From: Candidatus Xianfuyuplasma coldseepsis
Lineage (GTDB): Bacteria; Bacillota_I; Bacilli_A; Izemoplasmatales; Izemoplasmataceae
Reading direction: 5' to 3'
Length of the DNA stretch: 64,000 nt
NCBI RefSeq assembly: GCF_014023125.1
Contig: NZ_CP048914.1
Location: 896,698-960,697 of the forward strand
In this document: piece after piece, positions 1 to 64,000 of the stretch
How positions within the stretch are numbered: the stretch's first letter is position 1
Layout of the letters: the number at the start of each line of letters is the position of its first letter
Made by a program: the position numbers and the translations under genes
Notes under the pieces: generated by a model
What the model was told of the DNA's origin: nothing
The model's input: the letters and a program-made list of their open reading frames with translations, nothing else
Databases searched by the model: none

Positions 1-2
1 CT

Positions 3-137
3 TCTGACGAAGAAACAGAGGTCGCCATGCGTGCACTTCTTGCCTTAAAACAAATCGAACGCGCTGGTGATCATGTCACCAATATCGCGGAGAATATCGT
101 TTATTTAGTAAATGGTAAACGGGTAGAACTAAATTAG
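3..137 (+). CDS. phoU: PhoU, C-terminal end (partial)
   Basis: An open frame runs in from the left edge and stops at TAG 135-137, giving 44 residues. The peptide ends with a helix reading ALLALKQIERAGDHVTNIAE and then ...IVYLVNGKRVELN, which matches the last helix of PhoU, the phosphate signalling adaptor that links the Pst transporter to PhoR. A PhoR-like kinase follows 28 bases later, which supports the call. The family is known from the C-terminal E/D-x-x-x-H-V-T-N pattern that contributes to metal binding. Only the last fifth of the protein is in the window. Confidence 0.85.
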   Translation, partial: SDEETEVAMRALLALKQIERAGDHVTNIAENIVYLVNGKRVELN

Positions 138-165
138 GGTATAATATGGTTATGGAGGTGATTTG

Positions 166-1386
166 ATGAACATAAATCGAGAATATCTTGCCATTGCAGT
201 AGGATATCTTTTGGTTATTTTATACATTGCATTCATCAACAATGCAGTCATCAATATTATCTTAGTCTTAATCCTGTTATTTGTTCACTTACAAGTGTAC
301 ACTCAATTTAAAAAACGATTATCTCAGGAAAAAGATACCTCCGTTAACAAACTACAAAGTCGTTTAGAAAAAACAAAACGACTACAAGAAGAAATGGCTG
401 AACGCTTCTTCTCGCTATCACAATCATTTGGTAGTGGACTATTGCTTGTTGATGAAGATGGGATTATTCAGTATGTAAATACCGACATGACAAACTATTT
501 TGGTGAGATTGAATTGGATCAAGATTACCAGAAAGTCCATACCGTTGATGAGCTACATGAGTTCATCAACAAAGCGTACTTAATTGAAGCACCGATGAGA
601 AAACAAGTCCGTCATCAAGGGCGTTCATATGATTTAATCAGCACACCGATTTTTGAAGCAAACATCTTTAAAGGGGCACTGATTCTAGCTCATGATATTA
701 CCGCTTTAAAACATGCTGAAGAATATCAAAAACGCTTTACTGCGGATGTTTCCCACGAATTACGAACCCCCTTGTCAGCAATCAAAGGATTTGGTGAAAT
801 TTTAAGTCGTGATGGAATCTCAGCGGATGAACAAGCAGAGTTTATTCAACTAATCCGCAAAGAAGCCGACCGCATGGAAATCCTTCTAAAAGATCTTACG
901 GAAATATCAAAGTTGGATCGCGTCGATTACGAACTAGAAAAAGAACAAGTATCAATCCAATCACTTATTGAAGAAACCGTAGGCGTTTTAAAACCACGAA
1001 TCAAAGAAAAACAATTACAAGTACATGTAGATATTGAAGATGTCAATCTCGATATTGACAAAAATCGCATGAAACAAGTACTATTAAATATCATTAAGAA
1101 CGCACTGAGTTATACCGATGAAGGTTCGATAACAATTACCGGAAACAAAGAGGAAAATCGTTATAAAATTGCAATTTCTGACACGGGAATTGGGATCAAA
1201 GAAGAAGACTTCGACAAAATATTCAAACGGTTCTATCGTGTTGATAAAGCACGTTCCCGTGATACTGGAGGTAGTGGATTGGGACTATCCATCTCAAAAA
1301 ACGCCGTTATGAAACACGGAGGTACAATCCATGTGTCATCCGCCCTGGATCAAGGGACTACATTTACAATCTATTTGCCTCTATAA
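166..1386 (+). CDS. phoR: PhoR-like membrane sensor histidine kinase
   Basis: A 406-residue kinase. Two hydrophobic segments (about residues 5-22 and 25-44) form an N-terminal hairpin with almost no extracellular loop. A coiled coil, a PAS-like domain (about 75-175), a HisKA domain with the H box DVSHELRTPL (phospho-acceptor His197), and an HATPase with N box (NIIKNAL), G1 (DTGIGI) and G2 (GGSGLGLSI) follow. Neighbouring phoU suggests phosphate sensing. The partner response regulator would lie left of the window. An upstream in-frame TTG at 163 is possible, but ATG 166 is 5 nt from the GGAGGTG ribosome site and is preferred. Function beyond histidine kinase is inferred from context. Confidence 0.85.
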   Translation: MNINREYLAIAVGYLLVILYIAFINNAVINIILVLILLFVHLQVYTQFKKRLSQEKDTSVNKLQSRLEKTKRLQEEMAERFFSLSQSFGSGLLLVDEDGIIQYVNTDMTNYFGEIELDQDYQKVHTVDELHEFINKAYLIEAPMRKQVRHQGRSYDLISTPIFEANIFKGALILAHDITALKHAEEYQKRFTADVSHELRTPLSAIKGFGEILSRDGISADEQAEFIQLIRKEADRMEILLKDLTEISKLDRVDYELEKEQVSIQSLIEETVGVLKPRIKEKQLQVHVDIEDVNLDIDKNRMKQVLLNIIKNALSYTDEGSITITGNKEENRYKIAISDTGIGIKEEDFDKIFKRFYRVDKARSRDTGGSGLGLSISKNAVMKHGGTIHVSSALDQGTTFTIYLPL

Positions 1387-1387
1387 G

Positions 1388-1415
1388 AATAATGGGGAAA
1401 CCTATTATTTTTTTC
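1388..1415 (+). terminator. Rho-independent terminator after phoR-like gene
   Basis: An imperfect stem (AATAATGGG at 1388-1396 with CCTATTATT at 1401-1409, one G-T pair) has a 4-nt loop and runs into a T tract. Confidence 0.7.
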
Positions 1416-1444
1416 TTGCAAAAAAAAGGACTTTTGTATATAAT
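1416..1444 (+). promoter_or_regulatory. Sigma-A type promoter for DUF1934-rpoE
   Basis: TTGCAA at 1416-1421 and TATAAT at 1439-1444 are separated by exactly 17 bases, directly behind the phoR terminator and ahead of the DUF1934 gene. Confidence 0.7.
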
Positions 1445-1506
1445 ATGTGGGCATTAAGGTAAAATGGATTTTAAGGTTTCTAATTAAGCACAAATGAGGT
1501 GGTTAT

Positions 1507-1887
1507 ATGCACCGAGTACAAGTACATTTCACCATCACTTCATCCGACGCTTCACAAACTTTTGAGACAGTAGGAACACTTGATGATAGAGTACTGGAGT
1601 TTGTTGATCCTACCGATCATACAAACAGACTCATTATGAGTGACACCCTTTCCTATCATAAGATTGGAGAAACGATACTGAATCTTAAGCTTGATGAAGA
1701 CCGTCTTACTACAGCTACGTACCAGGTTTACGAACAGACACTTCAATTTACCGTACATACGAAATCTCTGAATCTAACAACCAAATACATTGATGTAGAG
1801 TATGAACTCTACCAGGATGAGAACCTTGTCAATACCACCCATTTTACCATTGAGTATCAACCATTAAAGGAGGACCATCATGACTAA
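1507..1887 (+). CDS. DUF1934 (YwiB-like) small beta-barrel protein
   Basis: A 126-residue, beta-rich protein with alternating hydrophobic strands and no signal peptide or membrane segment. Its length, its strand pattern and its position immediately upstream of rpoE match the DUF1934/YwiB family, which folds as a calycin-like barrel of unknown function and sits near argS and rpoE in Bacillus. Here argS is absent from between the two genes. GAGGTGG at 1495-1501 precedes ATG 1507. Its end overlaps the rpoE start by 8 bases, so the two are probably co-translated. Family assignment is by context as much as by sequence. Confidence 0.7.
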   Translation: MHRVQVHFTITSSDASQTFETVGTLDDRVLEFVDPTDHTNRLIMSDTLSYHKIGETILNLKLDEDRLTTATYQVYEQTLQFTVHTKSLNLTTKYIDVEYELYQDENLVNTTHFTIEYQPLKEDHHD

Positions 1888-2470
1888 AGAATTATCTCTT
1901 ATGGACGCAGCAACAATGATTATGGCAAATGAGAAAAAAGCATTTGACGTCTATGATTTGTTTGATCGTGTCGCCGCACTATTAGAACTATCTGAAGACC
2001 AACAAGCGAATTTAATTTCGAAATTTTATGCGGATTTAACAACGTCCGCGAAGTTTGTGTATGTTGGAAATAACGAGTGGAACTTAAAATCCAATGAAAA
2101 GATTGAATTATGGGAAAAAGACGGATCATTCTACAAAGAGTACACCGTTGTTGAACTACCGGAAGAATACAAAGTAGATCCATTCGCGCAAACCAAAAAA
2201 CCTAAACCAAAACCTGCTCCTGCACCGAAAGAAGAACCCGAAGTGGTCGTAGAAGAAGTGGTTATTGATGTTGTTGAAGTACCGGAAGAAGTTGTTGTTC
2301 AAGAGGAAACCAAACCAGCTATCGAACCAGCTGTTGATCCACAAATTGCTATCGATTCCAATGAAGCTGAAGACGATTATGAAGAAGAAATCTTCGAGGA
2401 TTACGATGATTTCGATGAAGAAAAATACAACGAATACATGGATACCTACGAGGATCAATACGACGACTAA
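1880..2470 (+). CDS. rpoE: RNA polymerase delta subunit
   Basis: A 196-residue protein. The N-terminal ~85 residues form the HARE-HTH (winged-helix) domain that docks on RNA polymerase (MDAATMIMANEKKAFDVYDL, then a WNLKS strand). A Lys/Pro linker (FAQTKKPKPKPAPAPKEE) leads to a very acidic, unstructured tail rich in Glu and Asp to the C-terminus. In the family the tail displaces nucleic acid and speeds recycling of polymerase. AAAGGAGG at 1866-1873 sets ATG 1880. It sits just before pyrG, the usual Bacillus order, but a separate promoter and attenuator lie between them. Confidence 0.92.
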   Translation: MTKELSLMDAATMIMANEKKAFDVYDLFDRVAALLELSEDQQANLISKFYADLTTSAKFVYVGNNEWNLKSNEKIELWEKDGSFYKEYTVVELPEEYKVDPFAQTKKPKPKPAPAPKEEPEVVVEEVVIDVVEVPEEVVVQEETKPAIEPAVDPQIAIDSNEAEDDYEEEIFEDYDDFDEEKYNEYMDTYEDQYDD

Positions 2471-2485
2471 AATTCAAAATCGCTA

Positions 2486-2514
2486 TTGATTTCAAAACGC
2501 CGTTTTGTTATAAT
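2486..2514 (+). promoter_or_regulatory. pyrG promoter
   Basis: TTGATT (2486-2491) and TATAAT (2509-2514) are spaced by 17 bases. The predicted start, 7 bases past the -10 box, falls on the first G of GGGC at 2521, which is the initiation sequence needed for pyrG-type reiterative transcription. Confidence 0.85.
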
Positions 2515-2520
2515 TTTAGA

Positions 2521-2566
2521 GGGCACACTAGAAATAGTTCTCCTATTTTAGGAGGACTGTTTTTTA
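2521..2566 (+). promoter_or_regulatory. pyrG leader attenuator (CTP-sensing by G reiteration)
   Basis: The predicted transcript starts GGGCACAC. A 10-bp hairpin follows (2536-2545 with 2549-2558, loop TTT, one G-U pair) and then a T6 tract. The 5' arm contains the pyrimidine run TTCTCCT. In Bacillus subtilis pyrG, low CTP stalls the polymerase at C4, extra Gs are added, and poly-G pairs with a pyrimidine run in the terminator to block termination. Every element of that mechanism is present here: GGGC start, pyrimidine run of seven, and terminator. Confidence 0.88.
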
Positions 2567-2583
2567 TTTATAATAGATTTTGA

Positions 2584-4219
<1,636 letters not shown>

Positions 4220-4410
4220 GTTTCGGCGAATAGATAAATTGATACCATATGACAATTTGATGAAAACTGTACATTTTAAGAAAATCAGAGAAATTGCATA
4301 ATAAAGCCGTTAAAAGGCATTCTTGTTTCAGTGTTTTTGCCTTTCTTAATAGCTTTCACTATGATATAATTTGAATAGACATTTAAAAAATACACATGAG
4401 GAGGAATGTC

Positions 4411-5805
4411 ATGTTAGATAAAACAGTCATTAAAAATGTATTACAAATGGCGTTATCAACCGCTGGCGATTTTGCAGAAATCTTTATTGAAGATAAATTT
4501 TCCACATCTGCGAATATGTTGTCCAGCAAAGTAGAAGGCGTACACAACGCCAAAACATCAGGAATTGGAATTCGTATTGCCAAAGGATATCACCGTGTAT
4601 ATGGGTATACTAATAGTTTTGAAGAAGAAACACTACTACAACTTGCCAGTGATTTAGCGCAATCGTTCCCAGGAGAACCCCTTGGAATTGAGTTTGAACT
4701 TGGTGAGATGAAAGTTGCTACCAAACATCAAGCGAAGATCAATCCGAAAGATGTCTCAATCGAAGACAAAGTAGCTTTACTCTATCGAGCCGATAAAGCG
4801 GCCCGTGCTTATGATGAAGACATTAAGCAAGTGAATGTACGGTATTTGGATTATACTCAAAATGTATGGATTGCGAATACCGAAGGGACTTATGTCAACG
4901 ACACACGTACAAGAACTCGTTTGGCGATTGCATCCATTGCGGCAAATGAAAAAACCAAACAAACTGGGTATTATGGACCTGGTGGAACCTATGGATTTGA
5001 GTTCTATAGTGATGTCATCAATGTCGAAGAAGCAGCAGAAGAAGCTTCTCGTATCGCCAAAACGATGCTCTATGCAGATGAGTGTCCGAGTGGGAAAATG
5101 CCCGTTGTTATTGACAATGGATTTGGTGGCGTTATCTTCCATGAAGCTGTTGGCCATAGTTTAGAAGCTACCGCAGTTGCTCGTGGAGCAAGTGTCTTTA
5201 CCGGTAAAAAAGGTGAAGTGATCGCCAATCCATTAATCTCTGCCGTTGATGATGGAACGATTGAACATGCATGGGGTAGTGCAACCTTTGATGATGAAGG
5301 AAACTACCAACAAAAACGTCAACTAATTAAAGACGGCGTCTTAACAAGCTATATGATTGATAAATTAAATGCCAAACGGATGAACGATGAATGTACTAAC
5401 TCTGGTCGTCGTGAATCGTATCGTTTTGCACCGACATCACGAATGACAAATACCTTTATTGAAAACGGAAGCTCGACATTTGATGAGATCATCGCTGCAA
5501 CCGAGTTTGGTTTATATGCGAAAAAACTCGGTGGAGGAAGTGTCAATCCCGCAACTGGTGACTTTAACTTCTCCGTTAACGAAGGATACATGATCCGTAA
5601 CGGTAAAATCGCTGAACCAGTGCGTGGAGCATCCTTAGTAGGTACTGGCGCTGAAGCTCTTAAGAAAGTCGATATGGTTGGAAACAACTTACTTCGCGAA
5701 CAAGGTATGTGTGGTAGTGAATCTGGAAGTATCCCGGCTGACGTTGGACAACCAACCATCCGTGTATCGGAAATCACGGTTGGTGGACGAGGAGGTGCCA
5801 TCTAA
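4411..5805 (+). CDS. tldD: TldD-type metalloprotease subunit
   Basis: 464 residues, the usual length of TldD. The metal-binding HEAVGHSLE (HExxxH) is present, followed by the family signature SVNPATGDFNFSVNEGYMI and the C-terminus VGGRGGAI. TldD pairs with TldE/PmbA in a cytoplasmic heterodimer that degrades unfolded peptides and processes some modified peptides. TldD carries the zinc site. An upstream ATG at 4396 is rejected because its codons are part of the ribosome site GAGGAGGA (4398-4405), which is 5 nt before ATG 4411. Its stop overlaps the next start as TAATG, so the two are translationally coupled. Confidence 0.95.
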   Translation: MLDKTVIKNVLQMALSTAGDFAEIFIEDKFSTSANMLSSKVEGVHNAKTSGIGIRIAKGYHRVYGYTNSFEEETLLQLASDLAQSFPGEPLGIEFELGEMKVATKHQAKINPKDVSIEDKVALLYRADKAARAYDEDIKQVNVRYLDYTQNVWIANTEGTYVNDTRTRTRLAIASIAANEKTKQTGYYGPGGTYGFEFYSDVINVEEAAEEASRIAKTMLYADECPSGKMPVVIDNGFGGVIFHEAVGHSLEATAVARGASVFTGKKGEVIANPLISAVDDGTIEHAWGSATFDDEGNYQQKRQLIKDGVLTSYMIDKLNAKRMNDECTNSGRRESYRFAPTSRMTNTFIENGSSTFDEIIAATEFGLYAKKLGGGSVNPATGDFNFSVNEGYMIRNGKIAEPVRGASLVGTGAEALKKVDMVGNNLLREQGMCGSESGSIPADVGQPTIRVSEITVGGRGGAI

Positions 5806-7115
5806 TGAATTTTGACAAACTCTTTGCTCTCGCAAAACAAGAAGGCATCGAAGACGTACAAGTCTATTATGCCGCTGGAACGGAATTTGAAATTGAAGTA
5901 TTTAATACGACTTTAGAGAAATACACCATCGCGGATACCGCTAGTTTACGAGTAAAAGGTATCTATGATGGTAAAATGGGTACTGTTAGTACCGAAGAAA
6001 TTAATGAAGACATTTTCCCATTCTTAGTTGACAGTGTTGTTGCATCGGCAAAAGCAATCACTAGTGAAGATGAAGTGTTCATCTATGAAGGGGACAAGGA
6101 ATACAAGGAACTGGATTACCTGTACAACAAATCACTAGACGATGTGTCTGCAGCCGATAAAATCAATGATACATTGAAATTGGAAGAACTAATTAAGGCA
6201 CAAGACAAACGTATTTCCATGGTACAAGCATTCTATGGTGACGGTGCAAACGTGGTTCGCATCGAAAACTCGAAAGGGTTAAAACTTCGTAAAGAAGTAA
6301 ACAGCGCCATGTTAGGTGCATTTATCATTGCTACTGATGGAACTGATCAACGCAGTGTCTTTGAATATAAACTCTCGAATGACTACGCTGATTTTAATCT
6401 CGAAGAAATGGCCAAAGAAGGTGCTGAAAAAGCAGTGGCACTTCTCGGAAGTTCTCCAGTTAAATCAGGAACTTATGAAATTTTATTAAAAAATACTGCA
6501 AGTTGTTCTCTTTTAGCACCACATGTCTCTATGTTCAGTGCTGAGAGCGTTCAAAAGGACGTCTCCTTATTAAAAGGAAAAGTAGGAGAAGTCATCGGTT
6601 CAGACTTAATTACATTAGTTGATGACCCATTCATGCTGAAATCCTCCAGATCGGGTGCGTTTGATGATGAAGGTGTCGCAACTAGATACAAAGAACTCAT
6701 TCAAGATGGAAAACTTACTGGATTCCTGCACAATTTAAAAACAGCGAAAAAGGATAATACGGAATCGACGGGTAATGGATTCAATGCAATCCGTCCAACC
6801 AACTTCTATTTTAAAGCTGGTGAACTGGACTACGATGATGCTGTGAAATCGATGAAAAAAGGATTGATTATCACCGCACTCGATGGTACACATGCAGGAT
6901 GTAGCCCGATTAGTGGTGACTTTAGCCTTCAAGCCTCTGGTTTCTTAGTGGAAGACGGTGAGATTGTGCGTCCAGTAAACCTTATCACCATCGCTGGTAA
7001 TTACTTAACGTTGCTTCAAGATGTTACGGCTGTTTGCTCCGATTTAAAATTCAATTATGGATTCGTCGGAAGCCCCTCATTATTGATTAAATCACTACAA
7101 GTATCCGGTGAATAA
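5805..7115 (+). CDS. pmbA: TldE/PmbA, partner of TldD
   Basis: 436 residues, co-directional with tldD and overlapping it by one base (TAATG). It has the same fold family as TldD, ending in FGSPSLLIKSLQVSGE in the manner of PmbA, and lacks the HExxxH motif, as expected for the non-catalytic partner. Conserved stretches include GCSPISGDFSLQASGFLVEDGEI and the N-terminal DVQVYYA strand. It forms the substrate channel with TldD. A strong terminator follows. Confidence 0.93.
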   Translation: MNFDKLFALAKQEGIEDVQVYYAAGTEFEIEVFNTTLEKYTIADTASLRVKGIYDGKMGTVSTEEINEDIFPFLVDSVVASAKAITSEDEVFIYEGDKEYKELDYLYNKSLDDVSAADKINDTLKLEELIKAQDKRISMVQAFYGDGANVVRIENSKGLKLRKEVNSAMLGAFIIATDGTDQRSVFEYKLSNDYADFNLEEMAKEGAEKAVALLGSSPVKSGTYEILLKNTASCSLLAPHVSMFSAESVQKDVSLLKGKVGEVIGSDLITLVDDPFMLKSSRSGAFDDEGVATRYKELIQDGKLTGFLHNLKTAKKDNTESTGNGFNAIRPTNFYFKAGELDYDDAVKSMKKGLIITALDGTHAGCSPISGDFSLQASGFLVEDGEIVRPVNLITIAGNYLTLLQDVTAVCSDLKFNYGFVGSPSLLIKSLQVSGE

Positions 7116-7120
7116 TTCAC

Positions 7121-7148
7121 AAAAACACTGTTCCGACAGTGTTTTTTT
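7121..7148 (+). terminator. Terminator of tldD-pmbA
   Basis: AAAAACACTGT (7121-7131), loop TCCG, ACAGTGTTTTT (7136-7146): a perfect 11-bp stem with a T run. Confidence 0.9.
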
Positions 7149-7167
7149 GTTGAGAAGGTCTCATTAG

Positions 7168-7196
7168 TTTACTTACACAAACAAATAATGTATAAT
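7168..7196 (+). promoter_or_regulatory. fba promoter
   Basis: TTTACT (7168-7173), 17-bp spacer, TATAAT (7191-7196), 40 bases before the fba start. Confidence 0.65.
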
Positions 7197-7235
7197 ATGA
7201 CTGATTAATAACATAAATATTAGGAGGAACAAGTA

Positions 7236-8102
7236 ATGGCTTTAGTATCAGCAAAAGAAATGTTACAAAAAGCGCGTAAAGAAGGGTATGCCGTAGGGCA
7301 ATTTAACATTAACAATCTCGAATGGACAAAAGCAATCTTAACCGCAGCCGAAGAAAGTAAATCACCTGTAATCTTAGGTGTTAGCGAAGGTGCTGCTCGT
7401 TATATGACTGGTTTTGACACCGTTGTTGGTATGGTAAATGGAATGTTGAAAAACTTAAACATCACTGTACCGGTTGCCATTCATTTGGATCACGGATCAT
7501 TTGAAGGTGCAAAAAAATGTATTGAAGCAGGATTCAGTAGTGTTATGTTTGATGGATCACACTTTGAAATTGAAGAAAACATTCAAAAAACCAAAGAAAT
7601 CGTTCAATATGCTCATGATTTAGGCATCAGTGTTGAAGCCGAAGTTGGAAGTATCGGTGGCGAAGAAGATGGTATCGTTGGTGGCGGAGAAGTCGCAGAC
7701 GTAAATGAATGTAAAATGATTGCCGACCTTGGTGTTGATATGCTAGCAGCTGGAATCGGAAATATTCATGGGAAATACCCTGAAAACTGGGCTGGATTAC
7801 GTTTGGATGTCTTAAAAGAGATCCAAGATGCTACTGGACAAATGCCTCTCGTACTACATGGTGGAACAGGAATTCCTGGAGATATGATAAAAGAAGCAAT
7901 CTCATTAGGTGTTTCTAAAATTAATGTTAACACTGAAATTCAATTGGTATTCGCTGAAGCAACTCGTCAATACATCGAAGCTGGAAAAGATTTACAAGGA
8001 AAAGGATTTGATCCTCGTAAATTATTAAAACCTGGTTATGATGCTGCAATCGCTACAGTAAAAGAAAAAATGGAGCTATTTGGTTCTGTAAACAAAGCGT
8101 AG
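7236..8102 (+). CDS. fba: Class II fructose-1,6-bisphosphate aldolase
   Basis: 288 residues. It is a zinc-dependent glycolytic aldolase cleaving fructose-1,6-bisphosphate to two triose phosphates. Diagnostic segments are AIHLDHGSFEGAKKCIEAGF (zinc-binding His and catalytic region), VEAEVGSIGGEEDG, GIGNIHGKYP and LVLHGGTGIP (phosphate binding and the third zinc His). TAGGAGGA at 7221-7228 precedes ATG 7236. The ZIP transporter follows within 10 bases, so the two are likely one transcript. Confidence 0.97.
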   Translation: MALVSAKEMLQKARKEGYAVGQFNINNLEWTKAILTAAEESKSPVILGVSEGAARYMTGFDTVVGMVNGMLKNLNITVPVAIHLDHGSFEGAKKCIEAGFSSVMFDGSHFEIEENIQKTKEIVQYAHDLGISVEAEVGSIGGEEDGIVGGGEVADVNECKMIADLGVDMLAAGIGNIHGKYPENWAGLRLDVLKEIQDATGQMPLVLHGGTGIPGDMIKEAISLGVSKINVNTEIQLVFAEATRQYIEAGKDLQGKGFDPRKLLKPGYDAAIATVKEKMELFGSVNKA

Positions 8103-8111
8103 GTGGTTTAT

Positions 8112-8930
8112 ATGTTTGATTGGATTTATGCAAATCCAGTACTCGCCGCGTTACTAGGAACGCTATTCACCTGGGGCTTAACTGCTGCTGGTTCAGCACT
8201 TGTATTTCCCTTTGCTAATGTATCCAAGAAACTGTTTAATGGATTACTCGGATTTAGTGCCGGGGTTATGATCGCTGCTTCCTTTTGGAGTTTATTAAAC
8301 CCAGCGATAATCCTTGCTGAAGAAACAGGGATGAATCCTGTTTTACAGGCATCGTTAGGATTCCTAAGTGGTGGATTATTCATTCTATTAATTGACAGAT
8401 ACTTACCTCATATGCATGTGATGACAAAGCATGAAGAGGGTGTGAAGTCCTCTTGGCACCGTAGTGTCTTATTGGTTCTTGCGATTACATTGCATAATAT
8501 ACCAGAAGGATTAGCTGTAGGGGTAGCCTTTGGGTATGCTGCAACGGTTGCTGGTGGTAGTACTGCCGCAGCTGCAGCCATTGGTGGAGCCGTCGCTCTT
8601 GCTATTGGTATCGGAATTCAAAACTTTCCTGAGGGAGCCGCAGTAAGTGTTCCACTGCGTCGTGAAGGAATGAGTAAAACAAAAGCGTTTATGATTGGCC
8701 AATTTAGTGGTATGGTTGAACCGATTGCCGGTGTTGTGGGTGCATTGTTAGCAATTTCAATGCAAACTATCTTACCATTTTCACTAAGCTTTGCGGCCGG
8801 TGCGATGATTTATGTTGTTGTTGAAGAATTAATACCTGAATCACAAATGATGGAAACAACTAAAATTGCCACGATTGGGGCAATGGTTGGTTTCGTAGTG
8901 ATGATGACATTGGATGTTGCCCTTGGATGA
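8112..8930 (+). CDS. ZIP-family divalent metal transporter (GufA-like)
   Basis: 272 residues with about eight membrane segments. The paired metal motifs of ZIP proteins are seen as HNIPEGLAVG and NFPEGAAVS, with a short His-containing loop (HMHVMTKHEE) between the third and fourth segments. It probably takes up zinc, iron or manganese across the plasma membrane; substrate cannot be read from sequence. ATG 8112 is chosen because AGGTGG (8101-8106) is 5 nt upstream; the in-frame GTG at 8103 lies inside that site. It overlaps the next frame by 17 bases. Confidence 0.9.
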   Translation: MFDWIYANPVLAALLGTLFTWGLTAAGSALVFPFANVSKKLFNGLLGFSAGVMIAASFWSLLNPAIILAEETGMNPVLQASLGFLSGGLFILLIDRYLPHMHVMTKHEEGVKSSWHRSVLLVLAITLHNIPEGLAVGVAFGYAATVAGGSTAAAAAIGGAVALAIGIGIQNFPEGAAVSVPLRREGMSKTKAFMIGQFSGMVEPIAGVVGALLAISMQTILPFSLSFAAGAMIYVVVEELIPESQMMETTKIATIGAMVGFVVMMTLDVALG

Positions 8931-9504
8931 GTTTGTACTAAAGGATTACGCATCCTGGAAGATTGAGAATCATGTCATTATTGATACCTTCCGCAACAAC
9001 CACAACAAGATCTATGAACGCTTAGAACCGGTCTATCTCGTCTTGGAACACATCTACGACATGGCCGTTAACCAACAAGATATTGATGGTGATTTAGAGA
9101 CTATCTTCAACATTGGGTTTCAATACCTACATGCTCAATTCAATGTCATGAAAATCTACTTTGAAAGCCTCTTCCAAAGCAATTGTGAGGATTTTGAAGA
9201 ATACCATGAAATGCTACTATACTTAATGTATATTTTTGATGTTCGGACCGATCTTGAGAACCATGATGTCGATTCGGATATTGAAGCGCTCAACCATGTT
9301 GAAACCTACATTGAGAATATGATTATGGAACGCCGTGACGATTACGCATACGTGCGGGAAATGATGAACGATGCATTAAAGACGGTATTTGATATGATTG
9401 AGTACGAATATGTAAGTATTATTGATATTTACGTTGAAATTGCTGAAAATTTAGATATATTCATCTACGAAGAAGATGAATTAGTCATTGGAAAAGAAGT
9501 TTAA
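8914..9504 (+). CDS. Unknown acidic all-helical protein
   Basis: Up to 196 residues, not recognised. It is predicted to be almost entirely helical, with many Glu, Asp, Tyr and Ile, no membrane segment, no signal peptide and no Cys cluster (one Cys). It starts at TTG 8914 or TTG 8920 inside the end of the ZIP gene; no ATG and no clear Shine-Dalgarno is available, so translation probably depends on coupling to the upstream gene. A clean terminator follows, closing the fba-ZIP-unknown unit. A PhoU- or ferritin-like helical bundle is conceivable, but I see no binding residues that would show it. Confidence 0.6.
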   Translation: MLPLDEFVLKDYASWKIENHVIIDTFRNNHNKIYERLEPVYLVLEHIYDMAVNQQDIDGDLETIFNIGFQYLHAQFNVMKIYFESLFQSNCEDFEEYHEMLLYLMYIFDVRTDLENHDVDSDIEALNHVETYIENMIMERRDDYAYVREMMNDALKTVFDMIEYEYVSIIDIYVEIAENLDIFIYEEDELVIGKEV

Positions 9505-9530
9505 AGGCACGAAATAACGTGCCTTTTTAA
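9503..9530 (+). terminator. Terminator of the fba unit
   Basis: AAAGGCACG (9503-9511), 6-nt loop, CGTGCCTTT (9518-9526) and a T run. Confidence 0.88.
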
Positions 9531-9609
9531 ATGGAAACATTTTCAAAGTGTTTTGTTTAGTATTATTCTAAATATACGATATAATAGCAATGCAAGAGAG
9601 GTGATTACT

Positions 9610-10197
9610 ATGGGAATGATTAGTGATATTAAAACCGTCAAACAAAAAGATCCTGCAGCACGACACGCTTTAGATATTATCCTAACGCATAATGGACTAC
9701 ACGCCGTATGGTATTATCGTATCGCTCATTTCTTTTGGACTATAAAATTAAAAATGATTGCACGTATTATTAGTAATATTGGCCGAATGTTAACAGGCGC
9801 TGATATTCATCCAGCAGCAACCATTGGCAAAAACTTCCTAATTGATCATGCAACGGGTGTGGTCATCGGTGAAACCGCTGAAATTGGACAAAATGTACTA
9901 ATGTATCACGGTGTAACCTTAGGTGGAACCGGTAATGATTCCGGATGCAAACGTCATCCAACCGTATGCGATCATGTGATGATTGCTGCCGGTGCAAAAA
10001 TACTTGGTAATATTCATATTGGTTACGGAGCTAAGATTGGTGCCAATGCGGTAGTATTAAAAGAAGTACCACCACATTCGACAGCAGTCGGAATGCCAGC
10101 ACGAATTATTCAAAAAGAAGAGACCAAATTACTAACCGAAACAGATTGCAGTTTGGTAGCAAAGGAAAAAAAGTATAAAAAAAGAGTAGCTAGCTAA
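9610..10197 (+). CDS. cysE: Serine O-acetyltransferase
   Basis: 195 residues. It makes O-acetylserine from serine and acetyl-CoA, the first step of cysteine synthesis. A short helical N-terminus leads into the left-handed beta-helix with hexapeptide repeats (IGKNFLIDHATGVVIGETAEIG, HGVTLGG, HPTVCDHVMIAAGAKILG) and the C-terminal GMPARII. It is a little shorter than Bacillus CysE. ATG 9610 follows GAGAGGTG; a longer frame from a TTG at 9553 runs through the promoter (TATAAT 9580-9585) and is rejected. cysK, the next enzyme, converges from the opposite strand. Confidence 0.95.
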   Translation: MGMISDIKTVKQKDPAARHALDIILTHNGLHAVWYYRIAHFFWTIKLKMIARIISNIGRMLTGADIHPAATIGKNFLIDHATGVVIGETAEIGQNVLMYHGVTLGGTGNDSGCKRHPTVCDHVMIAAGAKILGNIHIGYGAKIGANAVVLKEVPPHSTAVGMPARIIQKEETKLLTETDCSLVAKEKKYKKRVAS

Positions 10198-10212
10198 GCT
10201 ACTCTTTTTTGT
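10181..10212. terminator. Shared terminator between cysE and cysK
   Basis: AAAGAGTAGCT (10181-10191) pairs with AGCTACTCTTT (10197-10207), with A and T runs on both sides, so it can serve both convergent genes. Confidence 0.85.
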
Positions 10213-11123
10213 TATTCAATAAATAGTTTTGTGGATAAGTATCGTTCTGCGTTACTTGGAGAAACCGTTAATACGGTTTTTCCGGAACCTACTTTATGTG
10301 CTAATTGCAACGCAGCAGCAACATTTGCTCCGGTTGATATTCCAACAAATAATCCATATTCTTTCGCGAGATATCGAGCCATTTCATACGCTTCATCATC
10401 ATCCACTAGAAGCACTTCATCATAAACAGTGGTATCCAATACATCTGGGATAAATCCTGCACCAATGCCTTGAATCGTATGTGGTCCTGGAGGGTTACCA
10501 CTTAATACAGCACTTGTTTTTGGTTCCACGGCTTTAATGGACACATGTGGGATGTGTTCTTTTAATATAGAACCGACTCCGGTTATGGTACCACCGGTAC
10601 CAACCGCAGCAACAAAGTAGTCTAAATTGGGTAAATCCTCTAGAATTTCCAGAGCGGTTGTTTTCATATGGGCTTTTGGATTGTTGATGTTCTCAAACTG
10701 CATTGGCATGAAGTAGCCATGTTTTTCTACAAGGTCTTCCGCAATCCGAATCGATTCTTTCATACCCTTTTCCGCTTCGGTGAGAATCAATGTAGCTCCA
10801 TATCCTTTTAATATCTTGCGGCGCTCGATGCTGAGACTATCCGGCATAATTAAGATGGTTTTATATCCTTTAGCCGCACCAACCATCGCAATTCCGATGC
10901 CGGTATTACCACTGGTTGGTTCAACAATCGTATCGCCAGGTGTTAAAAGACCTTCCTGTTCCGCCATATGAATCATATTTAATGCAATTCGGTCCTTAAC
11001 ACTACCTCCAGGATTGAACCATTCCAATTTAAGATATAGTGTTGCATCATTCTCGGTAGTTAATCCATGTAATTCAATAATTGGTGTATTACCGATTAAA
11101 TCATATATGTTTTGTACAATCAT
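10212..11123 (-). CDS. cysK: Cysteine synthase (O-acetylserine sulfhydrylase)
   Basis: 303 residues from ATG 11123. It is a PLP enzyme that replaces the acetyl group of O-acetylserine with sulfide. The PLP lysine is in NPGGSVKDR. EPTSGNTGIG is the substrate loop, and AVGTGGTITGVG binds the PLP phosphate. The longer frame begins at a GTG (11132) that is part of the GAGGTG ribosome site, so the ATG 6 nt downstream is preferred. With cysE on the other side it completes the serine-to-cysteine pathway. Confidence 0.95.
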   Translation of the reverse strand: MIVQNIYDLIGNTPIIELHGLTTENDATLYLKLEWFNPGGSVKDRIALNMIHMAEQEGLLTPGDTIVEPTSGNTGIGIAMVGAAKGYKTILIMPDSLSIERRKILKGYGATLILTEAEKGMKESIRIAEDLVEKHGYFMPMQFENINNPKAHMKTTALEILEDLPNLDYFVAAVGTGGTITGVGSILKEHIPHVSIKAVEPKTSAVLSGNPPGPHTIQGIGAGFIPDVLDTTVYDEVLLVDDDEAYEMARYLAKEYGLFVGISTGANVAAALQLAHKVGSGKTVLTVSPSNAERYLSTKLFIE

Positions 11124-11181
11124 CTGTGTCACCTCGATTATTATTATAGTATTGATTTTATAATTAAACTATTAATATGCT

Positions 11182-11206
11182 AAAAAAAGAACCGATTGCT
11201 CGGTTC
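11182..11206 (-). terminator. Terminator of lysS
   Basis: On the minus strand GAACCGA pairs with TCGGTTC (plus 11189-11195 and 11200-11206) with loop GCAA, followed by seven Ts. Confidence 0.9.
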
Positions 11207-11208
11207 TA

Positions 11209-12756
<1,548 letters not shown>

Positions 12757-12784
12757 TAAAATAGAACAAAATTGTTCTATTTTG
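12757..12784 (-). terminator. Terminator of znuA-like gene
   Basis: AAATAGAACA pairs with TGTTCTATTT around a short AT loop (about 12759-12783), giving a T-rich end on the minus strand. The stem overlaps the last two codons and stop of the gene. Confidence 0.65.
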
Positions 12785-13745
12785 TAGCGCTATTTAGTGC
12801 TGTTAAGTTGTCGATCATGAGGGTGAGATAGGTGGATCCGTTGTCTCGCTCATCATCGGTAATTTGTCCTAAACCATGTAAGTACAAGGCAGCAGCTTCT
12901 GGGGCGGTTGTTTGTAAGTCAGATAGTAATTGTGTTCCTGCGGGAGAATTGGCATTTTTCTCGAACAAGATGTATTCCACATTATGTTCCTGGGCAATTT
13001 CTAATACTTCAATTAATTCACCGGGATTGGTTTCACTACTGTGCGCATCGGTTGTTATCGATATAATTTCAATATCATAACGATCATGCCAATAACTAAA
13101 TAACATAACGGTTGTAATGATTGGTTTTGTTGCATTATCCGCCATTTCTTGATAATCTAAATCTAATTTTTCTAGTGCGGAGTTGAGAACATTGTAGTTA
13201 TTATTATAGAGTTCTTCGTTTTCAGGATAGGTAGCAATTAACTTGTCTTTCACAAATAATGCAGCTTCTGCCATCCGAACAGGATCTATCCAGAAGTGTG
13301 GATCATCGCTTATCATGTTTGCATCACAGGTTTCATCCACGGGGTTCTCAGTTTGTTCTTCCTCGTGTTCTTCATGCGTATGGGTATAACAAACTTCGTT
13401 GTATTCAATGTGTTGGGACATATCGATTAACTCGACATCACCATCATCAAATACATCCGCATTATCAGGAATGTAGTCGTCTGCGCCACCGTGTATATAG
13501 AAGAGTAAATCGGAATTGATCATATCGATGATTTCACGGGCACTCCAGTCGATGGAATCGCTATGGGAAGAGGCTCCAGGTACTTGAATGACATTCACCG
13601 TATCACCGGCGATTTCTTCGATTAAAAACTCCATTGGATACACAGTAACATATATTTTGGGACGATCATCGTCCTCGGTTCCCTTACACGCGGCAAGTGA
13701 TAAGGACATCACAAGAATCCCCACGAGTAGTAGTAATTTTTTCAT
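12777..13745 (-). CDS. znuA: Zinc/manganese-type ABC substrate-binding lipoprotein
   Basis: 322 residues with a lipoprotein signal (hydrophobic run then LAAC, Cys19). The cluster A-1 binding-protein fold follows, with a His- and acid-rich loop (YTHTHEEHEEEQ, about residues 120-133) typical of zinc binders, then DDPHFWIDP, and a late TDAHSSETNPGEL segment. It should capture zinc or manganese outside the membrane. No permease or ATPase gene is adjacent; it is a single-gene unit with its own promoter (TTGCAT 13798-13803, TATAAT 13775-13780, 17-bp spacer, minus strand). AdcA/MtsA-like roles are equally possible. Confidence 0.88.
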   Translation of the reverse strand: MKKLLLLVGILVMSLSLAACKGTEDDDRPKIYVTVYPMEFLIEEIAGDTVNVIQVPGASSHSDSIDWSAREIIDMINSDLLFYIHGGADDYIPDNADVFDDGDVELIDMSQHIEYNEVCYTHTHEEHEEEQTENPVDETCDANMISDDPHFWIDPVRMAEAALFVKDKLIATYPENEELYNNNYNVLNSALEKLDLDYQEMADNATKPIITTVMLFSYWHDRYDIEIISITTDAHSSETNPGELIEVLEIAQEHNVEYILFEKNANSPAGTQLLSDLQTTAPEAAALYLHGLGQITDDERDNGSTYLTLMIDNLTALNSATK

Positions 13746-13807
13746 TTTATATCACCTATATTTCTTATGAATAGATTATAAATCATTGAAGTTGAAAATG
13801 CAAACTA

Positions 13808-14062
13808 TTATAGCCTTTTTTCTTCAATGATTTCAAACATATTTCCCGCATCTTCTTTTTTTGTGGAATCCAGTAACGCAAGGACTTTAACGGTGACAAC
13901 ACGATTTCCAAATGTAATCGTAATGATATCATCCACATCGACTTTAGTGGATGACTTAGCAACGCGATCGTTGACGAGAATACGGCCGTTATCGGCAACC
14001 TCTTTGGCGAGGGTACGTCGTTTGATGATGCGCGATACTTTTAAGAATTTGTCTATTCGCAT
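13808..14062 (-). CDS. rqcP: S4-domain RNA-binding protein (RqcP/YabO-like)
   Basis: 84 residues from ATG 14062 (AGGAGGA just upstream). The protein is a single S4 domain: [20 protein letters not shown], then the [12 protein letters not shown] turn. In Bacillus the equivalent YabO/RqcP helps RqcH add Ala tails to nascent chains on stalled 50S subunits, and its gene lies in the same tilS-hpt-ftsH neighbourhood. HslR (Hsp15) is the related alternative name. A weak hairpin (14084-14099) separates it from ftsH. Confidence 0.88.
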
Positions 14063-14108
14063 ATTGTCCTCCTTGTAAAGAAAAGGATACAAAAGTATCC
14101 CTCTTTAT

Positions 14109-16061
14109 TTATTCCGGTGAGACGGCTGTCTCTTGTTTTGTAGATACGTCTTCTGTTTCTGCTATTTCTTGTTGTTGTGCCTCTTGTTTTGCTTTTTTCT
14201 TTTCCCACCAACCAATGGTTCCGGTTTCCACGATTTCGTAGATGTCTTCTTTGGTTAAGGTTTCGACCTCAAGCAAGTATTTTGCAATCAGTTTCAGCAA
14301 ATCAATGTTCTTTGTTAATACTTCTTTAGCATTTTCGTAACAATCATTGATGATTTTACGGACTTCATTGTCAATTTCCAAAGCAACTTGATCACTAAAC
14401 GCTTTATCAGTATTATAGTCACGACCTAAGAAGACCGATCCATTACGTTTTTCATATTGAATTGGACCAAGTGAACTCATACCGTACTCCGTCACCATTG
14501 AACGGGCTATTTCCGTTGCTTTTTGGAAGTCGTTATGAGCACCAGTACTCACTTCATTGAAAATGATTTCTTCCGCAACACGTCCGCCAAGTAAACCGGT
14601 AATCCGGTCGATTAAGCTTTGGCGTGTAGCGAGGAATGACTCTTCCTCTTCCGGTAACATTAGTGCGTATCCACCAGCTTGCCCGCGGGGTATAATCGTT
14701 ACTTTGTGAACGATGTTGGCATTGTCTAGTTTAATACCAAGTACGGCGTGTCCAGCTTCATGGTGGGCGATAAAGTTACGTTCGCGTTTGGTGAAGACCC
14801 GTGATTTTTTCGCAGGTCCCATCATGACGCGGTCCACCGCTTCATCGATGTGATACAACTTGATGTGTTTTTTGTTTTCACGCGCCGCGAGTAATGCGGC
14901 TTCATTTAACAAGTTTTCCAAATCCGCTCCGGTAAATCCAGGAGTACGTTTGGCAATTTCTTGGAAGGTTACTTTTGGATCGAGCTTTTTGTTACGTGCA
15001 TGGACTTCTAAAATTGCTTGCCGACCTTTGATGTCAGGGCGACCGATTGTAATTTGTCGATCAAATCGTCCTGGACGTAGTAATGCAGGATCGAGTACGT
15101 CAGGACGGTTGGTTGCTGCCATGACGATAATACCCGAGTTGGTGCCAAATCCATCCATTTCGACGAGTAATTGGTTTAAGGTTTGTTCGCGTTCATCGTG
15201 TCCGCCACCTAAACCGGCTCCCCGTTGACGTCCAACAGCATCAATCTCATCGATAAAGACGATACATGGCGCGTTTTGTTTGGCGTTTTTGAACATGTCA
15301 CGAACACGACTTGCACCTACACCAACGAACATTTCTACGAAGTCCGATCCACTGATGGAATAAAATGGTACACTTGCTTCTCCAGCTACAGCACGTGCGA
15401 GTAAGGTTTTCCCAGTTCCAGGAGGCCCTACAAGTAAGACACCAGTAGGAATACGAGCGCCTAAGGACATGTATTTTTTCGGTTCTTTCAAGAAATCAAT
15501 GATTTCCGCAAGTTCTTCTTTTTCTTCATCAACACCGGCAACATTTTTGAATGTTGTTGTTTTTCCTTTGTGCAAACGAGCACGGTTTTTTCCAAAGTCA
15601 AAGGCACGATTATTACCGCCTTGATTTCGTAGAAAAATAGCAACAATGACAACTAAGATAATCAGTGGTGCGATAATACCAAGAACATTCCAGAAGGTAT
15701 AACTACTTGCTGGTTCATGTTCATAAATAACACCATGGGTATCGGCAAGTCCGACAAGGGTGTCTAATTGTGATGTATCCGCAATCTCTAATTGATACGG
15801 TGTTTTTGCATTGTCATCTTTGGTACCGTAAATTCTGAATCCACCTTGATTGGCGTCTCCACTTAATGGCTCAGAGTACATGCGATCAATTTCACCATTG
15901 ATGATTGCTTGTTTAAATGTTGTATTGTTGTACGTTACAGTTTCCTCGCTTGAATTGGTGTATACATAGTATGCACCAAAGACAAATAAGAGGATAATCG
16001 ATATGACGATTAAGTTCCCAAACCTGCTTGGGGCTGGGCGCATTTGCTTGTTATCTGCCAT
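14109..16061 (-). CDS. ftsH: ATP-dependent zinc metalloprotease FtsH
   Basis: 650 residues. Two N-terminal membrane segments (about 17-36 and 122-143) flank an extracellular domain. The AAA module has Walker A GPPGTGKT, Walker [10 protein letters not shown] and the second region of homology ending RPGRFDRQI. The M41 protease domain has HEAGH. It forms a hexamer that extracts and degrades membrane and regulatory proteins. It is followed by a 17-base gap after hpt on the same strand, as in Bacillus. The C-terminal ~40 residues are a low-complexity charged tail. Confidence 0.98.
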
Positions 16062-16078
16062 CTAATCACTCCTAAGTT

Positions 16079-16615
16079 CTATTCGTATACCTCTGGTTTT
16101 AGTACGCCTACATAAGGGAGGTTACGATATTTTTCGTCAAAGTCGAGACCATATCCCACAACGAATTTGTTGGGAATGGTAACGCCAATGTATTCCGGAT
16201 CAAGCGATACAACTCGCCCAGCCGGTTTATCTAAAAGTGTTACGACACTAACACTTTTTGCTCCTCGATATAATAGTAAATCCATTACGACACGAATGGT
16301 TTTACCGGTATCTACGATATCTTCTGCAATAATGACATGACGATCTTGTACCGGGATGGTAAGGTCTTTTTTAATTTGGATATCACCAGAGGATTTAATT
16401 CCACCGTGGTAACTTGATACATCCATAAATTCCATTTCCAAGTGACAGTTCATCTCGGTGATGAGACGTCCCATAAATGGAACACAACCTTTTAATAACC
16501 CAACAACGATTGGGTACTTGTCTTTGTAGTCTTCGGTAAGTTGTTTTCCAAGTCGTTTGGCTATTTCGTCAATTTGCTCTTCCGATACTAAAATTTCTGC
16601 GATATCATTATGCAT
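16079..16615 (-). CDS. hpt: Hypoxanthine phosphoribosyltransferase
   Basis: 178 residues. It salvages hypoxanthine and guanine with PRPP to IMP and GMP. The PRPP-binding loop is VIIAEDIVDTGKT, the N-terminal LLKGCVPFMGRL holds the pyrophosphate loop, and the C-terminal VGYGLDFDEKYRNLPYVG is the family signature. Its ATG overlaps the tilS stop as TAATG. It links to the guanine-riboswitch operon at 51.3 kb by supplying the same pools. Confidence 0.96.
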   Translation of the reverse strand: MHNDIAEILVSEEQIDEIAKRLGKQLTEDYKDKYPIVVGLLKGCVPFMGRLITEMNCHLEMEFMDVSSYHGGIKSSGDIQIKKDLTIPVQDRHVIIAEDIVDTGKTIRVVMDLLLYRGAKSVSVVTLLDKPAGRVVSLDPEYIGVTIPNKFVVGYGLDFDEKYRNLPYVGVLKPEVYE

Positions 16616-17922
16616 TATTTCACCTCATAGATATATAGTTTGTGCTCACACGTGCGATCCGTATGGGCTTTTTTTATTCCTGGTATCCACAACACCTCGG
16701 TTTCGGTCGCAATCACCAAGAGTCGATCGCGAACGGATTTTGGTACTTTCTGATCAATTAAAATGTCTTTGACTTTCTTGGTACCAACGGATAGTGACAT
16801 CTTATCGCCATTTTGTCGCTGTCTGATGTAGAGTGGAAATACTAATTTATTATAACATAATTCAAAATAATTACTATTATTTTGTACCATTTTATCCGTT
16901 GTAAAGACGAAACTACGTTCATCGGATACAAAATACTCGCCAACCTTATTTACTTGAATCATAATTGGAACGATATCTTCTAGTTTTGTGACGTAGATAA
17001 CATCGTATTCTTTGACGAAATCATAATCATCACTTAAACTGATACGCTGATTGGGATGTTCATTATAACACAGTTCAATGATTTGTTTGTATTGTTCGTA
17101 GGAAACTTCAACGGAATTATTTGTCGCTTGGTTTACCATATGCTGGATGATTTTAATCTTGACAATCTTGTTGAGTTTGTTGAAATCGTGTAAACTAACG
17201 TGATTATACATTGAATACTCACGTAAGAATGTTCGTTTTTGAGCCTCGATTAACTCATCCGCAGAATCGATGTATTCCGCAAGCTGAATGATTTTACTTT
17301 CAAGATTGGGATTTTCTTCTTTTAATAGAGGAATAATGTGATTTCTAAATCGATTTCTCGTATAGACATCTTCTTGATTGGTATGATCGTTAAAGAAGGC
17401 AATATCGTGTTTTTCCGCATATGTGATAATATCCTCTTTTGTGATGTTCATTAAGGGACGAATAATGGATACGTTACGATCCATCCGAATTTCTTTAATA
17501 CCGGTATAACCGCTAAAACTAGTCCCTCGAACAATTCGCATTAAGACTGTTTCCACTTGATCATCAAGATGATGAGCCACGGCAATCTTTTTACTGTTGT
17601 ACTTCGCGGCAATCGCTTTGAAAAAATCATATCGTTTTAGTCGTGAATCGTGCTGAAAATTAGACTGATCTTGTTGCTTAATGGTATACCCCTCAAAACG
17701 AACACCAACAGACTTAGCCATTGCTTTAATGTAGTTGTATTCCTCGATGGATTCATCACGTTTATTGTGATTGACATGGGCAATAATAACGTTGTTGTTC
17801 AACTTGTGAATGATGTCGAAAAGAACCATTGAATCAACGCCTCCACTTAATGCGACAATGATTGGTTCGGTTTTATTGAATAATTGTTTATCTTTCACAA
17901 GTTTAACTAAGTCTTTAGCCAT
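16615..17922 (-). CDS. tilS: tRNA(Ile)-lysidine synthase
   Basis: 435 residues. The N-terminal PP-loop is SGGVDSMVL; the C-terminal domain is the TilS substrate-recognition type. It changes C34 of tRNA-Ile(CAT) to lysidine so that it reads AUA; a candidate tRNA substrate is at 48174-48250. ATG 17922 has AGGTGA about 6 nt upstream, and the GTG start at 17931 lies in that site. Promoter -10 TATAAT is on the minus strand at 17940-17945. Confidence 0.95.
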   Translation of the reverse strand: MAKDLVKLVKDKQLFNKTEPIIVALSGGVDSMVLFDIIHKLNNNVIIAHVNHNKRDESIEEYNYIKAMAKSVGVRFEGYTIKQQDQSNFQHDSRLKRYDFFKAIAAKYNSKKIAVAHHLDDQVETVLMRIVRGTSFSGYTGIKEIRMDRNVSIIRPLMNITKEDIITYAEKHDIAFFNDHTNQEDVYTRNRFRNHIIPLLKEENPNLESKIIQLAEYIDSADELIEAQKRTFLREYSMYNHVSLHDFNKLNKIVKIKIIQHMVNQATNNSVEVSYEQYKQIIELCYNEHPNQRISLSDDYDFVKEYDVIYVTKLEDIVPIMIQVNKVGEYFVSDERSFVFTTDKMVQNNSNYFELCYNKLVFPLYIRQRQNGDKMSLSVGTKKVKDILIDQKVPKSVRDRLLVIATETEVLWIPGIKKAHTDRTCEHKLYIYEVK

Positions 17923-17968
17923 TGGTATCACCTACTCATATTATACCATTGATTAAGGTCTCAATAAA

Positions 17969-17998
17969 CAAAAAAGCCATCTCAATAAGAATGGCTCT
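17969..17998 (-). terminator. Terminator upstream of tilS
   Basis: On the minus strand AGCCAT and ATGGCT (plus 17991-17996 and 17975-17980) form a stem with a 10-nt loop, then six Ts. It ends the small membrane-protein gene and separates it from the tilS unit. Confidence 0.75.
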
Positions 17999-18011
17999 AT
18001 GATGGTGATAA

Positions 18012-18302
18012 TCAGTCTTTATCAGTCGTAGTATTGTCGGTTTCTAGCTGATCAATTCGTTTATTCACGCTAATGCGATACACATCGAGTGTAGTTATTT
18101 TTGTTTGGAGTTCATCAATTTGATCGTAAAATATGTAGATTATGAGTGAAAGAACAAATATAATGATTCCTAATACAAGGATGAATAGGTGAATCATCAA
18201 GGGTTCTCGGATATAAAGTATAAGGGCAGATAGTGCTAAACCAACACTGGCTAAAACACCAAATTTAATGATGACACTTAATGTGTTGTTTTGTGGTTTC
18301 AA
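18012..18302 (-). CDS. Small two-pass membrane protein with coiled coil
   Basis: 96 residues from TTG 18302, which follows GGGAGG by 7 nt; no ATG is available. Two hydrophobic segments (about residues 9-29 and 33-54) are followed by a 35-residue heptad-like coil (YDQIDELQTKITTLDVYRIS). It occupies the place held by divIC in the Bacillus order (divIC-tilS-hpt-ftsH), and membrane segment plus coiled coil recalls DivIC, but it has two membrane spans and no clear sequence match. Function unknown. Confidence 0.65.
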   Translation of the reverse strand: MKPQNNTLSVIIKFGVLASVGLALSALILYIREPLMIHLFILVLGIIIFVLSLIIYIFYDQIDELQTKITTLDVYRISVNKRIDQLETDNTTTDKD

Positions 18303-18483
18303 ATTAGTACCTCCCAATTAAAAAATACCTTTACTCTATTATAACATATATCAAATAAACAAATATAATATTTCATGCACATACGGAAGGTTTACTTTGA
18401 ATGACAAAACATCGTGAATATATTCATTGGATTGTGGTATAATATAGAAAGATTGTACTAAATAAACGAAATGGAGAAACGAT

Positions 18484-19815
18484 ATGTTTAAATTACCTCA
18501 TTTGTCAAAAAAAGAACGAGCTTGGGTATTGTATGATGTAGCTAATAGTGCGTTTATTTTGACGGTTATTACGATTTTCTTTCCAATTTTGTATCAAATG
18601 GTGTATATGAATGGGCAAGGAGTTGCCGAAGAGGCTGCGAATTATCAAGAAGTATGGACAAGAGGGTCTCAGATATTTAAATATTTAACCAGTGCATTAG
18701 CACTTACAGTGGCTATTTTAAGTCCTATTGTTGGTTCCTGGAGTAACTACCACGGGAACAAGAAGAAGTTCTTTAAACTTTTCTTAGGTGTAGCAATGGT
18801 TGGTGGTGTCGGATTGGCGATTCCAACCTTAGGATGGGTAACATTACTTGTGATTTTCTTTATTACAAGTATGAATTATAACCTAACCAATGTACTATAT
18901 GATGCGTTCTTGGTTGATGTTACCACAGAAGATCGTATGGATGAAGTTAGTGCAACCGGTTATGGATGGGGATACATTGGTAGTTTAATACCGTTCTTTA
19001 TCGGGATTATTCCATATGCACTTGTCTTATTTGGCGTCATTAAAGTAGGATTCTTAGGCATGGATAGTTACATGTTAGAACGTGTTACCATCGGGATTGC
19101 TTTTGTGGTATCGATTGTATGGTGGTTGATTTATTCACTCCCGTTATTACGAGAGGTTGATCAAACATACAACTTAGAACATACTGGAAATAATCTGGGG
19201 GAATCGTTAAAACGCTTAGCAAAAACCTTTAAAGAAATTCGGACATATCGTTATATCTTTATGTTTTTAATCGCATATTTGCTGTATATTGATGTTGTCA
19301 ATAGTGTTATTCGTCTCGCGACGAACATTGGTGGCGATTTAGGAGTTGAAGCGATGACGATGCTTGGTGTTGTTGTTATGGTTCAAGTGATTGCCTTTCC
19401 AAGTGCGATTGTCTATGGTCGGATGACGAAGCGTTTTGGTACAAAGAATATGATTTTCTATGGAATAGGTGTGTATGCTATTGGGGTTATCACAGTATTC
19501 TTTATCCGTGAAGATACCACGTGGATGATGTGGATTGTTGGAGCATTGATTGGTACTGCACAAGGTGGTATTCAATCGATATCGCGAAGTTACTTTGCAA
19601 AAATGGTTCCCAAAGAAAAAGCCAACGACTTCTTCGGATTCTTTAGTGTATTTGGACGTTTTGCGGGGATTTTCTCACCATTTATTATCGCCTTCTTTCA
19701 AGCACCAGATCGGTTGGGAATCAATGGTGCTGTGCTCGTGTTATTAGTGCCACTTGCACTCGCTACGATCTTACTCGTATTTGTGAAAGATCAGAAAGTC
19801 GAATATGTTGGCTAA
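18484..19815 (+). CDS. MFS transporter, UMF1/Atg22-like
   Basis: 443 residues, about 12 membrane segments. The start KKERAWVLYDVANSAFILTV is close to the signature of the UMF1 family (related to the yeast vacuolar effluxer Atg22), and the central loop PKEKANDFFGFFSVFGRFAG is also characteristic. Substrate unknown in bacteria; amino-acid efflux is a guess from the yeast relative. TATAAT at 18438-18443 gives a -10 box. The gene overlaps maf by 11 bases. Confidence 0.88.
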   Translation: MFKLPHLSKKERAWVLYDVANSAFILTVITIFFPILYQMVYMNGQGVAEEAANYQEVWTRGSQIFKYLTSALALTVAILSPIVGSWSNYHGNKKKFFKLFLGVAMVGGVGLAIPTLGWVTLLVIFFITSMNYNLTNVLYDAFLVDVTTEDRMDEVSATGYGWGYIGSLIPFFIGIIPYALVLFGVIKVGFLGMDSYMLERVTIGIAFVVSIVWWLIYSLPLLREVDQTYNLEHTGNNLGESLKRLAKTFKEIRTYRYIFMFLIAYLLYIDVVNSVIRLATNIGGDLGVEAMTMLGVVVMVQVIAFPSAIVYGRMTKRFGTKNMIFYGIGVYAIGVITVFFIREDTTWMMWIVGALIGTAQGGIQSISRSYFAKMVPKEKANDFFGFFSVFGRFAGIFSPFIIAFFQAPDRLGINGAVLVLLVPLALATILLVFVKDQKVEYVG

Positions 19816-20368
19816 GAAATTTATTTTAGCTAGCCAATCACCACGTCGTCGAGAATTACTCAAATTTTTAGACATTGAATTTGTTGTCAAACCAAGTGAT
19901 GTTGAAGAAGTTATTGATGTTCGGCTATCCTTTGAAGAAGTCGTTATGGATTTGGCCAAACAAAAGGCGGAGTACATTGCCGACAAGTACCCTGACCATA
20001 CGATTTTAGGTTTTGACACTCTAGTGATACACAACGGAATGGCCCTAGGGAAACCAAACAATCGACAGGAGGCATTTGACATGCTTCAATCATTATCTGG
20101 CGAAACCCATACCGTGTTAACTGGGTGTGCTCTGGTTTGTTGTAATGAGGTTGTTACCTTCTATGATCAAGCGGACGTCACATTCAATCAAATGACTGCC
20201 GATGAAATCAATGAGTATCTCGATACCGGAGAACCATTTGATAAAGCGGGTAGTTATGGTATTCAAGGATATGGGGCACGCTATATCAATAAAGTTAATG
20301 GAGATTATTACAGTGTAATGGGGGTACCATTACAAAAACTATATCAAACGATAAGAGGCTTAGAATAG
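19805..20368 (+). CDS. maf: Maf-type nucleotide pyrophosphatase
   Basis: 187 residues. N-terminal ILASQSPRRRELLKFLDIEF is the Maf signature; GFDTLV and LSGETHTVLTGC follow, and the C-terminal AGSYGIQGYGARYI is conserved. Family members hydrolyse dTTP/UTP and modified nucleotides and were first linked to septum inhibition. The start ATG 19805 lies within the transporter gene; TTG 19808 is the alternative. A terminator overlaps the stop region. Confidence 0.94.
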   Translation: MLAKKFILASQSPRRRELLKFLDIEFVVKPSDVEEVIDVRLSFEEVVMDLAKQKAEYIADKYPDHTILGFDTLVIHNGMALGKPNNRQEAFDMLQSLSGETHTVLTGCALVCCNEVVTFYDQADVTFNQMTADEINEYLDTGEPFDKAGSYGIQGYGARYINKVNGDYYSVMGVPLQKLYQTIRGLE

Positions 20369-20378
20369 CCTCTTTTTC
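20353..20378 (+). terminator. Terminator after maf
   Basis: AAGAGGCT (20353-20360), 6-nt loop, AGCCTCTT (20367-20374) and a T run. Confidence 0.85.
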
Positions 20379-20494
20379 TTATTCTGGTTTGTGAAAATTG
20401 TAATATGGTGTACAATAAATGTAGGATACCTATAATCTATTTTTTTCACATCAAAGAAGTGCTAGACTGATAGTGACTTCAGAAGGAGGCTCTT

Positions 20495-21016
20495 ATGTTT
20501 AAATTGAACGTGAAACATGCGGACAAAAAAACCATTAAAGAGCGATTGAACGTTGTAGAGACACCACAATACAAGTATGTTCTTACGGATGATAAAGAGA
20601 GCGTAGAAGACGATAAAATCAATATCGTTTTCCCGCATGCGGAAATCCCGCAAGTTTCCTCCTTATTAGACTGGATTGTCAAAGGGGAAGAACTCTACAT
20701 TACCGGATACAACCAATTCGGACAAAAACGTGTGGAGTGCCGTAACATTCAATACTTTATTGTGGAAACTGAAGATGTTTTTGCCGTATTACATGACTCG
20801 AAACTGATTGTCAAACTGAAACTCTATGAGATTGAAGAGCTACTTCAACACAAGGAGTTTATTCGTGTCAGTAAATACTGTTTGGTAAACATCGGTAAAA
20901 TTGAGTACATTCGTTCAGCCTTGAATTCAAAACTAGATCTACAAATGAAAAACGGCGATCACTGTGAAGTGAACCGCAGCTACTTAAAAGATTTTAAAGC
21001 CGCTTTAGAGCTTTAG
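20495..21016 (+). CDS. LytTR-type DNA-binding regulator
   Basis: 173 residues. The C-terminal ~95 residues form a LytTR domain (LKLYEIEELLQHKEFIRVSK, NIGKIEYI, EVNRSYLKDFKAALEL). The N-terminal ~75 residues lack the phospho-acceptor receiver fold and contain a short alpha/beta segment (INIVFPHAEIPQVSSLLDWI), so this is a LytTR protein without a classical receiver. It lies 10 bases upstream of the beta-propeller gene and likely shares a transcript (TTGTGA 20389-20394, TACAAT 20411-20416, 16-bp spacer). Confidence 0.88.
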   Translation: MFKLNVKHADKKTIKERLNVVETPQYKYVLTDDKESVEDDKINIVFPHAEIPQVSSLLDWIVKGEELYITGYNQFGQKRVECRNIQYFIVETEDVFAVLHDSKLIVKLKLYEIEELLQHKEFIRVSKYCLVNIGKIEYIRSALNSKLDLQMKNGDHCEVNRSYLKDFKAALEL

Positions 21017-21026
21017 GAGGTATCAT

Positions 21027-23096
21027 ATGTTATTTTTACTGAATAATCCTGTGATTATGATTGTTGGTCTATTCATCTTAGTATTGATGACGTTTTCCGC
21101 TATCAAGATGGGGCGGGAAATCAAATGGAATCGCTTATTAACATCGAAACACCGTGCGATGCGATTACCAGCTTCAACCAATCCCGGATTTAAAACACGG
21201 ATGGGATTACTCGCATCCACAGCCTTAGCACCACTTGTTGTTGTTGCTTTGGTATTAACCACAATGCAAACAACTACCGTAACTCCAACAGGAGAACTCC
21301 ATGATATTCGCAGCGCTAATGACGTCTTAGACATTATGGAAACATTCGAAGCTAGAATGCAATCCTATAATCTCTTTCGAGGATGGATGGAAGACGATAT
21401 AGCCCTAGAGAATTTTGCTCCTACCAATGATGCGTTAGATGGAGCTGAAGGAGACTACACAGATGGTGGCGACGAAGGTAGTGATGATTATTCGGAAACC
21501 AACAACCAAGTTACTGGTGTTGATGAAATGGATAACGTCGTTACCGATGGAAAATACATCTATGTAATGCAAAACAACAAAGTATTCATCTCGTTGGCTT
21601 ATACCCAAGCGGGAGAAGCAAGTGTATTATCCAACTATAAAACGATTGAATACGTTGATGAAGAAACCGAGTGTCCTTCTGGAATGTATGTTACGGGATT
21701 ATATGTTGATGACGACTATCTAGTCGTTGTCGGATCAGAGTATGAATACTATTGTGACAAAGAAGGCGAAGAAGATTTCTTCTATTATGATTATTGGTAC
21801 GGATATAATGATAATGTCAGTGTATACGTATATGATAAAGCTGATGACTTCGCATTGTTAAATGAATATAACGTCAGTGGTAATTTGATTGGAACTCGTA
21901 AAATCGGCGACAATTTAGCCATCATTACGACAACCTACTTACCTTATACCAACGATGAATTTGAGGTTGATAGCTATCTACCTGAATATGCAGTCGATGA
22001 AGAACTAACAACAGCTACCTATCGTGATATTTCGTATGTAGATGGTACCGAACCAAACTCCTTTACGTCCTTCTATATGATTGATCTCGATAATGAAGCG
22101 ATTGATATGGAAGTAGTATTAGGGGATAATGGATACAATCTCTATGTTTCAGAAAATAACATCTATCTAGCTGGAAATATTTATTACTTTGTTCCAATGG
22201 CCGATATTATTGATGTCGAAGATCCTGTATCAGAAACCAAAACAGCCATTACCAAAGTAGAAATTAATGATGCTGATTTAACCGTTACCAACACAGGAAC
22301 CGTACCGGGATACACCTTAAATCAATTCTCGATGGATGAGTACAATGGATATCTCCGTGTCGCCACAACAACTGGTTGGTGGGGAGACAATATCAACAAT
22401 CGTGTCTTTATTCTTGATGAAAACTTAGATGAAGTATCGCGATTAGAAAACCTAGGTGAACCGGGTGAAACCATTAAAAGCGTACGATTTACCGGTGTAT
22501 ATGGCTATGTGGTTACCTTTGAACAAACGGATCCATTCTATGTCTTAGACCTTGCCGATGAAGACAACCCAAGTGTTGTTGGAGAGCTGAAAGTTCCTGG
22601 ATTCTCTAGTTACTTGCAACCCCTTGGAAACGACTATATCCTTGGTATTGGTTTTGGCGATAGCGATGGTGGAACCAACGGATTAAAAATATCAATTTAT
22701 GATATCACCGATAAAACCAATCCTGTAGTCTTCTCCGAAGCAATCTTTGATTATTCCGACTTCGGTTGGGGCTGGAGTTCTGCTACCTATGAACATAAAG
22801 ATCTCCTTGTCGACTTAAACAAAGGAATCATCGCATTACCGTTCTCAACCTACAATTACAATGAAGTAACCGGTTCGACATATAATAGTGGAATACTGGT
22901 CTACAACTTTGATGAAACCGATGGATTAACGTATGATGGATTCATCCGTCATGAACAAGATGCAGAAGAAGATGTATACGTCTACAAGATTAAATTCATC
23001 TCAGACTATTTCTACACTGTTTCTCGTAAATACATCAAAGCATCCCTGATTAGTGAACCAGAAACCATTCTTCATTCGGTTACATTACCCGAATAA
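21027..23096 (+). CDS. Membrane-anchored beta-propeller protein
   Basis: 689 residues. Two N-terminal hydrophobic segments (about 8-24 and 54-74) precede a large extracytoplasmic region. The segment NNQVTGVDEMDNVVTDGKYI is the start of the secreted C-terminal beta-propeller family (Beta_propel, distantly WD40-like). It is acidic and aromatic, with repeated strand-turn-strand blades. Ligand unknown; a surface sensory or adhesive role is inference. AGGAGG 6 nt before ATG 21027. The paired LytTR gene suggests joint regulation. Confidence 0.85.
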   Translation: MLFLLNNPVIMIVGLFILVLMTFSAIKMGREIKWNRLLTSKHRAMRLPASTNPGFKTRMGLLASTALAPLVVVALVLTTMQTTTVTPTGELHDIRSANDVLDIMETFEARMQSYNLFRGWMEDDIALENFAPTNDALDGAEGDYTDGGDEGSDDYSETNNQVTGVDEMDNVVTDGKYIYVMQNNKVFISLAYTQAGEASVLSNYKTIEYVDEETECPSGMYVTGLYVDDDYLVVVGSEYEYYCDKEGEEDFFYYDYWYGYNDNVSVYVYDKADDFALLNEYNVSGNLIGTRKIGDNLAIITTTYLPYTNDEFEVDSYLPEYAVDEELTTATYRDISYVDGTEPNSFTSFYMIDLDNEAIDMEVVLGDNGYNLYVSENNIYLAGNIYYFVPMADIIDVEDPVSETKTAITKVEINDADLTVTNTGTVPGYTLNQFSMDEYNGYLRVATTTGWWGDNINNRVFILDENLDEVSRLENLGEPGETIKSVRFTGVYGYVVTFEQTDPFYVLDLADEDNPSVVGELKVPGFSSYLQPLGNDYILGIGFGDSDGGTNGLKISIYDITDKTNPVVFSEAIFDYSDFGWGWSSATYEHKDLLVDLNKGIIALPFSTYNYNEVTGSTYNSGILVYNFDETDGLTYDGFIRHEQDAEEDVYVYKIKFISDYFYTVSRKYIKASLISEPETILHSVTLPE

Positions 23097-23102
23097 TATA
23101 AT

Positions 23103-23130
23103 AAAGACACTCAGCGAGTGTCTTTTTCTT
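23103..23130. terminator. Shared terminator, propeller gene and malic enzyme
   Basis: AAAGACACTC (23103-23112), loop AGC, GAGTGTCTTT (23116-23125), with T runs both ways between convergent genes. Confidence 0.88.
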
Positions 23131-24298
23131 TTAATGCTTCTTGTTGAACGGCATGCGCTACTTCCTTCACAACGCGTTTATCAAATGGGGATGGTATGAT
23201 GTAATCATCTCGCAGTTCACTGTCATTGATAATCGCTGCAATGGCTTTGGCACTAGCAATTTTCATCTCATCGGTAATGTTCTTTGCTCTTGCATCGAGT
23301 GCCCCACGGAATAATCCTGGAAAAGCAAGAACATTATTAATCTGATTGGGATAATCACTGCGACCCGTACCAATGATTTTTGCTCCGGCCGCTTTTGCAT
23401 CTTCATAGGTGATTTCTGGATCAGGATTGGCCATGGCGAAGATAAATGGATTGGGATTCATCGTTTGAATCATCTCTTTTGTCAAGATGTTTTTAACACT
23501 GACACCGATAAACACATCTTTATCCTTGATTAATTCAGCTAGAGAATCCTCTTTTAAATGGTCTGGGGATAACAGAATATCATGTTCGAGTAAGTCTTGG
23601 TCTAAGAAACTGTAGTCATTATACTTACGGTCTAATAACACCCCTTGTTTATTAAATCCATACAACTCGGTAATTCCTACTTTATGAAGTAAACGAGCGA
23701 TACTACTACCCGCGGCACCTGTACCACATATAACAATTTTTAAATCTTCTAGACGCTTATCTGTTAAACGACAAGCATTGATTAATGCTGCTAGTGTTAC
23801 AATGGCGGTCCCATGTTGGTCATCATGAAATACCGGTATATCCAATTCTTCTTTTAATCGTCGTTCGATATAGACACATTTAGGAGCATTGATATCTTCT
23901 AGGTTAATTCCCCCAAAGCCAGGACTAATATGTTTAATCGCTTGAACAATTTCGTCCGGATCTTGGGTATCGAGCATTATCGGAAAGGCATCAACATTTG
24001 CAAACTCTTTAAATAGTAGTGCTTTTCCTTCCATAACGGGAAGACCGGCATATGGACCGATATTACCAAGTCCGAGAACGGCACTGCCGTCACTCACAAC
24101 GGCTACCATATTGCCTTTAGTAGTATAGTCATATATTGTATTAGGGTCCTCTTGAATCGCTTTGCATGGCTCTGCGACGCCCGGGGAATACGCCAAACTT
24201 AAGTCATCATTAGTATGGACGGATACCTTTGAAACAACGGATATCTTCCCTTTACGTTCTTTATGTAATTGAAGGCTTCGTTCTTTTAAATTGTCCAT
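23111..24298 (-). CDS. NAD(P)-dependent malic enzyme
   Basis: 395 residues from ATG 24298. It decarboxylates malate to pyruvate. Conserved stretches are [11 protein letters not shown], the catalytic region [15 protein letters not shown] and the dinucleotide loop [15 protein letters not shown], then [10 protein letters not shown] longer frame reaching 24346 overlaps fumarase beta and is rejected because GAGGT lies 7 nt before ATG 24298. With the two fumarase genes upstream it forms a fumarate-malate-pyruvate module on one transcript. Confidence 0.95.
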
Positions 24299-24302
24299 AG
24301 GG

Positions 24303-24815
24303 TTACCTCTGAAAGATGTTTCCACCATGAATGTCATAAGCAACAAAACATGGGAAATCTTTCACTGTAAGCTCTCGGATGGCTTCCGCACCCAAGTCTT
24401 CATACATGATTGTTTTGCTGGATAGTACAGTACTTGCGAGTAGCGCTCCAGCACCACCGGTAGCTATTAAATAGACGGACTTATACTTCATCATTTCTTG
24501 GCGAAAGGCTTCGCTTCTGTCTCCTTTACCAATCATTAATTTTAAACCTTGTTGCATTAAATTGGATGTAATATTATCCATGCGATAACTGGATGTGGGT
24601 CCACTAGAACCAATGGGATTCCCACCTCGTGCTGGGGTGGGACCGACATAAAATATGACGCTACCGTCGATATCAAAGGCGGGACGTTCTTCTGTAAGAA
24701 GGCGAATATGAGCTTGATCACGAGCGGTGTATATCGTACCTGATATCAGTACTTTCTCCCCTGCATAAAGACGTTCTACGTCGTCGTTGGTTATTGGTGT
24801 TGTCATACGGATCAT
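24303..24815 (-). CDS. fumB: Class I fumarase, beta subunit
   Basis: 170 residues. The protein matches the C-terminal half of class I (Fe-S) fumarases: KVLISGTIYTARDQAH, YVGPTPARGGNPIGSSGPTS and the late FPCFVAYDIHGGNIF. It catalyses fumarate hydration together with the alpha subunit. ATG 24815 has GGAGGTGA 5 nt upstream and overlaps the alpha stop as ATGA, so the subunits are co-translated. L-tartrate dehydratase beta is the alternative; the neighbouring malic enzyme favours fumarase. Confidence 0.88.
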   Translation of the reverse strand: MIRMTTPITNDDVERLYAGEKVLISGTIYTARDQAHIRLLTEERPAFDIDGSVIFYVGPTPARGGNPIGSSGPTSSYRMDNITSNLMQQGLKLMIGKGDRSEAFRQEMMKYKSVYLIATGGAGALLASTVLSSKTIMYEDLGAEAIRELTVKDFPCFVAYDIHGGNIFQR

Positions 24816-25651
24816 AGGATCACCTCCGTATGGCGTGCGGAGTGACATTGGATGTTGATTGCCACAGGTAAACTGGCAATATGCATGGGGTAGGTATTGA
24901 TTTTAACGGCTAAACAAGTGGTTTCTCCACCAACACCCATAGGACCAACCCCGAGTTTATTTATCTCTTCGTAAAGTTCATTCTCCAATGATGCGATGAT
25001 TGGATCATCATGGTGATCATCCAAGGGTCTAAGAATCGCCTCTTTGGCTAGTAATGCACTTTTCTCTAAATTCCCTCCAAGCCCTAAACCGACGATGATT
25101 GGAGGACAAGGTTTTCCTCCAGCATGAAAAATCGTATCTAACACAAGTTTTTTAACACCTTCGATCCCTTCGGCAGGAGTTAACATTTTAACCAAACTCA
25201 TGTTTTCACTACCGCCACCTTTGGCAGCGATTTTAAGTTTTAATGAAGAACCCGCTACCACTCTTGTATGAATTATAGCGGGAGTGTTATCTTGTGTATT
25301 TTCACGATTGAACGGGTGGTTCACAATACTTTTGCGTAAATAGCCCTCTTGATACCCTTGGCGAACACCCTCATTGATGGAAGCTTCTAGGTCGTGTTCA
25401 AGATATATATCACGGCCAAGTTCCGCAAATACAACGACAACACCAGTATCTTGACAAAGAGGGAATTCACCTTTTCCAGCAATCTCTTGATTCGCTAGTA
25501 TATCGTCTAGAATGGCACTCGCTGTTTGATTGGTTTCGTGCTCTTTCGCTTTTTGAATTCTTGCTACAAGGGAATTATCAAGATTATAGTTAATCTTGAT
25601 AACAGCTTCTTTTACAGCTTTTGTGATGATATCACCAGATATTTTACGCAT
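24812..25651 (-). CDS. fumA: Class I fumarase, alpha subunit
   Basis: 279 residues, the catalytic Fe-S half. The three cluster cysteines are expected in PLCQDTGVV, in the GKPCPPIIVG segment and in GGETTCLAVKI; all three are present. KGGGSENMS is a conserved substrate loop. AAGGTG lies 6 nt before ATG 25651. First gene of the fumarase-malic enzyme unit, with TATAAT on the minus strand about 25 bases above. Confidence 0.9.
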   Translation of the reverse strand: MRKISGDIITKAVKEAVIKINYNLDNSLVARIQKAKEHETNQTASAILDDILANQEIAGKGEFPLCQDTGVVVVFAELGRDIYLEHDLEASINEGVRQGYQEGYLRKSIVNHPFNRENTQDNTPAIIHTRVVAGSSLKLKIAAKGGGSENMSLVKMLTPAEGIEGVKKLVLDTIFHAGGKPCPPIIVGLGLGGNLEKSALLAKEAILRPLDDHHDDPIIASLENELYEEINKLGVGPMGVGGETTCLAVKINTYPMHIASLPVAINIQCHSARHTEVIL

Positions 25652-25752
25652 TGTATACACCTTCTTTTTTCACTCTCATTATACCACAAACAACAAAAGG
25701 AATGGGTTTAAAATCCACTATTTTAATGGGGATAAAATAATCGATATTTTAC

Positions 25753-25781
25753 TTGCCTTTATAAACGTAGTTTGTTATAAT
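25753..25781 (+). promoter_or_regulatory. rpmE promoter
   Basis: TTGCCT (25753-25758), 17-bp spacer, TATAAT (25776-25781). Confidence 0.75.
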
Positions 25782-25839
25782 TTACTAGCAAATACACTTA
25801 CTATGGTAACCTAAGCCATGGCGGAAGGAGTAGACGGAC

Positions 25840-26055
25840 ATGAAAAAAGGCATTCATCCTGATTACAAAAAAGCAACCATTACATGTACTACTTGCGGAA
25901 ATACATTTGAGAGCGGAAGCATCAAAGAAGAAATCCGTGTAGATACCTGTTCTAATTGTCACCCATTCTATACAGGTGAACAAAAATTTGGTAAAGCTGC
26001 AGGACGAGTCGAACGTTTCAACAAACGTTACGGTCGTAAAACAGAAGAAAATTAA
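25840..26055 (+). CDS. rpmE: Ribosomal protein bL31, zinc type
   Basis: 71 residues. [20 protein letters not shown] and [16 protein letters not shown] hold the paired cysteines of the zinc-containing (type A) bL31. It bridges the 30S and 50S subunits. GGAAGGAG precedes ATG 25840. Presence of the Cys form fits the zinc-binding lipoprotein at 12.8 kb; no Cys-free paralogue is seen in the window. Confidence 0.97.
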
Positions 26056-26061
26056 TAAATT

Positions 26062-26084
26062 GGCTACTACGGTAGCCTTTTTTA
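26062..26084 (+). terminator. Terminator of rpmE
   Basis: GGCTAC (26062-26067), loop TACG, GTAGCC (26072-26077), T6. Confidence 0.88.
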
Positions 26085-26139
26085 TTTATTCTAATTTATA
26101 TAAAACAATAATAATATATCGATAAACGATAAAAAACTG

Positions 26140-26168
26140 TTGACAAACATAAAACAGTAGTGTATTCT
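26140..26168 (+). promoter_or_regulatory. Promoter of DUF2975/XRE pair
   Basis: Consensus TTGACA (26140-26145), 17-bp spacer, TATTCT (26163-26168). Confidence 0.75.
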
Positions 26169-26193
26169 ATAGTTGTTAAGGAGGTTGATTATA

Positions 26194-26796
26194 ATGAATA
26201 AAACAATCAACAAAAAACGGTTTGATAACATTATGAAAGGAACCCATGTATTTCTTTCTTGGAGTGTACGAGCACTATATGTTCTTATGGGGTTTGTATT
26301 GATCGGATTTTTAGTGGCACTATTTATACCAAAGGACTTGATGAACTTTGACTTGGATAATATTGAACACATAAACATTCAATTGTCCAATGTACTATAT
26401 CAAATAGATGAATCCTTATTTACGGGAATTATTAATGTTAAGTGGACATTGGTATTACTAGGATTTATGGCTCTAGCCAATCTTGCATTCTTACAGTTTG
26501 TCATGATTTATATCCGCAATATATTGCGGGATACGATCGATCAAAATCCATTCTCGGATAATAATGTAAATCGACTAAAATATATTGGATATGGCTATTT
26601 GATCGCATCTGTTGTTTTACCCTACATCAATAACTTATTTTTCTGGCAATTAATTCATCAACTCGACTTATTCGAAGCAACCATCAACTTCAGTATTCAT
26701 TTCCAATCCGTCTTCATGGGTGTCATTATCTTGATCTTAGCAAACATTTTTGATTATGGTTCCTATCTTCAAGAAGACCATGATATGACGGTGTAA
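26194..26796 (+). CDS. DUF2975 family membrane protein
   Basis: 200 residues with four hydrophobic segments (about 23-46, 90-110, 136-157, 172-192). The cytoplasmic link RNILRDTIDQNPFSDNNVNR followed by LKYIGYGYL is the recognisable DUF2975 pattern. The family is usually encoded just upstream of a small XRE regulator, as here (Bacillus yoaS-yozG). Its function is unknown. AAGGAGGT is at 26178-26185. Confidence 0.85.
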   Translation: MNKTINKKRFDNIMKGTHVFLSWSVRALYVLMGFVLIGFLVALFIPKDLMNFDLDNIEHINIQLSNVLYQIDESLFTGIINVKWTLVLLGFMALANLAFLQFVMIYIRNILRDTIDQNPFSDNNVNRLKYIGYGYLIASVVLPYINNLFFWQLIHQLDLFEATINFSIHFQSVFMGVIILILANIFDYGSYLQEDHDMTV

Positions 26797-26798
26797 CA

Positions 26799-27020
26799 AT
26801 GCCGATAATTACTCGTTTAGATCGTGTTCTTGCCGATCGTAAAATGCAGCTAAGTGAATTATCGGAGCAAGTTGGGGTTAGCATCGCCAATTTATCCAAC
26901 CTAAAAACTGGAAAAGTGCGTGCCATCCGCTTCTCAACGTTAGAAAAAATATGTGAAGTATTAGAGTGTCAACCCGGGGACATCCTCGAATATCAAACCG
27001 AAAAAGAAAACCCAGAATAA
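26799..27020 (+). CDS. Small XRE/Cro-type regulator (YozG-like)
   Basis: 73 residues, almost entirely one helix-turn-helix domain: MPIITRLDRVLADRKMQLSE, then QVGVSIANLSNLKTGKVRAI and LEKICEVLECQPGDILEY. It begins 2 bases after the DUF2975 stop. Autoregulation of the pair is likely but is inference. Confidence 0.92.
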   Translation: MPIITRLDRVLADRKMQLSELSEQVGVSIANLSNLKTGKVRAIRFSTLEKICEVLECQPGDILEYQTEKENPE

Positions 27021-27032
27021 TCTGGGTTTTTA
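27007..27032. terminator. Shared terminator, XRE gene and hydA
   Basis: AAAACCCAGA (27007-27016), loop ATAA, TCTGGGTTTT (27021-27030); it lies between convergent genes. Confidence 0.85.
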
Positions 27033-27034
27033 TG

Positions 27035-28783
27035 TTATTTATAGAACTTTCGTTCTTGATACGTTGTATGAAGCAATGTTTTTGCTTTCGTTGAACCTGG
27101 TTTTGTCAAATAGTTATCGTAAATGGCTTTGACGTTATCTGCGAGTCCAACCTCACGTGTTTCTTTGGAATGTTCTAAGTTATGTAACGCTTCAAGCCGA
27201 AGGCCAACAATATCGATATTGTCTTGAACAACAGCTGGTTGAATTGGTTGTCCACCACCGGCAACACAACCATCGCTACAAGCCATAAATTCAACATAGT
27301 GATATGTTTTCTTTGTTTTCTTAATGTGTTGGAAGAAGTCTTGAATGTTCATTCCACCATGAACCACAGCAATATTGATATCCATTCCTGAAGCACGATA
27401 AGTCGCTTCTTTAATATCCTTCATTCCCCGTGCGGCCTTAAATTCGATGGCTGCAGGTTTCTCTTCTAATAAATGAGAAACCGTATGTAATGTTGATTCA
27501 ATTAATCCAGCTTCAAGGTGGGGTTGTAATGGTGTTTTGGTTAACTCAGCAAGTGTACCATATGGTTCACCATCAGATAGTGACATAAAGCGGATTCCTT
27601 TTCGTTTTAACAAACGAGCATATTCTCTTGTCGTTAAGACGTAATCTACATCCTTAACACCTTGATATTTCATTTGCTCACGATCCGCTTCGTGTTTCTT
27701 CGCAATACATGGCATGATCGTAACATACACAATATTTTCTTTATGATAGCCTAGTTTCTCAGCATAGTAATGTTTTACTAACGATCCGGATACTTGTTGT
27801 GGTGATTTCGCGCTGGATAAATGTGGTAAGTACTCTGATTCGTATTGCTCAATGTAATTAATCCAACCCGGAGAGCACGATGTAAACATTGGAAGTGGTC
27901 CATCATTTTTCAGGCGATGAATGAACTCGGTAGCTTCTTCAACAACAGAAAAATCGGTTGCGAACGTTAAGTCCATTACTTCATCAAACCCGACTTTTTG
28001 CAAGGATGTGTATAATTTACCTTCTACATTTGTACCAATCTCGGCACCAAACTCTTCACCTAGTGTAACGGTAACAGAAGGAGCCACACTAACAACGACT
28101 TTTTTGTTTTTGTCGCGCAGTGCATCTAAGACAAAATCAATGTGGGATTTTTCTTTGATAGCGGCAACAGGACACGCTTGAATACAAGCACCACAGTAAA
28201 TACAACCACTATCTTCCATACCGTGGAAGTTCGCTGGTCCAATGTAGGTATCTTGTCCACGTTCGTTGAATGCCAAGATTCCTAAACCAGTCGCTTTTTC
28301 ACAAGCGTTGACACAACGACCACATAGAATACATTTTCCACTATCGAGAACAATCGCACTAGATGTATCATTGATTAATCGTTCTTTACGATCGAAAAAT
28401 AGATTCTCACCAAACACATTGTCGACATTGAAACGACGCATTAAATCAAGCAATTCACAACTGTTTTCGCGTTCACAAGCCCAACATTCGAAGATGTGGT
28501 TTGCGGCGAGAAGTTGCAAATTGGCAACGATACTATCGTGAATTTCTTGGGTGTTGGTTTCTACTTCCATACCATCGTCAACAGCTAAGGTACAGGAGTT
28601 CTTCAGTCCGCGCATGTTTTTGACGTCAACGACGCATAAACGACAAGCGGAGGTTTCATTAATATCTTTTAGGAAACATAAGCGTGGTACTTCGATGCCC
28701 AAATCTTCTGCAGCACGCATAACGGTATAGTCTTTAGGAACGGTAATCTGTTGTCCATTGATTGTAATTGTAACTTTGTCCAT
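27035..28783 (-). CDS. hydA: [FeFe] hydrogenase catalytic subunit (HydA)
   Basis: 582 residues. An N-terminal [2Fe-2S] ferredoxin domain (Cys in RLCFLKD, ACRLC, KNSC) is followed by the His-ligated [4Fe-4S] motif HIFECWACERENSC and two [4Fe-4S] sets (CILCGRCVNACEKA, CIYCGACIQACPVA). The H-cluster domain has motif 1 FTSCSPGW, motif 2 MPCIAKKHEADR (Cys359) and motif 3 FMACSDGCVAGGG (Cys502, Cys506), then the small-subunit-like C-terminus. Motif 1 reads TSCSP instead of TSCCP, with Ser304 at a cubane ligand site. HydB and HydC make it a trimeric NAD(P)-linked, possibly electron-bifurcating, enzyme. Last gene of the operon. Confidence 0.95.
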   Translation of the reverse strand: MDKVTITINGQQITVPKDYTVMRAAEDLGIEVPRLCFLKDINETSACRLCVVDVKNMRGLKNSCTLAVDDGMEVETNTQEIHDSIVANLQLLAANHIFECWACERENSCELLDLMRRFNVDNVFGENLFFDRKERLINDTSSAIVLDSGKCILCGRCVNACEKATGLGILAFNERGQDTYIGPANFHGMEDSGCIYCGACIQACPVAAIKEKSHIDFVLDALRDKNKKVVVSVAPSVTVTLGEEFGAEIGTNVEGKLYTSLQKVGFDEVMDLTFATDFSVVEEATEFIHRLKNDGPLPMFTSCSPGWINYIEQYESEYLPHLSSAKSPQQVSGSLVKHYYAEKLGYHKENIVYVTIMPCIAKKHEADREQMKYQGVKDVDYVLTTREYARLLKRKGIRFMSLSDGEPYGTLAELTKTPLQPHLEAGLIESTLHTVSHLLEEKPAAIEFKAARGMKDIKEATYRASGMDINIAVVHGGMNIQDFFQHIKKTKKTYHYVEFMACSDGCVAGGGQPIQPAVVQDNIDIVGLRLEALHNLEHSKETREVGLADNVKAIYDNYLTKPGSTKAKTLLHTTYQERKFYK

Positions 28784-28794
28784 TCATATACCTC

Positions 28795-30585
28795 CTATAC
28801 ACTAATGATGGCGTCAACAGGGCAAATGTTTTTACAAATACCACATTTAATACATGCTGACGTATCAATTTCGTGCAGTTGTTTGATTGAACCAGAAATA
28901 CAATCAACTGGGCAGTTGGTTGCACACTTCGTACATCCGATACAATCTTTTGTTATTTCTAGATGGATGAGTGGTTTACAGACTCCACCCGGACATCTTT
29001 TATCGACAACGTGGGCTTCAAATTCTTCACGGAAGTGCTCCAACATTGATAAAATGGGGTTCGGAGCGGCTTGGCCAAGTCCACATAAAGATGAGCTCTT
29101 AACCATTTTTGCTAGTTTTTCCAATCGATCAATGTCTTCCAAGGTTCCTTCACCTGAAGAAATGATTTCCAACATTTCATACATTTTTTTGGTACCTTCA
29201 CGACAGGGGGTACACTTACCACAGGATTCATCAACGGTAAACTCCAAGTAGAAACGGCAGATGTCGACCATACAGTTGTCTTCATCAATAACAACCATTC
29301 CTCCGGATCCCATCATCGAACCGGCTTCAACAAGCGTTTCGTACTCAATCGGCATATCGAGTAACGATTCTGGAATTGCTCCACCAGAAGGTCCACCTGT
29401 TTGTACGGCTTTCAGCTGTTTGTTCTGTGGAATTCCGCCACCAATTTCATAGATTACCTCGCGTAAAGTTGTTCCCATTGGTACTTCAACAAGTCCAGCG
29501 TTTTTGATGTTTCCACCCAAACTAAAGACTTTGGTACCTTTGGATTTTTCCGTACCGATTTTTGCAAATTCTTTTGCACCAATGTAAAGAATAGCTGATA
29601 CATTGGCTAGAGTTTCCACATTGTTGATAATGGTAGGTTTTCCCCATAATCCTTTTGCAGCTGGGAAGGGAGGTTTGTTACGAGACATACCTCGTCCACC
29701 CTCAATCGAAGCGATTAATGCAGTCTCTTCACCACAAACAAAAGCCCCGGCACCAAGTCGGATTTCGATATCAAAATCAAATCCACTACCAAAAATATTT
29801 TTACCAAGCAAACCAAGTTCTTTTGCTTGAGAAATTGCGATTTTTAATTTTTCAATGGCTGTCGGGTATTCTATACGAACATAGATATATCCTTTGTCCG
29901 CACCAATAGCATATCCGGCAATCATTAAACCTTCTAATACCGCATGTGGATCCCCTTCTAATAACGCGCGGTCCATAAAGGCACCGGGGTCTCCCTCATC
30001 GGCATTACAGATGACAAATTTTTGATCGCTTTCATTCTGATAAGCGAATTTCCATTTCAATCCTGTGGGGAATCCTCCTCCACCACGTCCGCGCAATCCG
30101 GATGCTTGCATTTCTTCAATGACTTCAAGTGGTGTCATTTCAAGTAATGCTTTACCAAGACCACGGTATCCATCACGAGCAATGTACTCTTCGATGTCAT
30201 CGGGATTGATTAACCCACAGTTACGTAAGGCAACACGGGTTTGTTTGGAATAGAACTTAATTTCATCAAAGGCTTTGATTTCTTTTTCGTCCGTCATCGC
30301 TTCATCAAAAACGAGTTTTTCAACAATACGACCTTTGTATAAATGCTCTTCACATATTGTTTTAATATCTTTGTTCTTAACAAGGGCGTAAAATACACCT
30401 TCAGGATAGATGATGACAAATGGTCCTTGTTCACAAAGACCGACACAACCGGTATTTACCAGTTTAATCTCATCACGTATTCCCAGTCTTGTTAAGTGTT
30501 CTTCGAATTCGCTTCGTAAGGATTTTGCGCCCCTACTAACGCACATCGAACCACTACATATCAGGACATGAGCTCTCTCAATCAT
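28795..30585 (-). CDS. hydB: NADH-linked hydrogenase subunit, NuoF-like (HydB)
   Basis: 596 residues. The N-terminal thioredoxin-like [2Fe-2S] domain has CSGSMC and NTGCVGLCEQ. The central NuoF module has the FMN/NAD glycine loop RGRGGGGFPTGLKWKF and GAGAFVCGEETALI. The [4Fe-4S] site is ESCGKCTPCREG with SSLCGLG. The C-terminal two-cluster ferredoxin has CIGCTKCATNCP and CIKCGICKNICP. It oxidises or reduces NAD(H) and passes electrons to HydA. The gene ends 12 bases before hydA. Confidence 0.95.
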   Translation of the reverse strand: MIERAHVLICSGSMCVSRGAKSLRSEFEEHLTRLGIRDEIKLVNTGCVGLCEQGPFVIIYPEGVFYALVKNKDIKTICEEHLYKGRIVEKLVFDEAMTDEKEIKAFDEIKFYSKQTRVALRNCGLINPDDIEEYIARDGYRGLGKALLEMTPLEVIEEMQASGLRGRGGGGFPTGLKWKFAYQNESDQKFVICNADEGDPGAFMDRALLEGDPHAVLEGLMIAGYAIGADKGYIYVRIEYPTAIEKLKIAISQAKELGLLGKNIFGSGFDFDIEIRLGAGAFVCGEETALIASIEGGRGMSRNKPPFPAAKGLWGKPTIINNVETLANVSAILYIGAKEFAKIGTEKSKGTKVFSLGGNIKNAGLVEVPMGTTLREVIYEIGGGIPQNKQLKAVQTGGPSGGAIPESLLDMPIEYETLVEAGSMMGSGGMVVIDEDNCMVDICRFYLEFTVDESCGKCTPCREGTKKMYEMLEIISSGEGTLEDIDRLEKLAKMVKSSSLCGLGQAAPNPILSMLEHFREEFEAHVVDKRCPGGVCKPLIHLEITKDCIGCTKCATNCPVDCISGSIKQLHEIDTSACIKCGICKNICPVDAIISV

Positions 30586-30596
30586 GTTGTCACCAC

Positions 30597-30962
30597 CTAT
30601 AGTCTATATTTACCAATAAGATTGTCTTGGACGACCTTACCACCGATAATATGTTCATTTATGATTCGTTCTGCTACGTCGACATCAACACGGCAGTACG
30701 TCGTTCGTTTCTCACCTTCTAGTACCTCTACAATTGGTTCAATGGCGCATTCACCAATACAACCAACAGGAGTTACGGTAACGTTGGGGATATCTTTTTC
30801 GGCAATATCCTCAACCAATTTATTCATGACCGGGCGGGCTCCAGCACTGATACCGCAAGTTGCCATACCGACAAGTATACGTGTACCTTCGTTTTTACCC
30901 CTCATCGTAACTTTACGTTGAGCAGCATCCCGAATTTTCTTTAAATCGTCTAAAGATTTCAT
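30597..30962 (-). CDS. hndB: HndB-like [2Fe-2S] thioredoxin-fold ferredoxin
   Basis: 121 residues. RILVGMATCGISAGAR gives a single Cys, and VTPVGCIGECAIEPIVEV gives the paired Cys of the thioredoxin-like ferredoxin family; TYCRV supplies a fourth. This is the small electron-transfer subunit found beside HydB in NADP-reducing hydrogenases (HndB of Desulfovibrio). It starts 4 bases inside the end of the upstream ATPase gene. Confidence 0.88.
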   Translation of the reverse strand: MKSLDDLKKIRDAAQRKVTMRGKNEGTRILVGMATCGISAGARPVMNKLVEDIAEKDIPNVTVTPVGCIGECAIEPIVEVLEGEKRTTYCRVDVDVAERIINEHIIGGKVVQDNLIGKYRL

Positions 30963-31513
30963 CTTGCTTCCTCCTTATGAATTGTCGTTATTCCTTCTTT
31001 TATATTGTTCTTAACCCACATGATTACGTCATAATCAGCGAGAGGAATTCCATTTAGTACGTTCTTAATTTCACGAGTATCTAAAACATACTCTTTATGA
31101 TTGCATATGTGCTTGTAATAAATATCTATGGCAGCCTCATTCATTAGTAGAATGGCTAAGGTATCTTCTATCGAACCGAGTGGAGCACGATCGATGTGAT
31201 TGTGCTCAAACTGAGCAATTACGGACGTACCTTGATTGACTTTTGAGGTAATATTAAACGTCCCTCCAGCCATTTCAGCAGCCATTTTAAAGAGAGAGAC
31301 ACCCATTCCTACAGAACGAGTTGTTCTCGTTGTAAAGAAGGGATCTGCAACTTCACTTAATGTTTTTTCGTTCATACCAAATCCATTGTCATGGATTTCA
31401 ATGATATATGTGTTTTTGATAGTATCTTCGGTAATAATGATTTGTATTAAAGACGCGTTTGCTTTGATTGAATTTTGACAGATATCTAGGATGTGTAGAG
31501 ACAACTCATTCAT
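30959..31513 (-). CDS. HATPase-domain protein in hydrogenase operon
   Basis: 184 residues. The first ~110 residues are a GHKL ATPase: N box LHILDICQNSIKANA, G1 DNGFGM, F box DPFFTTR and G2 SVGMGVSL. There is no dimerisation or phospho-acceptor His domain, so it is a stand-alone ATPase, not a normal sensor kinase. The C-terminal ~70 residues are unassigned. A signalling role in redox control of the hydrogenase is inference from the operon. It begins one base after the PHP gene ends. Confidence 0.85.
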   Translation of the reverse strand: MNELSLHILDICQNSIKANASLIQIIITEDTIKNTYIIEIHDNGFGMNEKTLSEVADPFFTTRTTRSVGMGVSLFKMAAEMAGGTFNITSKVNQGTSVIAQFEHNHIDRAPLGSIEDTLAILLMNEAAIDIYYKHICNHKEYVLDTREIKNVLNGIPLADYDVIMWVKNNIKEGITTIHKEEAR

Positions 31514-32221
31514 TTAATCACGACCTTTTAGATATGCAAATAGGGCTTCTATTGATTTCTCAGGTAATTCCAACTCTTCTTCTCGTTCTGATAACCTTAA
31601 GATTGAGTGTGCATCAGAACTAGAGAGAATTGGGAATTGTGTAATCTCGGGATGTTGCGATAAAAACTCTTCCTTCTTGTAGTGTTGAATCTCAACACCG
31701 TCAAAGGGTATGTCGGATAGAGAATAATATAATAGAGCGCTTTTGCTAGAACGTTCAATGTGTGCCAAGACACACTTGCCGTTATGTTTTTGGACAAAAT
31801 GATAGAGTTCCATATAAGGGATAGTAGTAGCCCGTAATGAATATGGATACGTTTCAAGTTCGATATCATAGATATCAGTAATGACTTGATCCGATTGGGA
31901 AAACGGTCCCCAATCTTCCTTTTTCAAATATCGTTCAAGATGATTTGATAATACTATTACATCTTCATACGTGCGAAAATAACATAGTACATCAAATCCC
32001 TCTGCTACAGTTACTTCAATCCCGGGTACAACGATAAAATCATAGGCTTTTTCGATTTCTTGAATGGTTTGTAGTTGCTTCGCTGTATTGTGATCTGTTA
32101 TCGCCACAAAATCGAGTTTCTTCAACATCGCCATATTGAGGATGTTGTTTGGTGTCATCATCTCACCGCCATCAGGCGATAAAATACTATGAATGTGTAA
32201 GTCGTATTTTAAACGGATAAT
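31514..32221 (-). CDS. PHP-domain phosphoesterase-like protein, probable ATT start
   Basis: 235 residues if started at ATT 32221. The first ATG (32161) would delete the PHP metal motif, because the in-frame sequence upstream encodes KYDLHIHSILSPDGGEMM, the H-x-H motif of the fold. No ATG, GTG or TTG lies between it and an in-frame stop. The ATT overlaps the preceding stop as TAATT, the same geometry as the TAATG junctions in this operon. Later motifs are VAITDHN, VPGIEV, LAHIER and LSSSDAHS. Such PHP proteins are probably phosphoesterases; substrate here unknown. Confidence 0.82.
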   Translation of the reverse strand: MIRLKYDLHIHSILSPDGGEMMTPNNILNMAMLKKLDFVAITDHNTAKQLQTIQEIEKAYDFIVVPGIEVTVAEGFDVLCYFRTYEDVIVLSNHLERYLKKEDWGPFSQSDQVITDIYDIELETYPYSLRATTIPYMELYHFVQKHNGKCVLAHIERSSKSALLYYSLSDIPFDGVEIQHYKKEEFLSQHPEITQFPILSSSDAHSILRLSEREEELELPEKSIEALFAYLKGRD

Positions 32222-32559
32222 TAGACACCAAGCTTATGCAATGCAACAACAGTATCTGCTGTTGTCATTGATGTGGATAATAGGGGAATGCCGAGTTCAT
32301 TCGCTTTATCAATGATGGATTGCTGTACTTGAATGTTATGTGGAAACACAACACCAGATAAATCCAGTAAGTGAACCACACCTAGAACATTGATGTTGTT
32401 CAACACAGTAACCAACAGTTCACCTTCATTTGCGAATCCCATCACATGACTTAATAAGTCACAGGCGAATACACCTTGAATGGTTTGATTGGTTTCCCCA
32501 GGGGAATTTAGTAGTGTCCATTGAGAATCTGCAATTACATCATTAATGTTCATACGCAT
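32221..32559 (-). CDS. DRTGG-domain protein (second copy)
   Basis: 112 residues, a single DRTGG domain, the small ligand-binding fold first noted in phosphotransacetylase and CBS-associated regulators. GVFACDLLSHVMGFANEGEL and VLGVVHLLDLSGVVFPHN are the recognisable parts. It overlaps the end of the ATPase gene and starts at ATG 32559 or 32553. A regulatory, possibly nucleotide- or redox-sensing, role is inference. It is paralogous to the DRTGG gene at 32980-33366. Confidence 0.82.
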   Translation of the reverse strand: MRMNINDVIADSQWTLLNSPGETNQTIQGVFACDLLSHVMGFANEGELLVTVLNNINVLGVVHLLDLSGVVFPHNIQVQQSIIDKANELGIPLLSTSMTTADTVVALHKLGV

Positions 32560-32980
32560 CTTCTGTAATGTTGAATTTTATCCGCAAGTACGTTCCATCA
32601 GTAGATGATTGAAGATCCATTTCATCACTTACAGCTTGAATATTTGGTAATCCCATACCAGCACCAAAGCCATTCTCAATAGCGTAAGAACTAGCGGTTG
32701 AGTACCCAGCTGTTAGTGCTTGTTCGATATTTTCAATACCAGGACCAACATCTTCAAATGTGATTTCGGCAAAATCATCGGTTATTTCGACACTGGCTTT
32801 ACCGCCATACGAATGAATAACAACGTTAATCTCAGCTTCGTATACGCCGATGGTAACCTGTTTGATAAATTCCCGTGATAATCCACGTTTTTTTAATGCT
32901 CGTTTTGTTAAGCTGGCAATCGTACCAGCGTTGGCGATGTCATTTCGTTCTATTTGGTGTTCTCTGGAGTACGGCTCCAT
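32543..32980 (-). CDS. RsbW/SpoIIAB-like ATPase
   Basis: 145 residues. N box GVYEAEINVVIHSY, G1 EDVGPGI and G2 GFGAGMGLPNIQAV identify the anti-sigma-factor type GHKL ATPase. No sigma factor, anti-anti-sigma (STAS) or PP2C phosphatase gene is nearby, so its partner is unknown; the flanking DRTGG proteins are candidates. Start overlaps the upstream stop as TAATG at 32980. Confidence 0.88.
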   Translation of the reverse strand: MEPYSREHQIERNDIANAGTIASLTKRALKKRGLSREFIKQVTIGVYEAEINVVIHSYGGKASVEITDDFAEITFEDVGPGIENIEQALTAGYSTASSYAIENGFGAGMGLPNIQAVSDEMDLQSSTDGTYLRIKFNITEDAYEH

Positions 32981-33366
32981 TAATTTTCCTCAAGAACAGA
33001 CTCGTAACTCTTAACACCATTCATGAATAATAAGCCACTTGTACGATACATCGTTAGTTCGGTACCAATTAAAGTAATTCCAATCTCATCAGCAAGATCA
33101 ATTACCGATTGAGAAGGTGTTTTACCGCGAACAAAGATAATCGTCTCTAAATCGAGGATTTCTGCTGTTCGCAATGCTTGATTTGTCACCAAACCCGTGA
33201 CCAATGCTCCATGGGCACCAATATGACTTGGCATTTTTTTAAGTAGCATTAATGCGTCACTCATCAGGTCACAAACAAAGGCGTAATTAATCTCTTTTAC
33301 ACATCGAGGGCATTCTTGGTTGTACTGTTTTGCATTCAATAATCCTAACACGTCATTTAGTTCCAT
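32980..33366 (-). CDS. DRTGG-domain protein (first copy)
   Basis: 128 residues. The DRTGG core is YAFVCDLMSDALMLLKKMPS and IIFVRGKTPSQSVIDLADEI. The N-terminus adds a C-x-x-C pair (ECPRCVKE) absent from the second copy, which could be a redox or metal site. Overlaps hydC as TAATG at 33366. Confidence 0.82.
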   Translation of the reverse strand: MELNDVLGLLNAKQYNQECPRCVKEINYAFVCDLMSDALMLLKKMPSHIGAHGALVTGLVTNQALRTAEILDLETIIFVRGKTPSQSVIDLADEIGITLIGTELTMYRTSGLLFMNGVKSYESVLEEN

Positions 33367-33851
33367 TATTTACCACGATACTCCTTTATCAGTCTTCTTG
33401 CTTTTGTTACACTCATTTCTCCATAAACGTCTTCATCAAAAGCCATTACTGGAGCCATTCCACATGTACCAATACAACGAATAGCTTCTAATGTATAGTA
33501 TCCATCTTCTGTCGTTCCACCAACATCAACACCGAGTTCGGTTTTCACAAAATCGAGAATGGTTTGGGCTCCACGTACATAACAAGGGGTTCCTAAACAA
33601 ACCCCAACGATGTGATCCCCTTTTGGATGTAATGTAAAACTTGAGTAAAAAGTTACAACACCGTTGATTTCAGCAACAGGAACTCCGGTTTCTTCAGAAA
33701 CAATCTTCTGAACTTCTAAGGGTATGCAGCTAAAGATACGTTGAGCTTCATGTAATATCGGCATAAGCGGTCCAGGATTCTTTTTATGATGTTTAATTTC
33801 TTTAAGCAATTCCTTTCGTTGCTCTTCGGATATCTCGAATTTCTTACCCAT
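33366..33851 (-). CDS. hydC: NuoE-like [2Fe-2S] hydrogenase subunit (HydC)
   Basis: 161 residues. Four-helix N-terminus then a thioredoxin-like [2Fe-2S] fold with VGVCLGTPCYVRGA and EAIRCIGTCGMAPVM, the NuoE/HydC cysteine pattern. It is the third subunit of the HydABC (HndACD) complex. First gene of the nine-gene hydrogenase operon; the other subunit genes come after five regulatory-type genes. Confidence 0.93.
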   Translation of the reverse strand: MGKKFEISEEQRKELLKEIKHHKKNPGPLMPILHEAQRIFSCIPLEVQKIVSEETGVPVAEINGVVTFYSSFTLHPKGDHIVGVCLGTPCYVRGAQTILDFVKTELGVDVGGTTEDGYYTLEAIRCIGTCGMAPVMAFDEDVYGEMSVTKARRLIKEYRGK

Positions 33852-33886
33852 AATCTACTCCTTATTAAAAAAATGATTTATATTCC

Positions 33887-33909
33887 AAACAATTATAACA
33901 TAATTGTTT
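33887..33909 (-). promoter_or_regulatory. Operator over hydrogenase promoter
   Basis: A perfect 10-3-10 inverted repeat: AAACAATTAT (33887-33896), AAC, ATAATTGTTT (33900-33909). On the minus strand it contains TATAAT (33892-33897), the likely -10 box of the hyd operon, with a weak -35 (TTTTAA, 33915-33920). The arms are oriented opposite to a Rex site (TTGTn...nACAA), so the regulator is not obviously Rex. Confidence 0.65.
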
Positions 33910-33996
33910 ATTTATTAAAAGACTTTTCAGGCATTTACGGTCAATATATGGGATGTTTCTAAATAACTTTAAAGCCCTAAATATAGCCGTTTTGAG

Positions 33997-34015
33997 AGAT
34001 GTTTGACAAACATCT
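33997..34015. repeat. Perfect 9-1-9 inverted repeat, hyd-tdk intergenic
   Basis: AGATGTTTGACAAACATCT is fully symmetric apart from the centre base. It lies midway in the 292-base divergent region and is not part of a terminator (no T run), so a protein-binding site is likely. Rest of the region: the hyd operator, and the tdk promoter (TTGGCG 34097-34102, 17 bp, TATAGT 34120-34125). Confidence 0.6.
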
Positions 34016-34143
34016 ATGAATAATTCTATGAATTGTTTGGTTACAAAAAATAATTATAAATAATCTTTATGATATTTTGGAAAACCATTGTTTTATTTGG
34101 CGTACTATTGTATTATGGATATAGTAAAAAATGAGGTGGAATT

Positions 34144-34749
34144 ATGTATTTGAATCAACGTGATGGATGGATTGAAGTGATTTGTGGTCCAATGTTTGCT
34201 GGAAAAACGGAAGAACTATTGCGCCGTGTTAAACGTTTGGAATATGCGAAAAAGAATATTGTTGTTTTCAAACCAAACATTGATAACCGTTACTCAGAAG
34301 GAGAAGTGGTATCCCATAATAACAATCGAACCAAATCTGTCAACATCGCTTCAGCATCACAGATATTCGATTATATCGATTCTGAAACAGATGTAGTTGC
34401 AATAGATGAAGTACAATTCCTAGATGAAGAAGCTGTTCCAATTTGTGAATTCTTGGCAGAAAAAGGCATTCGTGTCATCGTCAGCGGTCTTGATCGAGAT
34501 TTTCGCGGAGAGCCATTTAGTTTTATGCCTAAGTTACTTGCGATTGCTGAGTATGTGACAAAATTAACTGCTGTATGTGTTCATTGTGGTATTCCCGCTA
34601 CACGGACACAACGAATCGTAAATGGTAAACCGGCACGATATGATGATCCAATTGTAATGATAGGTGCAGAAGAAAGTTATGAAGCTCGTTGTCGCAAGTG
34701 TCATAAAGTGTATCGAAAACCAAATCTATATCGGAATAAGAAGTTGTAA
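34144..34749 (+). CDS. tdk: Thymidine kinase
   Basis: 201 residues, type II enzyme making dTMP from thymidine. P-loop [20 protein letters not shown] (Walker B-like), [12 protein letters not shown] lasso-side segment, and two zinc Cys pairs (CVHCG and CRKCHK). GAGGTGG precedes ATG 34144. Followed within 4 bases by tadA. Confidence 0.97.
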
Positions 34750-34752
34750 CAA

Positions 34753-35202
34753 TTGAATCATAGTAAATATATGAAAAAAGCCCTAAAAGAGGCTAAAAAA
34801 GCATATAAAAAAGGGGAAGTACCAATTGGTGCTGTCATCGTACACAACGGTAAAATCATCGCAAAAGCTCATAATTTACGAGAGAAAGCTAGAAAAGCCA
34901 CCGCACATGCAGAAATACTGGCCATTGAGAAAGCAAATAAAAAGTTAAAAAGTTGGCGCCTTGACACATGCACAATGTATGTTACAATAGAACCCTGTCC
35001 GATGTGTGCCGGCGCAATTATCCAATCGCGAATGAAGCAAGTAATTTACGGTGCAAAAGAATACAAAACAGGTGCTCATCAAAGCATCACCAATTTATTT
35101 GATAAACCATTTAACCATAAAGTCGAAGTCTTGGATGGAATCATGGAGGAAGAATGTGGTAAAATTATCACAAGTTTCTTCAAAAAACTAAGAACAAAAT
35201 AA
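34753..35202 (+). CDS. tadA: tRNA-specific adenosine deaminase
   Basis: 149 residues. Makes inosine at position 34 of tRNA-Arg. Zinc and catalytic motifs are TAHAEI (His, Glu) and PCPMCAG. The TTG start at 34753 gives the usual N-terminal NHSKYMKKALKEAKKAYKKG; ATG 34771 is a shorter alternative that loses the start of helix 1. Directly followed by SRP RNA, as in Bacillus. Confidence 0.95.
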   Translation: MNHSKYMKKALKEAKKAYKKGEVPIGAVIVHNGKIIAKAHNLREKARKATAHAEILAIEKANKKLKSWRLDTCTMYVTIEPCPMCAGAIIQSRMKQVIYGAKEYKTGAHQSITNLFDKPFNHKVEVLDGIMEEECGKIITSFFKKLRTK

Positions 35203-35203
35203 G

Positions 35204-35320
35204 ACATCTCTTATGAATCATCCTCATTCAATAGGTCGTAACGAACTAGGTCAGGTCGGGAACGAAGCAGCCTTAAGTTTTCTATCTATGTGGATGGGGG
35301 TGCTTGATAGGAGATGTTTT
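35204..35320 (+). ncRNA. ffs: SRP RNA, small (4.5S-like)
   Basis: The conserved apical domain reads GGTCAGGTCGGGAACGAAGC followed by AGCC. The tip is UCG-GGAA-CGA, a compensated G-C for C-G swap that keeps the GGAA tetraloop. ACATCTC (35204-35210) pairs with GAGATGT (35311-35317) to close the rod, and the T run after it provides termination. About 115 nt, so the Alu domain of Bacillus-type SRP RNA is absent. Position after tadA is conserved. Confidence 0.92.
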
Positions 35321-35328
35321 TCTTACCT

Positions 35329-35380
35329 TTGACATATATATTACTATATGGTAATATTACTGTATAATTATATTACTGTA
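35329..35380 (+). promoter_or_regulatory. ArsR gene promoter with three phased repeats
   Basis: TTGACA (35329-35334), 17-bp spacer, TAATAT (35352-35357). The 11-mer ATATTACTRTA occurs three times, starting at 35338, 35354 and 35370, an exact 16-base period across the promoter. This looks like an autoregulatory operator. Confidence 0.65.
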
Positions 35381-35401
35381 AAGTTATAGAGGTGAAATAA
35401 T

Positions 35402-35665
35402 GTGGATAAATTTGACGTCATTAAGCTCTTATCTGATGAAACAAGATTTTCAATTTTTAAAACACTATTAGACTTTGACCGGTTGTGTGTAAGTGAGATT
35501 GAAAACCTGTTAGGTATCAAACAAGCAAATACATCAAAACACCTTCGAAAGCTGAAGGATTTTGATGTAGTAGAATCGGTGCGTGAGAAAAATACAATTT
35601 TTTACAATGTCAAAGATCAATTTTTGACAGACAATGAGGAATTAATACGATACTTACTTGTTTAG
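35402..35665 (+). CDS. ArsR-family winged-helix regulator
   Basis: 87 residues. The HTH is VSEIENLLGIKQANTSKHLR followed by a wing KNTIFYNVKD; no Cys metal-binding motif in the recognition helix (one Cys only, LCVSEI). The start is GTG 35402 after GAGGTG; an overlapping ATG at 35400 reads another frame that stops after 22 codons. Usually such proteins repress their own operon and release on metal or thiol signals; target unknown. Confidence 0.85.
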   Translation: MDKFDVIKLLSDETRFSIFKTLLDFDRLCVSEIENLLGIKQANTSKHLRKLKDFDVVESVREKNTIFYNVKDQFLTDNEELIRYLLV

Positions 35666-35697
35666 TACAAATTGTAATACTTAAAGGGGATTAATTC

Positions 35698-36474
35698 ATG
35701 AGAAAAAAATACGTTTTTGCAGATTTAGATGGTACGATTCTGGATTATAACACTCATTCTGTGCCACAAAGTACCGTTGAAGCGTTGAAAATAGCTCGCC
35801 AAAATGGACATGAGATTGTTTTAGCAACCGGTAGGCCACCCGCATTGTTTTATGGAATAGACAAAGAACTTGGATTTCATTCATTTATTGCCGCAAATGG
35901 TCGGGTAGTTGTTTATCATGATGAGGTTATTTTTGAGAGCCCTATACCCGAACATAACATCGATGCAATACGTGAGCTTGCTCAGAAGGAGAAATTTGAT
36001 ATTGCCTATGAGAGTATGGATGGATTTGTACTAGAATCAATGTACAACGATACTTATCAAAAGTTTTGCGATCATTTCAATCTTCAATATCCAACTCTTG
36101 AACCAAATTACTACAAGGGTAAATCCGTCTATCAAATCAATCTTTTTTATCAAAAGGATGATTTCAAACGTTTTGAGAAGCTTGTACCAGGATTATCCTT
36201 TGAGTATTCCTGTCAATACGGTATTGATGTTAATACTGAGGGGGGATTCAAAGAGGTAGGAATCATAGAATTTATGAAGAAACTTGGATTAACACAAGAT
36301 GATATTATTGCGATTGGTGATGGATATAACGATATATCGATGTTGCAATTTGCGAGAACAAGCGTTGCCATGGGGAATGCTCATCTAGCTGTTCAGAAAG
36401 AAGCTAAATATGTAACGGATAGAATTGAGAATGATGGCTTGTATAAAGCGTTTAAAATGTTAGGATTGATATGA
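35698..36474 (+). CDS. Cof-type HAD phosphatase
   Basis: 258 residues. Motif I DLDGTILD (nucleophile and acid/base Asp), motif II ATGRP, motif III/IV GDGYNDISML with the upstream Lys, and a C2-type cap. The family dephosphorylates sugar phosphates, FMN and similar metabolites in the cytoplasm; specificity unknown. It follows the ArsR gene by 32 bases and may be co-transcribed. No signal peptide. Confidence 0.93.
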   Translation: MRKKYVFADLDGTILDYNTHSVPQSTVEALKIARQNGHEIVLATGRPPALFYGIDKELGFHSFIAANGRVVVYHDEVIFESPIPEHNIDAIRELAQKEKFDIAYESMDGFVLESMYNDTYQKFCDHFNLQYPTLEPNYYKGKSVYQINLFYQKDDFKRFEKLVPGLSFEYSCQYGIDVNTEGGFKEVGIIEFMKKLGLTQDDIIAIGDGYNDISMLQFARTSVAMGNAHLAVQKEAKYVTDRIENDGLYKAFKMLGLI

Positions 36475-36507
36475 AAAAACAACGTGTCTAGACACGTTGT
36501 TTTTTGT
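36474..36507. terminator. Bidirectional terminator, Cof gene and histidine kinase
   Basis: A perfect palindrome: AACAACGTGTC (36478-36488), TA, GACACGTTGTT (36491-36501), with A and T runs either side. Confidence 0.9.
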
Positions 36508-38290
36508 TCATATAGAAGTACGCTTTTACACCGTTTTTAACATTTGATATACCAAATTCGGCATCGTGAGCTTTCAGAATTTCGCTAACAAGGTACAGTC
36601 CAATACCGCTTCCTTTTGTTTTAATCGGGTTGGTTTCTTCCCTTGATATACGATAAAATGGCATCCAGATTTTCTCGATTTCTTCCGTCCGGATTGTAGT
36701 CCCGTAATTGGTTAATTCGAAGTACACTTTGTCTTTTCGTTCCGAGACTTCAAGGTACATCCTACCTCCAATAGGAGTGTATTTGATGGCGTTTGTCAAG
36801 AAATTTGATATGACACGTTTGATCAGCTTCTCGTCACCTTCTACAAAGACTTCATCTTGGACATTGATATCCAATTCAAGTTTATATTGACGAATGGCAT
36901 TCTCAAAATCATTAACAAAGAAACAAGCGGTTTTCGATAAATCAAATTCGGAAATCTCAAGTTGAGAGTTGGCGTCATCTAAGCGATAAATTTGTAACAT
37001 GTCTTGTATCATCATAGATGATTTATTAATCTCATCAAGGACATTTAGTAGTTCTTTTTGTTGTTCCTCATCGGGAATGATATCATCGAGGATTCCTTGA
37101 ATTGTAACTTGCATAATCATCAGTGGTGTTTTCAATTCATGAGAAATCGATGAAACCAATTGTTTTTTCAGGGAGACTTGCTTTGATTGATCTTCGTATA
37201 AACTCATTAACTCTGAATTTTTCCTGTTTAAAGTCTCCAGCGTGGTCCTTAAGTTTTTCGCAATTAGGTTGATACTGTTGGATAACGATTCATTTTCACG
37301 ATTATTATACTCATGCGCCTCAACATCAAAGTTTAACTGTGCAATTTGCCGGGCGACAAGCTCAATGTTTTGTATTGGTTTTGATATGATACTGGATAAA
37401 CGAAAACTCCAGATAAAGATAATGACAATAGCGGTTGCATATACGTAATAATTGTAGGAGTTCACAATATCAATCACATCGTTCGTATTAACGACCGGAA
37501 CAATTGTTACAATATAGTTCCACGTTTTTAAATTGTGAACAAACACTAATGTGTCGACAGAAGCTTCGGATGAACGATACCAAGAACCTTCAACACTACC
37601 ACTGGTATATTCGTAGTCTTTTAGATCAATTTCGCCCCCAACAATTCGGGCTACTTCATCACGAACAATAGGATTATTCTCAAATAAGTAGTTCAAGTTG
37701 TTTGGTTTACTGACATTGGTGATGGTTCCATTAACAGGTGTACAATCGACTTCAGCACACGTGATTTCACTATTATATAAAATGGTACTGCCTACCTCAA
37801 TGATATCCGCAGAATAGAACTCATCATTATAGGGATAAATGGTAACCGATAGTTGTAAATCTTCTGTATATTCAAAATCATTGTTTGGTACAAGGACCGT
37901 ATAAGAAAGTAATGTTGTATCATCCTGTATCGTAAACGTATAATCCGTTCCAGAGGATGTTAAAATTCGATACTGCCCACCGACAATGACACTATAGGCA
38001 TTGTTTTCAGAAGTGAAACGATACATTTCATCATAGTAATCGATGTCGTCTTGATTCATATTTTCAACATATTCAATCAAATCGGAATGGATTCGATCAA
38101 AATCTTGAGTCGTAAAGAAATTACGGAAAAATGCAACATTGAGAATCGACTGCAAAGCGAAGAAAGATAGGAAAATCAAACTGATAGTGATGATTAATTG
38201 CGTCGAAATGGAACGAGCTTTGAAGAGGCGAACAATGGTCTTCCATGTATTGCGGAACCAATCTTGTACGTTTGCACTAATCTGTTTCAT
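36488..38290 (-). CDS. Sensor histidine kinase with large extracellular domain
   Basis: 600 residues. Membrane segments near residues 32-53 and 285-305 enclose a ~230-residue extracellular domain with a Cys pair (ITCAEVDCTPVNG). A HAMP-like linker, HisKA with SSISHELKTPL, and HATPase with N box FLTNAIKY and G2 KGSGIGLYLV follow. ATG 38290 follows GAGG by several bases and overlaps the regulator gene by 14 bases; TTG 38302 is less likely. The signal is unknown. Confidence 0.9.
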   Translation of the reverse strand: MKQISANVQDWFRNTWKTIVRLFKARSISTQLIITISLIFLSFFALQSILNVAFFRNFFTTQDFDRIHSDLIEYVENMNQDDIDYYDEMYRFTSENNAYSVIVGGQYRILTSSGTDYTFTIQDDTTLLSYTVLVPNNDFEYTEDLQLSVTIYPYNDEFYSADIIEVGSTILYNSEITCAEVDCTPVNGTITNVSKPNNLNYLFENNPIVRDEVARIVGGEIDLKDYEYTSGSVEGSWYRSSEASVDTLVFVHNLKTWNYIVTIVPVVNTNDVIDIVNSYNYYVYATAIVIIFIWSFRLSSIISKPIQNIELVARQIAQLNFDVEAHEYNNRENESLSNSINLIAKNLRTTLETLNRKNSELMSLYEDQSKQVSLKKQLVSSISHELKTPLMIMQVTIQGILDDIIPDEEQQKELLNVLDEINKSSMMIQDMLQIYRLDDANSQLEISEFDLSKTACFFVNDFENAIRQYKLELDINVQDEVFVEGDEKLIKRVISNFLTNAIKYTPIGGRMYLEVSERKDKVYFELTNYGTTIRTEEIEKIWMPFYRISREETNPIKTKGSGIGLYLVSEILKAHDAEFGISNVKNGVKAYFYMNKKQRV

Positions 38291-38975
38291 GCGGTACCTC
38301 AAATCGATAACCTACACCAAATACCGTTTTAATATAGTTGGATCGATGTCCTAGGAATTTGCGTAGTTTTTTCACATAGGTATCGACAATTCGATCTTCG
38401 ACATAAACATCGATTCCCCATACTTCGTCAAGGAGAAGGTTTCGTGAACAGATTTTGCTTTCGTGTTCTAAGAAGTATTTAAGCAAATCAAACTCTGTTT
38501 TAGACAACTCTTTTTCGTCACCTTCGAGATACACCTTATGGGTATCTAAATCCATTTTGATACCACCAAGCTCAAGCATCCCACTTGTCTGTACTGAGAA
38601 ATCTTGATTTTGTAATCGCTCTAGTAAATTGCGTACTTTGGCCACAAGGATTTTAGGATTAAATGGTTTGGTAATATAGTCGTCCACTTTAAGCGAGTAT
38701 CCTTTTAAAATATCCTCTTCTTCAGATAAAGCACTCATCATAATAATGGGAACATTGGATGTTTCGCGAATTGTTTTTGCTACGTCCCAACCATTGACAT
38801 TGGGCATCATAATATCTAGGCAAACCAAATCCACACGATTTTGACTAAATAACTGTAGCCCTTTAAAACCATCCAAGGCACTTAAAACTGTGAATTTTTC
38901 CTTCAAAAAATAATTGGAGACAATGCGATTAATTGTCGGTTCATCTTCAATGATTAAGATTGTTGTGTGTTCCAT
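38277..38975 (-). CDS. OmpR/PhoB-family response regulator
   Basis: 232 residues. The receiver domain has the acidic pair IIEDEP, the phospho-acceptor Asp in LVCLDIMMPNVNGWD and the Lys in DDYITKPFN. The C-terminal winged helix ends KTVFGVGYRFEVPHE. Pairs with the kinase encoded by the overlapping downstream gene. TATAAT lies on the minus strand about 25 bases upstream, and a GTGAAT-N9-ATTCAC inverted repeat (39011-39031) is just beyond. Confidence 0.95.
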   Translation of the reverse strand: MEHTTILIIEDEPTINRIVSNYFLKEKFTVLSALDGFKGLQLFSQNRVDLVCLDIMMPNVNGWDVAKTIRETSNVPIIMMSALSEEEDILKGYSLKVDDYITKPFNPKILVAKVRNLLERLQNQDFSVQTSGMLELGGIKMDLDTHKVYLEGDEKELSKTEFDLLKYFLEHESKICSRNLLLDEVWGIDVYVEDRIVDTYVKKLRKFLGHRSNYIKTVFGVGYRFEVPHETD

Positions 38976-39092
38976 ATCATCACCTCTTGCAATAATTATA
39001 CCGTATAGATGTGAATATTTAAAGAATTCACGCTGTTATATGCTTTACTATTATCAGTAGTCGTATTACAATAGACCTGCAAGGTGATTATT

Positions 39093-40955
39093 ATGTATGA
39101 TGTTATCGTCATTGGTGGCGGTCATGCGGGAAGTGAAGCATGTTTAGCCGCTGCTAGAATGGGTCATAAAACCCTACTTGTTACAGGAAATGTAAATATG
39201 ATTGCGTCGATGCCGTGTAATCCATCAGTTGGAGGACCGGCCAAAGGAATCGTCGTACGTGAAATTGATGCACTTGGTGGTGAAATGGGCAAAAATGCAG
39301 ATAAAACAGCCATCCAAATGCGTCTTTTAAACATATCCAAAGGACCTGCGGTTCGTGCTCTACGTGCTCAAAGTGATAAAGTATTATACCCCAAAGAGAT
39401 GAAACAAACGATATTCAATCAAGACAATCTTGACGTTGTCGAAGCATATGTTGATTCATTATATCTGATCGATAATGCCGTAAAAGGTATTGTCCTAGAG
39501 AATGGTGACATCTACAAAGGACACACAGTTATTGTTACAACTGGTACCTATATGCAAGCGAAAATTCTTGTTGGTGACCAAGTAACCGACAGTGGACCCG
39601 ATAAACAAAAAGCATCCAAAGGCTTAAGTAAGCAATTACGGGAAGTTGGATTTGAAACAACCAGATTAAAAACGGGAACACCGCCACGCATCATTACAAA
39701 AACAATTGATTTTAGCAAGACGGAACGACATGACGGAGATGCTGTTGTTCGCCATTTTAGTTTTGATAAAGAAACCTATTATGACGTCGATAATCAATGG
39801 CCATGTTATCTAACCTATACAAGCTCTGTTACACATGATGTGATAAACCTAAACCTTACAAAATCGTCGATGTACAGTGGTGTTGTTGAAGGAGTTGGCC
39901 CCCGTTATTGTCCATCAATCGAAGATAAGTTGGTTCGATTCCAAGACAAGGAACGCCATCAAATATTCTTAGAACCTGAAAGCCAATTCATTGATGAAAC
40001 CTATGTTCAAGGATTCTCCACATCAATGCCTCATGATGTTCAAGAGCAAATGATTCACTCGATTCCAGGACTGGAAAACGCTGAAATTGCCCGATATGCT
40101 TACGCCATCGAATATGATGCAATCGATCCACGAGTGTTATATCCTACATTGGAAAGCAAAGAGTATCCCAATCTATATTTTGCCGGACAAGTAAATGGAA
40201 CAAGTGGATATGAAGAAGCCGCCTGTCAAGGACTTATGGCGGGAATTAATGCATCGCTCAAATTAGAACAAAAATCGCCTTTGGTATTAAAACGGAATGA
40301 AGCATACATCGGTGTACTCATTGATGATCTTGTCACAAAAGGCGTCAAAGATCCTTATCGACTACTGACATCACGGGCGGAATATCGTTTATTATTACGC
40401 CATGATAATGCGGATATAAGATTACGCGAATATGGATATCAAGTCGGATTGATTAATGAAGCGCGATACCAATCATATCAAGATAAGATTCGTGGAATTA
40501 AATCATTGAAACAAGTACTACAATCGATTCAATTATATCCGAACCCTGACACCAATCAATTGATTCGTCAACTAGGAACCGTTGATATTAAGGATAAAAC
40601 ATCACTTTACGATTTTCTAAGACGACCAGAAATTCATCTTGAACAATTAACAAATTGGGTTGATTTAGAATCATTCAATGAAGATGTGATTGAACAAGTT
40701 GAGATTGATATCAAGTATGAAGGATACATTACAAAAGCCTATAAACAAGCGGAAAAAATGTTAAAGATGGAAGACTATAGTATTCCAAATACAATCGATT
40801 ATGACAATATTCATAATTTAGCACTAGAAGCCAGGGAAAAATTAAAGAAAATCAAACCGTTAACTATCGGACAAGCATCACGTATAAGCGGTGTAAACCC
40901 GGCTGATATCTCCATCTTGCTAATACATATTAAGACATTAAATAATAGACTATAA
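39093..40955 (+). CDS. mnmG: tRNA uridine-5-carboxymethylaminomethyl modification enzyme MnmG
   Basis: 620 residues. FAD-binding N-terminus VIVIGGGHAGSEACLAAARM, then PCNPSVGGPAKG and the conserved EVMRxY-like C-terminal helical region. With MnmE it modifies U34 of several tRNAs. mnmE is not adjacent here. AAGGTGA lies 5 nt before ATG 39093. Its end overlaps a terminator, and rsmG has a separate promoter. Confidence 0.97.
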   Translation: MYDVIVIGGGHAGSEACLAAARMGHKTLLVTGNVNMIASMPCNPSVGGPAKGIVVREIDALGGEMGKNADKTAIQMRLLNISKGPAVRALRAQSDKVLYPKEMKQTIFNQDNLDVVEAYVDSLYLIDNAVKGIVLENGDIYKGHTVIVTTGTYMQAKILVGDQVTDSGPDKQKASKGLSKQLREVGFETTRLKTGTPPRIITKTIDFSKTERHDGDAVVRHFSFDKETYYDVDNQWPCYLTYTSSVTHDVINLNLTKSSMYSGVVEGVGPRYCPSIEDKLVRFQDKERHQIFLEPESQFIDETYVQGFSTSMPHDVQEQMIHSIPGLENAEIARYAYAIEYDAIDPRVLYPTLESKEYPNLYFAGQVNGTSGYEEAACQGLMAGINASLKLEQKSPLVLKRNEAYIGVLIDDLVTKGVKDPYRLLTSRAEYRLLLRHDNADIRLREYGYQVGLINEARYQSYQDKIRGIKSLKQVLQSIQLYPNPDTNQLIRQLGTVDIKDKTSLYDFLRRPEIHLEQLTNWVDLESFNEDVIEQVEIDIKYEGYITKAYKQAEKMLKMEDYSIPNTIDYDNIHNLALEAREKLKKIKPLTIGQASRISGVNPADISILLIHIKTLNNRL

Positions 40956-40975
40956 CGATAGTCTATTATTTTTAA
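40941..40975 (+). terminator. Terminator of mnmG
   Basis: AATAATAGACTAT (40941-40953), loop AACG, ATAGTCTATTATT (40958-40970), then Ts. Confidence 0.85.
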
Positions 40976-41024
40976 TTGTTTTTCAAATAATATTGAATAT
41001 GGTAAAATAGGATAAGGTGATACT

Positions 41025-41711
41025 ATGATAGAGCAATTTCAACACATGCTTGAAGAATGTGGGATTCAACTTAGTCCAAAACAAGAGCAACAATTTGCAC
41101 ACTATTATAATCTGTTAATGGAATGGAACAGTAAACTAAATTTAACTTCCATAACAGAGAAGGAAGAAGTATATCTCAAGCATTTTTACGATAGTATTTG
41201 CCTCACAAAAGCAATTTCATTGTCAAACCAAACCATCTTAGATGTCGGCAGTGGTGCCGGCTTTCCAAGCATACCGTTAAAAATCATATTTCCCGACCTT
41301 CAGATAACCATTATTGATGCTCTACAAAAGCGTGTACGTTTTTTGCATGAATTAACCGATACGTTAGGAATATCAGTCGAACTTATTCATGGACGAGCTG
41401 AGGAATTTTCTCGTCGTGAAACATACGATATCGTTACCGCTAGAGCCGTATCTAATCTACGAATGCTTTGTGAATTATGCATACCATTTGTGAAACATCA
41501 CGGTGTATTTCTAGCAATGAAAGGTCCGGGGTATCAAGAGGAAGTCATCGATTCTAAGAACACGATACAGATACTTGGTGGAACTTTGGAGGATACCATT
41601 TTATATCATGTCAATCATTTTGAACGTTCGATTGTTGTTGTCCGAAAAACCGCTACAACTCCTACAAAATACCCCAGAAGATACAATAAAATTAAGTCAA
41701 AACCTCTATAG
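41025..41711 (+). CDS. rsmG: 16S rRNA (guanine527-N7)-methyltransferase
   Basis: 228 residues. SAM loop ILDVGSGAGFPSIPLKI, followed by VTARAVSNL and FLAMKGP in the catalytic region. Methylates G527 in 16S rRNA. Its position after mnmG and close to parAB is the common origin-proximal order. Confidence 0.97.
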   Translation: MIEQFQHMLEECGIQLSPKQEQQFAHYYNLLMEWNSKLNLTSITEKEEVYLKHFYDSICLTKAISLSNQTILDVGSGAGFPSIPLKIIFPDLQITIIDALQKRVRFLHELTDTLGISVELIHGRAEEFSRRETYDIVTARAVSNLRMLCELCIPFVKHHGVFLAMKGPGYQEEVIDSKNTIQILGGTLEDTILYHVNHFERSIVVVRKTATTPTKYPRRYNKIKSKPL

Positions 41712-41723
41712 GATGTGTATTCT

Positions 41724-42935
41724 ATGAGACAGTATAATCATAAATACAATTTTAAGCAGCTAGAACCGTATAAAGAGATTCTAGAACTGCAACACATTCG
41801 AATTAAAACACTGATCGTTAACATTTTAAACGTCGTGTTTGCTTTTGTTGTGTTGTATTTTTTTATTCGTCTACAAGTAGAAACAATTCAGATTCTACAA
41901 GTGATGTTCATGTTTGGATTATTACTACTAATCAATATTTACTTCATGTCGTTGAACCACGATCTTTATAATAATCTAAAGCTCGCAATGTATACGAATG
42001 CCTTAGGAGAATTTATCATTGCATTAACCCTTATTTTTATGTTTCAAACACCCAGTATATTTACTTCGTTATTCTTAGCCTATGCAATTACCTCCATATA
42101 TCAAGACTATAAAGTTATGTTCATCAGTAATGGTGCCTTATTTGTCAGTGGGATATTGCTAGCCATTAACTATCAAGTAATCTTCTCCATTCCGAATGTG
42201 GATGCGATTCAGAACCTATATGTTGTAGTCTTTTTGTTACTTTTTGTATTATTACTAACATTATCATCATACATCTTGATTAAACGAAAATCATTTTTCT
42301 ATAATCATTTAGCAAAAATAAAAGAATCCGAAGTGCGAAACATGGATTTATTAATGGAAATTCAAACGATTCGAACTAGTCATGAAATGGATGTTGATGC
42401 CTATTATAAATCTCTGGATACTTTTACCAAAGAATTATCCAAAAAGATAGGGATTGAAAATGTCTTTGGACGTAAAATTCAATTACTTAAAGATATGAAA
42501 AAAGAACCAACTACGAGCTTACTTGAAAAGTATCCTGAATACACTCTAGAGCAGCTCAATGAGTTATCAAACTTAGAGTTATCCATCCATCATAAAATGA
42601 GAAATATCGGGCTAAAAGCAAGTAAAACGAAAGATATTGATGTAAATCGCAAAGAAATTTTTTCCGAAAGTCAGTTCAAGTCATTTCGCCATTTCAATGA
42701 TGATACCTATGTGAAAATTATTTCATTTGTTGTGTTTTATGTGATGCTGCGAATGGACAAAATATACTTATCGGAGTTAAGCCAAGAAGATGTAGTGGAC
42801 ATCTTATTTAACTCGGAATATTATTATTTAATTGATGAAGACGTACTTCGTGTATTTAAGGAGAACAGCGAAGTGTTCGAAATGATTATACAAGACGTAT
42901 TGAAGGATGCCTGGGGCCATGAAAAACATATTTGA
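41724..42935 (+). CDS. Unknown membrane protein with helical cytosolic tail (paralogue 1)
   Basis: 403 residues, not recognised. About six hydrophobic segments in residues 30-205 are followed by a basic turn (IKRKSFFYNH) and a ~200-residue soluble helical domain. ATG 41724 is preferred to GTG 41715. Its tail (FNDDTYVKIISFVVFYVMLR ... LIDEDVLRVFKENSEVF) lines up with the tail of the next gene, so the two are paralogues with the same layout. The helical domain could be a degenerate signalling domain, but no catalytic motif is seen. It overlaps the next gene. Confidence 0.75.
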   Translation: MRQYNHKYNFKQLEPYKEILELQHIRIKTLIVNILNVVFAFVVLYFFIRLQVETIQILQVMFMFGLLLLINIYFMSLNHDLYNNLKLAMYTNALGEFIIALTLIFMFQTPSIFTSLFLAYAITSIYQDYKVMFISNGALFVSGILLAINYQVIFSIPNVDAIQNLYVVVFLLLFVLLLTLSSYILIKRKSFFYNHLAKIKESEVRNMDLLMEIQTIRTSHEMDVDAYYKSLDTFTKELSKKIGIENVFGRKIQLLKDMKKEPTTSLLEKYPEYTLEQLNELSNLELSIHHKMRNIGLKASKTKDIDVNRKEIFSESQFKSFRHFNDDTYVKIISFVVFYVMLRMDKIYLSELSQEDVVDILFNSEYYYLIDEDVLRVFKENSEVFEMIIQDVLKDAWGHEKHI

Positions 42936-44100
42936 ACGAATTCAAAGTAGTGAATTCCTTACCTTTAGTGAAGTTCTCCGCCTAAAAGTAGCTATCGTAA
43001 CAATCTTTGTTTCCGTCTTTATTGTCCTTACAATTCCACTATCATCATTTAATGATTTCTCAATCGATATCAATGTATTTGTACCGATGGCACTTGCCTT
43101 ATTAATTGTTTTAACATTGTTGATGATGATTATAAACTTCAATCGATTTTCGATGCATACATCAATTATTACAATTGCGATACTTACCCTGTTCTATTCA
43201 CAAGGATCAAACCACTTTTACGGATACATCATGTTCTTCGTGTTCTTAACCATTGTTATTTTTTACCAAGATATTCTTGCATATTTGTTTTATGGAGGCA
43301 TCATCACAGGTGTTGGTGTATACTATATCTTCGATAAAGGTGTCTCGATTATTGGAACAAACTCTATTGATACCAATGTATCGATGATGACGTATCTTGT
43401 TGTCTTGATTGGATTCTATATCATTTTCTTAATTCAATTTCTGATATCAGATAATATCTATGAGAAAATGAATAATGAGTGGGTTCGAATGAAAAAAATC
43501 TTGGAAAAATACCAAGAGTTTAGTATTCGCCATATTACGGAAATGGAAGAGGAAAATGACCTAACACCCGTTTGGAGAGAAACTAAATTCCAACGCACGG
43601 TACATGAATTAAGTGTGTTTATTAACGAATTCTTTGAAGCTGACGCCCATAAAATATCTGAGGTTATTGAGTTCTATTTCTTCTTACATTCTCAAGAAGT
43701 GGAGGAAGTTATTGCAAATGAAAATGCATCAATCATCGCGCGCCGTTATGCCGTTCAATTCGAAAAATATCTTATCAATCGTGAGGGCGAATTAAATGCG
43801 ATTTTATTTGAAATAGCAAGCCTGTATAAACCGACCCCTAATTTCACAGATGACCGGTATAAATATAATCTAAATGAACTATTTCACGATCGTATTGATA
43901 AGTTATTATCGCTCGCTATTTTATACCATTTCTTAAAAACTGAGGTCACACAATTGGATAAATGGGGTAACATAAAAGATACCCTAACTCATGAAGAAAT
44001 AACGGAACTTTTCAAATCGAAAGAATATCGTGAGTTTATACCCTATGAGTTGGTAAACTTCTATTTGGATAACGAGGACTTATTTAGGACGTTGTTATAA
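42919..44100 (+). CDS. Unknown membrane protein with helical cytosolic tail (paralogue 2)
   Basis: 393 residues from ATG 42919 (ATG 42907 is an alternative 4 codons earlier). Six hydrophobic segments (about residues 24-185) then a ~200-residue helical domain ending RIDKLLSLAILYHFLKTEV ... YLDNEDLFRTLL, similar in order and spacing to paralogue 1. No signal peptide, metal site or known domain recognised. Sits just before the DnaA-box-like sites and parA, an uncommon place for a membrane-protein pair. Confidence 0.72.
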   Translation: MKNIFERIQSSEFLTFSEVLRLKVAIVTIFVSVFIVLTIPLSSFNDFSIDINVFVPMALALLIVLTLLMMIINFNRFSMHTSIITIAILTLFYSQGSNHFYGYIMFFVFLTIVIFYQDILAYLFYGGIITGVGVYYIFDKGVSIIGTNSIDTNVSMMTYLVVLIGFYIIFLIQFLISDNIYEKMNNEWVRMKKILEKYQEFSIRHITEMEEENDLTPVWRETKFQRTVHELSVFINEFFEADAHKISEVIEFYFFLHSQEVEEVIANENASIIARRYAVQFEKYLINREGELNAILFEIASLYKPTPNFTDDRYKYNLNELFHDRIDKLLSLAILYHFLKTEVTQLDKWGNIKDTLTHEEITELFKSKEYREFIPYELVNFYLDNEDLFRTLL

Positions 44101-44103
44101 TAT

Positions 44104-44127
44104 TTGTCCACAAAAATCTGTGGATAA
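44104..44127. promoter_or_regulatory. DnaA-box-like inverted pair upstream of parA
   Basis: TTGTCCACA (44104-44112) and TGTGGATAA (44119-44127, the exact complement of consensus TTATCCACA) face each other across 6 bases. They lie between the membrane-protein pair and parA, in gene company typical of chromosome origins. Two boxes do not make an origin; they could mark an origin flank or DnaA control of parAB. Confidence 0.6.
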
Positions 44128-44211
44128 CTTTTACGTGTTTTGGGTGTAAATTAAAGTATGTATATGATACAATATATATACTTTTCTTTATATTGTTTAG
44201 AGGTGAAAAGT

Positions 44212-44991
44212 ATGGGGAAAATATTATCTATCAGTAATCAAAAAGGTGGCGTTGGGAAAACAACCACGAGTGTTAACCTTGCCAGTTCATTATCGTATCT
44301 GGGGAAGAGCGTATTATTGGTTGATGTCGATCATCAAGCAAATGCGACAACGTACATGGGGATTAACCGCGCCAATCTTGATTTTTCGGTTGCTGATATT
44401 TTTATGGAACGATTGTCAATTCACGATGTCATTGTAAAAGTTCCATCGGTTGATGTTGACATCATTCCCGCGCGTTATGAGCTAGGACACATTGAGTCCC
44501 ATCTAATCAGTCATGATAATAAGGATTTTATTTTAGCGAATGCTTTAGAAGAAGTGCGAGATAATTATGACTATATTATTATTGATTGCCCACCTTCGTT
44601 GGGTATCGTTACGATTAACGCTTTAACTGCATCGGATAGTGTTTTAATTCCTGTTCAATGTGAGTTTTTAGCATTGGATGGTTTAACGCAGTTACTAAAC
44701 ACTATTCGTGTTATCCAAAATAAACAGAAGTACAATCATAAAACCTTGACAATTGAAGGAGTATTACTAACCATGCTTGATACTCGTAGCAATATTGGAT
44801 ATGAAGTTATCAATGAAGTTCGTACATATTTTAAGGAAAAAGTATTTAAAACAATTATTCCTCGAAATGTCAAGTGCTCCGTAGCACCAAGTCACGGATT
44901 ACCTGTTACGGAATTTTCGCCTCGTAGTAAAGGATCCATTAGTTACCAAAATCTAGCGAAAGAGATGGTGGCTATGAATGAAAGATTCTAA
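44212..44991 (+). CDS. parA: Chromosome-partitioning ATPase ParA/Soj
   Basis: 259 residues from ATG 44212 (AGAGGTGAAA upstream). Deviant Walker A SNQKGGVGKTTTSVNLA, Walker B YIIIDCPPSLG. With ParB it positions newly replicated origins. A longer frame from 44158 runs through the promoter region and lacks a ribosome site. Overlaps parB by 14 bases. Confidence 0.97.
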   Translation: MGKILSISNQKGGVGKTTTSVNLASSLSYLGKSVLLVDVDHQANATTYMGINRANLDFSVADIFMERLSIHDVIVKVPSVDVDIIPARYELGHIESHLISHDNKDFILANALEEVRDNYDYIIIDCPPSLGIVTINALTASDSVLIPVQCEFLALDGLTQLLNTIRVIQNKQKYNHKTLTIEGVLLTMLDTRSNIGYEVINEVRTYFKEKVFKTIIPRNVKCSVAPSHGLPVTEFSPRSKGSISYQNLAKEMVAMNERF

Positions 44992-45820
44992 AGTAGAACT
45001 TGGTAGAAGCTTTAAGGATTTAATGGAAGAAAATCAACAAGAGTACTCTGATCGCGAAGAGGTTCAGGACATTGATATTTCTCTCATCGTTCCGAACCCC
45101 AATCAACCGCGATCTATTTTTGATACAACAAGCTTACAAGAGTTGGCAAACTCCATAAAAGAACACGGTGTGTTTCAACCGGTTATTTTAAAACCCGCCG
45201 GAACGGGTTATATGATTGTAGCTGGAGAACGACGCGTAAAAGCGGCCAAACTAGCCGGTCTAACATATGTTCCGTCGATTATTCGAGATTACAATTCAAT
45301 TTACTTATCCGAACTAGCAATTCTTGAGAACTTACAGCGTGAAGATCTAACCCCAATTGAAGAGGCAATAGCACTTCAAAAAGCATTGTTTCAATTAGGA
45401 GTAACACATGCTGAACTTGGAAAGAAAATAGGGAAAAGCAGAGTGTATGTCACAAACATAATTGGGTTATTAAATTTACCTGCAACGGTAATTCAAAGCG
45501 TTAATTATGGTCATATAAAAATGGGACACGCAAGAGCGTTAAGTAAAGTAAAAGACCAGCGTTTATGTCTTGATCTACACGATCGAATTATTGAAGAGAA
45601 ATTTACTGTACGGGACGTAGAGAGAATCATTCGTAACATTCATTCGAAAAAAATCTCAGTTCCGAACAAGGTTATAAAAAATCGTCGTCAATATTTGGAA
45701 AATATTATTGATGATTCTATCAAATTTACACTCGGTAAAGCACAACTGACATTTCGATTTGACACAGAAGAAGAATTGAATAAAATTATCGATCTATTAA
45801 ATGGAGGTAGCAAACAATGA
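44978..45820 (+). CDS. parB: ParB/Spo0J-family partition protein
   Basis: 280 residues. ParB N-terminal CTP/DNA region IVPNPNQPRSIFD and GERRVKAAKLAG, the ENLQREDLTPIEEA box, the HTH (LGKKIGKSRVYVTNIIGLL) and C-terminal dimer domain. No parS site was found by eye in the window. Noc is the alternative, but adjacency to parA favours ParB. Its stop overlaps the mscS start as ATGA. Confidence 0.95.
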   Translation: MKDSKVELGRSFKDLMEENQQEYSDREEVQDIDISLIVPNPNQPRSIFDTTSLQELANSIKEHGVFQPVILKPAGTGYMIVAGERRVKAAKLAGLTYVPSIIRDYNSIYLSELAILENLQREDLTPIEEAIALQKALFQLGVTHAELGKKIGKSRVYVTNIIGLLNLPATVIQSVNYGHIKMGHARALSKVKDQRLCLDLHDRIIEEKFTVRDVERIIRNIHSKKISVPNKVIKNRRQYLENIIDDSIKFTLGKAQLTFRFDTEEELNKIIDLLNGGSKQ

Positions 45821-46656
45821 ATGGTATTGGTGAAGTAATATATAATATTTTTGTAAACAACTTAAATATACCTGAATCATTGAGTGAATTTGTCATCATA
45901 GGTTTTAGTATTGTAACTTGGTTATTATTAGGATTTATTATTAATCGAGTATCAAAACCTGTTATTAATAAACTGTTACGTATTGAAAAAAAAGGGGCTC
46001 GAGCAAAGACTGTAGCAAATCTGTTATGGAGTGTAACAAGATATTTGGTATGGTTTATTGTTCTAATGCTTATTTTCTCTAGTTTGGGTGTTGATTTAAC
46101 GCCATTTATTGCATCAGCAGGTGTTGTTGGTCTAGCAATTGGTTTTGGAGCACAGGAAATAGTACGCGATTTTATGAGCGGTTTCTTTATCATTTTTGAT
46201 GGTGAATTCCAAGTAGGAGAAGTCATTGAAGTAAAAGGTTTCAAAGGTACTGTAATTATGATTGGATTACGAACAACAGTTATTGAAAATTGGAAAGGTG
46301 AACGGAAAATCATCAACAATGGAAACATTGATAGTGTTATAAACTTCTCTAGAAATCAAAGTATAGCTGTTGTCGATTTTGGTGTGGCATATGATACAGA
46401 TCTTCAAAAACTAACTGAAATCATGCCTGCATTTCTTGAGCAAGAAGATGAACGTTATGGTGATATTGTAGAAATGCCTAAGTTCTTAGGAGTTACAGAA
46501 TTAGCAGATTCAAGTATTAATATGAGAATTATAGCTAAAACAGAAGTGATGAAACATTTTCAAGTAGAACGAGATATTCGTAAAGACTTAGTTATGTATT
46601 TTTCTGAAAATGAAATTGAAATACCATTCCCACAGGTGGTAGTGCACAATGCATAA
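45817..46656 (+). CDS. mscS: MscS-type small mechanosensitive channel
   Basis: 279 residues. Three membrane segments; TM3 and following loop are IASAGVVGLAIGFGAQEIVR, DFMSGFFIIFDGEFQVGE, typical of MscS, then the beta domain and cytosolic cage. It releases solutes on hypo-osmotic shock. Close relatives follow parB in several Bacillota. GGAGGTAG lies 5-8 nt before ATG 45817. Confidence 0.94.
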   Translation: MNGIGEVIYNIFVNNLNIPESLSEFVIIGFSIVTWLLLGFIINRVSKPVINKLLRIEKKGARAKTVANLLWSVTRYLVWFIVLMLIFSSLGVDLTPFIASAGVVGLAIGFGAQEIVRDFMSGFFIIFDGEFQVGEVIEVKGFKGTVIMIGLRTTVIENWKGERKIINNGNIDSVINFSRNQSIAVVDFGVAYDTDLQKLTEIMPAFLEQEDERYGDIVEMPKFLGVTELADSSINMRIIAKTEVMKHFQVERDIRKDLVMYFSENEIEIPFPQVVVHNA

Positions 46657-46843
46657 ATTTGACCTAAATGATGTTTTGGTTTTAAAGAAAAAACATCCTT
46701 GCGGTTCTTTTGAGTGGAAGGTAATCCGAACAGGTGCAGATGTAAAACTTCAATGTCTTGGATGTAACAGAGTTGTTATGTTGGAAAGACCAATACTACA
46801 AAAAAGAATAAAAAAAGTTATAAGAGCAAATTCTGGTGAATAA
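46649..46843 (+). CDS. DUF951 family small zinc-ribbon-like protein
   Basis: 64 residues. FDLNDVLVLKKKHPCGSFEW, then CLGCNRVVMLER, is the DUF951 (YyzM) signature with Cys at HPCG and CLGC. It is a beta-rich domain found between parB and ychF in many Bacillota; function unknown, perhaps nucleic-acid binding. Start overlaps the mscS end by 8 bases. Confidence 0.9.
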   Translation: MHKFDLNDVLVLKKKHPCGSFEWKVIRTGADVKLQCLGCNRVVMLERPILQKRIKKVIRANSGE

Positions 46844-46863
46844 AAACTAAGGTTGGGATATAC

Positions 46864-47148
46864 TTGAGAGATATAATTAAGGAAATTATTAAGTTTAGAG
46901 ATGAACGTGGATGGGAATCAAATGATAAACCAGAGAACTTAGCAAAGTCAATTATTATTGAAGCTGCAGAGTTATTGGAAAATTATCAATGGGGACCTGA
47001 TCACGCAGATTTAACAAATGTCAAGGAGGAGATTGCCGACGTGATAATTTATGCAATTGCAATGGCATATGACCTAGGCTTTGATATTGAACAAATTATT
47101 CGAGAAAAACTAGTGAAAAATGCCGAAAAATACCCGGCAAAAAAATAA
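46864..47148 (+). CDS. MazG-like nucleotide pyrophosphohydrolase
   Basis: 94 residues from TTG 46864. EEs of the MazG fold are in IIEAAELLEN and VKEEIADVIIYAIAMAYDLG (metal-binding E-E-x-x-E and E-x-x-D). A single-domain MazG of this type hydrolyses non-canonical or dCTP-like nucleotides. Weak ribosome site (GGTTGGGA). Ends just before the tRNA cluster. Confidence 0.9.
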   Translation: MRDIIKEIIKFRDERGWESNDKPENLAKSIIIEAAELLENYQWGPDHADLTNVKEEIADVIIYAIAMAYDLGFDIEQIIREKLVKNAEKYPAKK

Positions 47149-47193
47149 CTTGATTTTTATATTGAGATATAATAAAATAATATCTGCATGTTT

Positions 47194-47277
47194 GGGCGGG
47201 TAGCGAAGTGGTTAAACGCGACAGACTGTAACTCTGTTCCCTCGGGTTCGGCGGTTCAAATCCGTCCCCTCCCACCA
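47194..47277 (+). tRNA. tRNA-Tyr (GTA)
   Basis: 84 nt, long variable arm, anticodon loop CTGTAAC, encoded CCA. The acceptor stem has a C4-T69 mismatch (GGGCGGG against CCCTCCC), where A4 would be expected. Confidence 0.93.
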
Positions 47278-47280
47278 TAC

Positions 47281-47355
47281 TGGGCTATGGCCAAGCGGTT
47301 AAGGCACCGGACTTTGACTCCGGGATCGATGGTTCGAATCCATCTAGCCCAGCCA
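47281..47355 (+). tRNA. tRNA-Gln (TTG)
   Basis: Acceptor TGGGCTA with TAGCCCA, anticodon loop CTTTGAC, encoded CCA. Confidence 0.95.
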
Positions 47356-47401
47356 TTTTTTCTGTTATCCTTTTTGTTTTGAAAATTATAGACTTTAAAG
47401 G

Positions 47402-47430
47402 TTGACAACTGACCAATTAAATAGTAGAAT
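47402..47430 (+). promoter_or_regulatory. Promoter inside the tRNA cluster
   Basis: Consensus TTGACA (47402-47407), 17-bp spacer, TAGAAT (47425-47430), 29 bases before tRNA-Ile. It sits in the 103-base gap after tRNA-Gln and suggests a second transcript start for the twelve downstream tRNAs. Confidence 0.75.
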
Positions 47431-47458
47431 AAATAACGCACTTATGTCTTTTTGGTGG

Positions 47459-47535
<77 letters not shown>

Positions 47536-47569
47536 AATAAGTTGCCTGATATTCCCAAAAATAACATAT

Positions 47570-47645
47570 GGGGCCTTAGCTCAGCTGGGAGAGCGCCTGC
47601 CTTGCACGCAGGAGGTCAGCGGTTCGATCCCGCTAGGCTCCACCA
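47570..47645 (+). tRNA. tRNA-Ala (TGC)
   Basis: GGGGCCT with AGGCTCC (one G-T), anticodon loop CTTGCAC, encoded CCA. Confidence 0.96.
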
Positions 47646-47648
47646 TAT

Positions 47649-47724
47649 GGAGGATTAGCTCAGTTGGGAGAGCACTTGCCTTACAAGCAAGGGGTCACTG
47701 GTTCGAGCCCAGTATTCTCCACCA
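47649..47724 (+). tRNA. tRNA-Val (TAC)
   Basis: GGAGGAT with ATTCTCC, anticodon loop CTTACAA, encoded CCA. Confidence 0.96.
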
Positions 47725-47725
47725 T

Positions 47726-47801
<76 letters not shown>

Positions 47802-47820
47802 TTTATTTAGGCCGTTTTTC

Positions 47821-47896
47821 GACCCGCTAGCTCAGTCGGTAGAGCATCTGACTTTTAATCAGAGGGTCAGAGGTTCGAATCCTCTGCGGGTCACCA
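47821..47896 (+). tRNA. tRNA-Lys (TTT)
   Basis: GACCCGC with GCGGGTC, anticodon loop CTTTTAA, encoded CCA. Confidence 0.96.
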
Positions 47897-47899
47897 TTT

Positions 47900-47986
47900 G
47901 CCTGGGTGGCGGAATAGGTAGACGCGTTGGACTTAAAATCCAATGGTAGCAATACCGTGCCGGTTCGACTCCGGCCCTAGGTACCA
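47900..47986 (+). tRNA. tRNA-Leu (TAA)
   Basis: 87 nt with long variable arm; anticodon loop CTTAAAA; acceptor has two G-T wobbles including G1-T72; encoded CCA. Confidence 0.94.
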
Positions 47987-48078
47987 TTCTATTAGTTTTT
48001 AAAGTGGCAAGCTGCTTTGGATTATAGTGATACGAAGTCTCACAGGTCTAAAAAATAGCACCACCAAAAACATCAAAT

Positions 48079-48155
48079 GGCGGTGTAGCTCAGATGGCTA
48101 GAGCATTCGGTTCATACCCGAAAGGTCGTGGGTTCGACTCCCTCCGCCGCTACCA
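48079..48155 (+). tRNA. tRNA-Met (CAT), probably elongator
   Basis: GGCGGTG acceptor and anticodon loop TTCATAC; sequence is close to Bacillus elongator tRNA-Met. Encoded CCA. Confidence 0.9.
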
Positions 48156-48173
48156 ATTTTTGGAGTTATGTAT

Positions 48174-48250
48174 GGACCCGTAGCTCAGTTGGTTAGAGCT
48201 CCCGGCTCATAACCGGTAGGTCGCAGGTTCGAATCCTGCCGGGTCCACCA
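48174..48250 (+). tRNA. tRNA-Ile2 (CAT, lysidine type) probable
   Basis: GGACCCG with CGGGTCC and anticodon loop CTCATAA. CAT anticodon but not initiator and unlike the elongator; it resembles Bacillus tRNA-Ile2, the substrate of TilS (encoded at 16615-17922). Confidence 0.8.
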
Positions 48251-48281
48251 AAATTATATATATTTACTTAAATGACTAAGT

Positions 48282-48372
48282 GGAGGAATACCCAAGTCCG
48301 GCTGAAGGGATCGGTCTTGAAAACCGACAGGCGTGAGAGCGCGCGGGGGTTCGAATCCCTCTTCCTCCGCCA
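48282..48372 (+). tRNA. tRNA-Ser (TGA)
   Basis: 91 nt with long variable arm; anticodon loop CTTGAAA; GGAGGAA with TTCCTCC; discriminator G and encoded CCA. Confidence 0.95.
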
Positions 48373-48398
48373 CTTATATTTAACAACATTTTTCACAC

Positions 48399-48475
48399 CG
48401 CGGGGTGGAGCAGTCTGGTAGCTCATTGGGCTCATAACCCAAAGGTCGTAGGTTCAAATCCTTCCCCCGCAACCA
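48399..48475 (+). tRNA. Initiator tRNA-fMet (CAT)
   Basis: C1-A72 mismatch, three G-C pairs (GGG/CCC) flanking anticodon loop CTCATAA, encoded CCA. Confidence 0.96.
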
Positions 48476-48477
48476 AT

Positions 48478-48553
48478 GGTCCAGTAGTGTAGTGGTTAAC
48501 ATGTCGGTCTGTCACACCGAAGATCGCGGGTTCAAGTCCCGTCTGGACCGCCA
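48478..48553 (+). tRNA. tRNA-Asp (GTC)
   Basis: GGTCCAG with CTGGACC, anticodon loop CTGTCAC, discriminator G, encoded CCA. Confidence 0.96.
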
Positions 48554-48557
48554 GTGT

Positions 48558-48633
<76 letters not shown>

Positions 48634-48644
48634 TTTATTTTACC

Positions 48645-48668
48645 AAAGCCATTAATGGGCTTTTTTTA
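48645..48668 (+). terminator. Terminator of tRNA cluster
   Basis: AAAGCC (48645-48650), 7-nt loop, GGCTTT (48658-48663) and a T run. Confidence 0.8.
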
Positions 48669-48680
48669 TTTTAAAAATAA

Positions 48681-48716
48681 AAAAAATAACTAGGACTTCC
48701 TAGTTATTTTTTTTGA
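48681..48716 (-). terminator. Terminator of the small 48.7-kb gene
   Basis: AATAACTAGGA (48685-48695) and TCCTAGTTATT (48698-48708) form a perfect 11-bp stem with T run on the minus strand; A/T flanks may also let it act on the + strand. Confidence 0.8.
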
Positions 48717-48895
48717 TAACCTGCATCCATTAACGCTTTTTCAGCTTCTTCATGAGTTGAGTAATGAATGACTTTTTGTTTGCACAATTCTTTGATTTTT
48801 TGTACAATTTCTTCCTTTGGTCCAACAAATTTCTTAGCTAAGTAATCGATCTCATGTTTTTGAGAACAGTTAAAATATTTTCTATCATTATCCAT
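48704..48895 (-). CDS. Small unknown basic protein
   Basis: 63 residues from ATG 48895 (ATG 48901 would add two residues but sits 3 nt from AAGGAG). No membrane segment. A short helix-turn pattern (FVGPKEEIVQKIKELCKQKV) is followed by IHYSTHEEAEKALMDAGYQKK. Two Cys. Family not recognised. Its own ribosome site and terminator support that it is a real gene. Confidence 0.65.
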   Translation of the reverse strand: MDNDRKYFNCSQKHEIDYLAKKFVGPKEEIVQKIKELCKQKVIHYSTHEEAEKALMDAGYQKK

Positions 48896-48995
48896 AGACA
48901 TCAACTCCTTTCGTATTAATTTTATTATACCACTCTTACAATGTTTATTTAAGAAAAAATTCAAACATATCATTATTATATTACTGGTGATAAGA

Positions 48996-49634
48996 ATGAA
49001 AGAGGATTCGTTATATACTTTTGATACTCCACAAGAATTTTTTAACTTCTATGATGAGTTAAATATATATGGAGAATGGAAGATACAAAAAGGATTGCTA
49101 AATAAACGAGGTTCACTAATACAGAATAAACCATATGTAAACTTACTTAGAGATAAGTTTTTTAAGAGAGGATTCTTCAGAAAGCAAGTCTCAATAGCTG
49201 AGATTGTATCATGGTTGGATACTATGTTTATCATTAAGCGATATCTTACGATGTTACAAGCATCTATAGAATCAAGCATGTATAGTCAAATAAAGATTTA
49301 TGTCGAGTATATGATTAAGATGTCAAAAAAAATGAGAGTCGATTACATTTTCAAATATAACAATACAATTCTACTAGTAGAGTTTCGAACAGTTAGTACC
49401 TTTGAGAAAATTAGGCCAACATGGGATTTAAAATTCCGTGAGTTACTAATATATAAAGAATTAATGCGGTACTATATCAAACATAAGAGTATAATACTAT
49501 ATGCTTTCATAACAATGTTTGAATATGATAATAAGAGATTGGTTGAGAAGAATCATCAATACAATGAGAATCAGATCAAATATTTGGTTGAATATACAAT
49601 AAAATATCTAATTCAAAAAAATGAATTTTTATAG
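48996..49634 (+). CDS. Unknown protein, possible PD-(D/E)XK nuclease fold
   Basis: 212 residues from ATG 48996 (GGTGA 5 nt upstream). AT-rich and Lys/Ile/Tyr-rich compared with neighbours. MRVDYIFKYNNTILLVEFRT (about residues 110-130) fits the strand-turn-strand D...E-x-K core of PD-(D/E)XK nucleases, with Arg in place of Lys, and the following helix KFRELLIYKELMRYYIKH resembles the helix that carries the fold's auxiliary Gln/Lys. This is a weak motif-level call; it may be a non-catalytic relative. Stand-alone gene next to a tRNA cluster, a common insertion spot. Confidence 0.55.
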   Translation: MKEDSLYTFDTPQEFFNFYDELNIYGEWKIQKGLLNKRGSLIQNKPYVNLLRDKFFKRGFFRKQVSIAEIVSWLDTMFIIKRYLTMLQASIESSMYSQIKIYVEYMIKMSKKMRVDYIFKYNNTILLVEFRTVSTFEKIRPTWDLKFRELLIYKELMRYYIKHKSIILYAFITMFEYDNKRLVEKNHQYNENQIKYLVEYTIKYLIQKNEFL

Positions 49635-49647
49635 ACTTCAAATATGA

Positions 49648-49740
49648 TATAATTAAAATAACAATAATATATAGGGAAAGAGCTATCAAGTTGTATGGGG
49701 AATATACTTTTTTAGCTCTTTTCAAATGTAAATGGAGGAA
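49648..49740 (+). promoter_or_regulatory. gltS-type gene leader with long-loop hairpin
   Basis: TATAAT (49648-49653) then a leader in which AAAGAGCTA (49677-49685) pairs with TAGCTCTTT (49713-49721) over a 27-base loop. No known riboswitch class recognised. GGAGGA precedes the start. Confidence 0.4.
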
Positions 49741-49745
49741 AAAAT

Positions 49746-51278
49746 ATGTTTGGATTAGTAGAAAATTGGGAACTTATGAATTTCTTTGTTTATTTAGGGG
49801 TGCTTTTATTCATTGCAAAGATTATTAAGGAAAAAGTACCATTCTTAAATAAAGTAATTATTCCTTCAGCGTTAATTGCTGGGACAATCGGTTTAATATT
49901 ATCTGATGGATTTTTGAATGTCATAAATATATCTCAAGATCGCTATATTCTATATGAAGGATCAGAGGCTGAAGTAATCGAGGAAGGATATGATTATGAG
50001 ATTATCTTGGCAGAGGATGCTGAAGATTATAGTGTTGATATCGATTGGGAAGAATATGCCACCAACGATCAAGTAATTGTGCAAAATGTACCTGCTCGCA
50101 TCGACATAATTTACGAGACAGTTTATCATGCCCTAGCAATTGGATTCATAGCTTTAACTTTGCGTCGAGACAAATCAAAGGCAGATAAAAAAGTATGGTC
50201 TACAGGTATGGTAATCGTAATTTCTTATTTACTACAAGCAGTAATCGGTGCAGCTGTAGTTTTCTTCCTATTTAAGAATATTTTCTTAGGTGCTGGATTG
50301 CTACTTCCACTAGGTTTCGGACAAGGACCAGGATTGGCAACCAGTATTGGTAGTGGATATGCTGAAGGAGTTGGAGCATTGAGCCAAGGTGGTGCATTAG
50401 GGGCAACCATTGCATCCATCGGATTCCTGGTTGGTGGTGTTGTCGGGGTAATATCATTAAATTACTTAGCAAGAAAACATAATCTAGTTGTTGATAAATT
50501 CCATCGAGAAGAATCTTCCATCAAGCAATCATTCGAAATGGAGACAATTCAAGAAATTCGCGTGTTTGACTCGTTGACAATGCAAATTGTAATCATTTTT
50601 GTCATTTACGCCTTTGTGTATTTAACACTGGTTGCTCTTGAAAACTACATATTACCAACCATGGGTGACTTAGGTGAGACCTTTGCAGGTGTATTCCATG
50701 GATTCAATTTCTTGATTGGGATTCTATACGCTTTATTATATCGTCGCATATTAAAATATGCTGAGGTAAAAGGAAAAAATGTTAACTTTTTAACCAACAA
50801 TTATGTATTATCAAATATTAGCAGTATTGCATTCAATTTCATGATTATTGCAGCTGTTCTTACGATAACGATTGAATCCATTCAACAGTATTACCTATTA
50901 GTAATTGTAATGGCTACTGTTGGGGCAATATGTACATTTGCCTTCTTGCGTTGGATTAGTCATCGTATTTACAAAGGTGAATACGAAGTACATTATTTTC
51001 TTGCAATGTTTGGTATGTTAACTGGTACTGCAAGTACAGGATTGGCATTGCTTAAAGGGGTTGACAGTGACTTCAAATCGCCAATAGCTGAAGAAATCGT
51101 AGTTGGAAGTGGAACTGCAATCTCGATGGCATTACCGCTATTTGCTCTATTGATGTTCCCCGGATTAGCAATTACTAGTGGAAATAACATCTATAATGCA
51201 CTCGTATTTATCATTCCATTAACGTATGGTTTAATTTTGCTTGGAATACTTTTGTATATTAACCGAAAAAAGTCATAG
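49746..51278 (+). CDS. Sodium/glutamate symporter, GltS-like
   Basis: 510 residues, at least ten membrane segments. The GltS family motifs are seen as GLLLPLGFGQGPGLATSIGS and, later, MLTGTASTGLALLKGVDSDF. The N-terminal loop between the second and third segments is longer than usual (~65 residues, acidic, VIEEGYDYEIILAEDAED), perhaps extracellular. Probably sodium-coupled glutamate uptake in the plasma membrane; related carboxylates are possible. Confidence 0.88.
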   Translation: MFGLVENWELMNFFVYLGVLLFIAKIIKEKVPFLNKVIIPSALIAGTIGLILSDGFLNVINISQDRYILYEGSEAEVIEEGYDYEIILAEDAEDYSVDIDWEEYATNDQVIVQNVPARIDIIYETVYHALAIGFIALTLRRDKSKADKKVWSTGMVIVISYLLQAVIGAAVVFFLFKNIFLGAGLLLPLGFGQGPGLATSIGSGYAEGVGALSQGGALGATIASIGFLVGGVVGVISLNYLARKHNLVVDKFHREESSIKQSFEMETIQEIRVFDSLTMQIVIIFVIYAFVYLTLVALENYILPTMGDLGETFAGVFHGFNFLIGILYALLYRRILKYAEVKGKNVNFLTNNYVLSNISSIAFNFMIIAAVLTITIESIQQYYLLVIVMATVGAICTFAFLRWISHRIYKGEYEVHYFLAMFGMLTGTASTGLALLKGVDSDFKSPIAEEIVVGSGTAISMALPLFALLMFPGLAITSGNNIYNALVFIIPLTYGLILLGILLYINRKKS

Positions 51279-51285
51279 ATAGTCA

Positions 51286-51314
51286 TTGATTTAGTTATTT
51301 TGATTTGTTATAAT
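51286..51314 (+). promoter_or_regulatory. guaB operon promoter
   Basis: TTGATT (51286-51291), 17-bp spacer, TATAAT (51309-51314), directly upstream of the riboswitch. Confidence 0.85.
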
Positions 51315-51324
51315 GAAGAAACTT

Positions 51325-51393
51325 TTCACGTATAATCGCTTTAATAAGGAAAGCAAGTCTCTACCCTAAACCGTAAATTTAGGACTACGTGCA
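51325..51393 (+). promoter_or_regulatory. Guanine riboswitch aptamer
   Basis: P1 is CACGTA (51327-51332) with TACGTG (51386-51391). The conserved core TATAATCGCTTTAATAAGG, GTCTCTACCCTAAACCGTAA and GACTACG matches the purine riboswitch. The specificity base is C (GACT, not GATT), so guanine rather than adenine. It controls guaB-purH-guaA. Confidence 0.93.
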
Positions 51394-51411
51394 AATTACT
51401 CTACAACTGTA

Positions 51412-52933
<1,522 letters not shown>

Positions 52934-52981
52934 CGTGAAGTTTTAATATGTAAATTTGATGAATTGAAGTGAGGAAAGTAT

Positions 52982-54517
52982 ATGAAACGAGCATTAATTA
53001 GTGTCAGTGATAAAACAAACATCGCACATTTTGCTTCCGCGTTAATATCACACGGCTTTGAGATAATTTCTACGGGTAAAACAAAACAAATACTTGATGA
53101 AGCAGGAGTGCTTACCAAATCTGTTGAAGATATAACCGGGTTTCCGGAAATCTTGGATGGACGTGTTAAAACGCTACACCCTAAAATCCACGGTGGTATT
53201 TTGTCTCTGCGTAACAAACCACATCATATTGATGACGTCGTAAGCAATAATATTGAATATATTGATCTTGTATGTGTAAATTTGTATCCATTTAAAGAAA
53301 CCATCTCAGTTCGTAGTTCTACCTTTGATGAAGCCGTGGAACAGATAGATATTGGTGGACCATCTTTATTGCGTAGTGCAGCAAAGAACTATGAGTTTGT
53401 TACCGTTGTCACAGATATTAATGATTATAACCTCATTCTGACAGAGCTGGAGTCATATGGTGATACATTGCCAGAAACGAAACGACAACTAAGTGCAAAG
53501 GCCTTTCGAACAACGGCAAAGTATGATTCAATAATAGCCAATTATTTTACAAGTTTTGACAACTCTAGTATGATAGATACTATCACCATATCTGGTGATT
53601 TTAAACAACATTTACGATATGGAGAAAACCCTCATCAGAAAGCCGCACTTTATCAGCTATCAGATGATCCGTACTCTATATTACAGGCGATACTTTTAAA
53701 TGGTAAACCACTTTCATATAATAATATTCAAGATGCCAATGCAGCAATCAATATTTTAGCTGAGCACTCAGAACCAACCGCAGTTGCACTAAAACACATG
53801 AACCCATGTGGTGTAGGCACAGGAGAGACAATTTTCGAAGCCTATCAAAAAGCTTATAAAAGTGATACAATATCGATTTATGGAGGTATTGTTGCTTTAA
53901 ATCGAGTAGTCACTACCGAACTTGGATTTGAAATCAATAAGCTATTTTTAGAAATCATTATTGCTCCTGGGTTTTCAAAAGATGCTCTTAGTATATTGAG
54001 AAAGAAGAAGAACCTACGTATCTTGCAACTTGATACTTCTCAAAAATCCACGGATACTGTTGAATATAATAGTGTAAATGGTGGGTTACTAATACAAAAT
54101 ATTGACAAGCAAATAGTAAGTATTGATGAACTCCATTGTGTAACGAAAAGATTCCCATCTGAAAGAGAATTGGAACAGTTACATTTTGCTTGGAAGGTAG
54201 TAAAGCACGTGAAATCGAATGGGATTGTGATAACTTCAGGGACCCAAACAGTAGGTGTTGGAGCGGGTCAAATGAACCGTGTGGGAGCAGCGAAAATAGC
54301 TCTGGAGCAGGCTAGAAATAATGGCTTTACTGAAAACTTAACTCTTGCTAGCGATGCATTCTTCCCTTTTGACGATGTGGTTAAACTGGCGTATGAATAT
54401 GGTGTAAATCACATTGTTCAACCGGGTGGAAGTATTCGAGATAATGACTCAATCACAGCTTGTGATAATCGATACATGACGATGGTATTTACCAATAATC
54501 GTCATTTCAAGCACTAG
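52982..54517 (+). CDS. purH: Bifunctional AICAR formyltransferase / IMP cyclohydrolase
   Basis: 511 residues. N-terminal cyclohydrolase ALISVSDKTNIAHFASALIS, IISTGKTKQIL and RVKTLHPKIHGGIL; C-terminal formyltransferase with LRYGENPHQKAAL, ALKHMNPCGVG and ASDAFFPFDD. The last two steps to IMP. ISTGKT varies from the usual ISTGGT. It is 48 bases after guaB and 10 before guaA. No other de novo purine genes are in the window. Confidence 0.96.
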   Translation: MKRALISVSDKTNIAHFASALISHGFEIISTGKTKQILDEAGVLTKSVEDITGFPEILDGRVKTLHPKIHGGILSLRNKPHHIDDVVSNNIEYIDLVCVNLYPFKETISVRSSTFDEAVEQIDIGGPSLLRSAAKNYEFVTVVTDINDYNLILTELESYGDTLPETKRQLSAKAFRTTAKYDSIIANYFTSFDNSSMIDTITISGDFKQHLRYGENPHQKAALYQLSDDPYSILQAILLNGKPLSYNNIQDANAAINILAEHSEPTAVALKHMNPCGVGTGETIFEAYQKAYKSDTISIYGGIVALNRVVTTELGFEINKLFLEIIIAPGFSKDALSILRKKKNLRILQLDTSQKSTDTVEYNSVNGGLLIQNIDKQIVSIDELHCVTKRFPSERELEQLHFAWKVVKHVKSNGIVITSGTQTVGVGAGQMNRVGAAKIALEQARNNGFTENLTLASDAFFPFDDVVKLAYEYGVNHIVQPGGSIRDNDSITACDNRYMTMVFTNNRHFKH

Positions 54518-54527
54518 GAGGTCTATC

Positions 54528-56057
54528 ATGGATACCATCATTGTTTTAGATTTTGGTTCGCAATACAATCAACTAATCGCTCGCCGTGTTCGCGAACTCG
54601 GTGTCTATTCGGAGATTCATCCGTTTCATTATAATCTCGAAAATCTAGTACAACCCCATATTAAAGGGATTATTTTATCCGGCGGACCAAACAGCGTGTA
54701 TGACGAACACGCCCCACAAATTACCAAAGAATTATTTGATCTACAAATACCAATACTCGGGATATGTTATGGTATGCAGATTACCCAATATCTATTCAAT
54801 GGAACCATTACACCAACCGACAAGCGAGAATATGGAAAATCGGCACTTCACATAACACAATCAAATCCCTTAACAAAGGGCATCCCATCCTCATCCACAG
54901 TGTGGATGAGCCATGGGGATCACGTTGATGCATTGGCGCCTTCATTTGATCAATTGGGCCATACGGATTCTTGTATTGCCATCGCCAAACATCAGACCAA
55001 AGAAATCTACAATCTTCAGTTTCATCCTGAAGTCACCCACACAACCTATGGCAAACAGCTCCTATCTAACTTTGTGCTAGCTATTTGCAAAGCAACACCA
55101 TCGTGGCGAATAGAAAACTACATTGAACAAACCATTCAACATATAAAAGACGTGGTGCAAAAGGACCAAGTCATCTTAGCCTTAAGTGGCGGGGTAGATA
55201 GTAGTGTTGCAGCAATGTTAATTCATAAAGCTGTTGGCAAGCAATTAACCTGTGTGTTTGTCGATACCGGACTACTTCGTAAGGATGAAGGCAACAAAGT
55301 CATGGCGCTTTATGCAGAGCACTATAACATAAACGTTGTTCGAATCAATGCTAAAGAAGCATTTATGAAGGCATTAAAAGATGTGACAGATCCCGAAGAG
55401 AAACGAAAAGTCATTGGAACAGAGTTCATTCGTGTGTTTGAACAGTTCAAACAAGAACATGCCAATGCGCGTTTCTTGGCACAAGGAACCATCTATCCTG
55501 ATGTGATTGAAAGTGTTTCAATCAAAGGACCAAGTGAAACCATTAAGTCACATCACAATGTCGGCGGCTTACCCGAAGAAATGAACTTTGAACTATTGGA
55601 ACCTTTGCGCGAACTATTTAAAGATGAGGTTCGACAAGTAGGTCTTCAACTGGGCATACCCAAACACATGATTATGCGTCATCCATTCCCTGGACCAGGA
55701 CTAGGAATTCGAATTCTTGGTGAGATCACGGATCAAAAAGTAAGAATTCTACAAGAAGCGGATCACATCTTTATCAGCGAACTGTATGCACATGATCTAT
55801 ATGATCAAGTATCCCAAGCTTTTGTGGTCTTATTACCAGTCAAATCCGTCGGGGTTATGGGTGATAAACGGACATATGAATATGTTGCATCATTACGTAG
55901 TGCAGACACCATTGATTTCATGACCGCAACGTTTAGTCACTTACCCTACGAATTCTTAGATCGAGTAACAACTAGAATCATCAATGAAGTCCAAGGGATT
56001 AATCGTGTTGTTTATGACATCACATCCAAACCACCTGGAACAATTGAGTGGGAATAA
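54528..56057 (+). CDS. guaA: GMP synthase (glutamine-hydrolysing)
   Basis: 509 residues. GATase domain with GICYGMQ nucleophile and FHPEV dyad; PP-loop ATP-pyrophosphatase LSGGVDSSVAAML; C-terminal dimerisation domain ending DITSKPPGTIEWE. Converts XMP to GMP. Third gene under the guanine riboswitch. Confidence 0.97.
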   Translation: MDTIIVLDFGSQYNQLIARRVRELGVYSEIHPFHYNLENLVQPHIKGIILSGGPNSVYDEHAPQITKELFDLQIPILGICYGMQITQYLFNGTITPTDKREYGKSALHITQSNPLTKGIPSSSTVWMSHGDHVDALAPSFDQLGHTDSCIAIAKHQTKEIYNLQFHPEVTHTTYGKQLLSNFVLAICKATPSWRIENYIEQTIQHIKDVVQKDQVILALSGGVDSSVAAMLIHKAVGKQLTCVFVDTGLLRKDEGNKVMALYAEHYNINVVRINAKEAFMKALKDVTDPEEKRKVIGTEFIRVFEQFKQEHANARFLAQGTIYPDVIESVSIKGPSETIKSHHNVGGLPEEMNFELLEPLRELFKDEVRQVGLQLGIPKHMIMRHPFPGPGLGIRILGEITDQKVRILQEADHIFISELYAHDLYDQVSQAFVVLLPVKSVGVMGDKRTYEYVASLRSADTIDFMTATFSHLPYEFLDRVTTRIINEVQGINRVVYDITSKPPGTIEWE

Positions 56058-56130
56058 AAAATATACTGTATTAAAATAAAAAAACCATCGTTATGTGGTA
56101 CAATTGTATCTGCATAAGGATGTGATACAC

Positions 56131-56799
56131 ATGATAATTTTATTAACAAATGATGACGGGATTGATTCCCCGAAATTACAGTTTACCAAAGAGATCCTAT
56201 CCCATTATGGAACCGTATATACGATAGCACCAAAATACGAACAATCTGCGAAAAGTATGTCACTTACCATAGGTGGATTTGATTTTGAGCAGCTCGACGA
56301 GTATACCTATACCATTTTAGGAACACCTGTGGATTGTGTAAACTTTGCCTTTGCGGGATTAAAATTGCAACCAGACCTTGTCGTTTCTGGGACAAACAAT
56401 GGATATAATCTCGGTATCGATACCCGTTATTCCGGTACTGTAGGGGCAACACTACAAGCCCAGTATTTCGGATGGAAATCACTCGCTTTATCATCCGATC
56501 GCAAAGGGGATACGATCTTACATCAAGAACTCAAACCAACCTTGGACCACATCTTCAGCAACGGATTACTCAGTCGAAAATACTCTTTGAATGTTAATTT
56601 CCCAAGAGAGAAATTTGGTCGTTCGAATGGAATACTAGAAACTACCATTCACTATCATACATTCCACTATAATCCCACGATAGAAGGAACGACATTTAAG
56701 CCCAATCGAACCTATATTCATGAAGGAAACCTACCCGAAAATACAGACACTTGGGCCTACGCAAAAGGATATACTTCCATCTCAAAAATAACCGTCTAA
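56131..56799 (+). CDS. surE: 5'-nucleotidase SurE
   Basis: 222 residues from ATG 56131. Metal motif ILLTNDDGIDSPKL, then SGTNNGYNLGIDTRYSGTVG and SLNVNFP. Hydrolyses nucleoside monophosphates. A longer frame from 56095 has no ribosome site. The call is firm for family; the role in this cell is open. Confidence 0.93.
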   Translation: MIILLTNDDGIDSPKLQFTKEILSHYGTVYTIAPKYEQSAKSMSLTIGGFDFEQLDEYTYTILGTPVDCVNFAFAGLKLQPDLVVSGTNNGYNLGIDTRYSGTVGATLQAQYFGWKSLALSSDRKGDTILHQELKPTLDHIFSNGLLSRKYSLNVNFPREKFGRSNGILETTIHYHTFHYNPTIEGTTFKPNRTYIHEGNLPENTDTWAYAKGYTSISKITV

Positions 56800-56817
56800 T
56801 TCACTAGACGGTTTTTT
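56789..56817 (+). terminator. Terminator of surE
   Basis: ACCGTCTA (56791-56798), 6-nt loop, TAGACGGT (56805-56812), T6. Confidence 0.88.
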
Positions 56818-56854
56818 AAATACTCATGGTACAATGTACATAGGAGGTGATTCG

Positions 56855-57565
56855 ATGACGTATTTTGTCATAAGCGATATCCACGGCTATTATAAAGCCA
56901 TGCGACAATCGCTACAAAAAGCTGGTTATAATGAGAACAATCCACACCATCATTTAATTGTTATTGGTGATATGTTTGATCGCGGACCGAGCTCGGATCA
57001 AGTTCTTGAATACCTCTATCCTCTATTTCAAGAGAATAAAGCCTCGATCATCATCGGCAATCACGATACCTTCTTACGTGATTTTCTTCAAGGCGATAAC
57101 TCTCGTGTATTATTTAACGTCATGTATAACGGATTTCAGGCAACACTTGAAGCTCTATCAAACACCTCTTTTACCGAAGATTCATTGGATTCAATTCGCA
57201 CAAAAATTCACAGACGATATCCGTACCTTCAATCGCTTTTAGAAAACGTACCTTACTTCATTGAAAAAGGAGATTATATCTTTGTTCATGGTGGTATTGA
57301 TGGTGGTGCACTTGATTGGAGAACAATGCTTTCAGAGCATGATTATGTCTGGAGTCGAGAACACCAATTACCACCCATTCCAGGGAAAACAGTTGTTGCT
57401 GGGCACACGCGTGTAGCGACGATTCGTAAACGGACAACAAGCTATGAACTACTTTTTTTACATCATCCAGAGTATTTTGATATCCTCTACATGGAGGGAA
57501 AAATCCTCATCGATCGTTTTGTTGAAGTAGCACAAGAATTAAACGTATTGGTACTTGATATGTAG
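56855..57565 (+). CDS. PPP-family metallophosphoesterase
   Basis: 236 residues from ATG 56855 (AGGAGGTGA 4-5 nt upstream). Motifs YFVISDIHGYY, VIGDMFDRGP, IIGNHDTFL, a late VHGGI and VVAGHTR form the calcineurin-like dimetal site. The layout matches bacterial PrpA/ApaH-type enzymes, so either a protein phosphatase or a diadenosine tetraphosphatase. Short single-gene unit. Confidence 0.88.
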   Translation: MTYFVISDIHGYYKAMRQSLQKAGYNENNPHHHLIVIGDMFDRGPSSDQVLEYLYPLFQENKASIIIGNHDTFLRDFLQGDNSRVLFNVMYNGFQATLEALSNTSFTEDSLDSIRTKIHRRYPYLQSLLENVPYFIEKGDYIFVHGGIDGGALDWRTMLSEHDYVWSREHQLPPIPGKTVVAGHTRVATIRKRTTSYELLFLHHPEYFDILYMEGKILIDRFVEVAQELNVLVLDM

Positions 57566-57587
57566 ACCCAATTTGGGTCTTTTTTTA
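57564..57587 (+). terminator. Terminator of the phosphatase gene
   Basis: AGACCCA (57564-57570), ATT, TGGGTCT (57574-57580), T run. Confidence 0.88.
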
Positions 57588-57605
57588 TTCTTTAACACAG
57601 TAAAG

Positions 57606-57619
57606 TGTTAGCGTTTACA
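57606..57619. promoter_or_regulatory. cre-like site upstream of iorA promoter
   Basis: TGTTAGCGTTTACA fits the CcpA consensus TGWAANCGNTNWCA at 13 of 14 positions (T for A at position 4). Confidence 0.6.
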
Positions 57620-57638
57620 TAAAAGTATCAGGGAACTA

Positions 57639-57667
57639 TTGAGCCATCCACAATAGTTTGCTATAAT
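57639..57667 (+). promoter_or_regulatory. iorAB promoter
   Basis: TTGAGC (57639-57644), 17-bp spacer, TATAAT (57662-57667). Confidence 0.7.
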
Positions 57668-57682
57668 GAGATTGGTTTTGTA

Positions 57683-57696
57683 AGAAAACGCTTACT
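57683..57696. promoter_or_regulatory. cre-like site downstream of iorA start point
   Basis: AGAAAACGCTTACT matches the inner 12 positions of the cre consensus. It lies about 10 bases past the predicted start point, a roadblock position for catabolite repression. Confidence 0.55.
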
Positions 57697-57711
57697 TTTA
57701 GAGGTGATTGT

Positions 57712-59505
57712 ATGAAGAAAATGATGACAGGAAACGAAGCAGTAGCTCGTGGTGCGTATGAAGCATCCGTGCACTTTGCTAGTGCATATCCGGGAACACC
57801 AAGTACGGAAATATTAGAGAATATTGCTACCTATAAAGAGATTATAGCCGAATGGGCTCCCAATGAGAAAGTTGCTTTAGAAGCTGTGATTGGTGCGAGT
57901 TTTGCTGGGGGACGTAGTTTAGCCTCGATGAAACACGTTGGGTTAAATGTCGCAGCCGATCCGTTGTTCACATTTTCTTATACTGGTGTAAACGGTGGTA
58001 GTGTTGTCATTAGTGCCGATGAACCAGGTATGTATTCGTCTCAAAATGAACAGGATAACCGCAATTATGCCATCCATGCAAAAATTCCAATGTTGGAACC
58101 GTCAAACTCTCAAGAAGCTAAGGATATGATGGTGGATGCCTTCAACATTTCCGAAGAATATAATTCCGTGGTTTTATTCCGCATGACAACACGGATTTGT
58201 CATTCCAAATCGATTGTGGAACTAGGAGAGCGTCAAGAGATTTCACCAAAACCATATGAACGTCAATTAGATACCTATGTATCGGTACCGCGCAACGCTC
58301 GTAACAATCGTCACAAAGTCGAAGATCGGATGAACCGATTACAAGAGTATACCGAAACATCCAAGTGGAATTACACAATTTCCCATGGTTCAACAGTGGG
58401 TGTTATTGCAAGTGGAATGAGTGTCGAATTTGCCAAAGAAGCATTGGGCGAAACAGTCGATTATCTAAAACTGGGATTTACCAATCCTCTTCCTAAAAAC
58501 CTTATTCAAGAGTTTTGTGATAATCATGAAACTGTCTATATCATTGAAGAAAATGATCCCTATATTGAAAACTACGCCAAAACACTTGGTTGTGAGGTCA
58601 TAGGAAAGGATTTATTCCCCTATACCGGTGAAATGACACCGGACGTTATAAAACGTTGTGTCTTGAGTCAACAAGTTGAAGAACTTGAGGTGCCACAAGA
58701 TCTGATCGTCCCACGACCACCAACGTTTTGTAGTGGATGTCCGCATCGAGGATTCTTCTATGAACTTGGAAAAAAACGGAAAAAAATCATCGTTGCTGGA
58801 GATATCGGTTGCTATAGTCTTGCTGTTGGTGAACCCTATCGGATGATGGAATGGTTGATCTGCATGGGGGCTGCTTATAGTACCGCTCATGGAGCGCAAC
58901 GAATCATTGATTTGAAAGATGATGATGATCGTCGCCTTGTTGCTGTAATGGGAGACAGTACGTTCTTCCATACAGGGATTAACTCCTTGCTAAATACCAT
59001 TTATAATGGGGGCAATACCATCAATGTCATTCTCGATAACCGAATCACAGGGATGACAGGACAACAAGATAATCCTGGAAGTGGATTTACCCTACAAGGT
59101 GGCGATGCAGCGATAGGTGATATCGAAGCAATCTGTCGTGCCTTAGGTGTCAAACATGTACGAACAATCAATCCTAATGATTTGGCACTTGTCAAAGAAA
59201 CGATCAACTGGGCAATGGACCTTGATGAAACCAGTGTTATCATCACAAACTGGCCATGTGTCCTCAAAAAACACTACAAGGACGAAGACTTTGAGATGTA
59301 TCAGGACATGTGGAAAACAAAGGATTATGTGATTGAAGAAAAATGTACCGGTTGTAAAGCATGTCTGCGAAGTGGATGTCCGAGCTTAATTTTCAACCCA
59401 GAAACAAAGAAAACATCGATTGATCCATACACCTGTGTTGGTTGTGATGTCTGTGCTCAAATCTGTCCTTATGATGCAATCCAAAAGGAGGGATACCATG
59501 AGTAA
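57712..59505 (+). CDS. iorA: Indolepyruvate:ferredoxin oxidoreductase, alpha subunit
   Basis: 597 residues. Pyrimidine-binding domain (SAYPGTPSTEILENI), TPP-binding domain with GDSTFFHTGINSLLN and VILDNRITGMTG, and a C-terminal two-cluster ferredoxin (CTGCKACLRSGCP and CVGCDVCAQICP). Oxidatively decarboxylates aryl pyruvates from aromatic amino acids to acyl-CoA and reduced ferredoxin, which the hydrogenase could use. GAGGTGA before ATG 57712. Two cre-like sites suggest carbon-source control. Confidence 0.96.
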   Translation: MKKMMTGNEAVARGAYEASVHFASAYPGTPSTEILENIATYKEIIAEWAPNEKVALEAVIGASFAGGRSLASMKHVGLNVAADPLFTFSYTGVNGGSVVISADEPGMYSSQNEQDNRNYAIHAKIPMLEPSNSQEAKDMMVDAFNISEEYNSVVLFRMTTRICHSKSIVELGERQEISPKPYERQLDTYVSVPRNARNNRHKVEDRMNRLQEYTETSKWNYTISHGSTVGVIASGMSVEFAKEALGETVDYLKLGFTNPLPKNLIQEFCDNHETVYIIEENDPYIENYAKTLGCEVIGKDLFPYTGEMTPDVIKRCVLSQQVEELEVPQDLIVPRPPTFCSGCPHRGFFYELGKKRKKIIVAGDIGCYSLAVGEPYRMMEWLICMGAAYSTAHGAQRIIDLKDDDDRRLVAVMGDSTFFHTGINSLLNTIYNGGNTINVILDNRITGMTGQQDNPGSGFTLQGGDAAIGDIEAICRALGVKHVRTINPNDLALVKETINWAMDLDETSVIITNWPCVLKKHYKDEDFEMYQDMWKTKDYVIEEKCTGCKACLRSGCPSLIFNPETKKTSIDPYTCVGCDVCAQICPYDAIQKEGYHE

Positions 59506-60064
59506 ATCAATCAAGCTTGTCGGTGTTGGTGGCCAAGGTACCATCTTAGCCACAAAAATCCTATCTACTGCTTTAATCCATGAAGGATATGACGTTAAAA
59601 TGAGTGAGATCCATGGTATGAGCCAACGAGGTGGTAGTGTATCATCCGAAATCCGGTTTGGTGACAAAGTTCATTCTCCGGTTATTGAAAAAGGCCATGC
59701 GGATGTATTGGTTGCGTTTGAACAAATGGAAGCCGCCCGTTATCTTGATTATATTAAAAAGGATGGTGTTGTAATCGTCAATGATTATCAAGTAAATTCG
59801 ATGGTTACACTAACTGGAAAAGTACCGTATCCTCAAGGAATATTGTCCTACTTAAAAGACCATGTGCAAACCGTAATCGTTGATGCTCATACGATGGCGG
59901 GAAAACTTGGAAATGCCAAAGTTATGAACATCATCATGCTTGGTGCATTGATCAAACAACTCGGTTTTGAGCATCTTGATATCGAAGGTGCCATCCTTGA
60001 ACATGTCAAACCGAAATACCATGAACTCAACAAAATAGCCTTTCAACAAGGGCTGCAGTTATAA
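59498..60064 (+). CDS. iorB: Indolepyruvate:ferredoxin oxidoreductase, beta subunit
   Basis: 188 residues from ATG 59498, which overlaps iorA by 8 bases and follows AAAGGAGGG. The gamma/beta domain starts KLVGVGGQGTILATKILSTA and has SEIHGMSQRGGSV. Partner of IorA. A frame reaching upstream to 59420 is iorA in another frame. Confidence 0.95.
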   Translation: MSKSIKLVGVGGQGTILATKILSTALIHEGYDVKMSEIHGMSQRGGSVSSEIRFGDKVHSPVIEKGHADVLVAFEQMEAARYLDYIKKDGVVIVNDYQVNSMVTLTGKVPYPQGILSYLKDHVQTVIVDAHTMAGKLGNAKVMNIIMLGALIKQLGFEHLDIEGAILEHVKPKYHELNKIAFQQGLQL

Positions 60065-60090
60065 CACAATTATGTACTACCTCCTAATGA

Positions 60091-60120
60091 AAAGAAGAAC
60101 CCATCGGGCTCTTCTTTTCT
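60091..60120. terminator. Shared terminator, iorB and pspC-like gene
   Basis: AGAAGA, CCC with GGG, TCTTCT form a stem with one mismatch between convergent genes, with T and A flanks. Confidence 0.75.
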
Positions 60121-60125
60121 ATTGG

Positions 60126-60392
60126 CTAATACTTATATTCATCTTCATCAATGGCATAATCATCGGATAACGAATCTTTATTGATACTGGATATAACATC
60201 TTTTTTATCCGGTAATATGAGATAAAATATCACATACAACAATATCGGTGATCCAATCACAAACAATGTTAATAGAACATATACGATACGCACCGTTGTT
60301 ACATCCATATCATATACTTCACTAAATCCTTTTAATACGCCACCTAGCTGCGCTCCGTCTTTTGTCTTGTACAATTTCTTACTATCGGCCAT
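60126..60392 (-). CDS. PspC-domain membrane protein
   Basis: 88 residues. KLYKTKDGAQLGGVLKGFSE then VDMTTVRIVYVLLTLF-type hydrophobic helix and LILPDKK: the PspC domain. A single membrane segment, then an acidic Ser/Tyr tail. PspC proteins act in envelope stress; role here inferred. It begins 1 base after the end of the upstream gene. Confidence 0.9.
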   Translation of the reverse strand: MADSKKLYKTKDGAQLGGVLKGFSEVYDMDVTTVRIVYVLLTLFVIGSPILLYVIFYLILPDKKDVISSINKDSLSDDYAIDEDEYKY

Positions 60393-60393
60393 G

Positions 60394-60804
60394 TTACATA
60401 TCCTTTCGTAGTTGATGAGTTTCTTTGATATGAGGGAATGTCGTGATTAAATACTGAAGAATATCCTCGGCTTTACGACTATAAATATTCGAACAAAGGG
60501 TCACAACCTCGTTCTTATACAGTGCTTTGATGACACCACTCTCACGCGATGATAGTTGAACCATTGAGATGTCCTTAATATCAAACTCGCGCGTTTTGAT
60601 TGGTGTTTTCACAATCATTTTATCATCGGTAATCACAAGGGCATCTTTACGCCGGATAAACCCGAGTACATAATACGTCACAATCAAGACAACACCTATA
60701 ATCGTGATCACATCAATCAGATCGAATCCTTGGAGTAAAAACAACACCATAATCACAATAAATAAGAACACAATCCATGGGGACATTGTGATATTTGCTT
60801 TCAT
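60394..60804 (-). CDS. Membrane protein with PH-like domain
   Basis: 136 residues from ATG 60804 (GAGGTG 6 nt upstream). Two hydrophobic segments (about residues 9-25 and 29-46) then a ~80-residue soluble beta-rich domain (ALVITDDKMIVKTPIKTREF, DIKDISMVQLSSRE) ending in a helix, resembling bacterial PH-domain membrane proteins. No catalytic motif. Likely translated with the PspC gene. Confidence 0.65.
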   Translation of the reverse strand: MKANITMSPWIVFLFIVIMVLFLLQGFDLIDVITIIGVVLIVTYYVLGFIRRKDALVITDDKMIVKTPIKTREFDIKDISMVQLSSRESGVIKALYKNEVVTLCSNIYSRKAEDILQYLITTFPHIKETHQLRKDM

Positions 60805-60922
60805 ACTCATCACCTCATTTCAGTACCCTTATTATAACACAAAGAACGATTTTCAAAACAGTTTTTGAGTAGTTATGGTTTCGACGGATTATGCAGTGTA
60901 TAATGGAAGTGGAGGTGGTAGA

Positions 60923-61900
60923 ATGAACCACGAGATATTTAGGGAACGCTATAAACGTTTTAGCGAAGAAGACGAAGCCATTCAGCTATCAATCAACACA
61001 ATTATTGCCTTTGAACACTACATCGAGAAAGACATTGAAGAATCGACCCTTGACGATTTAAAAGCTTATATGAACCATCTCATTATAACCAACGCCAATA
61101 AATACAATAACGTCATTCACATTGCCCGATATTATTACTACGTGGATATGAAAGACCACTACATCCAAATGACGAAATACTTCAATACCTTAGGCGTCTT
61201 GGAAAACATTGTCGATCGCATAGAATTATATGGATCAAAAGAGTTAAAAGACAAGGTATTACAAGATATCGAACTACCCCCATTTCTATCTGATTCTACG
61301 GATATGCCCCATTATACAAAACGTTTTTTAGATATATTGAACAAACACATTCCACAAGATACCTGTAATCACATCCTCGCCGGAAACAATCATGGAATTC
61401 CCAAAGAGAGCTTCGATCAGGAAAAACAGTATTACAACGAGGCATCTAGTTTTAAAGAGTATTTACTAGACAAACATGCACGCAAGGTTCAAGAATTAAC
61501 CGATTATTATAACAACAACCAAATCTGGTTTGAACAAGTCATCACACCCGATGTCATTGAATTTGTCAAAGATAATCCCGAGATTCTCGGAGGAACCATC
61601 AAGGACGATAAGCTATACATTACAAAAATACCCTATGACATCAATAACTTTTTAAACGCGGAAAATGATACGTTAGCTCGCTATTATGCATGTCATTGTA
61701 GTTTTGTACGTGAAAATATCAAACAAGAAACCGAGGATATTCCGAAAGAGTGGTGTTATTGTTCAGGTGGATTTGCCAAGTATCCATTTGAAGTATTATT
61801 TGATCAAGAACTAGATGTCAAGCTACTGACAACACCACTGGATGGCCAGCGGTTATGCCGTTTTGAAATTGATTTATCCAATGTAGATTATAAAAAATAA
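60923..61900 (+). CDS. Unknown Cys-containing protein (DUF6144-like)
   Basis: 325 residues from ATG 60923 (GGAGGTGG upstream). No signal or membrane segment. The C-terminal region has YYACHCSFVRE and WCYCSGGFAKYPFEVLF, a C-x-C and C-x-C pattern, with a third Cys in TCNHILAGNNHG; this resembles the DUF6144-like family as I recall it. Metal binding is likely, function unknown. Single gene with a strong terminator. The -10 box is TATAAT 60899-60904. Confidence 0.7.
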   Translation: MNHEIFRERYKRFSEEDEAIQLSINTIIAFEHYIEKDIEESTLDDLKAYMNHLIITNANKYNNVIHIARYYYYVDMKDHYIQMTKYFNTLGVLENIVDRIELYGSKELKDKVLQDIELPPFLSDSTDMPHYTKRFLDILNKHIPQDTCNHILAGNNHGIPKESFDQEKQYYNEASSFKEYLLDKHARKVQELTDYYNNNQIWFEQVITPDVIEFVKDNPEILGGTIKDDKLYITKIPYDINNFLNAENDTLARYYACHCSFVRENIKQETEDIPKEWCYCSGGFAKYPFEVLFDQELDVKLLTTPLDGQRLCRFEIDLSNVDYKK

Positions 61901-61930
61901 ACCGATCTCGGGATCGGTTTTATTTTTTGT
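61901..61930 (+). terminator. Terminator after DUF6144-like gene
   Basis: ACCGATC (61901-61907), TCGG, GATCGGT (61912-61918), T-rich tail. Confidence 0.88.
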
Positions 61931-61985
61931 TTGTACATATATCAGCTACTGTATCACGTATTATGTTGGAAAAAGTTTGGATTGC

Positions 61986-62004
61986 CTATATATGTAATAT
62001 ATAG
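61986..62004. repeat. 8-3-8 palindrome with outer inverted repeat
   Basis: CTATATAT, GTA, ATATATAG is perfect. TATGTTGG (61962-61969) and CCAACATA (62013-62020) form a second inverted repeat around it. It precedes the T-box promoter; nothing else is seen in 61931-62050. Confidence 0.5.
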
Positions 62005-62050
62005 TTGTAATGCCAACATATGATGAAAACATTTTCACTGCAAAAAGGTC

Positions 62051-62079
62051 TTGATTTCACAATTAAAAAGTGGGACAAT
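62051..62079 (+). promoter_or_regulatory. T-box operon promoter (tentative)
   Basis: TTGATT (62051-62056), 17-bp spacer, GACAAT (62074-62079). Confidence 0.5.
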
Positions 62080-62084
62080 GTGGA

Positions 62085-62312
62085 AAACGAAGAACATGAG
62101 TAGTACAGTTTCATCAAAACGCAAAGAGAGCTGTTGGTTGGTGTAAAACAGTGGGTTGATAGATTGGAACGTGCATGGGAGTTGGATTATCGAAGTTTGA
62201 GGTAATCACGTTGCCGGCGTTAACGGTTTGAGCGCATAAAACAAGTAGTTTTATGAACTAAGGTGGTACCGCGATTATACTAGTCGTCCTTATTTTAAGG
62301 ATGACTTTTTTT
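62085..62312 (+). promoter_or_regulatory. T-box riboswitch, specifier CGT (arginine) probable
   Basis: Stem I has AGTA (62102-62105), the GAGAG and GGTTGGTG apical motifs, and on the return strand GAA (62167-62169) followed by CGT (62170-62172) and a purine, the place of the specifier codon. CAGTTT after AGTA pairs with AGATTG before GAA. The T-box sequence AAGGTGGTACCGCG is at 62260-62273; its TGGT pairs with an A-type discriminator. The terminator GTCGTCCTT/AAGGATGAC is at 62283-62305. CGT encodes arginine; the transporter genes follow. Confidence 0.85.
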
Positions 62313-62333
62313 ATTGGTTTAGGAGGTGTACTG

Positions 62334-63032
62334 ATGGATACATTATTTCGATATGATGCAATCAAAGATTGGATTCCCTATCTATTTGGGGGATTAGGCA
62401 TAACATTACTCATTGCAGTCGTGGCAGCTGTCTTTGGTTTTATCATTGGTATTTTAATTGTGATTTCGTATAAACATCCAACGACATCATGGGCCGCAAA
62501 AGCGTATATCGATATATTTCGGGGAACCCCGTTACTGCTGCAGCTATCGATTATCTATTTTGCTGTTCCACAGATTACCGAGAGAGTTCTAAACAATATG
62601 ATGGGGCTTGACGTTGATATTACCATTGCATCATTAACCGCCGCATTTATCACCTTTAGCTTAAATTCCGGAGCGTACATCAGTGAAATCATTCGTTCGG
62701 GTATCAATAGTGTTGATCCAGGAGAATTAGAAGCAGCCAGAGCTCTAGGAATTAGTAAGTTTCATACATTCAAAGACATTATACTACCAATTGCCTTTAA
62801 GAATTCTTTTCCAGCACTCATGAATGAGTTCATTACACTTGTGAAAGAGAGCTCTGTCGTTTCGGTGATTGGGATCAAAGATTTGATGCGTCGCCAACAG
62901 ATCGTTACATCACAAACCTATATGTATTTTGAACCATTGATCGTCATTGGAATTATCTACTATGTAGTGATCAAAATATTGACGATGGTTGGCCGAAAAG
63001 TGGAGGTGACTCTTGCGTATGATCAACATTAA
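62334..63032 (+). CDS. Amino-acid ABC transporter permease
   Basis: 232 residues from ATG 62334 (AGGAGGTG 6 nt upstream). About five membrane segments, HisM/GlnP type. The inner-membrane coupling loop is [20 protein letters not shown], preceded by [14 protein letters not shown]. Specificity is probably arginine or another polar amino acid, from the T-box. A longer frame starting at 62301 lies in the T-box terminator. Confidence 0.93.
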
Positions 63033-63738
63033 AAATGTCAATAAATACTTTGGCGATTTACACGTATTAAAAGACGTATCTCATACGTTTCAAACTGGTA
63101 AAACCACTGCAATAATTGGTGCCAGTGGTAGTGGTAAAAGCACCCTATTACGATGCATTAATCAACTCGAGATAATGGATTCAGGTGACATTTATGTCGA
63201 TGATAAATCCATCTATGAATACAAACACACAGATCTTGTGACGAAAGTCGGAATGGTCTTCCAACAGTTTAACTTATTTAGTAATATGACGGTGCTTGAA
63301 AACGTAGCTTACGCCTTAAAAAGAGTGAAAAAGTTATCAAAAGAAGAAGCGCAAAAACAAGCACTTACTGCTCTCACTACTGTCAATGTACAGGACAAAA
63401 TAAAACAGTATCCCGCCACCCTCTCTGGTGGTCAGAAACAACGTGTTGCGCTCGCACGAGCGATGGTTCATAAACCTGATGTCATGTTGTTTGATGAACC
63501 GACGAGTGCGCTCGATCCTGAGATGGTGAACGAAGTACTGGATGAAATTAAAAAGTTAGCACATACCGGATTAACCAATATTATTGTGACTCATGAAATG
63601 GGATTTGCCAAAGAGGTAGCCGATGAAGTCATCTATATGGACGATGGCAAAATTATTGAATATGGACCGGCCAAAGAGTTCTTTGAACACCCAACACAAG
63701 AACGTACCAAACAATTTCTAACCAAAATATTATCATAA
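63019..63738 (+). CDS. Amino-acid ABC transporter ATPase
   Basis: 239 residues from ATG 63019; TTG 63013 is a slightly earlier option after GGAGGTGA. Walker [10 protein letters not shown], signature [15 protein letters not shown], Walker [14 protein letters not shown] loop VTHEMGFA. GlnQ/HisP type. Overlaps the permease by 14 bases. Confidence 0.95.
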
Positions 63739-63751
63739 GGAGAAACCAAAA

Positions 63752-64000
63752 ATGAAGGAATTTATCATTATAGTATTAATCGGAATGATGACGTTATTAG
63801 GAGCTTGTGAACAAGCAGAAGACGTCGAAAAAGTAACTGTTTTAACATCCAGTGGGTATGCCCCATACGAGATTGTTGACACCAAAGGAAATTTAACCGG
63901 ATTTGATATTGAATTAATGGAAGCCATCGCCGATGAAATGGGAATCGTTATTGAATGGAGTGATGTATCCTTTGATGGTATCATCGCTAGTATTGAAACG
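63752..64000 (+). CDS. Amino-acid-binding lipoprotein (partial)
   Basis: 83 residues to the window edge. Signal with lipobox LLGAC (Cys19), then VTVLTSSGYAPYEIVD and LTGFDIELMEAIADEMG, the start of the SBP_bac_3 fold for polar amino acids. TAAGGAGA precedes ATG 63752. Third component of the T-box-controlled transporter. Confidence 0.93.
   Translation, partial: MKEFIIIVLIGMMTLLGACEQAEDVEKVTVLTSSGYAPYEIVDTKGNLTGFDIELMEAIADEMGIVIEWSDVSFDGIIASIET

Follow-up and report, generated by a model that had tools for sequence, protein, structure and literature searches.

Paralogous six-transmembrane proteins with degenerate HD-GYP-like domains occupy a conserved place beside parAB in Izemoplasmatales

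Chromosome positioning and segregation in wall-less bacteria are poorly understood. The genome of Xianfuyuplasma coldseepsis zrk13, the first Izemoplasma to be cultured (PMC8397711), is a single contig of 1,958,905 bp, and its partition locus raises a specific question: what do the two genes between rsmG and parA, here referred to as X and Y, encode, and why are they there? We analysed a 64-kb stretch of this genome (hereafter the window, in which all positions below are given unless stated otherwise). On the forward strand, rsmG (41025..41711; TIGR00138, 178 bits) is directly followed by X (41724..42935; 403 residues, best read from the ATG at 41724) and Y (42919..44100; 393 residues, best read from the ATG at 42919), and these are followed by parA (soj; 44212..44991) and parB (spo0J; 44978..45820), which encodes the sole ParB/Noc-type protein found in the genome. 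A first-pass annotation, made from the sequence alone, had described X and Y as co-translated paralogues with six N-terminal membrane spans and a helical cytosolic domain, and had taken their position as a hint of a link to chromosome or cell-cycle function. We found no publications describing the pair in the open-access literature.

Both open reading frames are intact in the window, where X starts 12 nt past the rsmG stop codon and overlaps Y by 17 nt. Among 61 related genomes, X is present in 48 and Y in 48, nearly always in one copy each (X is split over contigs in two genomes), and chance open reading frames are ruled out because the frames stay open, in single copy, in 48 of these relatives. 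The named relatives are Candidatus Izemoplasma/Izimaplasma or unclassified Tenericutes, Mollicutes and Bacillota bins, one archaeal record excepted; the latter, a contig in a Woesearchaeota archaeon bin (L135), carries an X–Y pair like that of Izemoplasmatales and is most likely mis-binned. Tight coupling of X and Y is conserved, as 22 of 41 homologous X–Y junctions show a 4-nt overlap of the ATGA type and most of the others overlap by 1–29 nt, which supports the proposed co-translation of the pair.

The position of the pair is fixed as well. In the 41 loci examined, including that in the window, rsmG lies directly upstream of X wherever this can be tested (39 of 39), with mnmG before rsmG, and parA lies downstream of Y in 39 of 40 testable loci. 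The order mnmG–rsmG–X–Y–parA–parB is shared by nearly all testable loci from two families and approximately 25 genera. A variable position in relatives, which the first-pass annotation had named as an argument against its proposal, was looked for across the loci and was not seen. In one genome (G018; L075, 8619–8831), Y is followed by parB, and the assembly contains no ParA orthologue; the ParB protein retained there without ParA has an acidic C-terminal extension. In two other genomes (G021 and G052), X and Y were found without parB, but the contig carrying them is short in both assemblies.

X and Y are missing from 13 of the 61 genomes, seven of which are members of f2, a sister family within the order. 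In this family, rsmG was found in five of the seven genomes, and none has X, Y, parA or parB; the contig runs past rsmG into unrelated genes in two cases (L194 and L196) and ends soon after rsmG in a third (L193). The remaining absences are uninformative, as the contig stops at rsmG or shortly beyond it in two genomes (G014 and G011) and rsmG itself is unassembled in the others. X and Y thus share the fate of parAB and not that of rsmG, because f2 keeps mnmG–rsmG but lacks X, Y, parA and parB. The suggested link to chromosome function thereby gains weight, whereas the role in partition itself is one that we infer from location and co-loss. Two points temper this reading: a stable housekeeping region can keep X and Y beside parAB without any interaction, and the joint absence in f2 may reflect a single deletion event. 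The same comparison bears on whether X and Y belong functionally with rsmG and mnmG in RNA modification, or constitute a general membrane sensor that simply shares a transcript with housekeeping genes. The 12-nt spacing in the window and the constant presence of rsmG upstream are what such an association would produce, but f2 keeps mnmG–rsmG without X, Y and parAB, and a six-transmembrane protein with a dead HD-GYP domain (see below) has no obvious part in RNA modification, so that we consider this explanation highly improbable. As a whole, f2 seems to be without chromosomal ParA and ParB, with unrelated genes following mnmG–rsmG.

BLASTP detected no similarity between X and Y. Profile–profile comparison aligned them over 351 columns including the transmembrane region (E = 2.7e-14; a second comparison gave E = 5e-15), and their paralogy, initially proposed from an alignment of the C-terminal ~70 residues that proved to be real, therefore extends over the full length. 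An initial scan of genome contigs with X alone found nothing. A class-wide search identified a single homologue, Z (~412 residues), in f10, another family of the class, and the comparisons with Z are the best profile pairs (X–Z, E = 2.4e-21; Y–Z, E = 1.2e-18). Z is homologous to X and to Y along its full length and occupies the same locus, but it is one gene instead of two and has noc beside it. A second relative, W (543 residues), is encoded in the fmt–W–metK region of the same genome as X and Y (L189:5688–7316; G000:C1, ~173.7–175.3 kb). In a sample of 395 genomes from the class, 110 carry a single copy of W, with carriers in f2 as well; it belongs to no NCBIfam family, its orthologues have only sub-cut-off matches to Pfam HD_5, and it is a core protein, so far undescribed, that is widespread in these lineages. 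Like X and Y, W combines six transmembrane helices with a degenerate HD-GYP domain, and its profile matches those of X, Y and Z including the transmembrane region; unlike them, it has an N-terminal extension, another locus and a better preserved domain, and is kept in f2.

A tree of X, Y, Z and W contains four clean clades with full support and leaves the branching order among them unresolved. The X clade and the Y clade each include families f1 and f3, so the X/Y split is older than these families. Most simply, X and Y would have arisen by in-place duplication of a Z-like single gene, the X/Y lineage being without noc, a view that draws on the shared locus and on the profile scores of X–Z and Y–Z, not on the tree. 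Only three families of the sampled class yielded matches to X, Y and Z, and ParABS in general therefore does not need these proteins. Within the class there exists a broad family of six-transmembrane degenerate HD-GYP proteins, and X, Y, Z and W form an unnamed family that is absent from Pfam and NCBIfam.

What fold the cytosolic domains adopt was not evident from family searches: X and Y match no family in Pfam, NCBIfam or PADLOC, confirming for these databases that no domain is recognized. Matches to DUF6057 and to the DMPK coiled coil lie far below cut-off and were rejected. Profile searches of solved structures with the X and Y sequences gave no relevant match, and W matched solved HD-GYP structures by sequence (4mcw, E = 2.3e-9; 4r8z, E = 6e-6). 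Using hhalign against an HD-GYP alignment, we obtained E = 6e-39 for the W domain, 2.8e-8 for X, 2.8e-7 for Z and a weak direct value of 0.004 for Y, whereas none of the controls (column-reversed and shuffled profiles, ParA and ParB) fell below E = 0.01. The profiles of all three proteins are linked to W (X–W, E = 1.9e-14; Y–W, E = 6.5e-9; Z–W, E = 6.6e-17), and the last 80 residues of the X profile match the C termini of true HD-GYP proteins and of six-transmembrane proteins of 425–543 residues from related genomes. The degenerate HD-GYP-like domain spans residues 224–396 of X (42393..42911, forward strand), as placed by hhalign and the ligand map, and residues 222–392 of Y (43582..44094, forward strand), the latter aligning with the W domain at E = 2.3e-5 and with the X domain at E = 5e-8. 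Because its direct similarity is weak, the assignment of Y rests on W, X and Z. The assignment of the cytosolic domains of X and Y as degenerate HD-GYP domains, which would have the fold of a c-di-GMP phosphodiesterase, is well supported by these comparisons. A degenerate HD domain or a histidine-kinase-like fold had been put forward as candidates for the helical domain; the former was found, in its HD-GYP-like form, and the latter was rejected, as no match supported it.

The cytosolic domains of X, Y and Z are homologous to those of HD-GYP phosphodiesterases (PF13487 HD_5; PmGH, 4mcw; PA4781, 4r8z), X and Z by direct comparison and Y by way of W, but in X and Y the HD pair, further histidine ligands, HHE and GYP are largely gone, and Pfam finds no match. 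In X, whose ligand columns, like those of Y, come from a remote alignment in which single positions may shift by a few residues, the histidine positions of HD, H3 and HHE are mostly occupied by K/R, D/A/K, and L and K/R, respectively, and no metal-binding histidine is kept. Of the metal-binding ligands, Y retains just His257 (43687..43689, forward strand), which aligns with the histidine of the HD motif and is kept in 41 of 41 Y sequences, the aspartate being mostly replaced. The aspartate of VAD is lost in both proteins, and the GYP-aligned columns mostly read Q/H-F-K in X and R-Y-E/D in Y. W keeps the histidine of HD, the first histidine and the glutamate of HHE, and the Y/R of RPYR, and mostly lacks the aspartate of HD, H3, the second histidine of HHE and GYP. 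These patterns show a stepwise erosion of the ligands from W through Y to X, and W is the less eroded link between X, Y and Z and true HD-GYP proteins. Because the alignments contain no conserved HD or HHE...GYP motif in either the X or the Y family, catalysis by the HD-GYP mechanism is very unlikely.

AlphaFold2 models of X (pLDDT 77.5, pTM 0.54) and Y (pLDDT 82.7, pTM 0.53) bear out the described architecture of six N-terminal membrane spans and a helical C-terminal domain. The predicted six-transmembrane module comprises residues 13–185 of X (41760..42278, forward strand), with hydrophobic helices at 13–49, 54–76, 84–107, 110–126, 129–149 and from 161 onwards, and residues 16–176 of Y (42964..43446, forward strand), with helices at 16–44, 49–71, 75–96, 99–115, 119–144 and from 152 onwards. 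A plain hydropathy scan counts just five clear N-terminal segments in each protein because TM3, TM4 and TM5 are short and close-packed. In both models TM6 extends into a long stalk that leads into the all-helical domain, and six transmembrane helices with TM6 continuing as a signalling helix are the layout of 6-TM cyclase-type receptors. Charge suggests that both termini face the cytosol. A YQD motif common to X, Y and W in the alignments lies at residues 126–128 of X (42099..42107, forward strand), in the predicted cytosolic TM4–TM5 turn, and at residues 116–118 of Y (43264..43272, forward strand), where Y116 and Q117 are invariant in 48 sequences.

Foldseek searches with the whole models of X and Y returned no significant match. 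The top structural match of the six-transmembrane part of the X model is ImcA (8wcn; Z-score 13.1, 3.5 Å, 192 residues aligned), and AC9 (9u3q; Z-score 12.9) and AC8 (8buz; Z-score 12.2) also match, the next unrelated entry having a Z-score of 9.1. For the Y model, ImcA and Rv1625c/Cya are listed first, with Z-scores of 9.9–10.7 and poor rmsd. A match of the X model to the HD-GYP structure 4mcw in the VIA structural comparison (Z-score 5.4, 181 residues) has an rmsd of 16 Å and was not counted as evidence. ImcA is a six-TM diguanylate cyclase whose transmembrane region is needed for partner binding (PMC10904736), and the 6-TM domains of adenylyl cyclases have been reported to function as receptors (PMC4821796, PMC11606603). 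In the cyclases of this type (Pseudomonas aeruginosa ImcA, Mycobacterium tuberculosis Rv1625c/Cya and mammalian AC8 and AC9), as in the X and Y models, the last of six transmembrane helices continues as a signalling helix; they are the best structural matches of X and weaker ones of Y. X and Y, however, have neither a GGDEF nor a class III cyclase domain and show no detected similarity in sequence to these cyclases, and the likeness may be a common bundle arrangement. The resemblance of the modelled membrane part to cyclase membrane domains is thus suggestive, as such Z-scores can be generic for helical bundles.

Seven HD-GYP domains score above cut-off in this 1.96-Mb wall-less genome, which suggests active cyclic-dinucleotide signalling. 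X and Y might accordingly act as receptors for cyclic dinucleotides or, as dead enzymes, control the active HD-GYP proteins of this genome, with a historical parAB neighbourhood and an output elsewhere. Their degenerate HD-GYP domains, the seven intact HD-GYP proteins, the cyclase-like membrane part and the location of the related W far from parAB could all be accommodated in this way. We nevertheless consider it unlikely, since f2 has retained W but has neither X and Y nor parAB, and since with the catalytic and GYP residues gone nucleotide binding is not indicated.

The locus of f10 brings in another membrane-associated partition protein. All eight genomes inspected in this family have the order mnmG–rsmG–Z–(ParB-like)–parA–parB, and of the ParB-like genes before parA three were tested, each of which exceeds the TIGR04285 cut-off for Noc; genomes with X and Y have a single ParB-type protein and no Noc. 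Noc is a DNA–membrane linker that recruits DNA to the membrane (PMC4331003, PMC8429893). It resembles the pair in occupying the slot before parA in relatives and in acting at the membrane, but it is a soluble CTPase and DNA-binder of the ParB family with no homology to X or Y. X and Y could have functionally replaced Noc, binding ParB–DNA complexes and tethering the origin region to the membrane: where f10 has Z and Noc, X/Y genomes have two genes for Z, no Noc, and Y in the slot of Noc. However, X and Y lack the ParB_N CTPase and ParB HTH domains of the Noc/ParB family (no Pfam match; hhalign to ParB, E = 0.1–0.5) and have no recognized DNA-binding domain, the absence of noc and the duplication of Z may be unrelated events, and there is one such contrast only; we regard a replacement as quite unlikely. 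In its most specific form, in which a heterodimer of dead HD-GYP proteins took over from Noc in linking ParB-bound origin DNA to the membrane in the wall-less Izemoplasmatales, it is decidedly unlikely, but, if true, it would mean that a second-messenger enzyme fold was recruited as a chromosome–membrane tether.

The reading that we prefer, to which we assign a probability of about 0.5, is that X and Y form a membrane-embedded, catalytically dead HD-GYP heterodimer that serves as a scaffold or sensor for ParABS. The two proteins would be halves of one integral-membrane, dead signalling-type protein dedicated to the partition locus, each half combining a six-transmembrane domain and a long signalling helix with an HD-GYP fold that lacks the metal centre. 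Most likely, the halves would pair as an X–Y heterodimer, in the manner of HD-GYP and 6-TM cyclase proteins, and the dead domains would offer a protein docking surface instead of an enzyme. Such a complex would anchor or control ParB (or ParA) together with the origin region at the membrane, perhaps in response to a membrane or ligand signal sensed by the six-transmembrane domain; its likely output would be an origin held at the membrane, or a membrane state reported to the partition system. ParB would be the most economical partner, because X and Y persist in one genome that has no parA and are missing where parB is missing; G018, which keeps X, Y and parB without parA, makes a strict ParA partner improbable.

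Degenerate, membrane-anchored HD-GYP proteins are of a known kind, and here they stand in a place, beside parAB, that is both conserved and unexpected. That the pair is fixed in the parAB cluster throughout an order, in a group of wall-less deep-sea bacteria and relatives of these, suggests that the chromosome-partition machinery has a membrane component not yet described, and the pair would be a candidate for the membrane side of segregation. It would also be a clear example of a signalling enzyme reused for a structural role, and the unnamed family of X, Y, Z and W is testable with genes from the cultured strain.

Some further features of the neighbourhood deserve mention. No canonical parS (TGTTTCACGTGAAACA, with up to three mismatches) was found in the 64-kb window, nor any exact copy in the loci; ParB being intact, parS may have diverged in this order or be located elsewhere, and its position offers no guidance on the role of the pair. 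Directly 3′ of parB and overlapping it lies a gene for an MscS-type channel (45817–46656), which is kept in close relatives and in some others, not in all. Upstream of mnmG is a divergent histidine kinase/response regulator pair (36488–38975), found in the same place even in f2.
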